Assembly (NCBI GenBank): GCA_958295745.1 | Contig: OY282370.1 | Coordinates: 806,001-870,000, forward strand | DNA from: an uncultured Acidimicrobiia bacterium | GTDB taxonomy: Bacteria; Actinomycetota; Acidimicrobiia; Spongiisociales; Spongiisociaceae | Reading direction: 5' to 3' | Length of the DNA stretch: 64,000 bases | In this document: one piece after another, positions 1 through 64,000 of the stretch | Numbering within the stretch: position 1 is the stretch's first letter | How the letters are laid out: the number at the start of each line of letters is the position of its first letter | The notes under the pieces: model-generated | What the model saw: only the letters and a program-made list of their open reading frames with translations | Databases searched by the model: none | What the model was told of the DNA's origin: nothing | Translations under genes and position numbers: made by a program

Positions 1-4
1 ACCG

Positions 5-838
5 GTGCCGCCGCCGCCCGCGGCCCCGCCGCCCGCGCCGGTCGGGCCCGCCCTCGAATCCCTGGCCCCGGCCGCCGCCATGGAAGTCCTACCGGCGGCC
101 GCCGCCTCGGTGCCTGCTCCCCCCGCACCCGAGCGGGTCACCGGGTCGGAAGCCTTGGACTTCGAGGCCGTCATCACCAGCCCCACTACCGGGATCACGG
201 AGCGGATGGCCGCCGCCATACCCCGCTGGCTCACCGTGCTCCTCTTCGCCGTGCCGCTGGTCGGACTCACCTACCTGGTCACCTTCGCCAACGGCCCCAA
301 CTGCGGATCCGGAGGTCAGCTGGCCGTCGACCGCCTCACCGGGCAGGTCGAGAACTGCGACGGGTCGGAATTCGCCGTCGGAGGCGGCGCCGGCGGGGTC
401 GATATCCGGGCACTGATAACCGAAGGCAATACCGTGTACGCCGATCCGTCCAACTGCGCTTCGTGCCACGGAGCGGGCGGTGAAGGGGGATCCGGACCGG
501 CTCTGGCCGGCGAGGTGCTGACCGTCTTTGCCATGTGCACCGACCACATCGAATGGGTGTCGCTCGGCACCACCGGCTTCCAGGACGAGGGCCGCTCCAC
601 ATACGGAGACACGGACACGGCGGTGGGGGCGGGCGGCCAGATGCCCTCCTTCCGGGATACGCTCACCGAAAGCCAGATCGCCTCGGTGGTGCTCTACGAG
701 CGGGTGGTGTTGGGCGGCCAGAACCCGGAGGAGGCGGTGTTCGACTGCGGCTTCGCCGAGCCGGAGGGGGAGGCCGGAGCAGACGACGGGGCACCGCCAA
801 CCGGGGAATCGGACGAAGGAACGGCCCTCGGAGGGTGA
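5..838 (+). CDS. membrane-anchored c-type cytochrome (5' end possibly cut by window)
   Basis: The product begins with a Pro/Ala-rich stretch, then has one membrane segment at about residues 75-93 and an extracytoplasmic haem domain. The haem-binding motif CASCH lies near residues 151-155, and a downstream QMPSF segment near 212 is the usual place of the axial Met. A class I cytochrome c that passes electrons between quinol:cytochrome c reductase and the terminal oxidase is the likely role; the oxidase genes lie about 20 kb downstream. The first usable codon is a GTG only 5 bases from the window edge and the frame is open before it, so the true start may be outside. The acidic Glu/Gly/Asp-rich C-terminus is low complexity. 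Confidence 0.75.
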   Translation: MPPPPAAPPPAPVGPALESLAPAAAMEVLPAAAASVPAPPAPERVTGSEALDFEAVITSPTTGITERMAAAIPRWLTVLLFAVPLVGLTYLVTFANGPNCGSGGQLAVDRLTGQVENCDGSEFAVGGGAGGVDIRALITEGNTVYADPSNCASCHGAGGEGGSGPALAGEVLTVFAMCTDHIEWVSLGTTGFQDEGRSTYGDTDTAVGAGGQMPSFRDTLTESQIASVVLYERVVLGGQNPEEAVFDCGFAEPEGEAGADDGAPPTGESDEGTALGG

Positions 839-871
839 TCGACCTATGATGGGGCGACCCTTGGAACTGTC

Positions 872-964
872 TTGAGACCGGGAACGGCTGTCGTTTTGCT
901 CGTTCTGCTGGCCGTGATCGGGCTGGCCGGGATCGTTTTCACCTTCCAGCTGCTCGACCTGTAA
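872..964 (+). CDS. small single-pass membrane protein, 30 aa (tentative)
   Basis: A short reading frame starts with TTG and encodes about 30 residues, almost all of them one hydrophobic helix (VVLLVLLAVIGLAGIVFTF) followed by a short polar tail and TAA. It lies 33 nt after the cytochrome gene in the same direction. Its composition is that of a real membrane peptide, and small one-helix proteins are common accessories of respiratory complexes. The TTG start has no clear ribosome-binding site, so it could also be chance. No family is recognised. Confidence 0.35.
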   Translation: MRPGTAVVLLVLLAVIGLAGIVFTFQLLDL

Positions 965-991
965 GACCAGGCGGCGCCGGACGGGCCGCCG

Positions 992-1810
992 CTATGCCCG
1001 GGCGATCACCACCGATGTTCCCAACCCGAGCGTAAAGTGTTCGTCGGCTCGGCCACCGCGGACGGCCAGCGCCATCAACCCGGCCGAGTCGATGTAGAGA
1101 AGCGGGCGGCCTGTCTCCACATCGGCGTAGGCCGCCGCCCAGGTCGTCCGGTACTTCATCAGGCCGACCCGTACGGTCAGATCCTGCCCCGGCGACAGCC
1201 CGGCCTCTGTCATGTCCTCAGGGGAGATGTTGGTCTGGACGTTGCCGTAGGTGTCCACCCACCAGGCCAGGCCCTCCACCTGCCCTTCCGACACCTCGGA
1301 AAGCGGAAGCAGGAGCGGGGTGAGGGTATGGGGATCCACCTCGGGACCCATCTGACCGGGCTCGGCCTCCCCGGACGCAAGCAGGGCGGCCGCCGGGGCG
1401 AAACGGTCCCGCCCCTCGAATGTGCGGCCCACGGAAGGAAGGATCACCTCCGGGTTCTCGATCGAAAAGACCCGCCGGACGCCTCCGAGCAGGGCCGCCG
1501 CCGGGGAGAGCAGCCCGTTGTCGGGGCCTACCAGATACCCCCAACCGGTCTCGGCCGCGATGGCCCTCCTATCGGTGCCGACTCCGGGGTCCACCACCGC
1601 CAAGGCCACTCCGGGCGGCATGTATTGGATGGCCCGCAGCAGCATCAAGGCGCCGGACCGGATGTCGCCGGGGGGTATCCGATGGTTCAGGTCGATCACC
1701 CGGCACTGCGGCGCCAGCAAGGCGATCACCCCATGCACCACCCCGACGAACTCGTCCCGCCGGCCGAAGTCGGACATGAAGGTGATGGGTCGGGGCGGCA
1801 TTCCGGTCAC
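992..1810 (-). CDS. SAM hydroxide adenosyltransferase (DUF62 / SAM_HAT family)
   Basis: At 272 aa this has the usual length of the DUF62 family, which hydrolyses S-adenosylmethionine to adenosine and methionine and is related to fluorinase/chlorinase. Family hallmarks are visible: ITFMSDFG near the N-terminus, the VVDPGVGT segment around residue 70, GPDNGLL near 95, and a C-terminal beta-barrel-like domain with WVDTYGNVQTN. It is monocistronic and faces left; downstream on that strand only the small frame at 872-964 (opposite strand) is found. The physiological role of these enzymes is poorly defined. The assignment to the family is firm; hydroxide rather than halide as nucleophile is inferred from the common form. 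Confidence 0.88.
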   Translation of the reverse strand: MTGMPPRPITFMSDFGRRDEFVGVVHGVIALLAPQCRVIDLNHRIPPGDIRSGALMLLRAIQYMPPGVALAVVDPGVGTDRRAIAAETGWGYLVGPDNGLLSPAAALLGGVRRVFSIENPEVILPSVGRTFEGRDRFAPAAALLASGEAEPGQMGPEVDPHTLTPLLLPLSEVSEGQVEGLAWWVDTYGNVQTNISPEDMTEAGLSPGQDLTVRVGLMKYRTTWAAAYADVETGRPLLYIDSAGLMALAVRGGRADEHFTLGLGTSVVIARA

Positions 1811-2052
1811 GCCGGCCTGAGCCTACCCTTGATCGTTCGATGAACAACCCTGGTCGAAAGCGAAGCCCGAGGAACCTTCACGCCGACTTCCACCGCACTT
1901 CCCCTGACGGATTCGCTCGGCGCCCAGCACCCCGGGCCCTGCTTGTTATAAGCACCTTACGGCATCTTCCACGGTGGAGCAAGACTCTTCTCATGGCTCG
2001 AAAACAATCGATATTTTGCTCAAAAATCAGTCCCAAACCCGGAAAAAGGCAG

Positions 2053-2107
2053 TTATCCACACATTCCCCAGAGGGTTGTGCACACCGCCTGTAGATAATT
2101 GTCCAAG
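2053..2107. promoter_or_regulatory. cluster of DnaA-box-like 9-mers in AT-richer gap
   Basis: The gap 1811-2132 holds no convincing gene. It contains a perfect DnaA box TTATCCACA at 2053-2061, then TTGTGCACA at 2076-2084, TGTAGATAA at 2090-2098 (reverse complement TTATCTACA, one mismatch) and TTGTCCAAG at 2099-2107. The 50 bp just to the left (about 1998-2050) are unusually A/T-rich for this DNA. No dnaA or dnaN is adjacent, so this is either a DnaA-titration/regulatory site or an atypical origin element. Only the first box is a perfect match; the others are weaker. Confidence 0.45.
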
Positions 2108-2132
2108 CACTTTTTTCGCGGCCCGCCGATGC

Positions 2133-2558
2133 TCAGCGGCTGAAACCGGCCCGCAGCAGAGGCCGGAAGGACAGCTCCACCAGCTCGTAGATCTCGGCGA
2201 ACACGTACTGGAGGGTTTCCTCCCCGGCTTGTCCGGCTTCCACCTTGCCGCGCAGGTAGATCCCGCCGTTCCGGTCTACCGCGAAGTGGACCCGCCACGC
2301 CCGGTGGTTGCGGAACAGGAGATGGCGGTAGACCTCCGCCTCCCCGCGGCGGGGGGCGGGCAGTACATAGGCCTCGAAAGAAACGGTCAAGTCTCCCGGC
2401 GTCGCCCACACCGTGGTGAAGTCGCGGGTCTGCTGGGCGATACGCACCGCCCACCGCCCTTCGAACAGCTCGGCCGCCGCCACATCGGAATCCGGATCCG
2501 CCGCCCACGATTCGAACACGGCCCCCAGACGATCGGAGAGCTCGGCGCGGCCCGTCAT
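2133..2558 (-). CDS. YbjN-domain protein (mycobacterial Rv0487-like)
   Basis: The 141-aa product resembles the YbjN/type III secretion chaperone-like fold found next to mshA in mycobacteria (Rv0486-Rv0487). It has the alternating hydrophobic pattern of a compact alpha/beta domain and no membrane segment or signal peptide. Its ATG (2558-2556) overlaps the mshA stop by 4 nt (ATGA), so the two are translationally coupled; a longer reading frame upstream is a shadow of mshA. Function is unknown; synteny suggests a link with mycothiol metabolism or its regulation. Family call rests on context plus general pattern. Confidence 0.7.
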   Translation of the reverse strand: MTGRAELSDRLGAVFESWAADPDSDVAAAELFEGRWAVRIAQQTRDFTTVWATPGDLTVSFEAYVLPAPRRGEAEVYRHLLFRNHRAWRVHFAVDRNGGIYLRGKVEAGQAGEETLQYVFAEIYELVELSFRPLLRAGFSR

Positions 2559-3796
2559 TTCAGCGCATCCCGCCCCATGACCCCGCTGTAGAGCTCCAGG
2601 AGCCGGTCGGTGGCCTTCTCCCATCCGTACCGCCGGCCGGTGGCCAGCGCCCCCGCGGCCAGCTCGCCCCGCAGGGCGGATGACTCGAGGATCCTCGACA
2701 GAGCCCGGCCATAGTCGGCCGGATCCCACCCGTCCACCAGCACGCCCGAGACGCCGTCCCGCACCACGTACCGCAGACCGCCCACATTGGCGGCCACCAC
2801 CGGAAGTCCGGCGGCCTGCGCCTCGGCGGCCACCAAGCCGAACGACTCGCTCCGCGAGGGCACGACCAGCACGTCGGCGGCCTGGTAGAACACCGGCAGG
2901 CATCGGTGGGGCTGCGGGCCGAGCCAAGCCACGGCCTCTTCCAGCCCCAACCGGTCCACCAGGTTGCGGGTCAGCCGGTATTCGGACTCGCCCGCCGGGC
3001 CGCTCGGCCCCCCCACCACCATCATCCGGGCGTCCGGAACCCGGTCCCGCACCGCGGCCAGCGCCTCGATGGCAACGTCCAGACCCTTCAAGGCCTGGAT
3101 GCGCCCCACGAACAGCACCGTGGGAACATCTTCGACGCCGAGGCTCTCCCTGGCCTGGCGCTGGCCGCCGGGGCGGAACAGCTCCAGGTCCACGCCCGGG
3201 GGGTTGATGCACAGCAGGCTCGGGTCCGCTCCGTAATGTTCGATCAGCTCGTCGGCTTCGTACTCGGTGGAGGCAATGACGCAGTCCGAAAACGAGATGA
3301 CCTCGTTCTCGGCGGCGATGCGCAGCAACGGCTCCGGAGGCTGTCCGGGGCGGCGGGTGGCGTTCTTGACCCGGCCCAGGGTATGAAAGGAGTTGACGAG
3401 GGGCAGCCCGGTAGCCTGTTTGACTATCAGGCCCGACCAGCCCGACAGCCAATAATGGCTGTGGACGATCCCGGTGCGGGCGCCGTCGGAGGGCCGTCCG
3501 TCTATGGTCCCGACCACCCGGTCGGCGAAAGGCCCCACCCACTCGCCCAAGGCTGACACCGGAAGGGGGCGGGGAGGTCCGGCATCCACGTGCCTCACCC
3601 GGTACCCCCCCGGAGTGTCGATCTCCTCGGGTAGTTCCGGGTCGGTGCGCCTGGTGAAGACGGTTACCTCCACCTCCCGGCGCCCCAAGGCGGCGGCCAG
3701 CTCGTCGATGCAGACGTTCATCCCTCCGGCCTCACCCGACCCGGGCCGGTCGAGCGGAGAGGTATGCATGGACAGGAAGGCAACTTCCCTGATCAT
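2555..3796 (-). CDS. mshA: D-inositol-3-phosphate glycosyltransferase MshA
   Basis: This 413-aa GT4 glycosyltransferase joins N-acetylglucosamine from UDP-GlcNAc to 1D-myo-inositol 3-phosphate, the first step of mycothiol synthesis. The N-terminus has the MshA-type LSMHTSPLDRPGSGEAGGMN glycine-rich loop, followed by HSHYWLSG and NSFHTLGRVKN. The C-terminal GT-B half has VLFVGRIQALKG, and the nucleotide-sugar pocket PSRSESFGLVAAEA with the E-x7-E type signature. It overlaps both neighbours by 4 nt, placing it third in a tight leftward operon after an M23 peptidase and a FemAB-like protein. The presence of mshA supports an actinobacterial host using mycothiol. Confidence 0.93.
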   Translation of the reverse strand: MIREVAFLSMHTSPLDRPGSGEAGGMNVCIDELAAALGRREVEVTVFTRRTDPELPEEIDTPGGYRVRHVDAGPPRPLPVSALGEWVGPFADRVVGTIDGRPSDGARTGIVHSHYWLSGWSGLIVKQATGLPLVNSFHTLGRVKNATRRPGQPPEPLLRIAAENEVISFSDCVIASTEYEADELIEHYGADPSLLCINPPGVDLELFRPGGQRQARESLGVEDVPTVLFVGRIQALKGLDVAIEALAAVRDRVPDARMMVVGGPSGPAGESEYRLTRNLVDRLGLEEAVAWLGPQPHRCLPVFYQAADVLVVPSRSESFGLVAAEAQAAGLPVVAANVGGLRYVVRDGVSGVLVDGWDPADYGRALSRILESSALRGELAAGALATGRRYGWEKATDRLLELYSGVMGRDALK

Positions 3797-4725
3797 GCGG
3801 CGCCCTCCACCAGGAACAAAGGCCGGGAGCGGGCGCCCATACGGAACTTGTATTTCTCTTCCCCTTTCAGGAAATCGAACACCTCCATACCGGCACCGAT
3901 AGAGGCTCGGATCATCTCGGCCAGAAGCACCACGCCGGGCGAAGTACGGCGCAGGCCGGGGTCGTAGGCCGAGTTGTACAGGTAGTACCCGGACCGGTCC
4001 GCGTACCCGATGACGGCGGCCGCCATCTGCGGGCCGTCCCCGTACAGGGCATCCAGCCTCCAGCCCTCCCCCGCCAGGAGATCGGTGAACATCCCCTCCA
4101 TCCGGTCGGTCATGAACGAGCCCTTGCTTCCCTTCGACCTGCGGTGCAGCTCGAAGAACCCCTCGAGGGCGGGACCGGCCTCCCGGTAGGTAACCAGCCG
4201 CGGGGCGCCCAGCGCCGCCTCGAAACGGCGGCCTTTGCGGCGGGTCTCGTGCCGCTCCTTCTTTCCTATCGCCGCCATGTAATCATCGAAGGCGCCGGGC
4301 AGGTTCAGGACCGCCGTCGAGGAATGGGGCGCCGACCGGTAAGGAATCCCGGCCCTGTCCAAGGCGGTAGTGAACACCTCGGCCGCCCGGGCCGGCAGGG
4401 AGTCGAAGCGGAACCTACAGCCCGGCGCCAGCCGTCTGAACCGGTCTTCCAGCAACGCGGAAGCGTCTCCGGCCGGCGACCGGTAATCGACCAGGTCCTC
4501 GTGCCCCAGCAGCCGGATCAGGCCGTCGTCTTCCAGCAACGCCGCCTCCCCCCGCCCGTCCGCCAGGATCAGGGGCGACTGGCCGGGCAGGGCGGTGTGA
4601 CGCCAGACGGTGTCCAGGAAGTGCCTGGTTGCGAAGGGGCCGGTTCGGGGGGCGGCGGGCGGGTGTTGGGCGTACGCCCCATCGAACAGGGTTCGGTCGG
4701 GCCGTCCGGACGCCCCCATCTTCAC
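3793..4725 (-). CDS. FemAB/BioF2-like GNAT acyltransferase
   Basis: The 310-aa protein shows the C-terminal half typical of GNAT proteins of the FemAB / BioF2-like (Acetyltransf_6) type: a GKKERHETRRKGRR basic segment near 155, then AAAVIGYADRSGYYLYNSAYDP and a VFDFLKGEEKYKFRMG ending, where such proteins close on the acyl donor. The GTG start overlaps the upstream peptidase stop by 4 nt; an ATG lies two codons inside. It precedes mshA with a 4-nt overlap. Members act in cell-envelope or peptide-bond acyl transfer. Because it is coupled to mshA it might act on a mycothiol precursor, but an envelope role alongside the M23 peptidase is equally possible. Confidence 0.75.
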   Translation of the reverse strand: MKMGASGRPDRTLFDGAYAQHPPAAPRTGPFATRHFLDTVWRHTALPGQSPLILADGRGEAALLEDDGLIRLLGHEDLVDYRSPAGDASALLEDRFRRLAPGCRFRFDSLPARAAEVFTTALDRAGIPYRSAPHSSTAVLNLPGAFDDYMAAIGKKERHETRRKGRRFEAALGAPRLVTYREAGPALEGFFELHRRSKGSKGSFMTDRMEGMFTDLLAGEGWRLDALYGDGPQMAAAVIGYADRSGYYLYNSAYDPGLRRTSPGVVLLAEMIRASIGAGMEVFDFLKGEEKYKFRMGARSRPLFLVEGAA

Positions 4726-5870
4726 CTACACACCCGGACGAGGGTCGGATAGGGGTTGACCGGAGCACGGGTCCTCCCGCCGGGGTGGAGCTGGAAGTGG
4801 AGGTGCGGGGCGCCGCCGTAGGCGTTGCCGCTGTTCCCGTTGTAGCCGATCACCTGGCCCTGTCCGACCCGGACCCCGTTGCCGATCCCGGGCGCATAGC
4901 CGTTGAGGTGGGCGTAGTAGTAGTCGACCCCGTGGTCGGCCGACAACCAGAGGGCGGTGCCTCCCAGACCGCCCCGCCGCAGTGTTACCGTACCGTCGGC
5001 CACCGCGTACAAGGGCTGGCCCATGGGCGCGAACAGGTCGTTGCCTCTGTGCTTGCGCCCTCCGGAGCGGGGGTAGCCCCAGTCGTTTACGAAGGAGGCG
5101 GCCGCCGGGTTCATGGGGCAGACGAACCCGGGGGTGACCGACGAGGAAACCCCTCCGGCGCCGCCCGAGCGGCGGGCCGCCTCGATGGCCCGGGCCCGGG
5201 CCAGCTCGGCCTGTCGGGTCCGGTAGAGGCGCAGGCACTCCCCCTCGAGCTCACGGGTCGCGTCCAGGGCCTGGTCCGTGGCCGCCGCCAAGACCTGGGC
5301 CAGCCGGTTGGCCTCGGTTTCGACCACCAGCAGGCGGGCGGTGCGTTCATCCAGCTCCTGCTGCATGACCTCGGTATCGGCGATTATCAGCGCCAGACGG
5401 TCGACAGAGGCAACCTGCTCGGTGGTTATCACCTTCAGGAACTCCTGGCCGGTTATCAGCTGATCCAATGAACTGGTGCGCAGCACTATCCCGCTGATCT
5501 CGGTGCCGGCGGTCATGTACGCCTCCACCGCCCAGTCCACCACCCGGTCCTGCAATTCCCCCAGCTCCCCCCGGCGCTCGGCGATCTGGCGCTGCAACCG
5601 TTCGGCCCTGCCGGAGGTGACATCCCGCTCCGAGTAGAGCTCGGCATACCGGGCCTGCGCCGCATCCCTCTCCTCGACGGCCTCGTCCAGCCGTTGCTTG
5701 GCGCCCCGGTACTCGGCGCAGGCTTCGTCCACCTCGGCCTGGGTAACCGCCGCCGATGGAACATCCAAGACCGCCGCGGCCGCGACCAGAACGACAACTA
5801 ACACAAGACTTACGGGGTGCCTCAACATGGCATATCGCAGGGTAGCCTCACCGCCGCCGCGGGCCGTCAT
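4722..5870 (-). CDS. secreted M23 peptidase with coiled coil (EnvC/NlpD-like architecture)
   Basis: The 382-aa product has an N-terminal hydrophobic signal (HPVSLVLVVVLVAAAAVL), a long heptad-rich coiled coil at roughly 45-225, and a C-terminal LytM/M23 domain. Zinc-binding residues are visible: the H-x3-D of HRGNDL near 275 and HLHF near 355. Such proteins cut peptidoglycan cross-bridges or activate amidases during cell separation. The ATG at 5870 has a GGCGGA ribosome site; a second ATG at 5828 sits closer to the signal core. It is the first gene of the overlapping operon leading to mshA, with a 45-bp gap to the gene upstream. Confidence 0.85.
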   Translation of the reverse strand: MTARGGGEATLRYAMLRHPVSLVLVVVLVAAAAVLDVPSAAVTQAEVDEACAEYRGAKQRLDEAVEERDAAQARYAELYSERDVTSGRAERLQRQIAERRGELGELQDRVVDWAVEAYMTAGTEISGIVLRTSSLDQLITGQEFLKVITTEQVASVDRLALIIADTEVMQQELDERTARLLVVETEANRLAQVLAAATDQALDATRELEGECLRLYRTRQAELARARAIEAARRSGGAGGVSSSVTPGFVCPMNPAAASFVNDWGYPRSGGRKHRGNDLFAPMGQPLYAVADGTVTLRRGGLGGTALWLSADHGVDYYYAHLNGYAPGIGNGVRVGQGQVIGYNGNSGNAYGGAPHLHFQLHPGGRTRAPVNPYPTLVRVCR

Positions 5871-5915
5871 CGGGAATATCCGCCGGAGCAGTGGGCGCCG
5901 GTCTTCTACACGGGC

Positions 5916-6896
5916 TCAGTAGACCAGCCACATGATCGGCATGAAGACGGCCGCCGCCGCCATAGGGCTGTCGAGCCCGGTGAGGGAACCGTCGGGGCGC
6001 ACCGACAGCTGTATCCTTCCCATCCTGAAGGCGGATCCGATTCCCCGGCCGGCGATCATGGCAGCCGCCAAGACCAGCCCGATGAAGAACCATCCGAGCA
6101 GGTCGAAACTCGACAGGAATGCCACCGCCAGCGCCGCCAACACCGTGACGATCGAGGCGATCAAATAAGGATCGATCAGACGGGCGCGGCTGCGCTCGGC
6201 GATCCGCCCCATCAGGGCGCCCACCGCCACCACTATCAGCAGACCGGCTATCTTGCGGCCCCCCTCCGTCGAAGCCCGGGCCAGCAGGATGGACCCTGTC
6301 GCCAGCGAGGCGATCGAGGCGCAGAGCACGGAAGCCGCCATGGCGGTCAGGTCGCGGGCCCGGGGCTGTATCACCGCCCATCCCATCACCAAGAAAACCG
6401 AGAGCACCGCCCCGATCCCCAGTCCGGGCGCTCCGAAGGTGATGCTCGTCGACACCGAAACCAGGACGGCGGCCAGGATGGGGGGAAAGTCGATCTTGAA
6501 ATCACCCTCGGAAGCGACTTGGGTCAGGTCGACCACCCAAAGAGCAACCGCCCCCACCCACACGGCGGCCAGGACCGCGGTGTCCAAAGCGTTGGCAACC
6601 AGCAACAAAACGGCCATTACCACCAGAGAGATGCTCTCGAAGCTGCCCCTCCCCGCCGTCGCGCCCCCCGAGACGGGGGGAATCACAGCCAGCTCGTCGC
6701 TTTCGGCCACCGTATCCGAGGAGACGGCCTCCTCCCCGTTCTTCCAGATCCGGGCTGCCTGCAGGCGCCGGTCGAAATCAGGCCCGTACCTCGCCGCCAA
6801 GGCGGCGGCCACGTCTCCCACGGTTTTGCCTTCGACCTCGGTGTGGGAGGCCCCCGCCATCTCGCGGAGGTTCGCGAACAAACGCACTCGTGCCAT
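5916..6896 (-). CDS. MoaD/ThiS-like beta-grasp domain fused to polytopic membrane domain
   Basis: Residues 1-77 match a MoaD-type ubiquitin-like domain: MARVRLFANLREMAG at the start and LAVIPPVSGG at the end, which is exactly how a free MoaD terminates. Here the Gly-Gly is followed by about 250 residues with seven or eight hydrophobic helices and a short soluble tail (RIQLSVRPDGSLTG). A free MoaD carries sulfur on the terminal glycine for molybdopterin synthesis; in this protein the glycine would have to be exposed by cleavage, or the domain has another role. The window also encodes Mo-hydroxylase maturation genes near 48-52 kb. The membrane part is not assigned to a family. Confidence 0.75.
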   Translation of the reverse strand: MARVRLFANLREMAGASHTEVEGKTVGDVAAALAARYGPDFDRRLQAARIWKNGEEAVSSDTVAESDELAVIPPVSGGATAGRGSFESISLVVMAVLLLVANALDTAVLAAVWVGAVALWVVDLTQVASEGDFKIDFPPILAAVLVSVSTSITFGAPGLGIGAVLSVFLVMGWAVIQPRARDLTAMAASVLCASIASLATGSILLARASTEGGRKIAGLLIVVAVGALMGRIAERSRARLIDPYLIASIVTVLAALAVAFLSSFDLLGWFFIGLVLAAAMIAGRGIGSAFRMGRIQLSVRPDGSLTGLDSPMAAAAVFMPIMWLVY

Positions 6897-6931
6897 CGGC
6901 CAAGGTTACCCCGGAACCGGCCCGGTTCGCG

Positions 6932-8392
6932 TTATTCCCGGCGGAGGAAAGGCTGCCGACCGTCCCTCAGCGGTTTGCCCTCTGCGTATCCGGCGGACGA
7001 CTGGACGCCGATCGAGGCCCGCTCGTGGAGCTCTTCGATGTTCCTGGCGCCCACGTAGGTGCAGGCCGACCTCACCCCCGCCACGATCCGGTCGATCACG
7101 TCCTCCACGCCGGGCATCCTCAGGTCCACGTACATGCGGGATTCGGATATGCCCTCTTCGAACTGTTCCTTGAGCGCCCGGTCGTAGGGCGTGTCGCGGC
7201 GGGCCCGCCGGCTCACCGCCCGCCAAGACGCCATCCCGTAGTTCACCTTGTATATCCGCCCGTTGGCGTCGCGCATGGCGACCGCCGCCGACTCGTAGGT
7301 TCCGGCGAACCAGGAGCCGATCATCACGCTGGACGCTCCGGCGGCGAGGGCCAGCGCCGCGTCCCGGGGATGGCGCACGCCTCCGTCTGCCCACACGTGC
7401 CGCCCCCTCGCCCGCGCCGCCGCCGCGCACTCGACCACCGCGGAGAACTGGGGGCGGCCCACTCCGGTCATCATCCGGGTGGTGCACATGGCCCCCGGCC
7501 CCACCCCTACCTTGACGATGTCCGCCCCGGCGTCCACCAGATCGTTGACCCCCCGGGCCGTCACCACGTTGCCCGCCGCCACCGGACGGTCCCCGACGGC
7601 GGACCTCACCTCTTTCAAGGCTTCGATCATCCTCCCCTGGTGCCCGTGCGCGGTGTCGACGACCAGAACGTCCACCCCCGCCTCGACCAGATCGGCCGCC
7701 CGGGCGCCCGCGTCGCCGCTGATCCCGACCGCGGCGGCCGCCAGCAGCCGGCCGCGCCCGTCCACCGCCGGTTCGTACAAGGTGGCGCGCATCGCGCCCT
7801 GCTCGGTGATGACCCCCGCCAACCGGCCCGTCTCGTCCACAACCGGCGCCAGGTGGACCCGGCGCTCGGCCAGGGCGTTGAACATGGCCTCCGGACCCAG
7901 GGTGCGGGGAAGCACGATCGGATCCGGCGTCATCACCTCCGCCAGCCGGGTGTATGGATCCGTGTCCTCCCGGTCCCGCTCGGTGAATATCCCTACCGGA
8001 CGGTCCTCCGCATCCACCACGATCACCGCGCCGTGGGATCTCTTGTGGATCAGGCCCATCGCCGCGTAGATGGTGTCGTGCGGGGAAAGGGTGATGGCCG
8101 TGTCCACCACGAGATGGGCCCGCTTGACCGCGGCGACCTGCTCGGCGACGGCCTCGACCGGCGCGTCCTGGGGGAACACGGTAAGCCCGCCCCGCCGGGC
8201 CGCGGTCTCGGCCATGCGGCGCCCCGCCACCGCGGTCATGTTGGACACCACCAAGGGGATCTTGGCCCCCGCCCGGTCGGGGGAGGCCAGATCCACCTCC
8301 ATGCGGGACCCGACATCCGAGAACGACGGAACCAGAAACACATCCGAGTAGGTCAGCTCGCGCCCCAGCGCCCGATCGTCTATGAACCTCAT
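6932..8392 (-). CDS. guaB1: GuaB1-type IMP dehydrogenase/GMP reductase family enzyme
   Basis: The 486-aa TIM-barrel protein has the IMPDH/GMPR architecture with two CBS motifs inserted at about 95-205. The catalytic loop GPGAMCTTRMMTGVG carries the active-site Cys, and the phosphate-binding segments ADGGVRHPRDAALAL and SSVMIGSWFAG follow. It matches the actinobacterial GuaB1 subgroup (mycobacterial Rv1843c-like), for which GMP reductase activity has been reported in mycobacteria, rather than the main GuaB2. The C-terminal tail after the barrel is typical of this subgroup. It is separate from the MoaD-fusion gene downstream by 35 bp, so they may be co-transcribed. Confidence 0.88.
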   Translation of the reverse strand: MRFIDDRALGRELTYSDVFLVPSFSDVGSRMEVDLASPDRAGAKIPLVVSNMTAVAGRRMAETAARRGGLTVFPQDAPVEAVAEQVAAVKRAHLVVDTAITLSPHDTIYAAMGLIHKRSHGAVIVVDAEDRPVGIFTERDREDTDPYTRLAEVMTPDPIVLPRTLGPEAMFNALAERRVHLAPVVDETGRLAGVITEQGAMRATLYEPAVDGRGRLLAAAAVGISGDAGARAADLVEAGVDVLVVDTAHGHQGRMIEALKEVRSAVGDRPVAAGNVVTARGVNDLVDAGADIVKVGVGPGAMCTTRMMTGVGRPQFSAVVECAAAARARGRHVWADGGVRHPRDAALALAAGASSVMIGSWFAGTYESAAVAMRDANGRIYKVNYGMASWRAVSRRARRDTPYDRALKEQFEEGISESRMYVDLRMPGVEDVIDRIVAGVRSACTYVGARNIEELHERASIGVQSSAGYAEGKPLRDGRQPFLRRE

Positions 8393-8521
8393 GACCTCCC
8401 CCGCGGCGCGGCGTCCCCTTCAGTATCCCATACTCCGAGAGCGCAACCTCACCGGGCCGCCCTCGATGAACCGGTGGAGCAGCAACCCGCCGGCGCCGCC
8501 TGCAGTCGAAACGGCGGGGGC

Positions 8522-9421
8522 TCAGTCGTCTTCGGAGGAATCCTCTTCGACATCCGTGGGGTCGGGCAGCTCGGGCTTGGCCGAGACTGCCGCCGTCCGG
8601 CGTCTGCGGTCGTACCATACGTAGCCTGCGGCCACCAGCACCAAGGCTGCCACCGCCCACACAATGATCGTGCCCGCCCCGCTGCCGGGGAGCTGCGATT
8701 GGGCCTCGAGCACCCGCCCGTCGTCGTCGAGCGACAGGTTCCATACGAGGGTCTGGCCGGTTATCAGGTCGGCGTTGGTGCGGTCGGCGACGATCTCACC
8801 CGGCAGCGTGAGGGTGAAGCGGATATCGAAAATGTCTTCCAGCATGGCGGGGTCGATGGGCATCGGGCTGTCTTCCGTCATCCCGTCGGAAATGTCTTCG
8901 GTCTGCTCAGGGATCGCCAGCCGGAACATGAAGACGTTGCCGTCCCGCTCCAGTGAGATGTCCGAAAGCATCCCGAAGGCACTGCCGTCCCGCTCCAGTG
9001 AGATGCCCGAAAGCATCCCGGTCGACATGGGGACATCGACGCCTTCCATACCGGACAGGCCGGCCAGGCCGGCCATCCGCTGGCGGAGCTGGTCGAAGTT
9101 CTCGAACTCGATGGAGGCGCGGATCCCCTGGTAGTCGCCGGATACGCTCTCGATGGTCCAGCCTTCGGGGACCCATTCCTCCCCGATCAGCTCCCCGATT
9201 CCTTCGCCCCCCTCACCTACGGCCTCCCCCATGTCCATTCCCATGCCGCTCTCCGCCAGCTCGGCCAGCTGGTCGTCCACGGACAGCTCGAGAGACAGGA
9301 CGCCGCTCTCGTCCTCCTCGATCACCAGGTCGGTGTGAACCCGGAACTCGCAGGACGTCAGGATCAGGGCGCAGGCCGCCAACAGGGCCGCCGACCCGAG
9401 AAATCTCCGGTGTCTCTTCAT
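8522..9421 (-). CDS. LppM-like lipoprotein with C-terminal membrane anchor
   Basis: A type II signal peptide with lipobox LTSC (Cys about residue 24) opens the 299-aa product. The rest is a beta-rich domain resembling LppM (mycobacterial Rv2171), ending in a membrane helix (IIVWAVAALVLVAAGYVWY) and an acidic cytoplasmic tail. Residues about 133-160 contain a 15-residue tandem repeat (MLSGISLERDGSAFG then MLSDISLERDGNVF), encoded by a 45-bp duplication near 8939-9028. Its role is unknown; LppM in mycobacteria affects envelope/phagosome interaction. It faces left, 130 bp upstream of guaB1. Confidence 0.7.
   Translation of the reverse strand: MKRHRRFLGSAALLAACALILTSCEFRVHTDLVIEEDESGVLSLELSVDDQLAELAESGMGMDMGEAVGEGGEGIGELIGEEWVPEGWTIESVSGDYQGIRASIEFENFDQLRQRMAGLAGLSGMEGVDVPMSTGMLSGISLERDGSAFGMLSDISLERDGNVFMFRLAIPEQTEDISDGMTEDSPMPIDPAMLEDIFDIRFTLTLPGEIVADRTNADLITGQTLVWNLSLDDDGRVLEAQSQLPGSGAGTIIVWAVAALVLVAAGYVWYDRRRRTAAVSAKPELPDPTDVEEDSSEDD
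8939..9028. repeat. 45-bp tandem duplication inside LppM-like gene
   Basis: The segment beginning at 8939 (GCCGTCCCGCTCCAGTGAGA...) recurs at 8984, a period of 45 bp that keeps the reading frame and adds 15 residues. Within the first 36 bp of each unit I see a single mismatch, so the duplication looks recent. Confidence 0.8.
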
Positions 9422-9482
9422 GTAACTCCTCCAGAATCCGCCCCCACCTTATAGAGGTCTCCGGGCTATCTGGAACATTCAC

Positions 9483-10598
9483 CTACCGAGCCGGGCCGGA
9501 TACGGTCACCGCTACGCCGCCGGGTCCGTCTATCCGGAAAGAATCGGGCGGGCAGTCGGGGGCCGGCGCCGGGGCGAGTCCGAACTCTTCGACCCGCTCC
9601 CGCCACGAACCGACGTCGTCCACCACCAGGACCAACCCGCAACCCCCCGGGATCACGCCGGCGGCGCCGGCGACCGCATCCTCCGCCGGGACCAGCTCCA
9701 GCACCCCGCCGTCCCCCGCCTCCAGCTGCACCCTTCGAGCATTCCCGCCCGCCGGCAGGAGCCGCGGCAGGCCGAGGGCGCCCTGATAGAACTCGACGCT
9801 CCCTTCGAGGTCGCGGCAGGGGACGACCACCCTCATCTGCCGCACGCGGGAGGGCGCCTGCGCGGACCCGCCGAGGGCGGACTTGGCCTGGCCGACGGTG
9901 AAACGGCCTTCGGTAACTTCACGGCCCACCACCAAGCCGGCCAGTGTGCGCCCGTCCACTTCGAGGGAGGTGAGCATCCGTATGTCGTCGAGGTTCCGCA
10001 CCCCGCCCGAAGCGATGACCGGCTCGTCCACGTACTCGAGCGCCGTCCGCAGGATCTCGAAGTCGGGGGGCTCGTTCAGCACGTCCCGCCTGGCGTCGGT
10101 GACGAAGAAGGCGCTCACCCCGCACGACGCCATCTCCACCATCACCTCTTCGAGGAACCGGCCCGAGTCGGAGGTCCACCCCCGGGTGACCAGCTCCTCG
10201 TTATCGAGCACATCGAGAGAGACGATCACCCGGCCCTGGTAGTCGCGGCACAGGTCCCAGACCATGTTCGTGTGCTCGATGGCCGCCGTACCCATCGTCA
10301 CCTTCCAGGCGCCCCGCTCGATCAGCCGGGCGGCTTCCCGATCTGACCGGATCCCGCCCGCCACCACCACCGGGATATCCAACGCTTCGAGCATGCGGTC
10401 GATGAGCGGACGGTTGCGGTAGGAGCCGTAGGCGGCCGCGTCGAGGTCCACCACCAACAGGTAATCGATGCCCATCGCGATCCACCCCCGGGCCCGGTTG
10501 AGGGGGTCGGCGTCCAGGGAGGTCACGTCCTCCAGACTGCCGCGGCCGAGGCGGACCGCCCGGCCTTCGAGGATGTTGATCCGGGCGTAGAGATCCAT
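9483..10598 (-). CDS. HisA-like isomerase fused to a VOC (glyoxalase-like) domain
   Basis: Residues 1-240 are a HisA/PriA-type beta/alpha barrel: MDLYARINILEGRAVRLGRG at the start, VVDLDAA, VAGGIRSD and MGTAA phosphate-site motifs, VSLDVL for the second catalytic Asp, and ASGGVRN. The first catalytic Asp of HisA (residue 8, in the usual PAIDL) is Asn here (RINIL), and the RDG-T motif reads RDVLN. Residues about 255-370 form a VOC domain (MRVVVPCRDLEGSVEFYQGA...). This is therefore either a divergent N'-ProFAR isomerase or a relative with changed chemistry. I chose the ATG at 10598; a second at 10616 is possible. It is divergent from the SDR gene. Confidence 0.75.
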   Translation of the reverse strand: MDLYARINILEGRAVRLGRGSLEDVTSLDADPLNRARGWIAMGIDYLLVVDLDAAAYGSYRNRPLIDRMLEALDIPVVVAGGIRSDREAARLIERGAWKVTMGTAAIEHTNMVWDLCRDYQGRVIVSLDVLDNEELVTRGWTSDSGRFLEEVMVEMASCGVSAFFVTDARRDVLNEPPDFEILRTALEYVDEPVIASGGVRNLDDIRMLTSLEVDGRTLAGLVVGREVTEGRFTVGQAKSALGGSAQAPSRVRQMRVVVPCRDLEGSVEFYQGALGLPRLLPAGGNARRVQLEAGDGGVLELVPAEDAVAGAAGVIPGGCGLVLVVDDVGSWRERVEEFGLAPAPAPDCPPDSFRIDGPGGVAVTVSGPAR

Positions 10599-10644
10599 CG
10601 GGGGATCGTAGCGCATCCCGAATCGACCCGATAGCCTCCCTTCC

Positions 10645-11418
10645 ATGGACACCCGTCTCCATGGACAGCGGGCGGCGGTGACCGCAGGAGCGGGAGGGCT
10701 CGGGTTGGTCATCGCCGAGGCCTTGGCCGCCGAGGGCGCCGCCGTGTTCGTCTGCGATGTGGACGGGGCGGCGTTGGAGTCCCTGCCCGATCATCTGGAG
10801 GGGGCGTGGGCGGATGCGGCGGACGCCGACGGGATGGCCGCCTGGCTGGACCCGATCGCGGAGGAGGGAATCGACCTCCTGGTCAACAACGCCGGCGTCG
10901 CCGGGCCTGCCAAACCCATCGAGGAGATAACCCCGGACGAGTGGCGCCGCTGCCTGGCGGTGGGACTCGACGGCGGATTCCACTGCGCGCGTCGGGTGAT
11001 CCCCTCCATGAAATCCCGCCGGAGCGGAGCGATCGTCAACATATCCTCCACCGCCGGGTTCATGGGCATGCCCTACCGAACCCCGTACACGGCCGCCAAG
11101 TTCGGGGTGATCGGCCTGACCAAGACCCTGGCGATGGAGCTCGGGCGCTTTGGCATCCGCGTGAACGCCATCGCCCCCGGCGCCATCATCGGCGAGCGGA
11201 TGGAGCAGGTGATCGCCGCCCAAGCCGCGGCGGAGGGCCGCTCCGAGGACGAGGTGCGCGCCATGTACCTCGCCGGCACCTCGATGGGCGCCTTCGTCAC
11301 GCCCGAAGAGATAGCCGACCTGGTGGTCTTCCTGGCATCCGAGCGGGGCCGACGGATCAGCGGCCAGGTCATCGCGGTGGACGGCCACACCGAAACCCTC
11401 TACCCGAGACAGATATGA
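10645..11418 (+). CDS. short-chain dehydrogenase/reductase (SDR)
   Basis: The 257-aa protein has classic SDR features: an N-terminal nucleotide loop AGAGGLGLVIAE, Asp for NAD preference in VCDVDGA, LVNNAGVAG, NISSTAG with the catalytic Ser, and YTAAKFG with the catalytic Tyr and Lys (about 153 and 157). The C-terminal region has the usual PGAIIGERM substrate loop. The substrate cannot be read from the sequence; the NAD-type acidic residue suggests a dehydrogenase. It starts 46 bp from the divergent HisA-like gene, so the two may share a control region. Confidence 0.85.
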   Translation: MDTRLHGQRAAVTAGAGGLGLVIAEALAAEGAAVFVCDVDGAALESLPDHLEGAWADAADADGMAAWLDPIAEEGIDLLVNNAGVAGPAKPIEEITPDEWRRCLAVGLDGGFHCARRVIPSMKSRRSGAIVNISSTAGFMGMPYRTPYTAAKFGVIGLTKTLAMELGRFGIRVNAIAPGAIIGERMEQVIAAQAAAEGRSEDEVRAMYLAGTSMGAFVTPEEIADLVVFLASERGRRISGQVIAVDGHTETLYPRQI

Positions 11419-11638
11419 GAACCCTCGGATCTAAGCCTCCCTGAATCCGGTGGACGCGGAGCGGAAGATCCGTCTATCCTCCACTTCTGCTTCCTGATTC
11501 CCCGGGGGGTTTGTACTCCCCTCTTCCCCAGGACCGGGCCCGCTTTGCGCGGGAACTTCCCCCGGCCGTCTGTCCGCGGCGCCCGATCATGGTCAGACGG
11601 GTCGTCCCCCGCCGAGCCGACCGGGCCGGTTGTCTGAT

Positions 11639-11667
11639 TTGATTAACTACAAGGATGTCATTAGGCT
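11639..11667 (+). promoter_or_regulatory. candidate promoter upstream of nrdJ
   Basis: In the 418-bp gap before nrdJ, TTGATT (11639-11644) and TAGGCT (11662-11667) are separated by 17 bp, a plausible sigma-70-like promoter. It would give a leader of about 160 nt that is purine-rich (many GGGAG/GGAGG runs). No cobalamin riboswitch or NrdR box could be recognised in the leader. Confidence 0.3.
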
Positions 11668-11836
11668 GTTTCATTCCCTTGGTGTCGAGGGAGCGGACAG
11701 GAAGAAGTAGATCAGTCGCAGGGAGCAGGGAAACAGCAGAACTTTTGGAGTGTGCGGGGCCGAGCAGGGGGAGAGTTCGGTGAGAACCGCAGGAGGGAAG
11801 GAGAACGGGGTGGCGGGTGGTGTGGAGAGACAGGGT

Positions 11837-14800
11837 ATGCGGATCGAGCGGCGATTCACGACGGAGGGCCGCGACCCATACGAGACAACACGGTGGAGGC
11901 GGCGGGAGTCGCGGATAGTCAACCCCGACGGCTCGGTGGTCTTCGAGATGGCAGACGCCGAGGTCCCGTCCGCTTGGTCGCAGGTGGCCACCGACATCAT
12001 CGTCTCCAAGTACTTCCGCAAGGCCGGAGTGCCGCAGACCGACGAGCAGGGCCGCCCGGCGGTGGACTCGGAAGGCAAACCCGTGCTGGGGTTCGAGCGG
12101 TCCGCCAAGGCCGTGTTCGACCGTCTGGCCGAGACCTGGCGGCACTGGGGAGAGGCTTACGGATACTTCGAGGGGGCCGCCGACGCCCAGACCTTCGAGG
12201 ACGAGCTGAAGTACATGCTCGCCAACCAGATGGCCGCCCCCAACAGCCCGCAATGGTTCAACACCGGCTTGGCCCACCGCTACGGCATCACGGGCACCCC
12301 GCAGGGGTTCTGGTACATAGACGAGGACACCGGCGAGCTGATCCCCTCCCCGGACGCCTACTCCCGGCCCGCCCCCCACGCCTGCTTCATCCAGTCGGTG
12401 CAGGACGATCTGGTGAACGACGGGGGCATAATGGACCTGTGGGTCCGGGAGGCCCGCCTGTTCAAGATGGGCTCGGGAACCGGTTCCAATTTCTCCGAGC
12501 TCCGGGCTGAGGGCGAGCCGCTGGCCGGCGGCGGCAAGAGTTCCGGACTCATGTCGTTCCTCAAGATCGGCGACCGGGCCGCCGGCGCCATCAAGTCGGG
12601 CGGGACCACCCGGAGAGCCGCCAAGATGGTGATCCTCGACGTGGATCACCCCGACATCGAGCAGTTCATCGCCTGGAAGCACTTGGAGGAGCAGAAGGCC
12701 CGCCTGCTGATCGAGCACGGCGGGTTCCCGGCCGACTTCAACGGCGAGGCCTACATCACCGTGTCCGGTCAGAACTCCAACAACTCGGTGCGGGTCGACA
12801 ACGAGTTCATACGGGCGGTGCGCGACGACGGGGAATGGAAACTGATCAACCGGGTGGACGGGCAGGTCGGCAAGACCGTGAAGGCGCGGGACATCTGGCG
12901 GCAGATCGCCGAGGCCGCTTGGGCGTGCGCCGACCCGGGCATGCAGTACCACACCACCATCAACGAGTGGCACACCTGTCCGGAAGCGGGCGAGATCCGG
13001 GCCTCCAACCCCTGCTCGGAGTACATGTTCCTGGACGACACCGCCTGCAATCTGGCCAGCATCAACCTGGTCGCCTTCCTCGACGACGACACCGGGGCCT
13101 TCGACATCGAGGGGTACCTACACGCCATCCGGCTGTGGACCATCGTCCTGGAGATCTCGGTGACGATGGCCCATTTCCCCTCCAAGCCGATCGCCCGGGG
13201 ATCCTACGACTACCGCTCCCTCGGCCTCGGATACGCCAACCTCGGAAGCCTGCTGATGCGGTCCGGCATCCCCTACGATTCGGAAGCCGGCCGGGCCGTC
13301 GCCGGCGCCCTGACCGCCGTCCTCACGGGTGAGTCCTACGCCGCCTCGGCCCGCATGGCCGCCGTGCGGGGCCCGTTCCCCGGTTTCGAGAAGAACCGCG
13401 AGCACATGCTGAGGGTGATCCGCAACCACCGCCGGGCGGCCTATCGCGCCGCCGATTACGAGGGCGTGACCACCCGGGTGGCCGGCATCGACCCGAGCCT
13501 GTGCCCGGTGGATCTCTTGGCGGCGGCTCGGCGTTCCTGGGACCGGGCGCTGGCGCTGGGGGAGCGCCACGGCTACCGCAACGCCCAGGCCACGGTGCTG
13601 GCGCCCACCGGGACCATAGGGCTGGTCATGGATTGCGACACCACCGGAATAGAGCCCGACTTCGCCTTGGTGAAGTTCAAGAAGCTGGCCGGCGGCGGCT
13701 ACTTCAAGATCGCCAACCAGTCGATTCCCCCGGCGTTGCGCCGCCTCGGATACGAAGAGGGGCAGATCAGCGAGATCCTCACCTATGTGGTGGGCACCTC
13801 ATCGCTGGACGGCGCCGGGCCCATCAACCGGCAGACGCTGGCAGATCGGGGTTTCACCTCCGAAGATCTGGCCAAGATCGAAAGCGCCCTGCCGGGGGCC
13901 TTCGAGCTGCGCCACGCCTTCAACCATTTCACGCTGGGCGAAGACGCACTCGTACGGATCGGGTTAGCCCGGGACGAGTACACCGCGTCCGGGTTCGACC
14001 TGCTGGCCGCCCTCGGTTTCAGCGAGGAGCAGATCAACGCGGCCAACGATCTCATATGCGGGCACCAGACCATAGAGGGCGCCCCCTATCTACGCGACGA
14101 GCACCTGGCGGTGTTCGACTGCGCCAACCGCAACGGCCGGTACGGCAAGCGGTTCATCCACCACACAGGCCACATCAAGATGATGGCGGCCGCCCAGCCG
14201 TTCATCTCGGGGGCTATCTCCAAGACCATCAACATGCCCAACGAGGTGACAGTCGAGACCGTGGCCGACGCCTACATGATGTCATGGGATATGGGCCTCA
14301 AGGCCATGGCCCTGTACCGGGACGGATCCAAGGCCTCCCAGCCGCTGTCGGCCTCCTCCGACGACGGGGACTCCGAGGAGCTTTCCGCCGAGGCCGCCGA
14401 AGCGGTTCGGGATCAGGCCGATCTGGCATGGGGCCGCCGATTCCCGGCCGGTATCTCCCCCACCCAGGCGTACGCCAACCAGCCCCGCCCCAGGTTCGTG
14501 CTTCCGGCCCGCCGGGTGGGGTGGACCCAGGAAGCCCGGGTGGGCGGCCACAAGGTGTTCCTGCGCGCCGGGGAGTACGAGGACGGAAGCCTCGGCGAGA
14601 TCTTCCTGGACCTGGCCAAGGAAGGGGCCACCCTGCGGGGTGTCCTGGCCAGCTTCGCCATCGCGGTGAGCAAGGGCCTCCAATACGGGGTGCCGCTCGA
14701 GGAGTTCGTAGACACCTTCGTGTTCCAGACCTTCGAACCGCGCGGCATAGTGGAGAACCACCCCAACATCAAGATGGCCAACTCCATCATCGATTACGTA

Positions 14801-15223
14801 TTCCGGGCCTTGGGCGTGGAGTATCTGCACCGCGACGAGCTGGTCCAGGTGCCGCCCGACCGCTCGGGCAGCGACCTCCCCGAGCCCCCGAAGGGGCTGG
14901 CTGCGGAGGCCGGCCTCCAGATGGAGCTGATGGAGGCCGCCAAGGAAAAGGAGATCGACGATCAAAGGGCCGCCGCGGCCTTCGCCGACGAAAAGCCTCT
15001 CAGAGCACGGGTGACCGCCGGTCGGCCCGTGCCTCCGGCGGGCCCCGGCGCCGGCTCGGCAGCCGCTTCACAGGCCTACGCCCGGGCAACCCATCCCGAG
15101 GCGGGACATCTAGGCAGTCTGATGGGCGACGCTCCGGTGTGCTCGTCCTGCGGCCACATGACCGTCCGCAACGGCGCCTGCTATGTCTGCCTCACCTGCG
15201 GAGACACCACCGGCTGCAGCTGA
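11837..15223 (+). CDS. nrdJ: vitamin B12-dependent ribonucleotide reductase, class II
   Basis: The 1128-aa enzyme reduces ribonucleotides to deoxyribonucleotides using adenosylcobalamin, independent of oxygen. Visible features are NSPQWFNTG near 106, ACFIQSV, FKMGSGTGSNFS, the radical/catalytic NPCSEYMFLDDTACNLASINL region around 395-415, and APTGTIG near 590. The C-terminus has a Cys-rich tail (CSSCGH...CYVCLTCGDTTGC) as in NrdJ, a zinc-finger/dithiol shuttle. I chose the ATG at 11837 giving MRIERRFTTEG, as homologues start near this segment; the frame stays open to 11750. A linker at about 1050-1090 is Ala/Pro-rich. Confidence 0.93.
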   Translation: MRIERRFTTEGRDPYETTRWRRRESRIVNPDGSVVFEMADAEVPSAWSQVATDIIVSKYFRKAGVPQTDEQGRPAVDSEGKPVLGFERSAKAVFDRLAETWRHWGEAYGYFEGAADAQTFEDELKYMLANQMAAPNSPQWFNTGLAHRYGITGTPQGFWYIDEDTGELIPSPDAYSRPAPHACFIQSVQDDLVNDGGIMDLWVREARLFKMGSGTGSNFSELRAEGEPLAGGGKSSGLMSFLKIGDRAAGAIKSGGTTRRAAKMVILDVDHPDIEQFIAWKHLEEQKARLLIEHGGFPADFNGEAYITVSGQNSNNSVRVDNEFIRAVRDDGEWKLINRVDGQVGKTVKARDIWRQIAEAAWACADPGMQYHTTINEWHTCPEAGEIRASNPCSEYMFLDDTACNLASINLVAFLDDDTGAFDIEGYLHAIRLWTIVLEISVTMAHFPSKPIARGSYDYRSLGLGYANLGSLLMRSGIPYDSEAGRAVAGALTAVLTGESYAASARMAAVRGPFPGFEKNREHMLRVIRNHRRAAYRAADYEGVTTRVAGIDPSLCPVDLLAAARRSWDRALALGERHGYRNAQATVLAPTGTIGLVMDCDTTGIEPDFALVKFKKLAGGGYFKIANQSIPPALRRLGYEEGQISEILTYVVGTSSLDGAGPINRQTLADRGFTSEDLAKIESALPGAFELRHAFNHFTLGEDALVRIGLARDEYTASGFDLLAALGFSEEQINAANDLICGHQTIEGAPYLRDEHLAVFDCANRNGRYGKRFIHHTGHIKMMAAAQPFISGAISKTINMPNEVTVETVADAYMMSWDMGLKAMALYRDGSKASQPLSASSDDGDSEELSAEAAEAVRDQADLAWGRRFPAGISPTQAYANQPRPRFVLPARRVGWTQEARVGGHKVFLRAGEYEDGSLGEIFLDLAKEGATLRGVLASFAIAVSKGLQYGVPLEEFVDTFVFQTFEPRGIVENHPNIKMANSIIDYVFRALGVEYLHRDELVQVPPDRSGSDLPEPPKGLAAEAGLQMELMEAAKEKEIDDQRAAAAFADEKPLRARVTAGRPVPPAGPGAGSAAASQAYARATHPEAGHLGSLMGDAPVCSSCGHMTVRNGACYVCLTCGDTTGCS

Positions 15224-15392
15224 TGCGGACAGCCGCCTGGCCTCCCCCGGGCGGATTCACAACACCGAACACATCCGCAGCACGGTGCACTACGGTATTC
15301 CCCATGCCGCCGCTTCGTTCCCGCCGTCGAATTGGTGGAACTCTTCAGCGCCGCGCCCTCCATCTGGCCGGTCTATGCGCGGAGGCAGGGCT

Positions 15393-16403
15393 ATGACTTG
15401 GGAACCGATCACCGGACTCGATGACAACTGGGGACATCTCGTCAGCCGGGAACTTTCGCCGTTGGCGGCGGTCTGGAACGAGCAGCGTGAATCTCTATCT
15501 GAGACCGAGAGCCTCAATGAGTTCAACGAACAGCTGGCCCGCGAATGGGCGATCGAAACCGGCATCTTGGAGAGTCTCTACACCCTCGACCGCGGCGTGA
15601 CCCAACTGTTGATCGAACGGGGCATACACGAGACCCTCATCTCTCACAGCTCCACCGACCGGCCGCCTGAACTGGTGGCGGCCTTGATACATGACCAGAA
15701 GGAGGCGGTCGACTGGCTCTTCGAGTTCGTTGAGTCAGAACGCCCTTTTGCAGAGTCGTTCATAAAAGAGATCCACGCCCTGATCACCCGAAGCCAGCTC
15801 ACCGCGGCGGGCAGGGATCACCTGGGTCGGAGAACAGAGATCCCGCTCCGGCGGGGCGTATACAAGCTCCGGTCCAACAATCCCACCCTGGCGGACGGCG
15901 CGGTCCATGAATACTGCCCTCCAGAACAGGTCACGGTCGAGATGGAGCGCCTCATCGAGTTCCACGACCGGTATCTGGAGGAAGAAATGGCGCCGGAGGT
16001 GCTCTCGGCCTGGCTGCATCACCGCTTCACGCAGATCCATCCTTTCCAGGACGGCAACGGCCGCGTCGCCCGGGCGCTCGCCTCGCTGGTGTTGATCAGG
16101 GCAGGGTGGTTTCCCCTGGTCATCCATCGCGACCAGCACACCGAATATATAGACGCCTGCGAGTCGGCCGATCGCGGCGACCTCGCACCGCTGGTCGATC
16201 TGTTCGCCGCCGCCCAACGCAAGGCTTTCACTAGCGCCCTCGGAATCGCACTACCTGGAGTCATTGGAAGCCGTGCAGGCGAGGTTCGGCTCCTGGCTCG
16301 ACAAGCACCTCCTGCAGGCACTCGACCTGTGGCGCAGGGGCGAGTAGCCGGCGGGGTTACCGCTTGTACAGCCCCATCAGCGCCGCCTTCTCGAGGGTGT
16401 TGA
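15393..16403 (+). CDS. Fic-family protein with probable 3' frameshift
   Basis: Fic enzymes transfer AMP or related groups to target hydroxyls. The active-site loop HPFQDGNGRVAR is intact near residues 216-227 and the upstream domain resembles cell-filamentation Fic proteins. A GGAGG at 15382 decides the ATG at 15393. After about 16238 the frame runs into Pro/Ala/Arg-rich text and ends at 16403, overlapping the convergent neighbour by 47 bp. One base later, from TCG at 16240, another frame gives SESHYLESLEAVQARFG and ends at TAG 16345-16347, just short of the neighbour. The natural C-terminus is therefore probably this second frame, implying a 1-nt insertion (or sequence error) near 16239. Confidence 0.75.
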   Translation: MTWEPITGLDDNWGHLVSRELSPLAAVWNEQRESLSETESLNEFNEQLAREWAIETGILESLYTLDRGVTQLLIERGIHETLISHSSTDRPPELVAALIHDQKEAVDWLFEFVESERPFAESFIKEIHALITRSQLTAAGRDHLGRRTEIPLRRGVYKLRSNNPTLADGAVHEYCPPEQVTVEMERLIEFHDRYLEEEMAPEVLSAWLHHRFTQIHPFQDGNGRVARALASLVLIRAGWFPLVIHRDQHTEYIDACESADRGDLAPLVDLFAAAQRKAFTSALGIALPGVIGSRAGEVRLLARQAPPAGTRPVAQGRVAGGVTACTAPSAPPSRGC

Positions 16404-16851
16404 AGTGCAGCATGAACCCGACCACCGCCGGCATGGTGTCGGCATCCACCGGCAGCGACTCCCCGGCCACCGCATGCACGGTGAACAGGTAACGATGCGG
16501 GTGATCCCCCTCGGGCGGGCAAGGGCCGCCGTAACCGGGTTTGCCGAAGTCGGTGCGCGTCTGCAGGGCGCCGGACGGAAGGCCCGACCCGCCCCCCGCG
16601 CCCGGGGCCAGCTGGTTCACGTCGGCGGGTATGTTCACCACCACCCAATGCCAAAAGCCGGATCCGGTGGGGGCGTCCGGGTCGTAGCAAGTAACGGCGA
16701 AGCTTCCTGCGCCCTCGGGGGCTCCGGTCCAGGAAAGGTGCGGCGAGCGGTTCCCGCCGGCGCATCCAAATCCGTATTCCTCGGCGAGGACATGGTCGGC
16801 GCCCAGGTAGTCCCCGTCCTCGAAGTCAGCGGATGTGAGGGTCAGCGCCAT
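16357..16851 (-). CDS. YbhB/YbcL family (Raf kinase inhibitor-like, PEBP) protein
   Basis: The 164-aa product carries PEBP-family motifs: NRSPHLSWTGAPEG, AVTCYDPDAPTGSGFWHWVV, the PGYGGPCPPEGDHPHRY ligand loop and a C-terminal LMGLYKR. PEBP-like bacterial proteins bind phosphorylated ligands or lipids; the cellular role is not established. I start at the ATG at 16851 because the longer frame adds a segment antisense to the next gene. It converges with the Fic gene. Confidence 0.88.
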   Translation of the reverse strand: MALTLTSADFEDGDYLGADHVLAEEYGFGCAGGNRSPHLSWTGAPEGAGSFAVTCYDPDAPTGSGFWHWVVVNIPADVNQLAPGAGGGSGLPSGALQTRTDFGKPGYGGPCPPEGDHPHRYLFTVHAVAGESLPVDADTMPAVVGFMLHFNTLEKAALMGLYKR

Positions 16852-16921
16852 GGTTTCTCCTTGGTAGGGCTCGGCGCCTGAGACTACACGACAGCCCGCC
16901 CGCCGAATTATCCTGCTGCCC

Positions 16922-17596
16922 ATGTCCTCGTTCGATATGAGCCCGCCCGGAGGCTTCGAAGATACGCTTGCCGACCTCGATTTCGACGGCGCCTTCCGCT
17001 TGGCCGACCAGGCGGAGGGCCGGGAGAGGGAAAGGCTCAGGGAGCGCGTCCGAACGGCCCGGGCGGAGGCCGGGGACCGGGCCGAGAAGCTGGCGGCCCG
17101 CATCCAGTCCCTGGCCCGCGCCGACCATTACGAAGGTTTGCTGGCGCTGGCCGCCGACCCTGTCACCGAACCCCTGCTGGCGGTGCTTCCCGTGGAGCTT
17201 CGGCGGGGGGCCAAGCTGCACCTCGACGGGGCGGTGCGCCGACGGCAACGGTTCCGGGCCGCCGCCGAACGGCATATGAAGGCGGCCGCCGAGGCGCTGG
17301 TGCTCTTCGACACCTCCAAGGCGCGCAGCGAGATAGGCAAAGTGGACCCCAGGTGGCTCACAGAGCAGCAGCGTGAGGATCTGTCCGAGCTGAAGATCCA
17401 GACCGACCGGGCAACCGCCGAGCGCCGGGATCTCGAGAACCGGACCGCCGCCGTGCTCCGCGAGCACATGCCCGAGCCGCCCCGCCCCTCCCGAGAACAG
17501 ACCAAGCGCTCCCGGATGAAACCCAAGGGCTGCCTCGGTGCGGCGCTGGTCGTTTGGACGGTTATCACGGCGGCCGCCGCCGTGCTCCTTGCCTGA
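16922..17596 (+). CDS. unknown protein with coiled coil and C-terminal membrane anchor
   Basis: The 224-aa product is highly charged and helical over residues 30-185 (many Glu/Arg/Ala heptads), followed by a basic stretch (REQTKRSRMKPKG) and a C-terminal hydrophobic helix (LGAALVVWTVITAAAAVLLA). It looks like a tail-anchored coiled-coil protein exposed to the cytoplasm. No family is recognised. It starts 70 bp from the divergent YbhB gene and ends shortly before the zinc-finger amidohydrolase gene in the same direction. Confidence 0.6.
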   Translation: MSSFDMSPPGGFEDTLADLDFDGAFRLADQAEGRERERLRERVRTARAEAGDRAEKLAARIQSLARADHYEGLLALAADPVTEPLLAVLPVELRRGAKLHLDGAVRRRQRFRAAAERHMKAAAEALVLFDTSKARSEIGKVDPRWLTEQQREDLSELKIQTDRATAERRDLENRTAAVLREHMPEPPRPSREQTKRSRMKPKGCLGAALVVWTVITAAAAVLLA

Positions 17597-17658
17597 CGGA
17601 GGGGTTACCGTCTAATCCCACACAAAACATCTGGTCGGTGGCATCCTTTGGAACTGAA

Positions 17659-19005
17659 ATGAGGAAAAGGCTGTGCACTTTCTGCGGGGCCCGGCAAGAA
17701 GACGCCCAGGCTCTCATCGTTGGCGACCGGAACACCGCTATCTGCGACACTTGTATCCGGATCGCCGACGGCCTGGTCAAAGAACGGCTGATCCCCACCG
17801 GCGACATGGTGCTCGACAACATCGGGCAGCTGGCTACCAACAACCCCCGCTTTCCCGGTGTCTTGGGTCTGGTGTCCAATGCGGTGGTGGCGATCCGCCG
17901 CGGGAGGATCGCCTGGGCGGGTCCGTCCGAACGGCTGCCGCAGGGCCTCGACCCCCTTCCCCGCCTCGATTGCGGCGGCCGCGCCGTCATACCCGGCCTC
18001 ATAGACGCCCATACCCACCTCCTGTTCGGCGGTGACGGCAGCAGCGAATTCGTGCTGCGATCCCGGGGCATGCCGGCGGCCGAAGCGTCCGCCCGCGGCG
18101 GCGGTGACAACCGAACCGCCTCCACCACCAGCATGATGGACATCGATGACTTCGCGGACGGGATCAGCGCCCGCCTGAGCAGGATGCTCGACCACGGAAC
18201 CACCACCGCCGAGGCGGCCGCCGGGTACACAGCCGAACACGTAGACGAGCTGGACCTGCTGGAAGTGGCGGGGATGGTCAACCGGCGGCATGAGGTGGAC
18301 CTCGTCGCCACCTTCGATGTTGTCGGGTTTCCGCCTGCGCCTGCCGACCGAACGTCCGGAATGGAGATCCTCGCCGAGAAGGTGCTCCCCGAGGTGGCCG
18401 GTCTGGGCTACACCATCCGTATAAAGTTCGGAAAGGGACCCTTCACCGTCGAGGAAGCCCATCTGTTGCTGTCCACCGCCGCCCGGCTCGGTTCCCGGAC
18501 CCGCATCCACTGTGAAGATCCCATGACCAACGAGGCCTACGGGCTGGCCTTGGACACCACCGCGGCGGTCATAGACCACTGCGGCAACGTGGATCGCGAC
18601 CGGGCCAGGCAGATGGGCGCCCAGGGCACGGCGGTGGTGATCACCCCGGCCACCGCCCTCGCCAACCGCAACTACCCGCCCCCTCTGCGGGACCTGATCG
18701 ATCTGGGGGTTCCGGTGGCGATAGGAACCGATTGCCGTCCGGTTCCCGTATTGGTCGAGTCGATGCCGCTGGCCGTCTCGCTGGCGGTGCTGGAGATGGG
18801 GCTCACCCCCGACCAGGCGGTGTGGTCCGCCACCCGGGGCGGCGCCATCGCCCTCGGGCTGCGGAACCGCGGCTGGATAGCCCAGGGAGCGGTGGCGGAC
18901 CTGGTGGTGCTCGACGCGCCCAGCCCCGCCTACATGAGCTACCGGCCCGGCACGAACCTGGCATGGAAGGTGCTCAAGAACGGCGCGGTGGTGGTGAACC
19001 GCTGA
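17659..19005 (+). CDS. ClpX-type zinc finger fused to HutI-like amidohydrolase
   Basis: Residues 1-42 form a ClpX-like C4 zinc-binding domain (CTFC at 6-9 and CDTC about 18 residues later, with the IRIADGL ending). The remaining 400 residues are an amidohydrolase close to imidazolonepropionase: DAHTHLLFGG with the HxH metal pair, GTTTAEAAAGYT, HCEDPMTNEA and GTDCRPVP with the metal Asp. Several HutI residues differ: the EvKSGYG motif has lost its Lys, and the usual AHAVP histidine is absent (DVVGFPP). It may act on another cyclic amide. No other hut genes are near. The start at the ATG 17659 is placed just before the zinc finger. Confidence 0.78.
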   Translation: MRKRLCTFCGARQEDAQALIVGDRNTAICDTCIRIADGLVKERLIPTGDMVLDNIGQLATNNPRFPGVLGLVSNAVVAIRRGRIAWAGPSERLPQGLDPLPRLDCGGRAVIPGLIDAHTHLLFGGDGSSEFVLRSRGMPAAEASARGGGDNRTASTTSMMDIDDFADGISARLSRMLDHGTTTAEAAAGYTAEHVDELDLLEVAGMVNRRHEVDLVATFDVVGFPPAPADRTSGMEILAEKVLPEVAGLGYTIRIKFGKGPFTVEEAHLLLSTAARLGSRTRIHCEDPMTNEAYGLALDTTAAVIDHCGNVDRDRARQMGAQGTAVVITPATALANRNYPPPLRDLIDLGVPVAIGTDCRPVPVLVESMPLAVSLAVLEMGLTPDQAVWSATRGGAIALGLRNRGWIAQGAVADLVVLDAPSPAYMSYRPGTNLAWKVLKNGAVVVNR

Positions 19006-19166
19006 CACCGCAGTGCTATCCCCTTCACCATGCGGGTGAACCCCGCCAACCCGGAATCAGACGACGGTGCACTCCGACAATCCCGTTTCAGAATGCCGTC
19101 CGTACGCATTTCCACCCACCCCTCCCCAACCGAACCTTCGTGAACGATCGGGGTAACCTCCCCCCG

Positions 19167-19982
19167 ATGGCCCTGCCCCCCGCCCTCCTGCACGAGCGCC
19201 CGATCGCCATGGCCCACCGGGGGTCGATGCTGCTCTGGCCGGAGAACACGATGACGGCCTTCCAGGAAGCGGTAGACCTCGGCTGCCGATATCTCGAGAC
19301 CGACCTCCAGATCAGCCGGGACGGGGTGCTGGTGGCATTTCACGACGACAAGCTCGACCGGACCACCGACGGCGCCGGGCCGGTCTCCGATCACCTATGG
19401 GAGGATCTGCAGGACCTGGACGCCGCCTACCGCTTCCGGCCCCAAGGACAGGACGGAGATTTCCCCTACCGGGGCCGCGGCGTCCGGATACCCTCCCTCG
19501 AGGAGCTGATGACCTCCTACCCCGAGGTGGTGGTGTCGCTGGACCTGAAACGGGACGGGCTGGAGGAACCCTTGGTCGAGCTCATCGGCCGCCTCGACCT
19601 GTGGGACCGGGTGATAGTGGGGTCGTTCAAAGGGGGGCGGCTGAGACGGTTTCGGTCCCTGGCCGACCGGCCGGTGGCAACCTCGGCCGGCCCCGGCGAG
19701 ACGCTCCGCTTCGTGACCGCGGCCCGGCTTCGCCGCACTCCGCACTTGGCCGCCGACGCACTCCAGGTGCCGGTCAAGCAGTGGATCACCGTGGTGAGCG
19801 CCCGGACGGTCGAGACCGCCAAGGCCGCCGGGATGCCGTTGATAGTCTGGACCATCAACGACCCGGACGAGATGCGGCGTCTGCTCGACTTGGGGGTGGA
19901 CGGCCTCATAACCGACCGGCCCGACCTGTTGCGCAGGCTGCTCCTGGAGCGCAGCCGCCCGCCCGGGCCGACCGGTGGGTGA
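19167..19982 (+). CDS. glycerophosphodiester phosphodiesterase
   Basis: The 271-aa TIM-barrel protein hydrolyses glycerophosphodiesters to glycerol 3-phosphate and an alcohol. GDPD motifs are clear: MAHRGSMLLWPENTM (catalytic His-Arg and Glu-Asn), LETDLQISRDGVLVAFHDDKLDRTTDG (metal Glu/Asp and second His), SLDLKRD, and VWTINDPDEM plus GVDGLITDRPDLL at the C-terminus. No signal peptide, so cytoplasmic. I chose the ATG at 19167; upstream sequence in the same frame overlaps the previous gene. The next gene starts at the base after its stop, suggesting an operon. Confidence 0.92.
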   Translation: MALPPALLHERPIAMAHRGSMLLWPENTMTAFQEAVDLGCRYLETDLQISRDGVLVAFHDDKLDRTTDGAGPVSDHLWEDLQDLDAAYRFRPQGQDGDFPYRGRGVRIPSLEELMTSYPEVVVSLDLKRDGLEEPLVELIGRLDLWDRVIVGSFKGGRLRRFRSLADRPVATSAGPGETLRFVTAARLRRTPHLAADALQVPVKQWITVVSARTVETAKAAGMPLIVWTINDPDEMRRLLDLGVDGLITDRPDLLRRLLLERSRPPGPTGG

Positions 19983-20855
19983 ATGGGTCCGGAACGGCTC
20001 TTCCTCCGCCCCGCCTCCCTGATCCTGGCACTTTCGGTGGCGGCGGCCTCGGCCTCCTGCGGAGATGAAACAGGCGGCGCCGGCGGAGAAGCCCTGCCCG
20101 ACGACGCGCTGGTGCTGGTGGTCTCGACGGATTTGGCGGTGGGGCGGGAGCGGGTGCTGGTCTCCGCCCTCGACCGCGACAACCGGTCGCTGGTCACCGA
20201 CCGACCGGTCAGGCTGGCGTTCTTCGCCCCCGACGGCGCCGCCGCCGAGGAGGCGCCCGCCCGCTTCGTCTGGGCCGTCCCCGACGTGCGGGGCATGTGG
20301 ACGGCCCAAGTCGTCTTCGACACCCCCGGCGTCTGGTCGGTGGCGGTGCGGACAACCGACGACCGCCTGGTCCGGGGCGCCCCGTTCAGCGTGGCCCCCG
20401 CCCCGCGCACCGTCGGGGTGGGGGAAAGAGCGCCCCCTTCCCGATCCAAGACGCAGGCCGACGGCCCCTTGGAGTCGATCACCAGCGACCCGGACCCCGA
20501 CCCCCGTCTGTACGGGATGACGGTGGCCGAGGCGGTCGGATCCGGGCGCCCGTCGGTCATCGTTTTCGCCACCCCGGCCTTCTGCACCGGCCAGACCTGC
20601 GGTCCGGTGCTGGACGCGGCCAAGTCGCTGATCGACCGCCGCCCGGACGTGAACTGGGTGCACGTGGAGGTGTACGACAACCTCGACGCGGCCGGCCCCG
20701 AGAACCTGGTGTTGGCGGAGCCCGTATCCGAGTGGGGCCTGCCCACCGAACCTTGGGTGTTCCTGGTGGATGCGGACGGGGTGGTCACAGACCGGTTCGA
20801 GGGCGTGGTCGGCCCCGCCGAGCTGGAGGAGGCCCTGGCCCGGGTGACGGGGTGA
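19983..20855 (+). CDS. lipoprotein with thioredoxin-like domain
   Basis: The 290-aa product has a signal peptide with lipobox ASASC (Cys near 25). Residues 40-130 form an Ig/cupredoxin-like beta domain, and residues 175-285 a thioredoxin-like fold with FATPAFCTGQTCGPVL, in which Cys-x4-Cys replaces the usual CxxC, and a C-terminal VTDRFEGVVGPAELEEAL. It starts directly after the GDPD stop and precedes the cytochrome oxidase genes, so a role as an extracytoplasmic redox or copper chaperone for CuA assembly is plausible but inferred. Confidence 0.7.
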   Translation: MGPERLFLRPASLILALSVAAASASCGDETGGAGGEALPDDALVLVVSTDLAVGRERVLVSALDRDNRSLVTDRPVRLAFFAPDGAAAEEAPARFVWAVPDVRGMWTAQVVFDTPGVWSVAVRTTDDRLVRGAPFSVAPAPRTVGVGERAPPSRSKTQADGPLESITSDPDPDPRLYGMTVAEAVGSGRPSVIVFATPAFCTGQTCGPVLDAAKSLIDRRPDVNWVHVEVYDNLDAAGPENLVLAEPVSEWGLPTEPWVFLVDADGVVTDRFEGVVGPAELEEALARVTG

Positions 20856-20972
20856 CCGCCCCTCCCCGCCGCCGGGCGGGTGTTCGGTAGAAGGCGCCCC
20901 GCCCCATGTCTAACATGGCGGAGTCTTGCGGATGGCTGGATGGATCCTGTGGCCGGGTCACGGAAGGGAGAG

Positions 20973-22043
20973 ATGAACCTACGCAAACGGACGGGCCGGC
21001 TGTCTTTCGGACGTGCACCGGCCGCCCTTCTCGTCCTCGTGCTCCTGGGAAGCTGCGGCCGCGTCGAGCAGCCTCTCAATTCCTTCGACTCCCAGGGCCC
21101 GATCGCCGAGCGGATCAACGCCCTGTTCTGGCCGGTGTTCTGGATCGCGGTGGTCATCTTCGTCCTCGTCCAAGGCGCCCTGCTGCTGACGGTCTTCCTG
21201 TTCCGCGAGCGCCGGGGAAAGGAGCGCCCCGAACCCAAACAGATCACCGGCAGCACCCGGCTGGAGCTCCTGTGGACGGTGATCCCGACCTTGATCCTGG
21301 CCGGAATCGCGGTCCCCACCGTGGCTACCCTGTTCGATCTGGCCGACTGCCCGCCCGGCGCCATGGACATCGAGGTCATCGGGCATCAATGGTGGTTCGA
21401 GTACCGGTACCCGGACTCGGGCGCGGTTACCGCCAACATCATGGCGATCCCCGAGGACACCGAGATATGCGCCAGGATGACCTCCGACGACGTCCTGCAT
21501 AACTTCTGGATACCCAAACTGGCCGGCAAGCGCTATCTGGTGCCCGGCCAGGAAACCGTCCAGCGTCTCTACGCCGAGGAGCCGGGCGAGTACTGGGGGC
21601 ACTGCGCCGAGTTCTGCGGTCTCAGCCACGCCCGGATGCGGGCCCGGGTGGTGGCCATGACCCAGGGGGATTTCGACGCCTGGGTGGATGACCAGCTCCG
21701 CCCGGCCGTCATGCCCGCCCCCGGTTCGGAGGCGGAACGGGGCATGGAGGTGTTCCTGGCCAGCGCCTGCATCGGCTGCCATATCATCGACGGGGTGAAC
21801 AACCCCGATCCGGCCACCCTGACCGTGGCGTCACCCGACCTGACCCACTTCGCTTCGCGGCATGTGTTCGCCGGCGCTACCCTGCCCGCCGGATTGAACC
21901 CGACCAGGGCGGACTGGGAGGCGGACCTGCGGAAGTGGCTGGCCGACCCCCCGACCTGGAAGCCCGGCTCGTTCATGCCCGACCTCGGCCTGACCGCAGA
22001 CGAGATCGATGCCCTGGCCGCCTACCTGTCGACGCTGGAATGA
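20973..22043 (+). CDS. ctaC: cytochrome c oxidase subunit II with fused cytochrome c domain
   Basis: The 356-aa subunit II of a caa3-type oxidase starts with a lipobox-like signal (LVLLGSC), two membrane helices at about 45-70 and 90-115, and the cupredoxin CuA domain. CuA ligands are present: His in VLHNFWIP and the CAEFCGLSHARM cluster. A C-terminal cytochrome c domain carries CIGCH near 265 and a late SFMPDLGL Met. Electrons thus enter via the fused haem to CuA. An ATG at 20973 behind GGAAGGGAG fits. It heads the ctaC-D-E-F cluster. Confidence 0.93.
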   Translation: MNLRKRTGRLSFGRAPAALLVLVLLGSCGRVEQPLNSFDSQGPIAERINALFWPVFWIAVVIFVLVQGALLLTVFLFRERRGKERPEPKQITGSTRLELLWTVIPTLILAGIAVPTVATLFDLADCPPGAMDIEVIGHQWWFEYRYPDSGAVTANIMAIPEDTEICARMTSDDVLHNFWIPKLAGKRYLVPGQETVQRLYAEEPGEYWGHCAEFCGLSHARMRARVVAMTQGDFDAWVDDQLRPAVMPAPGSEAERGMEVFLASACIGCHIIDGVNNPDPATLTVASPDLTHFASRHVFAGATLPAGLNPTRADWEADLRKWLADPPTWKPGSFMPDLGLTADEIDALAAYLSTLE

Positions 22044-22062
22044 CGGATATGAGGAGGGTTGT

Positions 22063-24147
22063 ATGGCAATCGACCTGACCACCGAGACCGTGGAACGGTC
22101 CGAGACCACCGTCTTCCGCCGCCCGCAGCTGACCACCGGCTTCTGGTCGTGGATCACCACCGCCGACCACAAGAAGATCGGCCTCCTCTACGGCTACACC
22201 GCCTTCTTCTTCTTCATCGCCGGAGGGGTCGAGGCGCTGCTCATCCGCATCCAGCTGTCGGGTCCGGAGGGCGCCTTCCTGAGCGCCGCCGAGTACAACG
22301 GCCTGTTCACCACCCACGCGATCACGATGATCTTCCTGTTCGTCATGCCCATCTCGGCCGCCTTCTTCAACTACCTGCTGCCGCTCATGATCGGCGCCCG
22401 GGACGTGGCCTTCCCCCGCATGAACGCGGTCAGCTACTGGATATTCCTGTTCGGAGGGGTGTTCATATACTCCTCGCTGATCTTCGGCACCAACCCGGCG
22501 CCGGTGGGCGGCAGCCTCCCCGGCGGGGCTGCCGACGCCGAGATGCTCGGCTCCATCCCCAACAGCGGATGGTTCATCTACGCCCCCAACAGCGGGGCGG
22601 CTTACTCGCCCGGAACCGCGGTCGACTTCGCGGCACTCGGACTGCAGATGCTCGGCGTGGCGTCCCTCATCTCGGCGGTCAACTTCATCGTCACCATCCT
22701 CAACATGCGGGCCAAGGGGATGCGACTCCTGCGCATGCCGGTGTTCGTGTGGATGACCTTCGTGGTGGCGCTGCTGCTCCTGTTCTCCCTGCCGATCATC
22801 GCCATCGCCCTGTTCATGCTCACCTTCGACCGGCAGTTCGGCACGCTGTTCTTCGTGGCGGAGGCCGGGGGCGACCCGATCCTGTGGCAGCACCTGTTCT
22901 GGCTGTTCGGACACCCCGAGGTCTACATCCTGATCCTGCCCGCCATGGGCATCGTGTCCGAGACCCTGCCGGTGTTCTCGAAGAAACCCCTCTTCGGGTA
23001 CCCGGCGGTGGTCTTCGCAGGCGCGGCCATCGCCTTCCTGGGGTTCGGGGTGTGGGCCCACCACATGTTCGCGTCCGGCATCCCCACCGTGGCCCAAGCC
23101 GCCTTCGGCCTTTCGACCATGACCATCGCCATCCCCACCGGGATAAAGATCTTCAACTGGCTGGGGACGGTCTGGGGCGGCAAGGTCCGCCTGTCCACCC
23201 CCATGCTCTTCTCCCTCGGTTTCGTGGCCCTGTTCGTGATCGGCGGCCTGTCAGGGGTGACCCACGCCGTCGTTCCGTCCGACTGGCAGCAGACCGACAC
23301 CTATTACATCGTGGCCCACTTCCACTATGTGCTGTTCGGCGGGTCGATCTTCGGGCTGTTCGCCGGCATCTACTACTGGTTCCCCAAACTCACCGGGCGT
23401 ATGTACAACGAGTCCCTGGGCAAGTGGCATTTCTGGCTGATGTTCATCGGCATGAACCTGACCTTCGGCCCGATGCACTGGCTGGGGCTCCAGGGAATGG
23501 TGCGGCGGACCTGGGTGTACGCGGAAGAGGCGGGCCTCGGACCGTGGAACATGGCGGCGACCGTGGGGGCGTTCATAATCGCGGTCTCGGTGGGGGTGTT
23601 CATGGTCAACTGGATGTACTCGAAACGAAGGGGCCGTCCGGCGCCCGACGACCCCTGGGACGCCCGCACCCTGGAATGGACCATGCCTTCCCCCACCCCC
23701 GAATACAACTTCGCGGTGGAACCCGTGGTCACCTCCCTGGACGACTTCTGGCATCAGAAATACGACGAGGACGAGGAAGGCCGGGCGGTGCGCAAGGAGA
23801 AGGCCGATGAGATCGTGGCGGATCTCATCTACACCAACGGCCACCCCGACCGCGAGATACACCTGCCGGCGCCTTCCTATTTCCCCTTCTTCGTGGGGCT
23901 CGGCATCATGCTCATCGCCTACGGGATCATGTACCACACCAAACCGTGGGGCATCCCCCTCCTAGCGGCGGGCGCGGTGGTGACCGTCGCCGCCTTCGTG
24001 GCGTGGGGGTCGGAGCCGCTCGAAGAGATCCACGATGAAGACGACCACGGGAACGGCGGAGACGGCGGGGACGGCGGCGGCCATGGAATCGAAACGCACG
24101 AGCCGCCCGCCGGCGCTGTGTTGTCCGCCGGAGAGAGGCGCGCCTGA
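22063..24147 (+). CDS. ctaD: cytochrome c oxidase subunit I
   Basis: The 694-aa catalytic subunit contains 12 core helices plus two extra C-terminal helices around residues 605-650. Haem/copper ligands and channels are visible: THAITMIFLFVMP, WQHLFWLFGHPEVYILILP (CuB His-Tyr pair), WAHHMFASG, and AHFHYVLFGGS with the haem a/a3 histidines. It reduces O2 to water and pumps protons. GAGGAGG at 22051 sets the ATG at 22063. The C-terminal tail is rich in Gly/Asp/His. The stop shares one base with the ctaE start. Confidence 0.95.
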   Translation: MAIDLTTETVERSETTVFRRPQLTTGFWSWITTADHKKIGLLYGYTAFFFFIAGGVEALLIRIQLSGPEGAFLSAAEYNGLFTTHAITMIFLFVMPISAAFFNYLLPLMIGARDVAFPRMNAVSYWIFLFGGVFIYSSLIFGTNPAPVGGSLPGGAADAEMLGSIPNSGWFIYAPNSGAAYSPGTAVDFAALGLQMLGVASLISAVNFIVTILNMRAKGMRLLRMPVFVWMTFVVALLLLFSLPIIAIALFMLTFDRQFGTLFFVAEAGGDPILWQHLFWLFGHPEVYILILPAMGIVSETLPVFSKKPLFGYPAVVFAGAAIAFLGFGVWAHHMFASGIPTVAQAAFGLSTMTIAIPTGIKIFNWLGTVWGGKVRLSTPMLFSLGFVALFVIGGLSGVTHAVVPSDWQQTDTYYIVAHFHYVLFGGSIFGLFAGIYYWFPKLTGRMYNESLGKWHFWLMFIGMNLTFGPMHWLGLQGMVRRTWVYAEEAGLGPWNMAATVGAFIIAVSVGVFMVNWMYSKRRGRPAPDDPWDARTLEWTMPSPTPEYNFAVEPVVTSLDDFWHQKYDEDEEGRAVRKEKADEIVADLIYTNGHPDREIHLPAPSYFPFFVGLGIMLIAYGIMYHTKPWGIPLLAAGAVVTVAAFVAWGSEPLEEIHDEDDHGNGGDGGDGGGHGIETHEPPAGAVLSAGERRA

Positions 24148-24758
24148 TGGCCGATCTCGCCCACGGCCGCGACGAGGCCCCCGCCCATCACCAGCTCACC
24201 GGAATAGACAACCGCAAGCTGGGGATGTGGGTGTTCCTGAGCTCCGAGTTCCTGTTCTTCGGCGCCCTCATCAACAACTACCTGCTCTTCAAGGGCCGGG
24301 ATTTCGGACCGGGCGCCCTGTATCCGGTCGAGCTCTACGACATCCCGTTCACGTCGATCAGCTCGTTCGTGTTGCTGATGAGCTCGCTGACCATGGTGCT
24401 CGCCCACTCGGCGCTGGCCCGCCGCGACCAGGCCCAGGCCAGGACCTGGCTCTTCGCCACCGCCCTCCTGGGGGTGGTGTTCGTGTCGGGCCAGTACTTC
24501 GAGTTCGCCGAGTTCATCCTGCACGGCCTGAAGCTCAACGTGAACCCGGCCGCCAGCGCCTTCTACTTGCTGACCGGATTCCACGGCGCCCACGTGGTGA
24601 TCGGGGTGCTGATGCTCCTGGTGCTGGCCTTCAAGTCGGTGCGCAACGGCAGCCTGTCCGAAGCCGAGGGCCTCAACGTGGAGCTGGTCGGGTTGTACTG
24701 GCACTTCGTGGATATCATCTGGATCGTGATCTTCGTGCTCGTGTACCTGATCCAATGA
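24147..24758 (+). CDS. ctaE: cytochrome c oxidase subunit III
   Basis: The 203-aa protein has five membrane helices and the subunit III patterns LGMWVFLSSEFLFFGALI near the start, GVVFVSGQYFEF in the middle, FHGAHVVIGVLMLLVLA and the ending YWHFVDIIWIVIFVLVYLIQ. Subunit III stabilises the catalytic core and the lipid environment of the proton entry. It overlaps the ctaD stop by one base and is 19 bp before ctaF. Confidence 0.94.
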   Translation: MADLAHGRDEAPAHHQLTGIDNRKLGMWVFLSSEFLFFGALINNYLLFKGRDFGPGALYPVELYDIPFTSISSFVLLMSSLTMVLAHSALARRDQAQARTWLFATALLGVVFVSGQYFEFAEFILHGLKLNVNPAASAFYLLTGFHGAHVVIGVLMLLVLAFKSVRNGSLSEAEGLNVELVGLYWHFVDIIWIVIFVLVYLIQ

Positions 24759-24777
24759 CGGCGGCTGGGTAGACCAC

Positions 24778-25089
24778 ATGGCAGAGGCCGCCCACCACCA
24801 TCCCCAACCGCGGCAGTACGTGACGATCGCGATCGTGCTGGCCGTTCTGACCGCGGCCGAGGTGGGGCTCTTCTACCTGGAGCAAGGGGTGGAGGCCGTC
24901 GGCCAGAGCCTGACCGTCCCCGCCCTCCTGATCCTGAGCGCCCTGAAGTTCTACCTGGTGGTGGCGATGTTCATGCACCTGCGCTTCGAGAAGCGCCTGC
25001 TGTCGCGCTTCTTCACCGTAGGGGCGGTGCTCGCCGGAGCCCTGTATCTGGTGACGCTGGCAGCCCTAGGAGCGGTCATCCTGTTCTGA
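24778..25089 (+). CDS. ctaF: cytochrome c oxidase subunit IV family protein
   Basis: The 103-aa product has three membrane helices and matches the bacterial COX4/subunit IV (CtaF-like) family: TIAIVLAVLTAAEVGLFYLE, ILSALKFYLVVAMFMHLRFE and a C-terminal helix. It is the fourth gene of the oxidase cluster. The following 242 bp (25090-25331) hold no convincing gene or signal before ctaG. Confidence 0.88.
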   Translation: MAEAAHHHPQPRQYVTIAIVLAVLTAAEVGLFYLEQGVEAVGQSLTVPALLILSALKFYLVVAMFMHLRFEKRLLSRFFTVGAVLAGALYLVTLAALGAVILF

Positions 25090-25331
25090 GGAGACGCGTC
25101 GAGGTCGTCAACGACGCCGATGTCGCACAGACCACGCGGGCCCTCCATCGGGTGATGGCGGGCCGGAAGCGGTCAACTCCGGCAGCTCGGCGGTATCCTC
25201 GGCATGGCCCCATGAGCGCTCCGCTCGATAGAACCTTCTCCGGTCGTCTAACCTGACCCTCTCCACCGGACCGGCATGCCAATGCGTATCGACCTGAACC
25301 CCCACCACCCCCCATCGCCGCACCCTCTGAG

Positions 25332-26141
25332 ATGATTCCGGCCTGGCACCCCCATCTCGACGTGTGGGCCTTCGTGTTCGTTCTCGGATTCGGCTACTGG
25401 TACGCCGTCCGGCGCATCGGCCCGTATCTCGGAGTGGAGGGACCGCTCGTCACCCGGCGGCAGGCCGCCGTCTACGCCTTCGGGCTGGGGTCCCTGTGGG
25501 CGGTGTCGGACTGGCCCTTCCACGACATAGCCGAGCAGCACCTGTTTCTCTTCCACATGATCGAGCACATGGTGATCGCGCTGGTCGCCGCCCCGCTCCT
25601 GATCGCCGGAACCCCGGCCTGGCTGCTTCGGCGGACCCTCGCCCATCCCCGCCTCCTCCCCGCCCTCGGTCCGCTTACCAAACCGTTGGCGGCCTTCTTC
25701 GTGTTCAACGGGATCCTGGTGGGCATGCATTGGCCCCAGATAGTGGACCTGATGCTCACCTCCGGCGTGTATCACTTCCTCATCCACGCACTGCTGCTGG
25801 CCGCCGCATTGGTGATGTGGATCCCGGTGCTGAGTCCGGTCCCCGAACTGAAGCAGATGACCCCTCCGCTCCGCATGCTGTATCTGTTCGCCCATTCGCT
25901 GCTTCCCACCATCCCCGCCTCCTTCCTCACCTTCGGGAGGGAACCGCTGTACCGGGCCTACGCCGAGGCGCCCCGCCTGTGGAACATCGACGCCATCACC
26001 GATCAGACCCTGGCCGGCCTGGTCATGAAGCTGGGCGGAGGCGCCATCCTGTGGGGCACCATCGCGGTGCTCTGGTTCCGTTGGTACGCCTACGAGCAAC
26101 GCTGGGAGGCGCTGGAGCGGGAACTGCGCAAGACGTCATGA
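25332..26141 (+). CDS. ctaG: cytochrome c oxidase assembly factor CtaG
   Basis: The 269-aa polytopic protein matches the caa3-type CtaG family of oxidase assembly factors: HPHLDVWAFVFVLGFGYWYA, the WPFHDIAEQHLFLFHMIEHM histidine-rich helices, FFVFNGILVGMHWPQ and YHFLIHALLLAAALVMW. These proteins assist copper delivery or assembly at the oxidase, matching its position right after ctaC-F. Its stop overlaps the next start by 4 nt. Confidence 0.9.
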   Translation: MIPAWHPHLDVWAFVFVLGFGYWYAVRRIGPYLGVEGPLVTRRQAAVYAFGLGSLWAVSDWPFHDIAEQHLFLFHMIEHMVIALVAAPLLIAGTPAWLLRRTLAHPRLLPALGPLTKPLAAFFVFNGILVGMHWPQIVDLMLTSGVYHFLIHALLLAAALVMWIPVLSPVPELKQMTPPLRMLYLFAHSLLPTIPASFLTFGREPLYRAYAEAPRLWNIDAITDQTLAGLVMKLGGGAILWGTIAVLWFRWYAYEQRWEALERELRKTS

Positions 26142-27031
26142 GGATCGCGGCCGCGGTCCTGGCGGTATCGGCGCTGGCTCTGGCCGCCGCATGCAGCAGC
26201 CCCGGAGGGGACCACGAAACGGTGCGGGGGGTAGTGCTAGAGGTGGACGGCGACCTGACCTCCGTGAAGTCGTTCCTGCTCCGCACCGACGACGGCGAGG
26301 TGCTGGAGGCGGCCCCGGCGCCCGACGGCGATTTCCGATTCCCGCTCCCCCACCTGCACGACCATCGCCGCACCTCCGAACCGATTCTGGTAGAGCTGGA
26401 CCGCTCGGTGGATCCACCTCTGGCGGTCGCCATCGAGGACGCCGACAGCCCGGCCTGGCACACCGGCGAACGAAGCGAACGGAACGACCCGCCCGGGGCC
26501 GCGGACGAACCAGGGCCGGACCGCCCGCCTGAATCCACAACGGCGGAATCGATGCCGGCGGAATCCACGACGGCGGAGACAACCCGCCCGGAACGGGAAG
26601 GTTCCGAAGACAGGCAGGGAGACCAACCGGACGGCGCAGGAAACGGCGGTTCTACATCGGCAACCTCGGACCCGGGCGCCGCTTCCACCCCGCCGCCTGC
26701 CGCCGCGACCCTTCCGGAGGAGAACGACGAGGACCGGAGCAGTCCCGAGTCGGGCCGAGAACCCGAAGCCGACGGGCCGGTGATCGATCTGGAGATCGTC
26801 GACGGGAAGCTCGAGGGCGGGGCCCGACAGGTGCCGGTGAACCTCGGAGATGCCGTAACCCTCCGGGTGAGCGGCAACAGCCAGGACGAGGTGCACGTGC
26901 ACGGATACGACCTGTTCGTCCATTTGGAGGAAGGCGCCGGGGAGCTCCGGTTCGAAGCTTCGATACCCGGAGTGTTCGAGGTCGAGCTGGAAGGTTCGCA
27001 CACCCTCCTGATCCGGCTGGAGGTGTCCTGA
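26138..27031 (+). CDS. lipoprotein with C-terminal cupredoxin-like domain
   Basis: A signal peptide with lipobox AAACSS begins the 297-aa product. An N-terminal beta segment (about 28-110) is followed by a low-complexity Glu/Pro/Ser/Thr linker with short repeats (AESTTAE, AESMPAE) at about 125-205, and a cupredoxin-like end (VNLGDAVTLRVSGNSQDEVHVHGYDL, split here by function) with HVHGYD. The latter resembles the EfeO/cupredoxin-like domains that bind metal at membranes. Coupled by ATGA to ctaG, it may help oxidase copper handling; this is inference. Confidence 0.65.
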   Translation: MRIAAAVLAVSALALAAACSSPGGDHETVRGVVLEVDGDLTSVKSFLLRTDDGEVLEAAPAPDGDFRFPLPHLHDHRRTSEPILVELDRSVDPPLAVAIEDADSPAWHTGERSERNDPPGAADEPGPDRPPESTTAESMPAESTTAETTRPEREGSEDRQGDQPDGAGNGGSTSATSDPGAASTPPPAAATLPEENDEDRSSPESGREPEADGPVIDLEIVDGKLEGGARQVPVNLGDAVTLRVSGNSQDEVHVHGYDLFVHLEEGAGELRFEASIPGVFEVELEGSHTLLIRLEVS

Positions 27032-27048
27032 TCAGGCGCTGCGCCGCG

Positions 27049-28404
27049 ATGGGATCGGCGGCGGGGGCGGTGCTCTTCGCCGCCGCGATGCCGGCCGCCG
27101 CCCACGGGGTAGGCGGGCGCATAGACCTGCCCATCCCGGTCTGGCAGTTCGCATGGGCGGCCGCGCTCGCGGTGGCGGCCTCCTTCGCGGTGCTGGGCAG
27201 GTTCTGGACCTCCCCCCGGCTGGCGGCGGCCCGGGGGAAAGAGCTCCCCGAGGGCGTGAAAAGAGCCGCCGGGCTGCTCCTTCCCCTGGCCCGGCTGGGC
27301 GGGGCGGCCATGCTCGGAATGCTCCTCTATGCCGGACTCCGGGGGAACCGCGAGGCGGCCTCGAACATCGCCCCGTACGCGGTTTTCATCATCTTCTGGG
27401 TGGGGATCCCGCTGTCGTCGGCCGTTCTCGGAGACGTATGGAGGGGTTTCAACCCCTTCTACACCCTGGCCGACCTGAGCGCCTGGATACGCGCCAAGAC
27501 AACGAAGACCCCCATGTCCGCCGTGGACGGAGGGGCCGGCGGTCAATGGTGGGCCGCGGCGGCGCTCTTCACCTTCGCCTGGATGGAGCTGGCTTTCCAC
27601 GCCGGGGGCGCACCCCGCTCCATCGGCGTCTACCTGGCGGTCTACACCGCGGCGATGCTGGCCGGAGCATCAGTATGGGGGCGGGGCTGGGTGCGCGGCG
27701 CCGACGGGTTCGGCAGGCTCTTCACCATTGTGGCCGCCGTGTCGCCCCTCCACCGGGATACATCCGGCGCCTGGCGGCTGCGCCCTCCGTTGGCAGGCCT
27801 GGCCCGCCTCGAGGCGGAGCCGGGCGCGGTGCGCCTCGTCCTCATCGTCCTAGGCGCCGCCACCTTCGACGGCTTCACCCGCAGCTCCTTCTGGCTGGAC
27901 GTGATATCCAACCGCTCCGGGTGGACGCTGACCGCCTTCAACACCGGAGGTCTGATATTCGGGATCGGGGTCATGATGGCGGTCTACCGGATCGCAGTCG
28001 CGGCCATGGCCAGCATCACGGGCGACCCCGAGGAGGAGCTGGGCGACGCGTTCGGCCCCTCCTTGGTTCCCATAGCGCTGGCCTACACGGCGGCCCATTA
28101 CTTCAGCTTCCTGGTCTTCGAAGGGCAAGCCCTCATCCGGCTGGCCTCCGATCCCTTCGGAATAGGCTGGGACCTGTTCGGCACCGCCGGCTACCGGATC
28201 GACTACACCCTCCTGTCCACCGGCGCCATCGCCTGGATCCAGACGGCGGCCATCGCGGCGGGGCATGTACTGGCGGTGTTGGCGGCCCACGACCGGGCGC
28301 TGGAACGTTACGGGCCGAGCCTGGCGGTGCGGTCGCAATACCCGATGCTGGCCGCCATGATCACCTACACGTTGGCCGGCCTGTTCCTGCTGCTCGGGGG
28401 TTGA
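27049..28404 (+). CDS. polytopic membrane protein (family often annotated fenitrothion hydrolase)
   Basis: The 451-aa protein has about 11-12 hydrophobic helices and recurring motifs (FWVGIPLSSAVLGDVWRGFNP, SSFWLDV, AAHYFSFLVFEGQ). It resembles an actinobacterial family that databases label fenitrothion hydrolase after FedA/B, although a pesticide-hydrolase role is doubtful for most members. It follows the cupredoxin-like lipoprotein by 17 bp in the ctaG transcription unit, so a function in respiratory or copper metabolism is more likely. I recognise the family only by overall look, not by catalytic residues. Confidence 0.6.
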   Translation: MGSAAGAVLFAAAMPAAAHGVGGRIDLPIPVWQFAWAAALAVAASFAVLGRFWTSPRLAAARGKELPEGVKRAAGLLLPLARLGGAAMLGMLLYAGLRGNREAASNIAPYAVFIIFWVGIPLSSAVLGDVWRGFNPFYTLADLSAWIRAKTTKTPMSAVDGGAGGQWWAAAALFTFAWMELAFHAGGAPRSIGVYLAVYTAAMLAGASVWGRGWVRGADGFGRLFTIVAAVSPLHRDTSGAWRLRPPLAGLARLEAEPGAVRLVLIVLGAATFDGFTRSSFWLDVISNRSGWTLTAFNTGGLIFGIGVMMAVYRIAVAAMASITGDPEEELGDAFGPSLVPIALAYTAAHYFSFLVFEGQALIRLASDPFGIGWDLFGTAGYRIDYTLLSTGAIAWIQTAAIAAGHVLAVLAAHDRALERYGPSLAVRSQYPMLAAMITYTLAGLFLLLGG

Positions 28405-28414
28405 AACCCGCCGG

Positions 28415-29593
28415 TCATCCCGCCTCGTAGACCAAGGCGTGTTCCGCATCCGGGGCCTCTTCGGACTCTCCGCCGCCCTCGCCGTCCGTCACCGACGCGG
28501 CGATCAAGGCCAGCATCAACAGCACCACCCCCACCCCCGCCGCCGCTACCAGCACCTCGCCCTTGGTTACCTTCAGGTTGGGGCGGGAAGCCATCAAAGC
28601 CGCGAATGCCACGATGCCGCCCGCCACCAGGATGGCCAGCCAGGGGGCGAATCCCCTATATCGGAGCAGCAAAGACCCGAACGACACCACGATCACCGCG
28701 ATCACCGCGAAAGAGGCCAACGGAAGGGCCAGAGCATCGGAGAGCCGCCGCTTTACCGTGTGGGCCTCCTCGGCTTCGGCGCCCGACAGTGCGGCGGGCT
28801 GGGCCAGGGCTTGGCCTATGCCTCCGATGACGGCGCCGAGCACGGCGGAGGCGGCCAACAGCCCTATCACCATCCCCGGGCCGACGGCTATGAGTCTGGT
28901 GCCCGAGAGAGAGGCTTCGCCGGCGGCGTACAGGACGCCGCCCAGACCGGCGCCCAGCACCATCCCTATGAACCCGCCCGACAGCACCGATCCGAGCGCG
29001 GTGGTGTCCGTGTCGTAGGACGGGGAGAGGAACCTTCCCGCGCCGCGGGAGGCCATGGTGATCACGGCGCCCGCCGCCGCCCAGACCGCTCCGAAGGCCG
29101 CCGCCGCGGTCCACGTGACCTCGACCGCCGGTCCTCCCGCCAAAGTGGTCTGGGAAACCCGGTTCAGCAGCAAGGGCGCCCCGGCGGCCATAGCCAGGAG
29201 ACCCAACACGGCGCCCCACGCCGCCCCCGTCTTGGCCCCCAGCCGAATGCGGTCGGACAGAGGGGCAGGCTCGACCGGCTCGAGCTCGTCCTCCACCACC
29301 TCGACCGCGGCAATTGCGGTTTCCGGGGGCGGTTCGGCAACCGGCGCGAGGGCGGGAACGTCCGCCGCCGGCGCGGCGAGAGGAGCCTCCGCCGGTGAAA
29401 CAGCGGGCGCGGGAGGCGCCTCCGCGACGATCACGGCCGCGGCCGCGATCTCCCCGCCGCCGGACCACGCGGACAGCACTTCTTCGACCGGGATGCCCTG
29501 CGCCTGGGCGCGGGCCGCGGCCGACCGCTCCACTAGATGTTCGGGTGCGCCGCCGAGCAGCTCGCCGATGGTCGATAGCCGTGGGTCGGACAT
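28415..29593 (-). CDS. membrane protein with N-terminal helical domain and Pro/Ala linker
   Basis: The first 50 residues (MSDPRLSTIGELLGG..., then SAAARAQAQGIPVEEVLSAW) look like a small helical domain somewhat like the peripheral-subunit-binding fold of 2-oxoacid dehydrogenase E2 proteins. A Pro/Ala/Glu-rich linker (about 60-125) leads to nine or so membrane helices. The cytochrome at the left edge of the window has a similar Pro/Ala-rich lead and may carry the same N-terminal module, cut off by the border. Function unknown. I start at the ATG 29593 just before the helical domain. Confidence 0.6.
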   Translation of the reverse strand: MSDPRLSTIGELLGGAPEHLVERSAAARAQAQGIPVEEVLSAWSGGGEIAAAAVIVAEAPPAPAVSPAEAPLAAPAADVPALAPVAEPPPETAIAAVEVVEDELEPVEPAPLSDRIRLGAKTGAAWGAVLGLLAMAAGAPLLLNRVSQTTLAGGPAVEVTWTAAAAFGAVWAAAGAVITMASRGAGRFLSPSYDTDTTALGSVLSGGFIGMVLGAGLGGVLYAAGEASLSGTRLIAVGPGMVIGLLAASAVLGAVIGGIGQALAQPAALSGAEAEEAHTVKRRLSDALALPLASFAVIAVIVVSFGSLLLRYRGFAPWLAILVAGGIVAFAALMASRPNLKVTKGEVLVAAAGVGVVLLMLALIAASVTDGEGGGESEEAPDAEHALVYEAG

Positions 29594-29773
29594 CGCGGGG
29601 AATGCTAGTCGTATCCAGAGACCGGGCCGCCCCCCTCCCCCGCCTCCAAGTGCATCCAAGTAGGGGGGAAGGTCGGGTAAGGCAATCCCTCACATCATGA
29701 GAATTATCTGAGAAACAGAATCACATGAGGATCGCCGGGGTCCCTATCGAGGCCGCAAGGTCGAACAAGGGGG

Positions 29774-29802
29774 TTGTCCGTGTCATACCTTTGTGATATA
29801 AA
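29774..29802 (+). promoter_or_regulatory. sigma-70-like promoter for non-coding transcript
   Basis: TTGTCC (29774-29779) and TATAAA (29797-29802) are exactly 17 bp apart, with a likely start near 29809. The following 430 bases contain no convincing rightward gene, so this promoter most likely drives the folded RNA described next. Confidence 0.5.
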
Positions 29803-29808
29803 GTAGCA

Positions 29809-30097
29809 ACAAACATCGCAGCTGTTCCGGACGGCCGTGATCGATCGCAAGCCCTGACTCCGACCCGCCGGCCCGGCGCCGCGGGACCACAGGAAAGGGC
29901 GAGCAACCTAGCCGTGCCGAGACGCAAGAGGCCGCGGGGGCAGAACACGCCCCTGCAGCCCGAAGACGGTGGAAAGGTGGCGGCGGGGGCGGGGTACCCG
30001 GCGAAGCCGGGGAGTTTCGCGGTCAGAACGCGAAAAACGCAGCAAGGGATGATCTGTTCACCCGTAAGCAGTGCGGGCGGCTGAACGAATCCCTTAC
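29809..30097 (+). ncRNA. candidate structured non-coding RNA, family unknown
   Basis: The stretch between the membrane protein and the lipoprotein folds into many strong local helices. They are GCGGGGGC/GCCCCTGC (29934-29941 with 29949-29956), CCCGGC-GAA-GCCGGG (29997-30011), TTTCGCG/CGCGAAA (30015-30021 with 30029-30035), and a three-part hairpin AAGGGAT/ATCCCTT (30044-30050 with 30089-30095), GTTCA/TGAAC and CCCG/CGGG inside it. GCCCT near 29852 can pair with AGGGC near 29896. A promoter with ideal spacing lies just upstream. No tmRNA, RNase P, SRP or known riboswitch core fits. The 3' end is uncertain as no T-run terminator follows. Confidence 0.5.
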
Positions 30098-30235
30098 AAC
30101 CTGGAAACATACGAAAACCTCAAACTTCAATATACGGCAGGCGGCATCGACGGCGGTGTGTCTTCAACCGCAAACGCCAGGATGCCGGGTATGTGGCTGC
30201 CGGGGAACCGAGCGGGCTCCTCTGCCGCGGTGCGG

Positions 30236-30370
30236 TCAGGAGCGGTCCTGGGTTTTCCGGGACCGGTGGCGTGCCTTGGCCCGGCGCTCCGCCCAGATGA
30301 TCAGCAGGAGGCCCGCGAACGCGATCCCGAACCCCGCGATGTGGTCGTATGGGTGATGGGCGAGCATCAT
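30236..30370 (-). CDS. small one-helix membrane protein, 44 aa
   Basis: A leftward frame of 44 residues starts with ATG at 30370 behind GAGGTG at good spacing. It has a short polar N-terminus (MMLAHHPYDH), one membrane helix (IAGFGIAFAGLLLIIWAE) and a basic tail (RRAKARHRSRK) that predicts a cytoplasmic C-terminus. This N-out/C-basic pattern and the ribosome site argue for a real gene. No family is recognised. It is divergent from the lipoprotein/FtsH-like pair. Confidence 0.5.
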   Translation of the reverse strand: MMLAHHPYDHIAGFGIAFAGLLLIIWAERRAKARHRSRKTQDRS

Positions 30371-30585
30371 CTTGAGCACCTCGCCGTCGGGTTGGGGAAA
30401 CAGCGTCTGGACATCGAGTTTAGCTCGGAGCGGATGTATCGGAACAGGGCCGGGCCCCACAGGATGCGGGAACGGATTACGCCCCGTTATATATCCGGGG
30501 GTCTAGAATGGCCCTCGGCGAAGCGCCTATCCGGGATCAGGCGCACAGGACGAGCGGATCACTGGCGGAGAGCAGGACGACGGCT

Positions 30586-31224
30586 ATGAAACGAACTCTG
30601 CGGACCGGCGTCGTCTCGGTGGCCGCGGTGTTGCTCATCGCCGCCTGCGGCGGGGGCAACTCCGACACGGTCACCTACCGGGACGCCGAGAACCGCTCGC
30701 TGTTCGAGCTGCCCAACGAGTGGAACCTGTACCGCGCCGACGAGCTCATCCAGATCGTCCCCGTCCCCTTCCTGCCCGACATCGGGGGTTACCGGCCTAT
30801 CTCCTTCGTGGCCTTCGACGGCGCCGCCGGGCGCAGCCTCGACAACCTGGCCGTCGACGTGACCACCTCGCCCTATCCGATCGGCGCCCATATCATCCGA
30901 CAGATCAGCCCCGATGAAAAGGACCTCCTCTCCCGCCGGATAATGGCCCTCTCCGCCTACGACGTGATGGACGGAGGCCAAGGGGTGAACGTCGACACCT
31001 GGGACTTCACCTTCGGCCGGGACTACAAGGGCATCGGCGCCAGCGTCGGCCTGACCAACGAAGACGGGAGGCGGCAGGGGCTGGTGTATGTTCTGGCCGT
31101 GACCAATCCTGAAGGAACCGAGCTGTATTCGATGGCGGCCGGCTGCTCGCTGGACTGCTTCACCAGACAGGGAGAGCAGATCGTGGAGGCAGTCGACTCG
31201 TGGGTGGTGAACACCAGGCGGTGA
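30586..31224 (+). CDS. lipoprotein, PsbP-like, next to FtsH-like protease
   Basis: The 212-aa product begins with MKRTLRTG and a lipobox IAACGGG (Cys near 21). The body resembles the PsbP/LpqN-type fold: LFELPNEWNLYRADE (compare the usual LPxGW pattern), a VTTSPYP segment and a C-terminal VEAVDSWVV. It is anchored outside the membrane. The FtsH-like gene begins 5 nt after its stop, so the two are surely co-transcribed and may work together on the membrane. Confidence 0.65.
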   Translation: MKRTLRTGVVSVAAVLLIAACGGGNSDTVTYRDAENRSLFELPNEWNLYRADELIQIVPVPFLPDIGGYRPISFVAFDGAAGRSLDNLAVDVTTSPYPIGAHIIRQISPDEKDLLSRRIMALSAYDVMDGGQGVNVDTWDFTFGRDYKGIGASVGLTNEDGRRQGLVYVLAVTNPEGTELYSMAAGCSLDCFTRQGEQIVEAVDSWVVNTRR

Positions 31225-31229
31225 AAACG

Positions 31230-33707
31230 ATGAAGAACAAGAAGCGCACCCTTAAAACCGACGTCCGGCGGCGGTCCCCCACTTGGGACCGTATGAAGTT
31301 CATCGTGCTGATCCTCTTCGCGCTCGGGATACTGATCAGCTCCAAGGTCAGCGCCCCCTTCACCACCCTGGAACAGGCCTTGGCCGACACTTGGAACGAG
31401 ACCTTCGGGCGGGTGCTCATGATCGCCCTCCCGCTGGAGCTGCTCCGCCAGATCCACTACTACATCTCGGAGAAGGTCGGCCCCTACAACCGGTTCTGGG
31501 CCAAAGGGGTGTTCGGGGGGATGGAACGCCAAGCCCACCGGCGCTTCAAGCCGTGGACCCGGTTCCGGCTGGGCCGTTACGTACGGATCCTCATCTTCCT
31601 GCTGATCCTGGGGGCGGTGGTCGACTACTTCGTGGCCGACGTGAGCAGCCCGGTCGAGGCGCTCATCCAGCTCCCCCGCATCCTGGCCCGCAACTTCCAG
31701 CAGTTCATCTTCTTCCTGTTCTACCCGCTGTTCCTGATCCTCCAGTTCGGGGCGCTCTTCTGGTTCCTGTCCCGCGGGGGCGTGGACACGGTGATGCCGG
31801 AGGAGATCGAGACCCGCTACTCGGACGTGTGGGGCCAGGACCACGTGCTCGACCTAGTGCGGGAGAACGTCGGGTTTCTGGAGAAGCCGGACGAGATCGA
31901 AGCCAAGGGCGGCTACATCCCTGGTGGAATACTGCTCTGGGGGCCGCCGGGAACCGGAAAGACCCTCATCGCCGAGGCCACCGCCGGCGAGGTGGGCCTC
32001 CCGTTCGTGTTCGTGGAGCCGGGCGCCTTCATCAACATGTTCTTCGGCGTGGGCATCCTCAAGGTCAAGGGCCTGTTCCGCAAGCTGCGCAAGATGGCCC
32101 TGCGCCACGGGGGGGTGGTGGTGTTCTTCGACGAAGCCGACGCCCTCGGCAGCCGGGGGGCGATCGCCCAAGGCGGGGGGCCGCCGCAGCCCGTATCCCC
32201 GCTCCCCTTCGGGATGCATTGCAACGGATCGTCCTACCTGAGCCCGCAGGCGCTCAGCATCATCCAAGAGGAATTCGCCCGCGCCGGCCGGCCGGCCCAC
32301 TCCTCCGAGCCGCCCGAGAAAGGCTCCGGAAGCTTGATCAACCGGATAATCATGGGCGGCGGCGGGGGCGGCGGCGGAATGGGCACCCTCCAAGCCCTAC
32401 TTACCGAGATCTCCGGCCTGAAGAAGCCCCGCGGGATCACCAACAAGGCCCGCAAGATGCTGGGTATGAAGCCCAAGCCCCCGCCCAAGTACCGAATCTT
32501 CATCATGATGGCCACCAACCTCCCCAGCGTGCTGGACCCGGCATTGCTTCGGCCCGGCCGCATCGACCGCATCTACAAGGTCGGTTACCCCACCAAGGAC
32601 GGACGGGTGCGCACCTTCGAGGGTTATTTGGCCAAGGTCACCCACAACATCACCGAAGAGCAGGTCGACGAGCTGGCCGCCAAGACCCCCTACTACTCGG
32701 GCGCCAAGATCAAGGACCTGGTGAACGAGGCGCTCATCCTGGCCAAGCGGGACGACCGGGATGTGGTCGAGTGGGAGGACATCTGGAAGGCCAAGACCCT
32801 CAAGGAGATGGGCCCGGCGGAGGGATTCGAGTACGTGGAGCGGGAGGAGTTCGCGGTGGCCATCCACGAGGCCAGCCACGCGGTGGCCGCCCACCTCCTG
32901 AAACCCCATCACGCCATCGACATGGCCACCATCGAGCGCCGGGGGGAGACCGGCGGCTTCGTCTCTTATATACCCCTCGAGGACCGTTTCGTGCAGTGGA
33001 AGACCGAGCTGGAGATGGACATCAAGACGGGGCTGGCCAGCCTGGCCGGAGAGCGGATGTTCTTCGGAGGCGACAACTCGATGGGAGTGGGGGGCGACCT
33101 TCGGAGCGCCACCTCTCTCATGAGCGGCATGATCGGGGTCTGGGGAATGGGCGACAACATCGCTTCCATGCACGGAATGCCCCAACATGCGCTCGACCAG
33201 CCGCCCGACCCAACCGACAAGATCACCATGACAATGTCTGCACAGATCGAGCGAAGACTCCAAGTCCTCTATGACGAGGCATACGAACTGCTCGAAGAGC
33301 ACAAGACCGCGGTGTTCAACGTGGCGATCCGCCTACAGGAGAAGCAGACCATCTCGGGTGATGAGGTCGCAAAGATCATCGGAATCGAAGCCGGGTTGGT
33401 AACCAAGGAGAAACTAGCCGGTTTCGCGGCGGTCAGCGCGGAGGACCACCGCATCGCCTTGGGGCTGCCCCCGATCGAAGAGAACGGCCAACCCGACGCA
33501 GCATCCGAAGACGGCCAACCCGCCCCTGACGGACAGCTCGACGGGGAACCGGCGCCCGAAGCCGGAACCGAAGACGATCAGCCGTCTTCAGAGGACGAAG
33601 ACAGCCAAGCGGTCCCTGTACAAGACAACGGCCAACCCCCTGCCGAGCAAGAACCTTCACCGCCCGAGCTCGAAGGCACCGCACCCAACAAGCCGCGGTC
33701 GGATTAG
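31230..33707 (+). CDS. FtsH-like AAA+ membrane zinc protease with large AAA insertions
   Basis: The 825-aa protein has N-terminal membrane helices at about 20-40, 55-75, 115-135 and 150-175, then an AAA domain: GPPGTGKT (Walker A, about 240), VVVFFDEADALGSRG (Walker B) and NLPSVLDPALLRPGRIDR (SRH). The M41 protease part has HEASHAV (HExxH, about 545) and the distal zinc Asp in GGDLRSAT. Unlike normal FtsH, about 75 residues with a poly-Gly run are inserted after Walker B and about 25 more before sensor 1. The C-terminus (about 755-825) is acidic and Gln/Pro-rich. This is probably a paralogue rather than the housekeeping FtsH. AGGCGG at 31217 supports the ATG at 31230. Confidence 0.82.
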   Translation: MKNKKRTLKTDVRRRSPTWDRMKFIVLILFALGILISSKVSAPFTTLEQALADTWNETFGRVLMIALPLELLRQIHYYISEKVGPYNRFWAKGVFGGMERQAHRRFKPWTRFRLGRYVRILIFLLILGAVVDYFVADVSSPVEALIQLPRILARNFQQFIFFLFYPLFLILQFGALFWFLSRGGVDTVMPEEIETRYSDVWGQDHVLDLVRENVGFLEKPDEIEAKGGYIPGGILLWGPPGTGKTLIAEATAGEVGLPFVFVEPGAFINMFFGVGILKVKGLFRKLRKMALRHGGVVVFFDEADALGSRGAIAQGGGPPQPVSPLPFGMHCNGSSYLSPQALSIIQEEFARAGRPAHSSEPPEKGSGSLINRIIMGGGGGGGGMGTLQALLTEISGLKKPRGITNKARKMLGMKPKPPPKYRIFIMMATNLPSVLDPALLRPGRIDRIYKVGYPTKDGRVRTFEGYLAKVTHNITEEQVDELAAKTPYYSGAKIKDLVNEALILAKRDDRDVVEWEDIWKAKTLKEMGPAEGFEYVEREEFAVAIHEASHAVAAHLLKPHHAIDMATIERRGETGGFVSYIPLEDRFVQWKTELEMDIKTGLASLAGERMFFGGDNSMGVGGDLRSATSLMSGMIGVWGMGDNIASMHGMPQHALDQPPDPTDKITMTMSAQIERRLQVLYDEAYELLEEHKTAVFNVAIRLQEKQTISGDEVAKIIGIEAGLVTKEKLAGFAAVSAEDHRIALGLPPIEENGQPDAASEDGQPAPDGQLDGEPAPEAGTEDDQPSSEDEDSQAVPVQDNGQPPAEQEPSPPELEGTAPNKPRSD

Positions 33708-33827
33708 CCGCCGCCTTGTCGGAAGCGCACTGCTGAATACCGCATCACCGCGGCATCTCGATGAGCTCGGGACGGGCGGTTGAACATGCTGAAACATCTG
33801 CAGGGAGGCGGGTCCGGCCCGGCGGGG

Positions 33828-35204
33828 TCACTGCCGGGGATCGATCCCCCCGATCGGTTCGTAGCGGCATCCCCGGGAGATAGGGCGGGCGGGCTCCGGC
33901 AGGGCAACGTCGATCAAGGAAACTTCGCTCTCGCGGACCTGCACCACGTGCTGTCCGTCGCCGACCGGGGTAACCGTCACCAGGTCCGGGGCGTCTTCGG
34001 CGCTCACGGGCCGGATGGGGCTGTGATCACCGGTGTCCAGCTCCCAGGTCACGATCTGGGGCACGGAGAGGTCGGCCACGTACAATAGCGACCCCTCGTC
34101 GTACCAGCCGGTCACCCCGGAGGTGGGAAAGAACCGGTCGATGCCGGGCGGACCTACCACTCCTTCTCCGTACTCGTCTATCAGGTAGTAGCTCCACACA
34201 TCGGACCGGGCGTCGCTGGCCGGATCATGTTCGACCAGCGTTATCAGAGCCTGCTCGCCGGAGGGGCTGCGGTAACCCTCCACCGCGACCAACGGATTAT
34301 CGTTCTGCGACAGGCCGAGAGCCCTGATCCAGACCACCGACCGAGCGTTCGGGTCCACCGCGATGAGGGTGAATATCCCGGTGTCACCTACTCCCGCCGC
34401 AACCTCGCCGCCCACCAACACCAGGTCCCCCACCGAGGCGAGGGCCGCCTCGAACCCGGTAACCAACACCTCGACCCCCTGCCCGACCACGCCTTCCAGC
34501 ATGACCGGCCCAGGTTCTATGGCGATGGGATCGCCCCCGCCGCCTACCTTCACCAGGGACAGCGGATCGGCCGCCGCCACCGCGTAGAGATCCGATCCGA
34601 GCGCGGCCATCCGGTCGGCCGGCACCCCCGGATAGGGAGACCAGACGGCCGCCAGCGGCTCGTGCAGGTAGATGCGTCCGTTCAGGAGCACCGGACGGCT
34701 GAAGGGGTCGGCGGAACCGGACCCCGTCGGCGCCGAGGGTGGAGCAACCGGAGCCAGCTTGGTCTCCGGGACGATGCCGAGAACAGCCCGACCGGGTTCC
34801 CCCGGCACCGGGGTAAGCACGATATCTATGGAGAAAGGCTCTCCGATCCGGGTGCCGTCGACCGTCACCACATCGCCCACGGGACGGTCGGCCAGCTCAC
34901 GCAGCAACATCTCCTTGGAGTTCACCGAGACGCCGTCGACCGACAGCAGGATGTCTCCCGCCCGGAGCATTCCGTAGGCGGCGGTGCCTTCCAGCACCTC
35001 GAGCACCCTCACCCCGTCGCCCACCGCCAGCAGGCAACCGCCCTCGGTAGGGAACAGCTCGTCGGGGTCTACCGTGTTCACCCAGTCGGGAACGATCTCG
35101 GAAGGAACCTCGAACGCCTCCCGCTCGGGCGGCGGTTGAGAGCAGGCCGCCGCCAGCAGGGCAAGCAGTAGTACCAAGGAGATCGGATTCATGCAACGTT
35201 TCAT
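33828..35204 (-). CDS. lipoprotein with PDZ domain
   Basis: The 458-aa product starts with a lipobox signal (LLALLAAACSQ). A PDZ-like domain is visible at about 65-150 (GDGVRVLEVLEGTAAYG, LRAGDILLSVDGVSV, then LTPVPGE). The rest, about 190-455, is beta-rich with repeated short strands and may be a propeller-like or sensor domain. No protease catalytic triad is seen. It faces left and converges on the FtsH-like gene, from whose stop it is separated by 120 bp. Confidence 0.65.
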   Translation of the reverse strand: MKRCMNPISLVLLLALLAAACSQPPPEREAFEVPSEIVPDWVNTVDPDELFPTEGGCLLAVGDGVRVLEVLEGTAAYGMLRAGDILLSVDGVSVNSKEMLLRELADRPVGDVVTVDGTRIGEPFSIDIVLTPVPGEPGRAVLGIVPETKLAPVAPPSAPTGSGSADPFSRPVLLNGRIYLHEPLAAVWSPYPGVPADRMAALGSDLYAVAAADPLSLVKVGGGGDPIAIEPGPVMLEGVVGQGVEVLVTGFEAALASVGDLVLVGGEVAAGVGDTGIFTLIAVDPNARSVVWIRALGLSQNDNPLVAVEGYRSPSGEQALITLVEHDPASDARSDVWSYYLIDEYGEGVVGPPGIDRFFPTSGVTGWYDEGSLLYVADLSVPQIVTWELDTGDHSPIRPVSAEDAPDLVTVTPVGDGQHVVQVRESEVSLIDVALPEPARPISRGCRYEPIGGIDPRQ

Positions 35205-35304
35205 CCCGCCCGATGCTAACCCTCGGCGCGCTCTACCCGGACTCACCCCCTGCCACCCCTTCTCTTTCACTCGGACTCGAATCCACCATAGATGCCAAGG
35301 CGAT

Positions 35305-35333
35305 TTGACAATTAGAAGAAGCTACCCTATATC
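35305..35333 (+). promoter_or_regulatory. strong promoter for orphan small RNA
   Basis: A perfect -35 TTGACA (35305-35310) is followed after 17 bp by TATATC (35328-35333). The surrounding 40 bp are A/T-rich. Nothing coding lies downstream before the terminator ending near 35456. Confidence 0.55.
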
Positions 35334-35339
35334 ATAAGA

Positions 35340-35457
35340 TGATACTAGCTACCTCCGCTAAGGGAGGTCACCGGGAAGGCCCCACCGCTTCCTCGAGTGT
35401 TTAGCTGGCCCTCCGTTGAGGGTTGCCGGGGACCAATTTAGGGTCCCCGGCTTTTTA
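35340..35457 (+). ncRNA. candidate small RNA, about 118 nt, promoter to terminator
   Basis: Between the promoter at 35305-35333 and the terminator at 35425-35456 is an untranslated unit. It starts with a perfect hairpin ACCTCC/GGAGGT (35351-35356 with 35363-35368, loop GCTAAG), continues through a C-rich middle and a CCCTC/GAGGG hairpin near 35409-35422, and ends in the terminator stem. The GGAGG could pair with or mimic a Shine-Dalgarno. The neighbouring genes face away or left. It lacks T-loop and acceptor features of tRNA, including tRNA-Sec. Family unknown. Confidence 0.55.
35425..35456 (+). terminator. intrinsic terminator of the small RNA
   Basis: A perfect 10-bp stem, GCCGGGGACC (35425-35434) with GGTCCCCGGC (35442-35451), loop of 7 nt, is followed directly by TTTTTATTT. 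It works for rightward transcription only. Confidence 0.85.
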
Positions 35458-35513
35458 TTTAGGGAAGGGACCTTGGATCGATACGCCATCTTCGTTGACG
35501 CCGGATATGTCCT

Positions 35514-35610
35514 CTTCGACCTGAGCACCGTACCTTCTCCCGGCCCGCGCAGGATGGTCGTCCGAGAGAAGTCGCCCCGAACAGGTTCCGCCTTTGTCGG
35601 TTAGGCCGAG
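35514..35610 (-). pseudogene. decayed partial copy of the 2Fe-2S ferredoxin gene
   Basis: 66 bp at 35514-35579 match 36148-36213 inside the ferredoxin gene with about nine differences (roughly 86 % identity by eye), and weaker similarity continues to about 35610. Read leftward, one frame gives RGPGEGTVLRSK as in the ferredoxin, but the reading frame shifts and the downstream Cys motif is gone. It is a fragment left by duplication, not an expressed gene. Confidence 0.65.
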
Positions 35611-35684
35611 GGAACGCGTGGTTGACGGGATAGGCCGCGGTGTGGGCGCAGACACCGGCCGGTCTCCCCGGCGGAGAGCGGCGG

Positions 35685-35933
35685 TTACGCCGAGGCGGGG
35701 TCGATGGCGGTCCGGACGCGCACCGAGTTGCCCTTCTCCGACCTGAGCTCCAGCACCTCCGGCCGGTTCGGATCGGTGCGAACGATACGCCCGCCTCGAA
35801 CAGCGTAGCCCTCGGGCAACATTTCCAGGAGAGGCGGCAACACCGCCATCCACGCCCTCTGTATGGTGCTGGGATGGGCCGGATTCTCCACAGGGAACTT
35901 CATATGGACAATCCTATCTAGCATTTGCCGCAC
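35685..35933 (-). CDS. small conserved-looking protein, 82 aa, after ferredoxin
   Basis: The frame runs from a GTG at 35933, 4 nt after the ferredoxin stop codon and behind AGGG, to TAA at 35685. An internal ATG at 35903 would give 72 residues. The product is a compact mixed-charge protein (KFPVENPAHPSTIQRAWM, then YAVRGGRIVRTDPN). The first residues (MLDRIVH) echo LDRIVH near the ferredoxin C-terminus. No family recognised; the spacing suggests it is the third gene of the selD operon. Confidence 0.5.
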   Translation of the reverse strand: MRQMLDRIVHMKFPVENPAHPSTIQRAWMAVLPPLLEMLPEGYAVRGGRIVRTDPNRPEVLELRSEKGNSVRVRTAIDPASA

Positions 35934-35937
35934 CCAG

Positions 35938-36405
35938 TTACCCTGCGGATGACCCGCCGCGTTCTACCTCGAGTCCACCGGTCGTCAGGTTGTCTACGGC
36001 GAAGATATATTCCTCGACCGGGCGTCCTCCCACTAGGTGCTCGTGGACTATTCGGTCCAGCACCTCCCCCGACGCGGAGTGGTACCAGACCCCGTCTGGA
36101 TATACCACGGCGATGGGGCCCTGCTCGCATATCCGCAGGCAGTCCACCTTCGACCTGAGCACCGTACCCTCCCCAGGCCCGCGCAGGACGGCCGGGCGGG
36201 AGAAGTCTCCCCGCCAGGGAGGCGGCGCAGAAGCCAGCCCGAGGGATTTGGTAAGCGACCGGAGCCTCCGCCACGCCGCCTTGCTCTCCTCGTAGGTCGA
36301 GCAGCGGGGGTTCGCCTGCTGGGCGCACAGGAAGATATGTCGCTGGATCCCCCCTATCGACAGCGCCGAGGCGATCCGGCGCAGCCGCTCCTTCCGCTCC
36401 GTCAT
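35938..36405 (-). CDS. thioredoxin-like [2Fe-2S] ferredoxin
   Basis: The 155-aa product resembles the thioredoxin-like (Shethna-type) ferredoxins: HIFLCAQQANPRC near residues 23-35, then VDCLRICEQGPIAVVYPDGVWY around 87-108 with the second Cys pair, and a C-terminal VLDRIVHEHLVGGRPVEEY. The four Cys would bind a 2Fe-2S cluster. Its ATG overlaps the selD stop by 4 nt, so it is translationally coupled to selD; a redox partner for selenium metabolism is a reasonable inference. A partial copy lies 600 bp downstream. Confidence 0.82.
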   Translation of the reverse strand: MTERKERLRRIASALSIGGIQRHIFLCAQQANPRCSTYEESKAAWRRLRSLTKSLGLASAPPPWRGDFSRPAVLRGPGEGTVLRSKVDCLRICEQGPIAVVYPDGVWYHSASGEVLDRIVHEHLVGGRPVEEYIFAVDNLTTGGLEVERGGSSAG

Positions 36406-37445
36406 ACCACCTCGATCCTCGGTTTTCCGTCGCAGGCGGTGAACTCCCCGATGACCGCCGCCGCGGGCGCGGCCGACTCCAGGCCGGCGGCCAGCCCGTC
36501 CAGTATCTCCGGGGGCGCCGCCATGAGCAGGCCGCCGCTGGTCTGGGCATCGGCCAGTATCTTCAGGTTCGTCTCCCCCACCCTGCTATCGACCATCGGC
36601 GACACCGAGCGGAGGTTGCGCATGCTCCCACCCGGATACACGCCCTCCTCCACCATCTCGGCCACTCCGTCCAGCACCGGAACCGCGGACATCTCCAGAC
36701 GGGCCGACACCCCCGAAGCCTCCGCCATCGCCCGAAGGTGGCCCAGCAGTCCGTAGCCGGTCACGTCGGTGGCGCAGCGCACCCCGGCCGCCGCCATGAC
36801 CTCCGAGGCGGCCCGGTTGAGAGCGGTCATGACAGCCACCGCCCCGTCTGCCAGATCCCGGGAGGCGGTCTGCCGCCCGATGGCCGCCGCCGCCACACCT
36901 GTGCCCAAGGGTTTGGTGAGCACGATCGAATCACCGGGGCGGGCGGCGGAGTTGGTGGTCATCCGCCCCGGGTCGACCACGCCGGTCACCGCGAATCCAT
37001 AGACGGGCGCCCCGTTGTCGATCGAGTGGCCGCCTACGATGGTGGTCTGCGCCTCGGCCATTACATCCGCCCCTCCGGCCAGCACCCGGCCCAGCAGATC
37101 GAGCGGCAACTCCGAACGGGGCCAACCCACCATCTGAAGGGCGGTGAGCGGCCGCCCGCCCATCGCATAGACGTCGGACAGGGCGTTGGCAGCCGTGATC
37201 CGGCCCCAGTCGTACGGGTCGTCGACGATCGGGGAGAAGAAGTCCACCGTCTGGACCAGGGCGCGGCCTTCTCCCATACTGAAGACGCCCGCATCGTCGT
37301 AGGCGGCCATCCCCACCAGCAGATCCCGATGGGTGGCGGCGGTGTGGTTGGTGAAAGGGCGCAGAACCTGCGCCAGCTCGTCGGCGCCGAGCTTGCAAGC
37401 TCAACCGCCGCCCGGCGAGAAGGACGTGAGTCGTATATCCGACAT
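36402..37445 (-). CDS. selD: selenide, water dikinase SelD, itself a selenoprotein (UGA at codon 15)
   Basis: SelD makes selenophosphate from selenide and ATP. From the ATG at 37445, behind AGGAGG, the frame reads MSDIRLTSFSPGGG, then TGA (37403-37401), then ACKLGADELAQVL and straight into the SelD body (DDAGVF, TVDFFSPIVDDPYDWGRI, AMGGRPLTALQ). The TGA stands exactly at the catalytic Cys/Sec position of the GG(C/U)xCK motif, so it should be read as selenocysteine. Full length is 347 aa; a start at 37316 would lack the active site. A possible SECIS hairpin follows. It implies selA, selB and selC elsewhere. Divergent from greA; coupled to the ferredoxin gene. Confidence 0.92.
37370..37403 (-). 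promoter_or_regulatory. Sec UGA codon and candidate SECIS hairpin of selD
   Basis: On the minus strand the UGA is followed after 13 nt by GCGCC-GACGAGCT-GGCGC (37387-37370), a 5-bp stem with an 8-nt loop, in the position of a bacterial SECIS. The 14-nt palindrome GAGCTTGCAAGCTC overlapping the UGA could form an alternative helix. The exact SelB-binding loop is not proven from sequence. Confidence 0.5.
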
Positions 37446-37572
37446 AGGCCGCCTCCTTTCACGATCCCGTCTGCGGCGGTGTTGGACGCCGGGGCGGAGT
37501 CTGGCACAGCATGCTCGAACCCCGGACAGCCCGGTCCGACCGGCCGATTCCTACAGGGTATCCTGACAGGTC

Positions 37573-38049
37573 ATGAGCACCTCCCCCACCTGGTTGACAG
37601 AATCCACCCACCGAAAACTCCAGGAGGAGTACGAGTCGCTGACCACCGAGGGCCGCCACCGGATGTCGGATCGGCTGGCCGAGGCGCGCTCCCATGGAGA
37701 CCTCCGTGAGAACGCCGACTACGACGCCGCCAAGTCCGAGCAGGGCCTGATGGAGGCCCGCATCCGCAAACTCCGCCACCTGCTCGACACCGCCGTGGTG
37801 GGGAAGGCGGAGAACGACGGTACGGTACAGGTCGGCTCCGTGGTGACCCTGCGGGACGAAGACGGGGACGAAGACGAATACTTCGTTGCCGTACCCGAGA
37901 ACAAAGCCCCGGGTTTCCTGCTCGCCTCTCCCAAAGGGCCGCTCGGCGCCGCCCTGCTCGGAGCCTCCGCCGGCGACGAGGTGTCCTACCAGGCGCCGGG
38001 AGGGAAGTTCACGGTCGAGGTCGTCTCCGTCCGGCCCTACGAAGGCTGA
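37573..38049 (+). CDS. greA: transcription elongation factor GreA
   Basis: The 158-aa product has the N-terminal coiled coil (KLQEEYESLTTEGRHRMSDRL...ENADYDAAKSEQ with the acidic tip DLRENADY) and the C-terminal FKBP-like domain (VGSVVTLRDEDGDEDEYF, ASPKGPLGAALLGASAGDEV). GreA enters the RNA polymerase channel and stimulates cleavage of backtracked transcripts. Length and motifs are normal for actinobacteria. It is divergent from selD across 127 bp. Confidence 0.93.
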   Translation: MSTSPTWLTESTHRKLQEEYESLTTEGRHRMSDRLAEARSHGDLRENADYDAAKSEQGLMEARIRKLRHLLDTAVVGKAENDGTVQVGSVVTLRDEDGDEDEYFVAVPENKAPGFLLASPKGPLGAALLGASAGDEVSYQAPGGKFTVEVVSVRPYEG

Positions 38050-38150
38050 CATCTCCTATGACGGCGCTAAGGGGGTAGGGACAATCAGAGGGACAACCAA
38101 GAGGACAAAAACGACCTCGAAATCCTCGATATGCTGTAAAATGCCTGTTC

Positions 38151-39371
38151 ATGAGTATCTATGATCGCAAGACCGATCGGACATATCAAAGGACACATCC
38201 CTGGATGAACTTCAGGTTCGATCTGGGGGAACTGGAGCCCGCAGACTGGATGCGCCTCGGCGAGGCAACGGCCAAGATCCAGTGGATTTTCAGCGCGGTG
38301 CTGCAGCCCGGGATCGCCGAACAGCTCCTCCGCGTATACCTTGTCAAGGGAATACGGGCCACGACCGCCATCGAGGGCAACACCCTCGACTAGGATGAGG
38401 TGCGCCGCCTCGTCGATGGGAACCTGCATCTGCCGCCCAGCCGGCGGTACCTCGCACAAGAGGTGCAGAACGTCCTCGATGCATGCAACGGCATCGTCAG
38501 AGAAGTCCAAGAAAGCGGCGCCGGTATGCTGTCCACCGAGGCGGTCTGCAACTACAACGCCCGGGTTCTACGAGGCCTCCCCCTCGAAGATGAGATGAGG
38601 CCCGGTGAGATCCGCAGGGGAAATGTCGTAGTAGGCCGTTACCGCGGCGCCCCGCCGGAGGATTGCCGCTACCTGCTCGACCGCCTCTGCGGGTGGCTCA
38701 ACGGACCCGACTTCGAGCAAGACGACGAGTACGTCGTCGTCGAACTGATCACCAAGGCCGTAGCCGCCCACCTCTACCTGGCCTTCATCCACCCGTTCGG
38801 AGACGGAAACGGGAGGACCGCCCGGCTGGTCGAGTTCCGGATCATGATCGAGGCGGGCCTGCCGTTGGCGGCCTGCCATCTGCTGTCGAACCACTACAAC
38901 AAAACCCGCACGAACTACTACCGGATACTCGACCGGGCGAGCCGGGTCGAGCTGTACGGGGTCGGGGAGTTCTTCTCCTACGCCCTAACCGGTCTGGTGG
39001 AAGGACTGGACGAGCAGATCGACTGGATAGTCACGAACCAGCAGATGACCGCCTGGGAGAACTACATAAACGAGCAGTTCGCCGGCCGGGACACCCCCGC
39101 CGGGAAACGGCAGGCGATGCTGGTGCGCGACCTTCCGCCCGACCCGCCCACGCCCCGCGCCGGGATCACCCACGTCTCGGCGCGGGTGGCCGAGGCATAC
39201 GCCGGCAAGGGATCCAAGACGGTGACCCGCGACCTCAACCGGCTGCTGGAGATGGAACTGATTCTCCGTCGAGGGCGGGAGGGGTTCGTGTCCAACCCGT
39301 CTCTGCTGCGGGCCTTCCAACCCCGCACCGCCGTTACCGTAGAATCCGATGATCGACCGGAAGGCACCTGA
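38151..39371 (+). pseudogene. Fic-family gene interrupted by an in-frame amber codon
   Basis: The whole frame from ATG 38151 to 39371 codes for about 406 residues and is broken once, by TAG at 38391-38393 between IEGNTLD and DEVRRLVDG. The upstream part holds the inhibitory-helix motif TTAIEGN; the downstream part holds the Fic active site HPFGDGNGRTARLVEF near residues 211-226 and a C-terminal winged-helix-like region. In homologues the codon at this point is typically acidic, so GAG to TAG is the simplest change. A GTG at 38400 could restart translation and yield a Fic domain without its inhibitory helix. TAAAAT at 38137 ends 9 nt before the ATG, suggesting a nearly leaderless start. Confidence 0.8.
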
Positions 39372-39431
39372 ATCGGTTCGAGCAAACAGTCTCGAAGACG
39401 GGCGCCCGAAACCGGCAGTGAAAGGACCATC

Positions 39432-40814
39432 GTGAAGATACGGCTGCGGCGCCCTCGTGAGTTTGCTCAGCGCCTGCGCAGCCAGGCGCGCCTCCAGCCG
39501 GAGGCGGTCGAGGAATATCTCGACTCCCACACCGCCGAATGGGAGGCTTTGGCGGAGGCCGACCCCCACGACGCCGCCGACATCCTCGAGGAGCTGGGCA
39601 CCGACGCGGCGTCCGACCTGCTGGCCGAGCTGGACCCCCTCCCGGCCGCCGGCATCCTCGACGAGATGCGCCCGGAAATGGGCGCCGATCTGGTCGAGGA
39701 TCTACCCACCGGCCGGGCCTCCGACCTGATCACCGCCATGGACGCCGACATGGCGGCCGACCTGATAGGACAAATGGACGACAAGGAGCAGGAGTCCCTG
39801 CTCTCCAACCTCCATCCGGACATCGCTCACGAGCTGCAGGCCCTTCTGCTGCACGCCCCGGACTCGGCCGGGGGGCTGATGACCACCGACGTGGCCGTCC
39901 TCCAGGATGGAATAACCGCCGGCGAGGCCATCGAGCGCCTCCGGCAGCTCCACGACCGGATCGAAGACCTCTCCTACGTGTACGTGGTCGACCACCGCCG
40001 CCACCTAGTGGGGGTGGTGTCCTTCCGCGACCTGGTGTTCGCCCGCCCGGGGACCGGTCTGGACGAGACGATGACCCGCAACCCGGTGATGGTGCGGCCC
40101 GACACCGACCGGGAGAAGGTAGCCGAGCTGGTACAGCGCTACGGTCTCTTCGGCCTGCCGGTGGTCGATCACTCCGGGGTGCTGATCGGCATGGTGACCC
40201 ACGAAGCGGTCATGGAGTCGGTGCAGGCCGAAGCCTCGGAGGACTTCGCGGCGGCGATGGGCGCCGGCCCCGAAGAAACGGTGTTCACTCCGATCAGGCG
40301 GGCGGTCGCCATGCGTCTGCCGTGGATGGTTGTCAACCTCGCCATGGCGGTGATCGTGGCCCTTGTGATCGAGAGGCAGACCGACGTCATCGACGAGATC
40401 GGCCCGATCCTGGCGGCCCTGATGCCGGTGGTGGCGCTGCTCGGCGGCAACGCCGGCGCCCAGAGCCTGGCGGTGGTCATCAGGTCGCTGGCGCTCGGCA
40501 GCGTGGCGCCCAGCCGGGTGGGGAGGGTGATCGCCCATCAGGTGGGGATCGGGCTGATCAATTCCATCCCGATCGGGATGCTGGCCGCTCTGGTGGGGAT
40601 GGTCTTCGGCGGCAGCCCCGGCTTCGGTTTGACCATGGGGGCGGCCACCGTAGCCAACCTCACCGTCGGCACCCTGGCCGGGACCGGCATCCCGCTGCTG
40701 CTCAGGCATCTGGGCCTGGATCCGGCCCTGGCCTCCAACATCTTCCTGACCCTGGTCACCGATGTGATCGGATTCGGCGGGTTCTTGTTGGTGGCCACCC
40801 TGCTGCTCCGCTGA
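39432..40814 (+). CDS. mgtE: magnesium transporter MgtE
   Basis: The 460-aa product has the MgtE layout: an N-terminal superhelical domain with acidic repeats (about 25-140), two CBS motifs (about 140-265: GLMTTDVAVL and TRNPVMVRPDTD), a connecting helix and five membrane helices from about 285. The pore-region motif ALMPVVALLGGNAGAQSLAV is intact. MgtE imports Mg2+ and is gated by cytosolic Mg2+ binding. The GTG start at 39432 is 60 bp after the Fic gene. Confidence 0.94.
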   Translation: MKIRLRRPREFAQRLRSQARLQPEAVEEYLDSHTAEWEALAEADPHDAADILEELGTDAASDLLAELDPLPAAGILDEMRPEMGADLVEDLPTGRASDLITAMDADMAADLIGQMDDKEQESLLSNLHPDIAHELQALLLHAPDSAGGLMTTDVAVLQDGITAGEAIERLRQLHDRIEDLSYVYVVDHRRHLVGVVSFRDLVFARPGTGLDETMTRNPVMVRPDTDREKVAELVQRYGLFGLPVVDHSGVLIGMVTHEAVMESVQAEASEDFAAAMGAGPEETVFTPIRRAVAMRLPWMVVNLAMAVIVALVIERQTDVIDEIGPILAALMPVVALLGGNAGAQSLAVVIRSLALGSVAPSRVGRVIAHQVGIGLINSIPIGMLAALVGMVFGGSPGFGLTMGAATVANLTVGTLAGTGIPLLLRHLGLDPALASNIFLTLVTDVIGFGGFLLVATLLLR

Positions 40815-40834
40815 GGCCCGGCGCAGGCGGAGGG

Positions 40835-41407
40835 TCAAGAACCTACGGTCAGCCCCGGGAAATCTGCGTAGGGACCGTGGAAGGTCACCTCCACCCCGTT
40901 GTCGATGCTCAGCAGGGTGTGGGAGTCGAGAGCCGTCTGCTGCTCGTCGGTCCGCGTATCGAGTATGGCCAGGTCGGCGGCGGCGGGATCGTCCACCACT
41001 ATCGCACCTCGGGGCGAGTGGTTCTCCACGATGTCGTAGACAAGGTTTTCCAGCTCCACGTTGGAGTACGCCCCGGGTTCGACCACTATCACCAGCGTCT
41101 CGCGGTCGTCCTCGATCAACCGGTGGATCACCTCGTAGGGGGGAAGTCCGGAGGCGGGGGCGGCCGCGGACGTGGTTGTGGAGGAATCGGGTTCGGCAGA
41201 GGCGGGTTCGGCGGAGGCGGAGGCCGCAGCCGTACCGGACGCGGCGGTGGTGCTCGCCTCCTCTCCGGGGTCGGCGAGGGTAGAAGCGACCGTGGACGGC
41301 GCCGCCGAGAACGCAGAAGTCTCCGGAGTCTCCTGCCCGCCCCGGCTGCATGCCGAGACCGCAAGCGCCGCCGCGACCATCAGCCCGATCAGCCTAACGA
41401 ACCTCAT
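40835..41407 (-). CDS. lipoprotein with Ala/Ser/Thr-rich linker
   Basis: The 190-aa product begins MRFVRLIGLM with lipobox AVSACS (Cys about 19). A low-complexity Ala/Ser/Thr/Glu stretch (about 25-85) precedes a small alpha/beta domain (LIEDDRETLVIVVEPGAYSN, AILDTRTDEQQTALDS). GGAAGG precedes the ATG at 41407. No family is recognised. It converges with mgtE, with a 20-bp gap. Confidence 0.6.
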   Translation of the reverse strand: MRFVRLIGLMVAAALAVSACSRGGQETPETSAFSAAPSTVASTLADPGEEASTTAASGTAAASASAEPASAEPDSSTTTSAAAPASGLPPYEVIHRLIEDDRETLVIVVEPGAYSNVELENLVYDIVENHSPRGAIVVDDPAAADLAILDTRTDEQQTALDSHTLLSIDNGVEVTFHGPYADFPGLTVGS

Positions 41408-41552
41408 CGCATCCTTCCCGATCCGCTGTTTCCAGGCTACCGCGTCGCGGGCGCTACCCTGCGGACAACACCGCACGACACATCATAACCCCAGGTAGAT
41501 GCTACTACTGCGATCTCGACCTTTTGCGGTACAGTTGAGTAAGTGACAGCCT

Positions 41553-41636
41553 CAGCCGCTTCGGTGGCTGTGCGTCGGGCCCGTCCCCTCTCAGGGGGCG
41601 TGCCCTTGCCCAAAAGTCCACTGCCGACTGTCGGGT
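41553..41636 (+). ncRNA. structured 5' leader of the PhyH-type gene
   Basis: The leader folds into CAGCCGC-TTCG-GTGGCTG (41553-41570, a 7-bp stem capped by a stable UUCG tetraloop). Next comes a compound hairpin of GGGC/GCCC (41577-41580 with 41602-41605) around CCCC/GGGG (41585-41588 with 41595-41598), then CCGA/TCGG near 41624-41634 followed by GTTTTA and the AGGAGAGG ribosome site. It looks like a cis-regulatory leader or attenuator. No known riboswitch consensus was matched. Confidence 0.4.
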
Positions 41637-41652
41637 TTTAGGAGAGGATGCG

Positions 41653-42489
41653 ATGCTCAAGCGACTGACGGAAGAACAGACCGCCCGATATCGGGAGGAA
41701 GGCTTCGTCTTCCCGATCCGGGTGATGGACGAAGCCCGCGCCGCGGACTACCGCCGCCTGCTCGAAGAGTTCGAAGCCGCCCAGGGAGGGCCGGTCTCGG
41801 GCGCCCTGCGCAACAAATCCCACCTGCTGTTCCGATGGGTGGACGAGCTGATGCGCGACGACGCGGTGCTCGACGCCGTGGAGGACCTGATCGGGGAGAA
41901 CATCCTCTGCTGGAACACCCTGTTCTGGATCAAGGAACCGCAGTCGGAGGCCTTCGTGTCCTGGCATCAGGATCTCAACTACTGGGGTCTCGACACAGAC
42001 GACCTGATCACCGTGTGGCTGGCCCTGTCGCCCGCCACCCTGGAGAGCGGCTGCATGAGCGTGCTGCCCGGGAGCCACAGGGAGGAGATGATGCCCCACG
42101 CGGACGAGTACCGCGACAACAACATGCTGACCAGGGGTCAGGAGATCTCGGTGGAAGTCGACGAGTCGAAGGCGGCGGCCATGCCCCTGAAACCGGGGGA
42201 GATATCGATCCACAACGGCCGGCTGGCGCACTCCTCCTCACCCAACCGGTCGGACGACCGCCGCATCGGGCTCTCGCTGCACTACATGCCGACCACCACC
42301 CGCCAGATCATCGGGGATTGGGACAGCGCCGCCTTGGTGCGGGGGGAAGACGGCTACGGCCACTTCACCCACACCCCCCGGCCTGTCAGGGATTTCGACC
42401 CCGCCACCGTCGCTTTCCACGAGAAGGCCGCCGACGCGGTGCGCGACATCCTGTTCCACGGCGCCGAAAAGGTACGCCAAACCCTGTAG
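41653..42489 (+). CDS. phytanoyl-CoA dioxygenase (PhyH) family protein
   Basis: The 278-aa protein is a non-haem Fe(II)/2-oxoglutarate oxygenase of the PhyH family. The iron-binding HxD is in FVSWHQDLNYWGLD (about 98-110), the distal His in HNGRLAHSSSPNRSDDRRIGL with the Arg that binds 2-oxoglutarate. PGSH and SGCMSVLPG are typical. Members hydroxylate small molecules from fatty acyl-CoA to ectoine; the substrate is not readable. No biosynthetic genes are next to it. A strong AGGAGAGG lies before the ATG, and a structured leader precedes it. Confidence 0.85.
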   Translation: MLKRLTEEQTARYREEGFVFPIRVMDEARAADYRRLLEEFEAAQGGPVSGALRNKSHLLFRWVDELMRDDAVLDAVEDLIGENILCWNTLFWIKEPQSEAFVSWHQDLNYWGLDTDDLITVWLALSPATLESGCMSVLPGSHREEMMPHADEYRDNNMLTRGQEISVEVDESKAAAMPLKPGEISIHNGRLAHSSSPNRSDDRRIGLSLHYMPTTTRQIIGDWDSAALVRGEDGYGHFTHTPRPVRDFDPATVAFHEKAADAVRDILFHGAEKVRQTL

Positions 42490-42591
42490 GAGGGTGCGTC
42501 GTCACCGAACCGCAGGGGGGGATCTGTTGCCGGCGCAACGGCGGCGAACCCGACCCGCCAAACCGCAACCGCGGCGGCCAGACCCCCGGGT

Positions 42592-43410
42592 TCAGCCGCG
42601 GAGCAGGTCCTCGACCTCGGCCTGGTAGGCCCCGGCCAGCAGGGCGGTCAAAGGACCGAGCTCGAAGGTCAGCTTCCCTACCGCCAGAACCGGCTTGACC
42701 TCCCTCCCCGAAGACAGGGTGGCCACCTCGTCGGCGTCGGACAGACGCGCCAAGGGATAACGACCCTCGCACACCTCGATGCCGTGTCTTCGGGCGTGGG
42801 ATAGGGCGATCCGGCGGGTAACCGAGGCGAGTATCCCCAGGTCGAGGGAGGGTGTCTCGATGACACCGTCCACCGCCCACAGCACCGACGAGGTGGGCCC
42901 CTCCAACACCAGACCGTCCCGGGAGATCAGCAACGCGTCGTCGAACCCCGCCGCCTGGGCCACCCGGGTGGCGGCCATGTTGGGGGCGTAGGAGAGGGTT
43001 TTGATACCGGCCAGCTCCCAGTCGGCGCCCGCCGGATGCCAGGGGGCGTCCACCGCCAGCAACCGATAGTCCGGCTCGATCTCGGGCAACGGGGCGGCCA
43101 TCACGTACAGGCTCGGCCCCTCCTCCTCCGTACCGGCCGAGGCATAGATGCGGACCACCCCGTCCCCCTGCTCGGCGGCCGCCCGGCGAGCCCATTCACC
43201 AATGTAAGGAATGGGAGGAAGGGGAATATCCATAGCCGCCGCCGAACGGGCCAGGCGCTCCAGGTGCTCGGCGAGCCCGAAAGGCCGGCCTTCGTAGGAA
43301 CGGAAGGCCTCGAAACAACCGTCGCCGCGCCCGACGATCGGATCGAAGATGGAGATGGAAGAGGAAACCGGCCTCCCGTTGCGGAGAATGGGTACCCGGC
43401 CCTCAACCAC
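42592..43410 (-). CDS. class IV PLP aminotransferase (branched-chain/aminodeoxychorismate lyase-like)
   Basis: The 272-aa product matches fold-type IV PLP enzymes: FDPIVGRGDGCFEAFRSYEG near the start, the PLP Lys in GIKTLSYAPNMAAT (about 137), LISRDGLVLEGPTSSVLW with the conserved Glu, and the phosphate loop in ILASVTRRIAL. Candidates are branched-chain aminotransferase, D-amino-acid aminotransferase or 4-amino-4-deoxychorismate lyase; the sequence alone does not decide. It overlaps nadE by 8 nt and is the second gene of that pair. Confidence 0.82.
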   Translation of the reverse strand: MVEGRVPILRNGRPVSSSISIFDPIVGRGDGCFEAFRSYEGRPFGLAEHLERLARSAAAMDIPLPPIPYIGEWARRAAAEQGDGVVRIYASAGTEEEGPSLYVMAAPLPEIEPDYRLLAVDAPWHPAGADWELAGIKTLSYAPNMAATRVAQAAGFDDALLISRDGLVLEGPTSSVLWAVDGVIETPSLDLGILASVTRRIALSHARRHGIEVCEGRYPLARLSDADEVATLSSGREVKPVLAVGKLTFELGPLTALLAGAYQAEVEDLLRG

Positions 43411-45124
43411 GGCGCCACCCGTTGGTGATGGGGAGGCGCCGATCCCGACCGAACGCCTTGGCGGTGATCTTCACCCCCGGGGGCGCCTGACGGCGCTTGT
43501 ACTCGTTTCGGTCCACCATGGCGGCCACCTTAATCACCATATCCCGGTCCCACCCGGCGGCGGCGATGTCGTCTACCGAGCGGTCCTCCTCTATATAGGC
43601 GGTCAGCACCGGATCCAGCAGGTCGTACGGAGGCAGGCTGTCGGTGTCGAGCTGATCCGGGCGCAGCTCGGCGGAGGGCGGCTTGCGGACGATCTCGTCG
43701 GGTATCACGGCGCCCCGGCGGTTGCGCCATTCGGCCAGCTCGTAGACCTTGGTCTTGAGCACGTCCTTCAACACGGCGTAACCGCCCGCCATGTCCCCGT
43801 ACAGGGTGGCGTAGCCCACCGCCATCTCGGACTTGTTGCCGGTGGCGATCACCATCTCCCCGTGCTTGTTCGAGACAGCCATCAGCAGCGTCCCGCGGAT
43901 CCGGGGCTGCAGGTTCTCCTCCGCCACCCCGAAACCGGTCCCCTCGAAGAGATCCTCCAGCGCCGTCTGGAACTCGGCGAACAGATCGGAGATGGTTACC
44001 CGCTCGAAGCGTATCCCCAGCCGCCGGGCCAGCTCCTCGGAATCCCGCACCGAGCCGCCGGAGCTGAACTTGGAGGGCATGGTTATCCCCCGCACGGCTT
44101 CCGGGCCGAGGGCGTCGACGGCTATCACCGCCGTCAGAGCCGAGTCGATACCGCCCGACAGCCCCACCACCACCTTCGAGAAGCCGTTCTTCAGTACGTA
44201 GTCGCGCAGGCCCAGCGTGAGGGCGCGATAGATCTCCTCCGGTTCGTCGAGGGGATCGGCCGAGGACGGCGACAACGGTTGGGAAGGCCGGGTCAAGGGA
44301 TCGATGCGCACCGCCGCCGCGACCGGCCCGGCAGATGCATGGCGCGGCCCGCCCGGTTCGATGTCGATCACGAAACGGTCCTCTTCGAAGGACGGCGCCC
44401 GGTAGCGGAGGGCCCCGTGGCGGTCCACCACCATCGATCCCCCGTCGAATACCAGCTCGTCCTGGCCGCCCACCAGGTTCAGATATACGACCGGCGCCCC
44501 GGACGACGCCGCCTCGCGATGGATATGGCGGGCCCGCTGGGCGCCTTTGGAGGCCTGGAAGGGAGAGCCGTTGATGTTGAGGAGTATCTGCGCCCCGGCG
44601 GCCGCCTGACGGGAGGGGGGTCCGTCGGGCACCCAGATGTCTTCGCAGATCGACACCCCGGCCACCACCCCGCCGATGCCCCACACCGCTCCGGGGTCGG
44701 CGCCCGGCGCGAAGTAACGATCCTCGTCGAACACCCCGTAGTTGGGCAGCAGCACCTTGCGGTACACCCCCCGCACACGGCCCCGGTGGAGCAGCGCCGC
44801 CGCGTTGGCCGCCCGTCTGGGCTCCGCATCGGAGACGCCCGCCGACCGGCCCCCGTCAACCCGGTCGATGAAACCCACCACGGAGACGGTGTCGCCCGCC
44901 GCGGCGGCTAGCCGATCCAGCAGCTCCAGGTTGGCGTCCACGAAACCCGGCCGCATCACCAGATCCTCGGGGGGGTAGCCGGGGACGGCCAGCTCCGGGC
45001 ACAGCAACACGTCGGCGCCCTGCGACTCCGCCCACTCCATCGAGTCGAGCAGGCGCGCCTCGTTGTAGTCGAGGTCACCGACCCGCAGGTTGATCTGGGC
45101 GCCGGCGACTCGGATCGTCTCCAT
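43403..45124 (-). CDS. nadE: glutamine-dependent NAD+ synthetase
   Basis: The 573-aa protein joins an N-terminal nitrilase-type glutaminase (catalytic Glu in LLCPELAVPGYPPEDL, Lys in YRKVLLPNYGVFDE, Cys in VSICEDIWVPDG) to a C-terminal synthetase domain with the P-loop VGLSGGIDSALT near 305 and KFSSGGSVRDSEELA. It amidates deamido-NAD using glutamine, the last step of NAD synthesis. Length is normal for actinobacterial two-domain NadE. The ATG at 45124 lies only 13 bp beyond the end of the vapC remnant on the same strand. Confidence 0.94.
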   Translation of the reverse strand: METIRVAGAQINLRVGDLDYNEARLLDSMEWAESQGADVLLCPELAVPGYPPEDLVMRPGFVDANLELLDRLAAAAGDTVSVVGFIDRVDGGRSAGVSDAEPRRAANAAALLHRGRVRGVYRKVLLPNYGVFDEDRYFAPGADPGAVWGIGGVVAGVSICEDIWVPDGPPSRQAAAGAQILLNINGSPFQASKGAQRARHIHREAASSGAPVVYLNLVGGQDELVFDGGSMVVDRHGALRYRAPSFEEDRFVIDIEPGGPRHASAGPVAAAVRIDPLTRPSQPLSPSSADPLDEPEEIYRALTLGLRDYVLKNGFSKVVVGLSGGIDSALTAVIAVDALGPEAVRGITMPSKFSSGGSVRDSEELARRLGIRFERVTISDLFAEFQTALEDLFEGTGFGVAEENLQPRIRGTLLMAVSNKHGEMVIATGNKSEMAVGYATLYGDMAGGYAVLKDVLKTKVYELAEWRNRRGAVIPDEIVRKPPSAELRPDQLDTDSLPPYDLLDPVLTAYIEEDRSVDDIAAAGWDRDMVIKVAAMVDRNEYKRRQAPPGVKITAKAFGRDRRLPITNGWRRG

Positions 45125-45136
45125 CGCCCTGAAAGT

Positions 45137-45283
45137 TTAGAGGGGCAACGCCAAGTCCAGAACGACCGATACACACGGTGCAAGTATCGAATCTGCCCTG
45201 ATCCGCCGCTTCGCCCGCGATCCGATCTCGTCGGAATCGACCGGCGCCGCTACGACGACAGAAGCGTCTACAACGACCGCTAC
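45137..45283 (-). pseudogene. decayed VapC (PIN-domain) toxin remnant
   Basis: Directly after the antitoxin stop the minus strand reads VAVVVDASVVVAAPVDSDEIG, SRAKRRIRADSILAPC and then a stop at 45137. This is the N-terminal third of a PIN-domain toxin with the first catalytic Asp, but no start codon precedes it and the rest of the protein is missing. The antitoxin is therefore orphaned. It is too short and start-less for a normal gene call. Confidence 0.7.
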
Positions 45284-45516
45284 CTGCGGTCTTGATCGAG
45301 ATAGGAGAGGATTGAGCTCACCGGCAACGACGGCCCGCCCGCCTGCTGACGCCGCTCTATGCGCTCCATCACCGATGCGAGGCCGGGTTTGGAAGCCATC
45401 TCGATCAGTTTCCGCCGCAGGTACTCCTGCAGGGATCGTCCGCTGCGGGCGGCCCGGGCCGCGAGTTCATCATGGGTCCCATCGCGCACATCTCTGATGG
45501 TGATGGATTTCGGCAT
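45280..45516 (-). CDS. FitA/VapB-like ribbon-helix-helix antitoxin
   Basis: The 78-aa protein has the N-terminal ribbon-helix-helix pattern MPKSITIRDVRDGTHDEL, followed by AARSGRSLQEYLRRKLIE, typical of FitA-like VapB antitoxins, and a C-terminal toxin-binding tail. An in-frame ATG at 45524 is an alternative start. Its cognate toxin gene downstream is a decayed fragment, so it may now be a relic or act in trans on other VapC toxins, e.g. the one at 52.6 kb. Confidence 0.75.
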   Translation of the reverse strand: MPKSITIRDVRDGTHDELAARAARSGRSLQEYLRRKLIEMASKPGLASVMERIERRQQAGGPSLPVSSILSYLDQDRR

Positions 45517-45567
45517 CGCCGTCATTCTTACAGGTATCACTGTTGCGCAGGCGGGAGAACCCGTTCC

Positions 45568-46605
45568 CTACTCCAGGGTGAAACCCTCCGCCCCGAGCGC
45601 CTCCCGCAGCGCTTCGTCTTCCCCGGGGCGCACGGAGAGGGTGAGCACACCGCCGCCGCCGTGCAGGGCATGGCGGAGCTGGAGGTCCCGGACATCCACC
45701 GCGCTCTGTTCCAGCGCACGCCCCACCGCCGCGATCTCGCCCGGCCGGTCCTGGAGCACCACCCCCACCCGGACCACGGGAGGCGCCATCTCCCGGCGGC
45801 GGCTTCTGGCCGATTCGATGCGGGCGGCCAGCGAATCGGGATCGGCCTGCATATCGGCTCGGACCGCTTCGAGGTAGTCGATCATCCGGTCGATCACGCC
45901 GCTCACGTTGCGCCGGTTGGCGGCCAGCAGCCCCGGCCACCAGCGGGGTTCGGAGGCCGCCACCCTGGTCAGGTCGCGGAACGACCCGGCCACCAACCGC
46001 AAGGCCTCGGGATCTTCAGAAGCCAGGTTCACCAGCGAGACCGCTATCACCTGAGGCAGGTGCGAGATGAGGGCCGCCACCCGGTCGTGCTCGACCGCCG
46101 GCATGCGGTGGGGGACGGCGCCGACGGAGCGGACGATCTCCTCGAGGATGTCTACGTCTTCGGGAGCGGCGCCGTCGGGGCAGACGATCCAGGCCGCCCC
46201 TCTGAAGAGGGCCGGGGTGGCGGCGGAAGGGCCGGCGTGCTCCCGTCCGGCCATCGGATGGCCGGCCACCAATCGCAGGCCGGGAGGGCGGGCCGCCCTC
46301 ACCACCGGAACCTTGACCCCCGCCACGTCGGTGACCAGGGCGGCGGTGCGCAGTACGGCCAGGGTCTCCAGGGCGGCGTCCAAGGGTCCGGCCAGCACCA
46401 CCAGATCAACCCCCTCGACCGCCTCCTTCCAGGTCGGGCAGGGACGGTCCACGGCGCCCCGGGCGGCGGCGACTGCCAGCGCCTCGCCATCGGGGTCCCA
46501 CCCCGCCGCCGTCCAGCCCGCCTTGCGGAGGGCCATCCCGAAGGAGGCGCCGATCAGCCCGGTGCCGAGGACGGCCGCGCTCCGCTCTGCCCCGGCGCCC
46601 GGCAT
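45568..46605 (-). CDS. tyrA: prephenate dehydrogenase with ACT domain
   Basis: The 345-aa protein converts prephenate to 4-hydroxyphenylpyruvate for tyrosine. It shows the NAD-binding AAVLGTGLIGASFG (about 9-22), the GHPMAGREHAG catalytic region near 115-125, and SHLPQVIAVSLVNLA with the conserved His. Residues about 275-345 form an ACT domain (VRVGVVLQDRPGEIAAVGRALE) for feedback by aromatic amino acids. It lies 16 bp after the DAHP synthase gene in the same operon. Confidence 0.92.
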   Translation of the reverse strand: MPGAGAERSAAVLGTGLIGASFGMALRKAGWTAAGWDPDGEALAVAAARGAVDRPCPTWKEAVEGVDLVVLAGPLDAALETLAVLRTAALVTDVAGVKVPVVRAARPPGLRLVAGHPMAGREHAGPSAATPALFRGAAWIVCPDGAAPEDVDILEEIVRSVGAVPHRMPAVEHDRVAALISHLPQVIAVSLVNLASEDPEALRLVAGSFRDLTRVAASEPRWWPGLLAANRRNVSGVIDRMIDYLEAVRADMQADPDSLAARIESARSRRREMAPPVVRVGVVLQDRPGEIAAVGRALEQSAVDVRDLQLRHALHGGGGVLTLSVRPGEDEALREALGAEGFTLE

Positions 46606-46621
46606 TAGTCTGTCTGCCCGT

Positions 46622-47635
46622 TCAGACGGTCAAGCCGAGTACGGCCGCCAGCCCTCTGATCTGCTTCATGAGCTGGGCGAACTCGTCGGGCAGTATCGCC
46701 TGGCTTCCGTCCACCAAAGCGGTGTGGGGAGACGGATGCACATCGATTATGAACCCGTCCGCCCCGACCGCTACGGCCGCCCTGGCCAGCGGCACCACCA
46801 GATGACGGCGGCCCGACGAATGGGAGGGGTCGATCACCACCGGCAGGTGCGACATGGCCTTGACGACGGGCGCCGCCGAGATGTCGAGGGTGTTGCGGGT
46901 GCTGGTCTCGAAGGTGCGGATTCCCCGCTCCGCCAAGATCACCTGGTGGTTGCCTTCCTTGTAGATGTACTCGGCCGCGTTGAGCCACTCGTCGACGGTG
47001 GCGGTAAAGCCCCGCTTCAGCATCACCGGCTTGTGCACCTTCCCGACCTCGGAGAGCAGGGCGAAATTGGCCATGTTGCGGGTGCCGATCCGCAGGATGT
47101 CGGCGTAGCCGGCGATCATCTCCACATCGCGGGGGTCGAGCACCTCGGCCACGAAGGGAAGACCGAACTCCTCCCGGGCCTCGGCCAGCAGCTGCAGCCC
47201 GGCCTCCCCCAAACCCTGGAAGGAGAAGGGGCTGGTGCGGGGCTTGAAGGCGTCCCCCCGCAGAATGGTCGCCCCGGCTTTCTTGACCGCCTCTGCGGTG
47301 CGGAACAGCTGTTCCCGGCTCTCGACCGCGCACGGCCCGGCGATGGGGGCGAACACCCCGCCGCCGATCCGGGCGTTCCCTACCGGGATCACGGTATCTT
47401 CGCCCTGGAACTCGCGGGACACGAACTGGTAGGTCTTCAACACGGGCACGGCCCGGTCCACCCCGTCCATGGCCTCCCAGGGGAGCTGCTGGATCAGGCC
47501 CCGATCTCCTATGGCGCCGATCACGGTCCGGATCTGGCCGTTGGAGATGTGGGCTTCGCAACCGATATCGGCCAGCCGCTCCACCACGCCGGCGATGTGT
47601 TCCTCGGATGCATCCGATTTCATGACGATGACCAT
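46622..47635 (-). CDS. aroF: 3-deoxy-7-phosphoheptulonate synthase (type I beta)
   Basis: The 337-aa enzyme condenses phosphoenolpyruvate and erythrose 4-phosphate, the first shikimate-pathway step. An N-terminal ferredoxin-like regulatory domain (MVIVMKSDASEEHIAGVVERL, about 1-70) precedes the barrel with GPCAVES, RGDAFKPRTSPFSFQGLG, VMLKRGF and VVIDPSHSSGRR. This is the T. maritima-like subtype. GGAGGAG supports the ATG at 47635; a longer frame to 47668 exists. It is followed by tyrA, giving a small aromatic operon. Confidence 0.93.
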   Translation of the reverse strand: MVIVMKSDASEEHIAGVVERLADIGCEAHISNGQIRTVIGAIGDRGLIQQLPWEAMDGVDRAVPVLKTYQFVSREFQGEDTVIPVGNARIGGGVFAPIAGPCAVESREQLFRTAEAVKKAGATILRGDAFKPRTSPFSFQGLGEAGLQLLAEAREEFGLPFVAEVLDPRDVEMIAGYADILRIGTRNMANFALLSEVGKVHKPVMLKRGFTATVDEWLNAAEYIYKEGNHQVILAERGIRTFETSTRNTLDISAAPVVKAMSHLPVVIDPSHSSGRRHLVVPLARAAVAVGADGFIIDVHPSPHTALVDGSQAILPDEFAQLMKQIRGLAAVLGLTV

Positions 47636-47734
47636 CACGGGCTCCTCCCCGACCCCGGGTTCTTCCATCGGAGGATAGACCGGCCCGGCAGAGCCTTACC
47701 AACCGAAAGCCCGGTATGCCCCGGCGCCATGCCT

Positions 47735-48139
47735 TCAGCGTTCCACTGCGGGCGGGATGGTGCGGGCCTCGGCCACCCACTCCGACACGTCGGCCAGGGT
47801 GGGCAGCCGGCGCACGATGGGATTCCGGCCGTTGGTCTGTCTGATCATCGCCGACAGCGCCACCTCGTTTCGACCCGCCAGATCCTCGACGGTGAACACC
47901 CCCGCCTGGTTGAGCAATCCGCTGTACCGGGAGCCCACCCCTTTGACCCTCATGAGGTCGATGCGCATGACCAGCTCGAGTATCCGGGATTCGGTGAGGG
48001 ACGACTCGGCGGCCAGATCACGCCGACCGGCGGGAGCGGCCGCCCGCCGCAGCAGGGCTCCGGTGGTCCGTATCCCCGAACGGCGGAACCGGCGCGCCTC
48101 GGAGGGGTCGATGCCGTCCAAGGCGTCGATGGAAGCCAT
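47735..48139 (-). CDS. DUF4332 / helix-hairpin-helix protein
   Basis: The 134-aa product matches the DUF4332 pattern: GIRTTGALLRRAAAPAGRRD, then SLTESRILELVMRIDLMRVKGVG, SRYSGLLNQAGVFTVEDLAGRN and a C-terminal RRLPTLADVSEWVAEA. The RVKGVGSRYS segment is a helix-hairpin-helix turn, suggesting nucleic-acid or protein binding. GGAGGAGGG precedes the ATG at 48139. It trails the molybdoenzyme maturation genes; function unknown. Confidence 0.8.
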   Translation of the reverse strand: MASIDALDGIDPSEARRFRRSGIRTTGALLRRAAAPAGRRDLAAESSLTESRILELVMRIDLMRVKGVGSRYSGLLNQAGVFTVEDLAGRNEVALSAMIRQTNGRNPIVRRLPTLADVSEWVAEARTIPPAVER

Positions 48140-48241
48140 CCGAATACCCTCCTCCCTCAACCCTGACCATTCATGGCCGGGGCGTTGGGGTGATCGACGG
48201 GGCGGGCGGGAGCGGGGAACGGCCCCTCATGGAACCACCGC

Positions 48242-48901
48242 TCATGACCAACGTGGCCGGCGGTCGGGAGGGCGCCTCATATCGGTGAGGCGGCGCAGGG
48301 CTTCGAGATCTTTCCTGGTGTCGATATCGCGGGGGGCGTCCTCCCCGACGAACACCTCCTCCACCCACTCGGGATGCGAGAGGAACAGGTTCCGGGCGCC
48401 CCGGTCCCCTTCAAGGCCGGCCACCAGCCGCGGCCACAACCTGCTGTCCACCAGCACTGGATGCCCCCGCACGAAACGGTAGAGGGGAAGAATCACCGGC
48501 CGGCCGGACCGTCGGCGGGCCTCGAAGAGCCGCGCCACCACCTCCGACGACACCCCGGGCTGATCCGCCAGCACGATGAGGGCCGCATCAGCCGTCCGAT
48601 CCCCGATCAGGGCGTCGAGGCCCGCCCGCAGCGACGAAGCGACCCCCTCCCCCCACTCCGGGTTCTCGACCACGGTGGCCGCCGATATGTCCACCCGATC
48701 CATTATCCGCTCGGCGCCGGCCCCGAGCACCACATAGACCGAATCCACCTGCGGCCATCCGCACACCCGCCCGACCACGTATTCCAGGAGCGGACGGCCC
48801 CTCCAGTCGACCAGCTGCTTGGCCTCTCCGAACCGCCTCGATTCGCCGGCGGCCAGGATCAGCGCGGCGGTATTCACGATGGTCGAGCCGAGGGCGGGCA
48901 A
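48242..48901 (-). CDS. mocA: molybdenum cofactor cytidylyltransferase-like (MocA family)
   Basis: The 219-aa nucleotidyltransferase has the GT-A loop LILAAGESRRFGEAKQLVDW (about 14-33), the metal Asp in IVLADQPGVS near 112, and the C-terminal RDIDTRKDL. MocA attaches CMP to molybdopterin for hydroxylases of the xanthine dehydrogenase/CO dehydrogenase class. Its place right after two xdhC-like genes supports MocA rather than MobA. The first ATG at 48901 is used; one in the NTAALIL region is not available. Confidence 0.87.
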   Translation of the reverse strand: MPALGSTIVNTAALILAAGESRRFGEAKQLVDWRGRPLLEYVVGRVCGWPQVDSVYVVLGAGAERIMDRVDISAATVVENPEWGEGVASSLRAGLDALIGDRTADAALIVLADQPGVSSEVVARLFEARRRSGRPVILPLYRFVRGHPVLVDSRLWPRLVAGLEGDRGARNLFLSHPEWVEEVFVGEDAPRDIDTRKDLEALRRLTDMRRPPDRRPRWS

Positions 48902-48926
48902 CCCGGTCCGACCCGGCCCGGAAGGG

Positions 48927-49712
48927 TCATAGGTCTCCCTCGTCCTCCGTGCGCTGGAGGTGGATGCGCCCCGCCCGGCCCACCAAGGACTCGCCGGTTC
49001 CCGAACCGTAACGCACCTGGATCATCTCGGCCAGGATCGAGACCGCCACCTCGCCGGGCTGTTCGGCGCCTATATCCAGCCCGACGGGCCCGTGGATACG
49101 GGCAACCTGGTGTTCTGGGAACCCGGCCGCCGTCAAACGATCCACCCGCCTCCGATGGGTGCGGCGGCTTCCCATGACCCCGACGTACTTGGCCGGGCTG
49201 TCCAGCACCAGCGGCAGCACCGGATCCTCGAAACGGGCGTCGTGGCTGAGCAGCACCACATAGGTGCGGGCGTCGATGACCAGCCGATCGGCCACCTGCT
49301 CGGGCCATCCGACAATCACGCTCTCGGCCTCGGGGAAGCGCTCCTCGGTGGTGAAGACCGGCCTGGCGTCGTTGACGATCACCCGGAACCCCAGCCCGTG
49401 GGCCATCCGGCACAGCTCCTGCGCGATGTGAACGGCGCCGAAGATCATCAGCCGGGGCTGGGGGGCCACCGTCTCTATGTAGACATGGCGGGGCCCGTAG
49501 GCCAGGGTGCGGTTCTGTTCCCGGTCCATGAGATGGGCGGCGTCGGAAACCAGATGGTCGGAAATGTCCTCGGGGATGGTCCCGGCGATGAGGCCTTCGG
49601 TGCGGTCCAGCACCCCCTTGGCGCCGACGCCGGGGCCGTCCACGACGGTCACCACCGCCCCCAGCCGTTCGGCCTCGACGAGGCCGCGCACCGCTTCCAG
49701 CGGACTCACCAT
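48927..49712 (-). CDS. XdhC/CoxF-type maturation factor, Rossmann-containing
   Basis: The 261-aa protein has an N-terminal XdhC-CoxI part and a C-terminal Rossmann domain ([34 protein letters not shown], shown here by its GAVHIA loop and D at the strand end; then [12 protein letters not shown] and [20 protein letters not shown]). XdhC-like proteins bind the Mo cofactor, add the essential sulfur and insert it into the hydroxylase. Its ATG overlaps the preceding xdhC-N gene by 7 nt. The two genes together equal one full XdhC. Confidence 0.85.
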
Positions 49713-50014
49713 TTCTCCACGAACACCTGGATCGTCCCGCCGCAGGCCAGCCCTACCTCGAAGGCGTCCTCGTCGGCGATCCCATAGGTCACCAGCCGCG
49801 GCGCCCCCGATTCGATCACCGCCTGGGCGTGGAGGAACACGTCGTTCTCCACGCAACCGCCGCTCACCGACCCTTCCATGTCGCCGGCCGAGGACACCAG
49901 GAACTTGGCCCCCTCGGGCCGGGGCGCCGACCCCTGCACCTTCACCACCGTCGCCGCGGCGACCTGCTTGCCCTCCCCCGTCCATCGGTCGTAGACGGCC
50001 AGTGCCTCCTTCAT
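49706..50014 (-). CDS. XdhC/CoxI N-terminal domain protein
   Basis: The 102-aa product is the small XdhC-CoxI domain alone: [40 protein letters not shown], and [16 protein letters not shown] at the end. The SGGCVE and CGG motifs are the family signatures. It overlaps both neighbours (CoxE stop by 4 nt and the larger XdhC by 7 nt), which fixes it within the operon. In many actinobacteria this split arrangement is normal next to coxE. Confidence 0.87.
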
Positions 50015-51174
50015 GACGCCAACGCTCCTCTTCTCGATGCCGGATGCGGATTCGCCGGTATCGACTCTAGGAGACGGACCACCCCGGCGAGATCCACCAG
50101 CCGGGCGGCGGGCAGAAAATCGTCCACATACGGCAGCGCCGCCTTCAGACCCCTGGTCTCCGGCGAGTAGCCCTCCCGGCCCGCCAGGGGGTTCAGCCAG
50201 ATGGTCCGGTGCACCGAACGGGAGAACCGGGCCATCTCCCGACTCAGCAACCCGGGATCGCCGCGGTCCCACCCGTCGCTGATGATCATCCCTATCGGGC
50301 CTCCCCTGGCCACCCGCCGGCTCCATATCTGGTTGTAGACCTCCATGGCCTCCCCGATCCGGGTGCCCCCCGACCAGTCGTGAACCCGTCCGGCCACCAG
50401 ACGCAGGGCCGCCGCCGGGTCGCGCCGCCGGAGCTCGTGGGTGATGCGGGTGAGGCGGGTGGAGAACACGAAGGTCTCGACCCGTCCCATCCTGGACGGC
50501 GCGGAGTGGGCGAAGTAGAGGAGCATCTCGACGTATTTCTCCATCGAGCCGCTCACGTCGGCGATGATCACCAAAGGGCGGCGGCGGGGCTTGCGGGAAC
50601 GGAACTCCATCTCGATGAGCTCGCTGCGGGGGCCGACCGCGTTGCGCAGGGTGCGGCGCATGTCGGGGCGGCGGCCCCGGGAATCGGCCAGCCACCGGCG
50701 GCTCAACGCCTCGGCGGGCTTCCAGACCATGGCGGCGATCAGCCTCCGCACCTCGGAGACCTCGTCGGGGGTGAGCTCGCCGAAGTCGCGGGCGCCGAGC
50801 CGCTCGCCGTAGGAAGCGCCCATCTGTTCACGGCTCTCGCTGGTATCCGCCTCGTCCGGCGCCGCGTCGGGCGCCAACACCGGCAGGTAGGACTGGACCA
50901 TGGAGTCGGATTCGGCGTCGGCGACGGGCGGGCGGGGCGCCCCCCTCCCGAAGAACAGCTCGAAGGCCGCGTCGAACACCGGGATCTGGTCGGGGCGGGT
51001 GACGGTCAGCGCCCGGAAACCGGCCCGGATGCTCCGCACGTCCTCCAGTCCCAGCAACCGGGCGGCGGTGAGCAGATCCATGCCGACGGGCGGGGTCACA
51101 TCGAGCCCTTTGGCCCGCAGGTAGCGGGCAAAGTGGGTCACGTTCTGGGCGAAGACCCCTGACATGGGAATCAA
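50011..51174 (-). CDS. coxE: VWA-domain protein CoxE
   Basis: The 387-aa protein has a CoxE-type VWA domain in its second half: the MIDAS motif ADVSGSM near 205, GTRIGEAM with the Thr ligand, and [10 protein letters not shown]. The N-terminal half resembles other CoxE proteins ([12 protein letters not shown]). CoxE works with the MoxR ATPase CoxD in assembling the Mo/Cu centre of CO dehydrogenase. It overlaps both the coxD stop and the XdhC-N start by 4 nt. Confidence 0.87.
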
Positions 51175-52055
51175 CCGACCGCGATCAGGCGCCCGACGCC
51201 GCCCGACCGCACCCGCGCGATGTCGTCCTCGTATTTGAGGATCACCCCCAGCGTGTCCTCGGCCGCCTCGGGCGACAGCGCCTCCGCTCCCAGCACCTGG
51301 AGGGCCGCCGCCCAGTCGAGCGTCTCGGCCACGCCGGGCGGCTTGAACAGCTCGAGGCTGCGCAGCCTCTCCATCGCCCTAGCCAGCTCCCCGGCCAGGT
51401 CCTCGGCGATGCCGGGCACCTTGCTGGTGACGATCTCCACCTCCCGTTCGAAGGTGGGGTAATCGATCCAGTGGTAGAGGCAGCGGCGTTTGAGGGCGTC
51501 GTGTATCTCCCGGGTGCGGTTGGACGTGATCACCACCACCGGCGGCGCCTCGGCGGCCACCGTCCCCACCTCAGGGATCGTCACCTGGAAATCCGACAGC
51601 AATTCCAGCAGGTAGGCCTCGAACTCCTCGTCGGCCCGGTCGAGCTCGTCGATCAGCAGCACGGGCCGGGCGCCGCCGGCCGACATCTCCACCGCCTCGA
51701 GCAGGGGGCGGGCGACCAGGTACTCGCGGCTCATGATGTCGGAGATGCCGGCGCCGGCGCCCTCTCCCCTGGCTTCGATGAGGCGGATGGCCAGCATCTG
51801 GCGGGCGTAGTCCCACTCGTAGATGGCGTGCCCGGCGTCCAAGCCCTCGTAGCACTGGAGGCGGATCAGCGGCTCGTCGAGGACGGCGGACAGCACCTTG
51901 GCCACCTCCGTCTTGCCGACCCCGGCCTCCCCTTCGAGGAAGAGCGGGCGCCCCAGCTGGAGGGCGAGGTGGATGGTGACCGCCAGCGAGCGGTCGGCGA
52001 TGTACCGCTGGGCGGCGAGGGCGTCCGCTACCTCTTGGACCGTGCTGGGAATCAT
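51171..52055 (-). CDS. coxD: MoxR-family AAA+ ATPase CoxD
   Basis: The 294-aa ATPase shows LEGEAGVGKTEVAKVL (Walker A, about 40-50), VLLIDELDRADEEFEAYLLELL (Walker B), and VVVITSNRTREIHDALKRRC (sensor 1/Arg finger). MoxR ATPases with VWA partners act as metallo-centre chaperones; CoxD is needed for the CuSMoO2 site of CO dehydrogenase. It is the first gene of the leftward maturation operon. No coxL/M/S structural gene is in the window, so the enzyme served is unknown. Confidence 0.9.
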   Translation of the reverse strand: MIPSTVQEVADALAAQRYIADRSLAVTIHLALQLGRPLFLEGEAGVGKTEVAKVLSAVLDEPLIRLQCYEGLDAGHAIYEWDYARQMLAIRLIEARGEGAGAGISDIMSREYLVARPLLEAVEMSAGGARPVLLIDELDRADEEFEAYLLELLSDFQVTIPEVGTVAAEAPPVVVITSNRTREIHDALKRRCLYHWIDYPTFEREVEIVTSKVPGIAEDLAGELARAMERLRSLELFKPPGVAETLDWAAALQVLGAEALSPEAAEDTLGVILKYEDDIARVRSGGVGRLIAVG

Positions 52056-52232
52056 CGTCCTCAGGTTACACCCCGCCCGCGGCCAAGATATGCCTCCCCC
52101 CTAACCGTGAATAGCCTGCCCCGCATGGAAGAGGGCAATCCAGGAGCTCCGAGACGGAGGAGACGCCGCCGGACCGCGTACAGGCAGGCGAGCCCTCGGT
52201 CGTGACCCGATCCGGCCCCTCCGGTTATGGTA

Positions 52233-52258
52233 TCCTTACTTATGATCGAAAGTAAGGA
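52233..52258. promoter_or_regulatory. palindromic operator of the AbrB-VapC pair
   Basis: A perfect 8-bp inverted repeat, TCCTTACT (52233-52240) and AGTAAGGA (52251-52258) with a 10-bp spacer, lies directly before the antitoxin start and includes the AAGGAG ribosome site. This is the usual layout of an autoregulatory toxin-antitoxin operator. Confidence 0.65.
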
Positions 52259-52265
52259 GCCTCGG

Positions 52266-52589
52266 ATGGATTCCGTCGTAAAGGCCTCGCCGAAGGGCCA
52301 AGTCACCGTTCATAAACGGTCAGATGACGCGCGAAGCGGCGCCCGGCTGATAGCAAAGGTCACGTCGAAGGGCCAGGTCACCATACCCAAGGCCATCCGA
52401 AGCGAGCTCGGCATCACCGAAGGCGACACTGTCATGTTCCGGCTCGAAGAGCAACACGCGGTGATGACTCGCATCCCCGACCTCATGGAACTGGCCGGCT
52501 CGGTCGAAGTGCCGGAGGACAAACGGGGCCGGTCCTGGGACGAAATACGCAGCATCGTCCGCCAGGAACGCGCCAAGGCCCGGCATTGA
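52266..52589 (+). CDS. AbrB/MazE-type antitoxin with doubled N-terminal motif
   Basis: The 107-aa product carries the SpoVT-AbrB swapped-hairpin motif AKVTSKGQVTIPKAIRSELGI at about 33-53. A partial earlier copy, VKASPKGQVTVHK, lies at about 5-17, apparently an internal duplication. The C-terminus (DEIRSIVRQERAKARH) would bind the toxin. AAGGAG 6 nt before selects the ATG at 52266 over upstream ATGs inside the operator. The stop overlaps the toxin's TTG start (TTGA). Confidence 0.82.
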   Translation: MDSVVKASPKGQVTVHKRSDDARSGARLIAKVTSKGQVTIPKAIRSELGITEGDTVMFRLEEQHAVMTRIPDLMELAGSVEVPEDKRGRSWDEIRSIVRQERAKARH

Positions 52590-52978
52590 CGGCGTACGTC
52601 GACACCAACGTCCTCATCCGCCACCTCACCGGCGACACTCCGGACCTGGCGGTTCGCGCCGGAGCCTTCATCGACGAAGCGGACGATCTGCTGCTTCCGG
52701 ATCTCATCGTGGCCGAAACCGTGTACGTCCTCGAGTCCTACTACGGGATCAGCCGCGACGAAGCGGCCGAGGTTGTGCGCTCGGTGATCTCATACCGATC
52801 GATCCGCACATCGGACACCGCTCTGCTTATGAAATCGCTCGACATCTATCAAGACCATCGGATCGACTTCGCCGAGGCCTACCTGGCGGCGGCCGCCGAA
52901 TCCACCGGGGTAGGCACCGTCGCGTCCTTCGACCGCGCCTTAGACCGCGTGCCTACGATCACCCGATTCGAACCGTAA
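52586..52978 (+). CDS. vapC: PIN-domain toxin VapC
   Basis: The 130-aa ribonuclease-type toxin has all PIN acidic residues: YVDTNVLIRHL (Asp 6), IVAETVYVLES (Glu), IDFAEAYLAA (Asp) and SFDRALDRV (Asp). VapC toxins cleave RNA, often tRNA or rRNA, and are held inactive by the upstream antitoxin. Translation is coupled through a 4-nt TTGA overlap. It is convergent with the AAA_14/DUF4143 gene at the edge of the defence-like region. Confidence 0.9.
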   Translation: MTAYVDTNVLIRHLTGDTPDLAVRAGAFIDEADDLLLPDLIVAETVYVLESYYGISRDEAAEVVRSVISYRSIRTSDTALLMKSLDIYQDHRIDFAEAYLAAAAESTGVGTVASFDRALDRVPTITRFEP

Positions 52979-53011
52979 CCGCCTGTCCGGACCGGTGACC
53001 GTCCCACCCGG

Positions 53012-54241
53012 CTATGCCCAAAGCGTGCTGATCGGCGCGGCGATGATCCGGTCGGCGAGCCGGAAAGGCCAAGTTCCGGTGTGCAGCACCACCCCGCCTA
53101 CGAACATCTTGCCCAGCCGGTCGCGCAGCCAGATCAGATGCTTGGCGTCGCCGCGATTGGGGGCGGCCGTTGCCTTTATCTCGATGCCAATCACCCGCCG
53201 GGCGTCCAGCTCGATCACCAAATCGACCTCGCGTCGTCCGTCGCTCAACCGCAGATGGTGAAGAACTGCTCTGCCTCGGACCGCCGGCGCCTCGGCCCGT
53301 ATCTGACCTACGACGAACGTCTCCAAGACCTGGCCCAGCAGGCCGCCGTTGCCGAGCACCCCCTCCGAGTCAGCCCCCAGCGCGGCAGTCAGCAAACCCG
53401 GATCGGTGAGATACCGCTTGGGCGATCTGGCCAGGCGCTTCAACCGGTTCGTAGTCCAGGCAGGAATCTCATCGGCGATCATCAGGTTCTGCAGATGGTG
53501 CCGATACGCCTCGCCGGTTCGAGGGTTGATACGGGCCGAGTCGTTGATCTTCTGATCGGTGACGATCCCGGCGGAGGCGGCGGCGTACACATCGAAGAAG
53601 CGGCGGAAAAGGGCCGGATTGCGCGCACCCAACACGTCCCTGGCCATGATCCCGTCGATGTATCCCCGCAACCAAGGCCGACGCTCGGTCTCCGGCACGG
53701 ACAGGGCCACCTCGGGAAACCCGCCCTTGACCGCCAGGGCCGCGTAATCCCGAATGTCGAGGCGGCCGGGGGCCGGTTCCAGATCGTCGCCGTCGACGAT
53801 CCGCTCGATCAGCGGTTTTGTGTTTGTTCCCCTCTGCTCGGCGACCGTGAGGGGCCACATCTCCAGGTTCACCACCCGTCCCATGCCGGGCCAGCCGCCG
53901 GCGGGCGTATCAAGCGTCGTGTTCAGCGATCCGGCGAGGATGAACCGTCCGGGCCGGAAGTCGCGGTCGACCGCCCGCTTCACCGCCCCCAACACCTCCG
54001 GGACCTCCTGCCACTCATCCAGCAGGATGGGTTCGGGAAGGTTGCGGTCGAGCGCCGCATCCGGGTCGGCCCGGAACACCGCCGCATCCACCGCCCGGTC
54101 AAGCCGCACCACCGTCCGGGCGCGCCTAGCGGCGGTCGTGGTCTTGCCTGTTGCCCTGGGCCCGACCAGCATGACCGCAGGCAACCCCGACAATCGTTGC
54201 ACTAGGACGGGATCGACCAGACGCTCTCTGTACTCAGCCAT
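53012..54241 (-). CDS. AAA_14 / DUF4143 ATPase
   Basis: The 409-aa protein has a P-loop VMLVGPRATGKTTTAARRA at about 24-42, Walker B PILLDEWQEVPEV, sensor ILAGSLN, and a C-terminal DUF4143 domain with a PD-(D/E)xK-like core (REVDLVIELDARRVIGIEIKAT: Asp, Glu-x-Lys). The role of this common family is unclear; it may be regulatory or nuclease-like. The ATG at 54241 is preferred to the TTG one codon earlier. It reads away from the repeat block and the DUF499 operon, and may be an accessory of the island. Confidence 0.85.
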   Translation of the reverse strand: MAEYRERLVDPVLVQRLSGLPAVMLVGPRATGKTTTAARRARTVVRLDRAVDAAVFRADPDAALDRNLPEPILLDEWQEVPEVLGAVKRAVDRDFRPGRFILAGSLNTTLDTPAGGWPGMGRVVNLEMWPLTVAEQRGTNTKPLIERIVDGDDLEPAPGRLDIRDYAALAVKGGFPEVALSVPETERRPWLRGYIDGIMARDVLGARNPALFRRFFDVYAAASAGIVTDQKINDSARINPRTGEAYRHHLQNLMIADEIPAWTTNRLKRLARSPKRYLTDPGLLTAALGADSEGVLGNGGLLGQVLETFVVGQIRAEAPAVRGRAVLHHLRLSDGRREVDLVIELDARRVIGIEIKATAAPNRGDAKHLIWLRDRLGKMFVGGVVLHTGTWPFRLADRIIAAPISTLWA

Positions 54242-54251
54242 CAAAACCAGA

Positions 54252-54443
54252 ATACAACAATTTCATTCTATTCGATACAACTTTTTCACTGCATTCAATA
54301 CAAGATTTTCACATCATCAAGTACAAGCATCGCGCTCGATTCAAATCGACCAGACGCTCCCATCAAAACTAGAATACAACTTTTTCACTGCATTCAATAC
54401 AAGATTTTCACATCATCAAGTACAAGCATCGCGCTCGATTCAA
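54252..54443. repeat. AT-rich 23-bp-period repeats (iteron-like) between divergent genes
   Basis: The motif (A/G)TACAA(C/G) recurs at 54252, 54275, 54298 and 54321, exactly 23 bp apart, most units continuing with TTTCA and ATTC. After a 29-bp spacer, three units repeat at 54374, 54397 and 54420. Units 2-4 (54275-54344) equal 54374-54443 over 70 bp, and the flanking ATCGACCAGACGCTC (54211 and 54345) is duplicated too. In the direction of the AAA_14 gene the units read TTGTAT...; the block is its promoter/operator region. Local G+C is far below that of the surroundings. Confidence 0.85.
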
Positions 54444-54557
54444 TTGTAGACACTCTTCAGATCCTCGTTCCTGTTAGGCCGGTCCCCTGATCAAACAGGG
54501 CTCACACCAATTCGATTGGGCGGCTTGCAGACAGAGATAACGTGCTATTTTTCTGAT

Positions 54558-57500
54558 ATGGGCGGTATCCTCAACAGCTGTGCTCCGCGGTCCGATGTTC
54601 TGAGCGGCGGGCTTACCGATAAGCACTTCGCCGCCCAGCTCGATCAGGTGGTCGCCAACGCCGCGGGCTACGAGAGCTACGCCGACGCCGATCGGTTCTT
54701 CGATCTGACCTACCCGACCCAGGGTCTGCGCGACCTGCTGAGCGGCACCTTCGGGCGGCTCTTGCACCGACACCCCCCCCCCCGCCGATAATTTAAGAAC
54801 TTCAGCAGCCGAACACGCTGTTTATCGTTACGAAACGAGCTTCGGAGGCGGCAAGACCCACGGGCTGATCGCCCTCTGGCATCTGGCCCGCGGAGCCCGC
54901 CCCGCCAACCTGGCCGAGTTCGTCGACCCGGCCCTGCTCCCCGAAACCTGTCAGACCGCGGCCGTGGTTGGCGACTGCCTCGACCCAATCAACGGGCTGA
55001 CCAGCGGCGGCATCACCACCTACACCCTGTGGGGCGAGATCGCCCGCCAGCTCGGCGCCGAAGCCTGGGGTCTAATGCAGCAGAGCGACGCCGCCCGCAC
55101 CGGCCCGGGCAAGCAGGTCTGGCTGGACATCTTCGGCGCCGCCCCCACCGTGATCATCATCGACGAGCTCGCCCAGTACCTGCGCCGCCTCAGCGCCGCC
55201 GGCAGGGCGCCTGTACGGAACCTGGCCGAGGCCACCATCGACTGCCTCAAGGTGCTGTTCGAAGCCGCCACCGCCGCGCCCGCGGTGCGCATCGTCTTCA
55301 CCCTGGCCACAGGCGTCGCCGCCTTCCAGCGGGAAACCAACCAGATGCAGGACGCCTTGAACGAGGTGGCCGAGCAAAAGATCCTGGCCGAGGCCCGGGA
55401 TGTCATGGAGCGGCCCAAGGGGGCGGTCGGGCGGCCCGCCGACGACCACGAGATCGGCTTCATCCTGCGCCGCCGGCTGTTCTCCCATGTGGACGACGAC
55501 GCAGCGTCCGACGCCTTCGCCGCCTACAAGGACCTCTACTCGGAGATGGCCGACAGGGGCGTACAGGTCGGCCCGGCCACCATCGACCCGGCGGGCTACT
55601 GCGACCGTATCCGCACCTCTTATCCGTTCCATCCGGCGCTGATCGACTGCCTCGACAAGCGCATCGGCCCCCTGCCCGGCTTCCAGCGGGCCCGCGGCGC
55701 GCTCAAGATGCTGGCCGAGGCTGTGCGCAAGATATGGACCGAGCGCGCCGAGCTCCCCATCATCAACCTGGGTGATCTGCCCCTCGAAGCCGAAGCGGTG
55801 CGGGCCTCGGTCACCAGCTCCATCGGCCGCGAAGCGCTGGACGGCCCCGCGCAGGCCGACTTCGCCGGTCCCAACTCCCATGCGGCCGGGGTCGACGCCG
55901 AGCGTTGGCCCAACGAGAAGGCGGCCGCCCGCGCCTGCCGCGCCGTGTTCTGCCACAGCGTCGCCGGTGAACCCGCGCCGGGCGCCGCCCTGCCCGACAT
56001 CCATCTCGGCGTGCTGCGGCCCGGCGAGAACCCCGAAACCGTCGACGAAGCCTTGGCGGTCACCAGCCGGGTGGCCTGGCACCTGGTGTCGGACGGCGCT
56101 CGGTGGCGGTTCCAGGTCGAGCCCAACGCCAACCGCATCATCGCAACCGAAACCGCCAACGTCTCCCAAGCCGACGTAACCGAGGAGCTGAGCAGGATCA
56201 TCGAACGGCTCTTCGCCGGCGACGGGCCCGTCAAGGCCGTCCACCGCCCGACCGGCCCCGCCGACGTGCCCGACGAACCCCGGCTGCGCCTAGCCGTCAT
56301 GGACTGGACCGACACCACCACCACGGCCCGAGAAGCAGCCGCCCCGCCGAAGTCGGTGGGCGAGATCGCCGACTGGGCGGGGGTGTCCGAAGCCAACCGC
56401 ACCTATCGGAACGCGGTCATGGCCCTGGTGGCCGACGCAGACGAATTGGAGAGGATGCGGGAGCGGGTCCGGTTCGAGCTGGCCGCCCGCCGGATCAAGG
56501 GCGACCACAAGCGGCTCGAACAGTTCGGCAAGGAGGTCCGCCAGAAGCTCAAGGAGCTGGCCGACCAAGCAAGCCTGGAGACCCGGATAGCGGTATGCCG
56601 CGCCTACCGGCACCTCTACTGGCCGACCCGCGACCCCGCCAACCACAACCTGCGGCACTTCGAGCTTCCGCCCGGCCAGCAAGGCAAAACGCCCAAGGGC
56701 GCCCAGACCAAGGTTCTGCTGGAAACGCTGCGGCGGAGCGGCAAGATATCCGACTCCGCTCCGGCCACCGACCGGCTGGCCCTCGCCGCCGGCTTCTCCC
56801 GCAGCGGCGAGATGACCACCGCCGACCTGTCCAAGGTCCCCTGGCGCGACCCCGGCCAAGCCATTCTTCTCAATCCGGGCCTGATCAGGGAAACCATCTC
56901 GGCGGGGATAAGCAACGGCGCCTGGGTCTACTACGACGCACGGAAGGAAAAGGCCTACGGCGCCGACCGGACGCCGCCCGCGGTGCGCATCGACAGCGAC
57001 GCCTGGCTCTACAGCCAGGAGAAGGCGCGCCGCCGCGGCCTGCTGCGCCGACCGGTCACGCTCGACCTGATCACCCAGGCCGTCGACCGGCAAGGGGAAG
57101 GCGGGGCGATCACCGGGCCGGCCCTGCGGTCGAGGCTGGAGGAGGCCGTCGGCGGGGAGCCGACCAAAAAGGAGGTGCTGGAGACGCTGGCCGCAGGCCA
57201 CCACGCCTCCGACCCCGTAATCGTTATAGATGCCACCGCCGCCGAACCCGGGGTTTTGACATCCGGCGCCATAAAGCGGGCCCGGCTCGACGACCTCGAG
57301 GTACTCACCGCCGCCGCGGCGGCCGACCGGGGCATAGCGGCCCCCGAGCGCGACCCGGCCCCGAAGGTTGAGGGACGGGGCGGGGTCGGCATGGCCTTCC
57401 AGCAGATCGCCGACCGCATCGCCGACCTCGGCGTAGACACCATCACGAGCATCACGATCAGGACCGGCATCGACCCCGGCGCCGGAACCTGGAACCTGCG

Positions 57501-57825
57501 GCTGCTGGGCCTCTGCATCCCCCAACTTCCGAAGTTCGCCTGTCGGGTGTCGGTGTCGGCCACCGCCGAGTACCGGGGGCTGACGGGCGGCCTGAAGGCA
57601 AGGCTGATGGGCGACGCCCGCTCCTACCAGCAGATAGAGGCCGCCTTGCTGGATCTGGCCGATTCGGGCAGCAAGACGGCGGGCCACCTGAGCATCGAGC
57701 TGACCCCGGCCGCTCCGATCCGCCACGGCGGCCGGCGGTGGATGGAGCTGCACCAGGTAGTCAGGACCAACAATCCGGGCCGGATCAGCATCACCGTCCG
57801 GCTGGCCAGGCCCGGCGGAGAGTGA
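54558..57825 (+). CDS. DUF499-type P-loop ATPase, frame broken at an 11-C tract
   Basis: Two frames together make one DUF499 (COG1483-like) ATPase of about 1088 aa. The first, from ATG 54558, encodes CAPRSDVLSGGLTDKHFAAQ and FFDLTYPTQGLRDLLSGTFG and stops at 54791. The second, one base out of phase, begins at the C-run and continues with VYRYETSFGGGKTHGLIAL (Walker A about 93-100), VIIIDELAQYLRR (Walker B about 200) and TLATG. Joining needs one C fewer. TATTTT ends 6 nt before the ATG, so the mRNA may be leaderless. The gene heads an operon with a methyltransferase and a helicase. As written, the ATPase would be OFF. Confidence 0.85.
54773..54783 (+). other. 11-C homopolymer tract (possible phase-variation switch)
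   Basis: Eleven consecutive C residues lie in the ATPase coding sequence between the N-terminal domain and Walker A. With 10 (or 13) C the frame reads through as LLHRHPPP-ADNLRTSAAEHA into the P-loop; with 11 it stops eight codons later. No similar tract was noticed elsewhere in the window. Confidence 0.85.
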
Positions 57826-57834
57826 GGCCGACCG

Positions 57835-58266
57835 GTGGCCGTTCCCGGGGTGGCCGAGCGGAGGTTCGTCATGCGGCTCCACCCCACACCGGCCGCTGAC
57901 GACTGGGGTTTCACGCTGAGCGAGATGATCGGGACGGAGTCCGCAACGGTGGCGGCGCTGCCCGCACATCAGGCCTGGCGCCACCGGCGGGCGGTGATCG
58001 AGGCGGTGAAGGCGGACGGTTACCCGGCGACCGCGGTCAGCCCGCGCCGCCGCCGGCCCTTCAACCTGACCCAGGAACCGGGCGTCCGCCTAGCCCTGGC
58101 GGTGCGGGCCGCGGCCCCGGTACGCAAGGCCGACCGCCGGATGGCCATCACCGAAGGGCTGCGGACCATGGGCACCGAAGAGGCCCTCTACTGGTACGCC
58201 CAAGTGAGCGGTACCGGCGGCGGGCGCGCCCTGCGGGCTCTACGGCTGTTGCTGGCGGCGGAATGA
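57835..58266 (+). CDS. small protein between ATPase and methyltransferase
   Basis: The 143-aa basic protein starts with GTG 9 bp after the ATPase stop and overlaps the methyltransferase start by 4 nt (ATGA). It has an N-terminal strand-rich part (RRFVMRLHPTPAADDWGFTL) and an Arg-rich C-terminal half (SPRRRRPFNLTQEPGVRLAL, then GRALRALRLLLAAE). No catalytic motif is seen. Homologous islands contain a small protein at this place, so it is likely a structural or DNA-contacting subunit. Family not named with confidence. Confidence 0.65.
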   Translation: MAVPGVAERRFVMRLHPTPAADDWGFTLSEMIGTESATVAALPAHQAWRHRRAVIEAVKADGYPATAVSPRRRRPFNLTQEPGVRLALAVRAAAPVRKADRRMAITEGLRTMGTEEALYWYAQVSGTGGGRALRALRLLLAAE

Positions 58267-61211
58267 ACCGGACGAATCCCGCTCAGAGCGACCCGGCAAC
58301 CCGGCCGCGGCTGTTCATCGAGGAGGGCTTCCCCGTAACGGAGCTGAGCATCGAATCGGTACGCGAGAGGGGCGCTCCTTCGGCGTTGCCGCCCATCTAC
58401 TTTCTCCATGTCTGGTGGGCAAGACGGCCTTTGGTGGCCAGCGCGGGCGCCATCCTGGGTAGCCTGCTACCGGCCTGGAATCAGAAGCTAGCCGACCGAT
58501 TCCCAGACTGCCCCGAGCTGGCCACGAACAATAACTATCGAGCGTGGTTCCTGAAGCTATGCGGCATCTGGGGCGATCCGGTCGCGGCCCGGAAGTTGAT
58601 CGAAGCGGCTATTGAATCGGGGATACGAATCCCGAACCCATATACGTACAAACAGGCCTTCAAGAACATCCCCACTCCGGACAACCTGAGCCTGTTGCGT
58701 GAAGTGTTGGAAGACACCTGGGGGCGGATCCCCTCCGTGTCGGACCCGACCGCTGGCGGCGGATCGATCCCCTTCGAGGCGTTGCGCTACGGCTTGACGG
58801 CCCACGCCAATGACTTGAACCCGATCGCGGTCGGCGTGCTGAGAGCCGGTGTGGAGCTGCCCGTCCGTTACAGAACGGATCTGAACACCGAATTGGAGCA
58901 CTGGGGACATCTACTGGTGGATCGGCTCAACACTCGTCTGACCCCTTTCTTCGAACCTCACGATGACCAGACGAGCGTGGCCGCCACATTCATCTTTGCC
59001 CGGACGGTGGCCTGCCCGCGTACCGGCAAGACCGTGCCCTTGGTCGGCGACTGGTCACTACGCCGGGGCAACGATCCGGTGGCGGTGCGCCTAGTCACCC
59101 ACCGCGACGGTGTCGAGCTCGACGAACCCGAGTACCGGATCGTCGAAGGTTCGGGCATCGGCTTCAACTCCAAGAAAACGGCCACCTACTCATATGGTAA
59201 AGGAATTTCACCCTGGGATCAGCTGGTGATCGACGGCGATTACATCCGGGCCGAGGCCCAAGCGGGGCGGATGGGTGAGGTGCTCTACGCGGTGGCCATC
59301 CGTACCCCGCAGGGCCGAGGCTTTCGGGCCCCCACCGAGACCGACCGGGCCGCCCTAGCTGCCGCCGAGGCCGAGCTGGAGCGGTTGTTGCCCCAGTGGG
59401 AACGGGAAGATGTGTTGCCGACCGAGTATTTTCCCGATGGAAATGACCGGCGTCCTATCCAGTACGGGATGCCTCTCTGGAGGGACCTGTTCACCCCGCG
59501 GCAACTGCTGGGGCACGGTTGCTTCGTGGAGGAGTACCGCAAGCTGATCGACGAGATTCGAGACGCAGTCCCCGACCGGGACCGCGCCGACGCGGTGCTG
59601 GCCCTGCTGGTGATGATGCAGAGCAAGGCAGTCGACTACAACTCGCGTCAGGTCGGTTGGCATGTAAACCGTCAAGCGATCGCCCACGCCTTCTCTCAGC
59701 ATGCTTTTCCGTTCAAGAAGACCTTCGCCGAGTTCGAGGCCGGGCGGGAGCTATACCCATGGTGCCTCAAACAGTTGCTCACCGCCTACCGGGGCATCGC
59801 CGGACTGTTGCCCGACACCACCGACCTGCCCGACCACGAAAGCCCCGACCCTGAACGGCAAGCGCCACGGATCAAGGTCACTAGGGGCAACGCCGGACAC
59901 ATGCCCGAGATCCCATCCCGGAGCTTCGAGCTGGTGTGCATCGACCCGCCCTACTACGACAATGTGATGTACGCCGAGCTGTCCGATTACTTCTACGTAT
60001 GGGAGAAGCGCACCCTCGGACGGCTCTGGCCCGAGTTCTTCGATGACGAGCTGACCAACAAACACGACGAGGCGGTCAAGAACAAGGCCCGCTTCGCAGC
60101 TATGGGACGTCGCACCAACGAGCTTGCCCACAACGACTACCGGTTCAAGATGCAGGCCATCTTCGGTGAATGCCGCCGCATCCTGCGCGATGAGGGTGCC
60201 TTATGCGTGATGTTCACCCACAAGGCGGCCGACGCCTGGAATGGCTTGGGGGCTTCTCTTCTGGACGCCGGTTTCACCATCGAGACATCCTGGCCCATGA
60301 GCACCGAATCGCCGTCTTCGCTGCATCAGGCCAAGAAGAACGCAGCCAAATCGACCATCTTGCTGGTGTGCCGCAAGCGAACCGAGCGACACGACGAAGG
60401 CGATCGGGTCTACCTCCCCGAGATCGAGGCGGAGATCCGCGCCGCTACGGGAGAATCCCTGCATCGCGCCGCAAAACAAGGCCTGAGCGGCGTGGACCTG
60501 CTGTTGTCTACCTACGGACCGACCCTGTCGGTGTTGTCGCGGTACTGGCCGGTGTATTCCAGCGAAACGGACGAGTCGGGCCGATCCCGCCGACTGCGCC
60601 CCGAAGAGGCCCTCCACATCGCCCGAGCCGAGGTCACCCGCCGCCAGCGTATCCGTCTGGTGGGGCTTGAGGTCGACTTCGACCCCGTCAGCGACTTCGT
60701 CATCGCCGCCTGGGACACCTTCCGGGCCCGGCGGTTTCCCTTCGACGACGCCCGCCGCATGGCTCTGGCCACCGGCGGTCTCGATCTGGACGAACTGAAA
60801 CGCGCCAAGGTCATCAAGGCTCAGTCGGGCACGGTAACCCTGCTGGAACCCCATGAGCGGCTGCGCCGCGACGGGGACGAAGACCTGCCCGGCGTCAACC
60901 GCAGCCGGGCCGCATTCCCGATCTCGATCGACGCCGTGCATACCGCCCTGTACATCGTCGATCTCGACGGCCTCGGGGCAGCCAAGCGCTGGCTCGACCA
61001 ACGCGGCCTGAGCGAAGACGGGCGCTTCACGGCCTGCCTGCAGGCACTGGTGAGGGCTATCCCGCGCACCAAGACCAAGGGCGAGTGGAATATCCCCGAG
61101 GCCGAGCTACTCGACGATCTGGTAACCACCTACTTCCCCGGCATAGAGGTTCCCCCCGACCCGGACGAGGACCCCGAACAGCTGGCCTTCGGCGACTCAC
61201 CCGATGGCTGA
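58263..61211 (+). CDS. DUF1156-type DNA methyltransferase
   Basis: The 982-aa protein is of the DUF1156/COG1743 type, predicted adenine-specific DNA methylases. The N-terminal DUF1156 part has RLFIEEGFPVTELSIES and PPIYFLHVWWARRPLVAS. SAM-binding motif I is DPTAGGGSIPFEAL near 161, and the catalytic motif IV is CIDPPYYDNVMYAELSDYFY near 560. The large C-terminal region may recognise DNA. It overlaps both neighbours by a few nt, tying it to the ATPase and helicase genes. Methylation of host DNA for self-recognition or of phage DNA are both possible. Confidence 0.87.
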   Translation: MNRTNPAQSDPATRPRLFIEEGFPVTELSIESVRERGAPSALPPIYFLHVWWARRPLVASAGAILGSLLPAWNQKLADRFPDCPELATNNNYRAWFLKLCGIWGDPVAARKLIEAAIESGIRIPNPYTYKQAFKNIPTPDNLSLLREVLEDTWGRIPSVSDPTAGGGSIPFEALRYGLTAHANDLNPIAVGVLRAGVELPVRYRTDLNTELEHWGHLLVDRLNTRLTPFFEPHDDQTSVAATFIFARTVACPRTGKTVPLVGDWSLRRGNDPVAVRLVTHRDGVELDEPEYRIVEGSGIGFNSKKTATYSYGKGISPWDQLVIDGDYIRAEAQAGRMGEVLYAVAIRTPQGRGFRAPTETDRAALAAAEAELERLLPQWEREDVLPTEYFPDGNDRRPIQYGMPLWRDLFTPRQLLGHGCFVEEYRKLIDEIRDAVPDRDRADAVLALLVMMQSKAVDYNSRQVGWHVNRQAIAHAFSQHAFPFKKTFAEFEAGRELYPWCLKQLLTAYRGIAGLLPDTTDLPDHESPDPERQAPRIKVTRGNAGHMPEIPSRSFELVCIDPPYYDNVMYAELSDYFYVWEKRTLGRLWPEFFDDELTNKHDEAVKNKARFAAMGRRTNELAHNDYRFKMQAIFGECRRILRDEGALCVMFTHKAADAWNGLGASLLDAGFTIETSWPMSTESPSSLHQAKKNAAKSTILLVCRKRTERHDEGDRVYLPEIEAEIRAATGESLHRAAKQGLSGVDLLLSTYGPTLSVLSRYWPVYSSETDESGRSRRLRPEEALHIARAEVTRRQRIRLVGLEVDFDPVSDFVIAAWDTFRARRFPFDDARRMALATGGLDLDELKRAKVIKAQSGTVTLLEPHERLRRDGDEDLPGVNRSRAAFPISIDAVHTALYIVDLDGLGAAKRWLDQRGLSEDGRFTACLQALVRAIPRTKTKGEWNIPEAELLDDLVTTYFPGIEVPPDPDEDPEQLAFGDSPDG

Positions 61212-64000
61212 ACCCCCGCCGGGGTGCTTCCAGGACCTCGATCTCGCAACCCGCTACTCGGCGGGCGTCAAGGACATGCTGGCCGATTTCTACATCCCGG
61301 TGCTGTCGAGAGCGGTGCGCTACGACCGGGCGGCGGGCTACTTCGCCTCGTCGTCGTTCTTCGCGGCGGCGGCCGGGATGGCCCGGTTCATCGACAACGA
61401 AGGCCAAATCCGGCTGCTGGTCGGCGCTCAGCTCACCGAGGACGACCACCGGGCCCTGCTCGGCAAAGTCCCGCTCGACCAGATCATGGCCGAACGCCTC
61501 CGGCGGGACGAGCTGACCGCCGACGATGTGGCCTGGCGCCGCCTGCAGGTCATCGCCTGGCTGGTGCGCGAAGGTCGTCTGACGATCCGGGTCGGCCTGC
61601 CCTGCGACGACTTCACCGGGGCGCCGATCCCCCATTCCGATGAGCAGCGTCGTCTCAAGTACTTCCACATCAAGTGGGGCGTGCTCGAAGACGCCGACGG
61701 CGACCGGGTGGCCTTCGACGGCAGCATCAACGAATCCGCGTCGGGCTGGCAGGGCAACTACGAGTCTTTCAGCGCCTACAAGTCGTGGCATACCCAGGTC
61801 TGGCGGCAATACGGCCGGAAGATCGTCTACGAGTTCGAACAGCTCTGGCGCGGCGACAATGTAAGCGGCTGGCGCAGCCTGCCTCTGCCCGAGGTCGAGC
61901 AACGTCTCATCAAGCTGCTGCCCGACGAACCCGGCTGGGCACCCCCCGCCCGGGACCCGCTCGAACCCGAGCTGAGCGAGGCCGACCGGGAGGCTATCGC
62001 GGATATCCGGGCCGCCCCCCGCACCGGCACCGGCGTGGGGATGTTGTCGAGCGGGATCGAACCCTGGCCCCATCAGCTGGCCATCGCCCGGCGCATCTGC
62101 GAGAGCCGGCCCCGCAACTACCTGCTGGCCGACGAGGTGGGGCTGGGCAAGACCATCGAGGCGGGCCTCGTGCTGCGGGAGCTGTTGCTCGCGGGGGAGG
62201 TGGAGAGAGCGCTGATCCTGGCGCCGGCGTCGCTGTTGATCCAGTGGCAGGAGGAGCTGGCCGAGAAGTTCATGCTGGAGGTTCCCCGTTTGGACGGACG
62301 CAGGCTGCGTTACCCCGACGGGACGGAGCGCCGGCTGTCGTCCGGCGAGAACCGTTGGCGGGCGGCGCCGGTCCTGCTGGCGTCATCGCATCTGGCACGG
62401 ATGAGGACCAACCGCGCCGAGCTGCTCGAAGGGCCCGGCTGGGACCTGGTGTTCGTCGACGAGACCCACCACGCCCGGCGGCGGGGGTCGAAGCCCACCG
62501 ACCCGCCCAATCAGATGCTGGCGACTCTGACGGCGCTGGCCGAGGAGAACCTGTTCAAGGCCCTGCTGCTGGCATCGGCCACCCCCATGCAGCTCCACAC
62601 CCACGACCTCTGGGACCTGCTCGACCTGTTCGGCCTGCCCGACGGCTGGAACCGAAGCGCCGCGGACATGGAGCGCTACTACCGGGCGCTCCAGGAACCG
62701 TTCGGCGACCGCGACTGGCCCCGCCTGCAGACGATGCTGACCGGTTATCTGGACGCAACCGCGCCCGACCCCGCGGTCGTGGAGATGATCGAAGAAAAGG
62801 CGGGCTGGGTGGAGTCGGACCGGATCCGTGATTTCCATCTGAGCGCCGGGGGCCGGCCCCGTGGAGTCGACGCCGAGGTGAAGCAGTCCTGGGACAACTG
62901 GCTGCGGGCCAACACGCCGGTGCGCGACCGGGTGTTCCGCACCACCCGGGCGACGCTGCGGCGCTACCGGCAGACCGGGGTGCTGGACCCGGACACCGTG
63001 ATTCCGAAGCGAAGCATCGACGACCGGTTCTACAGCCTCGGCGAGGCCAAACCCCTCTACGACCGCATCGAGGAGTACATCCTGCGCTACTACGACGCCT
63101 ACCTGTCCGCGGGCGGCAAGAGCGCGCCGCTCGGCTTCATCATGACCGTCTACAGGCGGCGGCTGACCTCAAGCTTCTACGCCATCCGCAAATCACTCGA
63201 GCGGCGGCGCGCCGTCCTCGCCAGGAGGGAGCCCCTGCCCGACCTACTCGACGACGACGACCGCTACACCGCCGAGGGCCTCGACGACCTGGGGCGGGTC
63301 GAGCACCTGGGCGGCGGAGAGCTCCTCCTGGCGGGGGGCGACCTCCGGGCTGAGCTGGCCGAACTCGACGACTTCATCGGGGAGCTGACCGACCAGCCGC
63401 CCGACGAACCCAAGATGGAGGCCATGTACGACCTGCTCGACGACAACTTCGGGTCGGGCGCGCACGACACGGTGGTGATCTTCACCCAGTACCGCGACAC
63501 CCTCCACTACATCCGCCGCCAGCTGCTCAACGTCTACCGGGGATCGCTGGCCTGCTACTACGGCGGGCGGGGTGAATGTTGGGACGAGGCGGCCGAGCAA
63601 TGGACGCCGATCAGCAAGGAGGAGGTAAAGGAGCGGTTCCGGCGGGGCGAGGTGAAGATCCTGCTGGGCACCGATTCCATGTCGGAGGGTCTCAACCTGC
63701 AGACCTGCGGTTGGCTGATCAACTTCGACCTGCCTTGGAACTTCACCAGGGTGGAGCAGCGCATCGGGCGGGTGGACCGGATCGGCGGCCGGCCAATGGT
63801 GCAGGTCAGCAACTTCTTCTACGAGGGCACCGTGGAGGAGGACATATACCGGCGCATCCACGACAGCCACGACTGGTTCTCCAACGTCATCGGCAACGCC
63901 GCCCCGGTGCTGGCCGCCGCCGAGAACCTGATCTCCGACGCCGCCATGGGGCGCCGCACCACCGAACAGGCGGCCGGCGAGCTAGAAAACCTGCTCGACC
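61204..64000 (+). CDS. PLD-like domain / SNF2-type DEAD-like helicase (3' end outside window)
   Basis: From ATG 61204, overlapping the methyltransferase stop by 8 nt, the frame is open to the window end (932 residues seen). Residues 15-200 form a phospholipase-D-like domain (YFASSSFFAAAAGM, HIKWGVLE near 154 and GSINES). Then follows a superfamily 2 helicase: ADEVGLGKTIEAGL (Walker A, about 312), FVDETHH (motif II, 419), LASATPMQ (III), and VVIFTQYRD, GTDSMSEGLNLQT (V, 822), QRIGRVDRIGG (VI, 852). It resembles RapA/SNF2-like translocases fused to PLD that occur in DISARM-like and related defence islands. The stop lies beyond the window. Confidence 0.87.
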   Translation, partial: MAEPPPGCFQDLDLATRYSAGVKDMLADFYIPVLSRAVRYDRAAGYFASSSFFAAAAGMARFIDNEGQIRLLVGAQLTEDDHRALLGKVPLDQIMAERLRRDELTADDVAWRRLQVIAWLVREGRLTIRVGLPCDDFTGAPIPHSDEQRRLKYFHIKWGVLEDADGDRVAFDGSINESASGWQGNYESFSAYKSWHTQVWRQYGRKIVYEFEQLWRGDNVSGWRSLPLPEVEQRLIKLLPDEPGWAPPARDPLEPELSEADREAIADIRAAPRTGTGVGMLSSGIEPWPHQLAIARRICESRPRNYLLADEVGLGKTIEAGLVLRELLLAGEVERALILAPASLLIQWQEELAEKFMLEVPRLDGRRLRYPDGTERRLSSGENRWRAAPVLLASSHLARMRTNRAELLEGPGWDLVFVDETHHARRRGSKPTDPPNQMLATLTALAEENLFKALLLASATPMQLHTHDLWDLLDLFGLPDGWNRSAADMERYYRALQEPFGDRDWPRLQTMLTGYLDATAPDPAVVEMIEEKAGWVESDRIRDFHLSAGGRPRGVDAEVKQSWDNWLRANTPVRDRVFRTTRATLRRYRQTGVLDPDTVIPKRSIDDRFYSLGEAKPLYDRIEEYILRYYDAYLSAGGKSAPLGFIMTVYRRRLTSSFYAIRKSLERRRAVLARREPLPDLLDDDDRYTAEGLDDLGRVEHLGGGELLLAGGDLRAELAELDDFIGELTDQPPDEPKMEAMYDLLDDNFGSGAHDTVVIFTQYRDTLHYIRRQLLNVYRGSLACYYGGRGECWDEAAEQWTPISKEEVKERFRRGEVKILLGTDSMSEGLNLQTCGWLINFDLPWNFTRVEQRIGRVDRIGGRPMVQVSNFFYEGTVEEDIYRRIHDSHDWFSNVIGNAAPVLAAAENLISDAAMGRRTTEQAAGELENLLD

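Follow-up and report, generated by a model that had tools for sequence, protein, structure and literature searches.

The Pgl system of Streptomyces coelicolor (BREX type 2) carries a G-tract in pglX and switches at a frequency of 1e-2 to 1e-4 (PMC4365076). Elsewhere in the Actinobacteria, homopolymer phase variation of the pilus genes of Bifidobacterium breve has been demonstrated by maximum-depth (deep) sequencing (PMC9187656), and further homopolymer contingency loci are described from Propionibacterium acnes (PMC4746626) and from ESX-1 of M. tuberculosis (PMC11898584). Slippage also switches the Type III methyltransferases of phasevarions and other genes of phase-variable restriction-modification (RM) systems (reviewed in PMC12707154). 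The Hma and BR systems have a DUF499 ATPase, a DUF1156 methyltransferase and a SNF2 helicase in one operon (PMC8565338, PMC12839542). Homopolymer switching of DUF499 genes is unreported in the text of these two papers, and we found no report of it for Hma/DUF499 systems in the open-licence papers searched.

The operon studied here has the same combination of ATPase, methyltransferase and helicase. It lies at the end of the window, a stretch of 64,000 nucleotides (C1:806001-870000) of an Acidimicrobiia genome, G000, which comprises 3.31 Mb in 9 contigs and is 96.9% complete. Its first gene, hmaC, encodes the DUF499 ATPase and contains the tract discussed below. It is followed, also on the plus strand, by the gene for a DUF7680 protein of 143 aa (57835..58266; PF24728, 7e-22), which is common to the operons of two related genomes, G006 and G311; by hmaB (58263..61211), for which profile and motif searches gave a DUF1156 DNA adenine methyltransferase of 982 aa with intact DPTAGGGS and DPPYYD motifs; and by an hmaA-like gene of 1046 codons (61204..64000, running beyond the window end), whose profile matches are to an HKD (phospholipase D-like) domain and a SNF2 helicase, with HKD, Walker A and DETH motifs intact. 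PADLOC profiles thus recover all three Hma genes in one operon (HmaC 3e-78, HmaB 1e-70, HmaA 1e-52). PLD_Helicase (9e-64) outscores HmaA on the helicase gene, and this match, together with one to phospholipD_antiphage and an HKD-like motif (HIK...GSIN), identifies an HKD nuclease fused to a SNF2 helicase. Since the operon proteins do not attain the NCBIfam cut-offs for DUF499_antiphage and DUF1156_antiphage, we regard the system as a divergent Hma-like one.

By its gene content and in the terms of PMC12839542, we assign the operon to the DUF499-centred BREX-related systems and call it Hma-like. It resembles BR type 2 in the fusion of an HKD nuclease to the helicase, but differs in the small gene: profile searches of the operon found no DUF3780, whose standalone form is the hallmark of BR type 2 (98% of systems), and because DUF7680 (PF24728) stands in its place, we have not filed the operon under that type. 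The initial annotation had likened the locus to Streptomyces pglX. The comparison is apt for the behaviour, and both are defence operons of high-GC bacteria with a C/G homopolymer inside one gene. It does not extend to the type of system, which is Hma-like and not Pgl: the Pgl tract is in the methyltransferase PglX, whereas here it is in the ATPase, and the operon has no PglX-type methyltransferase. Among the operon genes scanned, that is, those up to and including the helicase, there was neither a PglZ nor an iSTAND protein, the two that would be expected of BR type 3. The Pgl/BREX type 2 set of PglW, PglX, PglY and PglZ was not recovered, with only weak matches of the PglXI and BrxC models to operon genes, and we rejected this identity for an operon whose genes encode DUF499, DUF7680, DUF1156 and a PLD/SNF2 helicase.

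On its other side, hmaC faces a divergent gene for an AAA/DUF4143 protein (53012-54244, minus strand; PADLOC PDC-S01, 7e-102), and between the two lie identical 70-bp AT-rich direct repeats (54275-54344 and 54374-54443, 99 bp apart), accompanied by an incomplete third copy at 54252. A MazE-like/PIN toxin-antitoxin pair (52586-52978 and 52227-52589, both on the plus strand) is encoded nearby.

The tract in hmaC is a run of 11 C on the plus strand at 54773-54783 (C1:860773-860783), found in a listing of runs and subjected to a frame test over lengths 9-13. The initial annotation described it as the point at which two halves of a DUF499 ATPase meet in different frames, and translation and profile matches bear this out at exactly this position. 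From the ATG at 54558, the N-terminal frame reads ...CAC CCC CCC CCC CGC CGA TAA, or H-PPP-R-R-stop (TAA at 54789-54791), giving an ORF of 77 codons (54558..54791). The second frame is open from the tract through to the stop at 57825 (remainder of the gene 54784..57825, 1013 open codons), matches DUF499 (PF04465) and contains the Walker A (GGGKTH) and Walker B (IIIDELAQYL) motifs. The pieces match consecutive stretches of the PADLOC HmaC profile, 11-69 (7e-10) and 76-682 (3e-78), and are therefore two parts of one gene. Both have a normal codon bias, with a third-position GC of 0.83 in the N-terminal and 0.90 in the C-terminal part. The linker from the tract to Walker A (54784..54846) is AT-rich (0.33) and corresponds, in alignments of homologues, to a loop of variable length.

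At the lengths tried, one long hmaC frame results with 10 and 13 C only; with 9, 11 or 12 C, translation ends after about 78 residues, 5' of Walker A. Since the second frame has no ATG, GTG or TTG between the tract and Walker A (YRYETSFGGGKTH), the earliest being a GTG at 54964, the ATPase cannot simply initiate 3' of the tract. It had been proposed that the tract breaks the ATPase just ahead of Walker A, which is what we find, and that 10 C would join the N-terminal domain directly to YRYETSFGGGKTH. Ten C (or 13) does restore the frame, but the join is not direct and runs via the linker PPP-ADNLRTSAAEHAV. The tract is the sole lesion seen in the operon, whose remaining ORFs are open and whose catalytic motifs are intact.

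The window included, we found six members of the HmaC clade, four of which have a C/G run of 11-14 inside hmaC. In the window, C11 sits out of frame in the loop before Walker A; the hmaC of G352 (55% identity) has G13, also out of frame, in the same loop; that of G311 (60% identity) has C14 in frame in the C-terminal region; and that of G006, which belongs to the same family, has C11 in frame in the middle of the protein. As assembled, all parts of these three relatives' genes are open apart from the frame at the tract. The other two clade members, L037 and L038, have no C/G tract (maximum run 6), and no run above 7 occurs in 29 other DUF499 ORFs, two of them from G000; the difference, 4/6 against 0/29, is significant (Fisher's test, P = 3e-4). 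Since the same loop has C or G depending on the lineage, and other positions are used elsewhere, the sequences suggest that hmaC tracts arose repeatedly. The comparison with related genomes, which the initial annotation had advised, thus shows tracts in both phases and two members without one. It had also named the pattern that would speak against a switch, homologues that lack a homopolymer and have both halves degenerate; what we see instead is that the two closest homologues and the one from the same family carry runs of 11-14 between open parts. One of the tract-free genes, from a Chloroflexi MAG with a coverage of 1.4, is out of frame 5' of Walker A (L037, near 1560) at a place without homopolymer, and this break is likely an assembly error.

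Within the window, C runs of length 5, 6 and 7 number 108, 28 and 2 and G runs 80, 24 and 3, and the only run above 7 is the C11 tract. We sampled the genome as stretches around tracts and at chosen spots. In these, the lengths of C/G runs are bimodal, with about one run at length 8 and a second mode at 11. Very few A/T runs reach a length of 8. The 3.0-Mb contig C1 has 40 C/G runs of at least 9, with lengths of 9-12 and a mode of 11. Extrapolated from the decay of the short runs, about one run of at least 11 would be expected on this contig, where 27 of the 40 listed tracts reach that length. A plain dinucleotide shuffle expects more long runs than were observed, so that the argument rests on the bimodality and not on the total count. 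Because the counts fall steeply to length 8 and then rise at 11, the C/G tracts of G000 are a distinct class of runs.

In at least seven defence or RM genes of G000, including hmaC, such a tract either splits the gene or stands at its head. A Type ISP RM gene (L063, G000:C1:250500-259500) is broken between DEAD and Helicase_C and has three more tracts at its 3' end. In a PDC-M33A gene (L062), the profile matches 3-98 ahead of the tract and 109-444 past it, and in a Type IIG gene (L066) 11-886 and 964-1087, respectively. A second Type IIG gene (L080) and a Type III methyltransferase gene (L068) are split as well; the sequence on either side of the tract aligns with one intact gene, from Paenarthrobacter for L080 and from Planktothrix for L068. 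Further, an N6/N4 methyltransferase gene (L079) has a tract after its presumed start codon, a weaker PDC-M33A-like gene (L074) one in frame at a similar place, and a DpdF-like helicase gene one about 29 nt 5' of its ATG (L069). Other tracts are near surface genes with S-layer-homology, FG-GAP, LRR or RCC1 domains (L067, L071, L077, L083, L085). In-gene placement was by open-frame analysis and profile searches; a codon-model gene caller had put nearly all 40 tracts between genes, a result that we rejected as the caller errs in AT-rich islands and on genes with weak scores. The in-gene tracts that we identified fall in defence or RM genes that are otherwise intact over hundreds of codons. Where the frame is clear, seven of eight are out of frame, slightly above the two thirds expected by random phase. 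Many tracts are intergenic and about a third lie near ordinary genes, so that some of the tracts may simply reflect mutational drift.

Two of these loci have a repetitive architecture. In the Type ISP gene, tandem degenerate C-terminal modules (...QTRxIPRRR-stop) come after a C10 break, and every module has a C10-C12 tract at its start or end, so arranged that slippage could alter the C-terminal specificity end of the enzyme; in G006, one locus (L138) has its tract in the corresponding C-terminal position. At L083 (G000:C1:2726700-2746000), tandem units of ~4.1 kb encode SLH/FG-GAP surface proteins of ~950-1160 aa, and every upstream region there contains one or two C/G tracts.

In its C/G tracts of about 8-12, located in genes and 5' of surface genes, G000 resembles the known actinobacterial contingency loci. 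It differs from them in that its in-gene tracts are in restriction and defence genes and that all tracts are on one replication strand, and it differs from known phase-variable RM systems and phasevarions in that a single environmental genome seems to have switchable systems of several classes (ISP, IIG, III, Hma-like, PDC-M33A).

Among the relatives, G006 has further in-gene tracts in Type IIG, Type ISP and Type III genes and in one adhesin-like gene, with mixed frames. Among the sampled tracts of G352, two are in genes: one, in an RM gene with a Type ISP-like helicase layout, is in frame at the same inter-domain site as the Type ISP tract of G000, and the other breaks the frame of a Type III restriction subunit gene. 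The repertoire is thus strong in G000 and G006, with fewer cases in G352 and G311. We rejected it as a family-wide rule: elsewhere in the family, in-gene C9/G9 runs look ordinary, most of them lying in housekeeping genes (NAPRTase, amidohydrolase, DnaJ) without breaking the frame, and the distribution is patchy. In four relatives from the family (G001, G008, G010, G013; e.g. G013:C27:6262-6502), C9+ and G9+ runs alternate in dense clusters of a few hundred bases, frequently at the ends of contigs.

Independent runs are present in the hmaC of the nearest relatives, and many other defence genes of G000 are split in the same way; for both reasons, C11 looks to us like a genuine switch. We consider it quite probable that the tract is a homopolymeric contingency (slippage) switch in the hmaC of a BREX-related (Hma-like) operon, and one of a repertoire. 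The earlier description of the tract as phase-variation-like gains support from the hmaC runs of the relatives and from at least six other tract-broken or tract-led defence or RM genes.

One alternative to such a switch is an error of the consensus sequence: the true tract would be fixed in frame and the gene always on, with long homopolymers miscounted in the assembly. The single 3.0-Mb contig suggests to us a long-read assembly, the tracts of G000 never exceed 12, the seven of eight in-gene tracts that are out of frame are what a systematic length error would also give, and there is a published warning that G-tract lengths in databases can be wrong (PMC9187656). Yet miscounting leaves the existence of long tracts in defence genes unexplained, as it does the bimodal length distribution, and independent hmaC tracts are found, in both phases, in three relatives from other assemblies. 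We therefore judge this explanation improbable.

The tracts of the main contig also show a strict polarity. Of the 40 (42043 to 3000504), all 22 at 42-1252 kb are C on the plus strand and all 18 at 1497-3000 kb are G, the change coinciding with the change in sign of the GC skew; dnaA is at 1385174. In 40/40 cases G is on the leading strand, regardless of gene direction. Shorter runs (lengths 5-6) have a mild strand bias of about 1.3 to 2.2 fold. The weight of the polarity depends on how this bias grows with run length, since 40/40 has P = 6e-8 under a bias of 66% but is unremarkable under one of 90% (P = 0.03, two-sided). Complete polarity holds for G000 only, as neighbouring tracts disagree in part in G352 (24 agree versus 8) and in G311 (6 versus 5). 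Searches of G000 for MutS (MutS_V, PF00488) gave no match, whereas 11 of 14 control genomes were positive, and MutS is likely absent; the genome being 96.9% complete, we do not take this as certain. A tentative wider reading, which we hold at somewhat below even chances, is that the tracts form a genome-wide repertoire in which many restriction, defence and S-layer-type genes can be switched and whose tracts occur only where the leading strand has the G, and that the replication fork decides where switches form or persist. If this fork rule were true, whether C or G is on the coding strand of a gene would be set purely by its replichore.

The lack of a MutS match also agrees with a neutral alternative, by which tracts arise anywhere without MutS and persist in dispensable defence genes with no selection for switching. 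It would account for the many intergenic tracts, some of them beside housekeeping genes, and for the in-frame C9/G9 runs in housekeeping genes of other family members. It fits poorly with the in-gene tracts identified in G000, which hit defence and RM genes otherwise open over hundreds of codons, with the recurrence of tracts in the same hmaC loop and at the same Type ISP-like inter-domain site in two families, and with the relatives that hold hmaC in frame with 11 or 14 C. We regard a purely neutral origin as distinctly improbable.

Some full-length protein might also come from the 11-C allele by programmed +1 ribosomal frameshifting or by transcriptional slippage. The frame needed is indeed +1, and CCC-C is a +1-prone context. 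But a frameshift site would not be conserved, since the tracts of homologues are elsewhere and in frame and that of G352 is G, not C; we rejected ribosomal frameshifting on this lack of conservation in position and base, and consider the explanation as a whole very improbable. That hmaC is a decaying pseudogene, inactivated by an ordinary frameshift as the defence system is being lost, agrees with its being out of frame in the assembly but is scarcely credible for a single lesion located at the tract, in an operon whose other frames are open and whose motifs and codon bias are intact.

In the contingency switch that we favour, replication slippage in the C tract would shift its length by single bases and, in a genome without MutS, would stay uncorrected. 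Lengths of 10 and 13 would correspond to the ATPase being on and lengths of 9, 11 and 12 to its being off; as only 10 and 13 give the full ATPase, the assembled state of 11 C (the length in the assembly) would be off. The in-frame protein should tolerate the tract, because the tracts sit in loops of variable length and encode a short poly-proline. Slippage at an appreciable rate would yield a mixed population of on and off cells, and restriction would be lost in the off state, with the whole system presumably switched off by the tract. With the switch placed in the ATPase gene, that of the methyltransferase stays intact. In type 1 BREX, methylation requires BrxC. The benefit of switching may lie in a lower cost of autoimmunity or of hindered gene uptake, and in bet-hedging against phages.

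Demonstrations of phase variation in defence have so far mostly concerned single systems. In G000, a BREX-related (Hma-like) system has what is probably a switch of its own, seemingly invented several times in hmaC, among many restriction genes that look switchable. The balance between immunity on the one hand and autoimmunity and gene uptake on the other thereby comes within reach of tests on long reads and methylomes that already exist. Caution is also called for with metagenome assemblies, as 'frameshifted' defence genes in them may be switches and not pseudogenes or errors. Finally, the strict strand rule, if general, would tie contingency loci to fork-dependent slippage.

Follow-up and report, generated by a model that had tools for sequence, protein, structure and literature searches.

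A DUF7680-containing BREX-related operon with a candidate phase-variation tract in its ATPase gene in an uncultured Acidimicrobiia bacterium

What kind of system is encoded by four closely packed genes, the first of which is interrupted by a frame break, and is that break damage or a switch? This question is raised by an operon in a 64,000-nt stretch of DNA (the window, G000:C1:806001-870000) from the genome of an uncultured Acidimicrobiia bacterium, assembled as 3.31 Mb in 9 contigs. The operon spans 54558-64344 of the window coordinates on the + strand, with its last gene ending 344 nt beyond the window. It comprises genes for a DUF499 AAA+ ATPase (54558..57825; 1088 aa with its homopolymer tract in register), a 143-aa DUF7680 protein (57835..58266), a 982-aa DUF1156 N6-adenine DNA methyltransferase (58263..61211), and a 1046-aa predicted HKD/PLD nuclease-Snf2 helicase (61204..64000, continuing to 64344; L009:7204-10344), all on the + strand. 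A 9-nt gap separates the ATPase stop (57825) from the DUF7680 start (57835), and the following junctions are overlaps of 4 nt (58263-58266) and 8 nt (61204-61211); the gap and overlaps reported in a preliminary description of the locus were thus borne out (+9, -4, and -8 nt).

Profile searches confirmed the main observation of that description, a four-gene cluster of named families. Pfam matches were obtained for DUF499 (PF04465, 1.7e-27, on the main ATPase piece), DUF1156 (PF06634, 3.8e-12), and SNF2/Helicase_C (PF00176/PF00271, 5.6e-18), and the small protein, previously unnamed, was identified as DUF7680 (PF24728, 6.6e-22). PADLOC models matched the ATPase as HmaC (1.9e-67, with HmaC found on both pieces), the methylase as HmaB (1.3e-70), and the helicase as PLD_Helicase. 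The NCBIfam model phospholipD_antiphage matched the helicase at 3.3e-98, below its cut-off, and the DUF499, DUF1156, and PLD-protein models that NCBIfam labels "anti-phage" gave matches that were all far under their cut-offs.

Beyond position 64000, the helicase gene ends at 64344; next come an Mrp/NUBPL gene and then an aconitase gene, both housekeeping, with no further operon genes, and this flank indicates a complete four-gene operon. On the 5' side lie a VapBC pair and, in divergent orientation, an AAA_14/DUF4143 gene, both mentioned as neighbours in the preliminary description. Both were rejected as members of the system, since homologues of AAA_14/DUF4143 occur in 0 and of VapBC in 1 of the 90 DUF7680 loci described below. 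The AAA_14/DUF4143 protein itself (53012-54244, - strand) is matched from end to end by the PADLOC candidate PDC-S01 (7.5e-102). Between this divergent gene and the ATPase gene, AT-rich intergenic repeats (54252..54443) include a 70-nt exact duplication (54275-54344 and 54374-54443), the only direct repeat of at least 60 nt found in the window; its units of ~23 nt are a possible regulatory site or operator iterons.

The catalytic motifs of the operon are strongly conserved. Walker A (ETSFGGGKTH) and Walker B of the ATPase are kept at or near 100% among 73 relatives, the methylase DPPY (residues 561-564) is present in 100% of 66 relatives, and the helicase HKD signature (H155-x-K157 ... G173-S174-x-N176) is 100% conserved in 51 helicases, with the SF2/Snf2 motifs at or near 100%. 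The HKD domain is thus the likely nuclease, in agreement with the earlier suggestion that the PLD domain fills this role. The frame break is the sole damage to the operon, in which the catalytic motifs are otherwise all present.

Of 297 genomes of the phylum, three (the source genome among them) encode DUF7680, each time beside the same three genes. Plasmids carry it too, in Rhodococcus, cyanobacteria, and haloarchaea, and it adjoined DUF499 in all eight records read (8/8). Among named carriers of the system, the nearest come from uncultured Acidimicrobiia, marine and other. When a collection was scanned, 185 DUF7680 stretches were confirmed, and the best 80 of the 185 were taken, giving 90 loci in all, two of which (L044 and L092, both on contigs of 23,127 bases) are apparently one locus counted twice. 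A DUF499 ATPase gene lies upstream of DUF7680 on the same strand in 85 of the 90 loci, within 30 nt in 70 of these 85; the remaining loci have no ATPase ORF, several of them being at contig ends. The order ATPase-DUF7680-methylase-helicase is invariant wherever the genes were found (methyltransferase 79/79, helicase 57/57), and in cyanobacteria and chloroflexota other genes, including toxin-antitoxin pairs, often stand between DUF7680 and the methylase. One operon, on a contig of Stenotrophomonas maltophilia P13 (L165), is nested among actinobacterial ones, reflecting either recent transfer or a contaminated contig. A plasmid of Rhodococcus pyridinivorans (L047 4293) carries a G25 run ~1.4 kb 5' of the DUF499 gene in a system of this type.

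In unrooted trees built by a quick method, the DUF7680 loci form one separate group for each protein: ATPases (n=30, SH-aLRT 99), helicases (n=27, SH-aLRT 98), and methylases (n=26, SH-aLRT 95). All three groups stand apart both from DUF3780 loci and from the other DUF499 loci, which, where their neighbours were read, mostly show the order helicase-methylase-ATPase and a helicase without HKD.

The DUF499-DUF1156 pair had been described as largely unknown in mechanism; its kind is now known from a 2026 survey that describes DUF499-centred systems as BREX-related (BR), with three subtypes (PMC12839542). The attribution to an anti-phage type of multi-gene system with DUF499, DUF1156, and PLD-SNF2 proteins appears right as to kind, judging by the family matches, and the tripartite BR core of DUF499 ATPase, DUF1156 N6-methyltransferase, and Snf2 helicase is present at the locus. 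Type 1 is defined by a helicase bearing a C-terminal PD-(D/E)XK and TUDOR, with an optional HEPN on the ATPase (PMC12839542); here the helicase carries HKD at its N-terminus instead, and the ATPase has no N-terminal extension for HEPN. Type 3 contains PglZ and iSTAND genes (PMC12839542); the present operon has four genes only, with a housekeeping 3' flank, and no PglZ match was obtained among its four proteins with Pfam or PADLOC. The ATPase and methyltransferase score closest to those of type-1 and type-3 systems, including Hma (PADLOC), but those systems have the helicase-methyltransferase-ATPase order and no helicase HKD.

Type 2 combines an HKD helicase with a standalone DUF3780 gene in 98% of taxa (PMC12839542). 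The present operon resembles it in the order ATPase, small protein, DUF1156 methyltransferase, helicase, in the N-terminal HKD of the helicase, and in a standalone subunit of beta3-alpha-beta-alpha4 architecture. It differs in that the small gene is DUF7680, with PF12635 (DUF3780) giving no match in the source genome, and in that the ATPase, methyltransferase, and helicase lie outside the groups formed by DUF3780 loci, the DUF7680 and DUF3780 ATPases being two separate supported groups. BREX proper, with PglZ and BrxC/PglY, is likewise not represented: there is no PglZ, and BrxC gave only a weak secondary match (2.3e-4). The locus shares with DISARM and ARMADA an Snf2 helicase (DrmD/BrxHII-like) and a methylase, but the operon lacks both the YprA/DrmA helicase and a DUF1998 protein, and identity with either system was rejected on gene content. 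By its family matches and gene order, the operon is a BR system outside the three published subtypes. Its features form a mosaic: the ATPase and methylase are nearer to the other DUF499 loci, and the operon agrees with type 2 in its HKD helicase, its small gene, and the order of its genes.

The small gene was compared with DUF3780 at the level of structure. The AlphaFold model of DUF7680 (pLDDT 91) contains strands at 9-18, 21-32, and 35-42, a helix at 44-60, a strand at 76-78, and helices at 80-93, 99-111, 114-125, and 129-140. That of DUF3780 contains strands at 20-25, 32-38, and 57-63, a helix at 64-84, a strand at 95-100, helices at 101-114, 119-130, 134-148, and 157-166, and a final helix. 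Both models thus share the order of three strands, a helix, a strand, and four helices. Profile comparison with hhalign placed the C-terminal halves in register (E 0.0046, probability 7.7%), but shuffled profiles score likewise, and this suggestive, non-significant result was kept as a structural likeness only. A fold search of DUF7680 against PDB and BFVD gave no match. Based on the models, DUF7680 is likely the equivalent of DUF3780, with homology between the two unproven.

We then considered the frame break. ATPase residues 1-77 are encoded at 54558-54788, and the remainder, ending at 57825, is read in the +1 frame; the Walker A stretch, HAVYRYETSFGGGKTHGLIALWHL, is read in the frame that follows that of residues 1-77. 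The shift occurs at a C11 homopolymer (54773..54783, + strand) located ~16 codons 5' of the Walker A stretch, the sole homopolymer of at least 8 nt in the 64 kb window. In the assembled register, no canonical start codon yields a Walker A (P-loop) product from either ATPase piece, and one C fewer in the tract leaves the frame open for 1088 aa. The frame change falls exactly at a repeat of the hypermutable type, which marks it as a candidate phase-variation tract. The preliminary description had treated the break as something to be corrected; a slippage tract is more likely than plain damage.

Related ATPase genes carry comparable tracts. In L088, a G12 occupies the same site as C11 and the gene is split there, with a second frameshift elsewhere that has no tract; in L090, a scrambled G/C run lies at this site together with a scaffold gap (N) that disturbs the ATPase start, and the locus was scored as "tract present" only. 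L089 and L207 carry C11 at one homologous proline (APPP) site and L087 carries C14 near the C-terminus, all three with the frame open; L207 (genome G407) belongs to the same family as the source genome and is more distant than L087-L090. A G/C tract of at least 11 nt is thus present in 5 of 5 complete ATPases of the close Acidimicrobiia clade (window and L087-L090), plus L207, with tract lengths and register taken as assembled from one assembly per species. No tract of at least 9 nt was found in the DUF7680, methyltransferase, or helicase genes of these six loci. Based on genome-wide tract loads, 0.22 tract-bearing ATPases were expected in the five relatives and 5 were seen (Poisson 4e-6). Two of the in-gene tract sites encode a proline run, which other ATPases keep without a long tract.

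These data bear on the best-surviving alternative, in which the defence operon is the same but its ATPase is intact and permanently on, the break being an artefact of sequencing or assembly at the homopolymer. Homopolymer lengths are indeed unreliable in metagenome assemblies, and the ATPases of L089, L207, and L087 have tracts together with open frames. An error accounts for the length of a tract but not for the fact that every complete ATPase of this clade has one while the adjoining genes have none, and we regard this explanation as unlikely.

The source genome contains many such tracts. The main contig has 33 tracts of at least 10 nt, with a modal length of 11, and contig C2 shows a far higher tract density. 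Up to 1.25 Mb of the main contig, every poly-C tract of 10-12 nt is on the + strand; from 1.50 Mb onwards, every one is on the - strand, a replichore orientation that reflects a replication-linked process. A codon-usage score for separating coding from intergenic tracts called the right strand in 69% of cases, too weak for use, and was replaced by neighbour-gene Pfam assignments and a rotation test. Clusters of the main contig's tracts of at least 10 nt lie within 3 kb of DNA methyltransferase or S-layer genes in 10 of 25 cases against 2.9 expected (15 of 20,000 rotations), these two gene classes having been picked after looking at the data. This clustering also argues against sequencing error as the whole explanation. 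Classically, the gene classes that undergo phase variation are those for restriction enzymes and for surface proteins. Some C tracts also lie near housekeeping genes and many are intergenic; those near housekeeping genes indicate that some tracts arise without selection.

Several individual loci on the main contig illustrate this context. A type ISP restriction-modification gene (G000:C1:253565-256598; L181-L184) has four C10-C12 tracts in and around it. At G000:C1:560-563 kb (L187), the frame of an Eco57I-type methylase ends ~10 codons past a C11 and is followed by a second PLD-SNF2 gene; the two are perhaps another switchable defence system. Further DNA methylases also adjoin tracts. A tandem array of at least five S-layer-homology/FG-GAP proteins of ~1200 aa, with a period of ~4.1 kb and a G9-12 tract near or upstream of each start (L245; G000:C1:2728000-2747999), looks like a putative phase-variable surface-protein family. 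A second DUF499 system (L259/L075; G000:C1:2796500-2816000) is of another BR type, with the order methylase-ATPase and a long N-terminal extension on the ATPase.

The replichore-oriented and often intergenic tracts look mutational, as they would if the operon were decaying, its ATPase a pseudogene after a one-off frameshift and the C tracts of the genome the product of a neutral mutational process. Against this, the remaining ATPase frame is intact, as are the other three genes, with every catalytic motif kept, and the same ATPase site is affected in L088 and L090, there by the other base. Loss may still have happened recently, but we consider decay improbable. Programmed transcriptional slippage or ribosomal frameshifting at C11, giving a fixed fraction of full-length ATPase and no heritable switch, would be compatible with a long homopolymer in a linker where both frames are open before and after it, but is highly improbable given that the relatives' tracts lie at other sites and are in frame in L087, L089, and L207, a pattern better suited to a heritable switch.

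Taken together, we consider it fairly likely that the locus is a restriction-like BR defence operon of a separate DUF7680 subtype that is phase-varied via the ATPase C tract, with a predicted defence function and putative switching. Going by the protein families and by PMC12839542, the ORC/Cdc6-like DUF499 ATPase and the DUF7680 subunit would scan DNA and recognise unmodified foreign DNA, on which the HKD-Snf2 protein would translocate and cut. The DUF1156 enzyme, from its family, would methylate adenine at a host motif. A change in tract length not divisible by three would, in a given cell, switch the ATPase off or on and restriction with it. The assembled sequence would represent the OFF register; homopolymer lengths are error-prone in such assemblies, so the C11 register, and with it the OFF state, may be wrong. 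There is precedent for such switching: the Pgl system (BREX type 2) of Streptomyces coelicolor, also a methylase- and ATPase-based defence, phase-varies via a G tract in pglX (PMC4365076), and a tract in brxX has been reported (PMC6326788). The Pgl tract is located in the methylase gene, whereas the present tract lies in the ATPase gene, and PglZ and PglW are absent here.

We know of no member of the DUF7680 group that has been tried against phage. DUF7680 is absent from the main text of PMC12839542, and the literature searched contained no paper on it. The BR kind of system is known; what is new is the DUF7680 subtype and a probable slippage switch in the ATPase. A broader proposal, about whose correctness we are evenly divided, is that these systems are a fourth BR subtype in actinobacteria, cyanobacteria, chloroflexota, and haloarchaea, and that in an uncultured Acidimicrobiia lineage the ATPase, not the methylase, is the heritable switch, within a genome-wide set of C-tract switches covering other DNA methylases and S-layer proteins. 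Such a widespread subtype, beyond the three named in the main text of PMC12839542, would bear on how BR systems were assembled. If the tract acts as proposed, its placement in the ATPase gene instead of the methylase gene would let restriction be switched with self-marking still possible, a safe way to phase-vary restriction. If the poly-C tracts near defence and S-layer genes are likewise switches, uncultured Acidimicrobiia would be an unrecognised phase-varying group.
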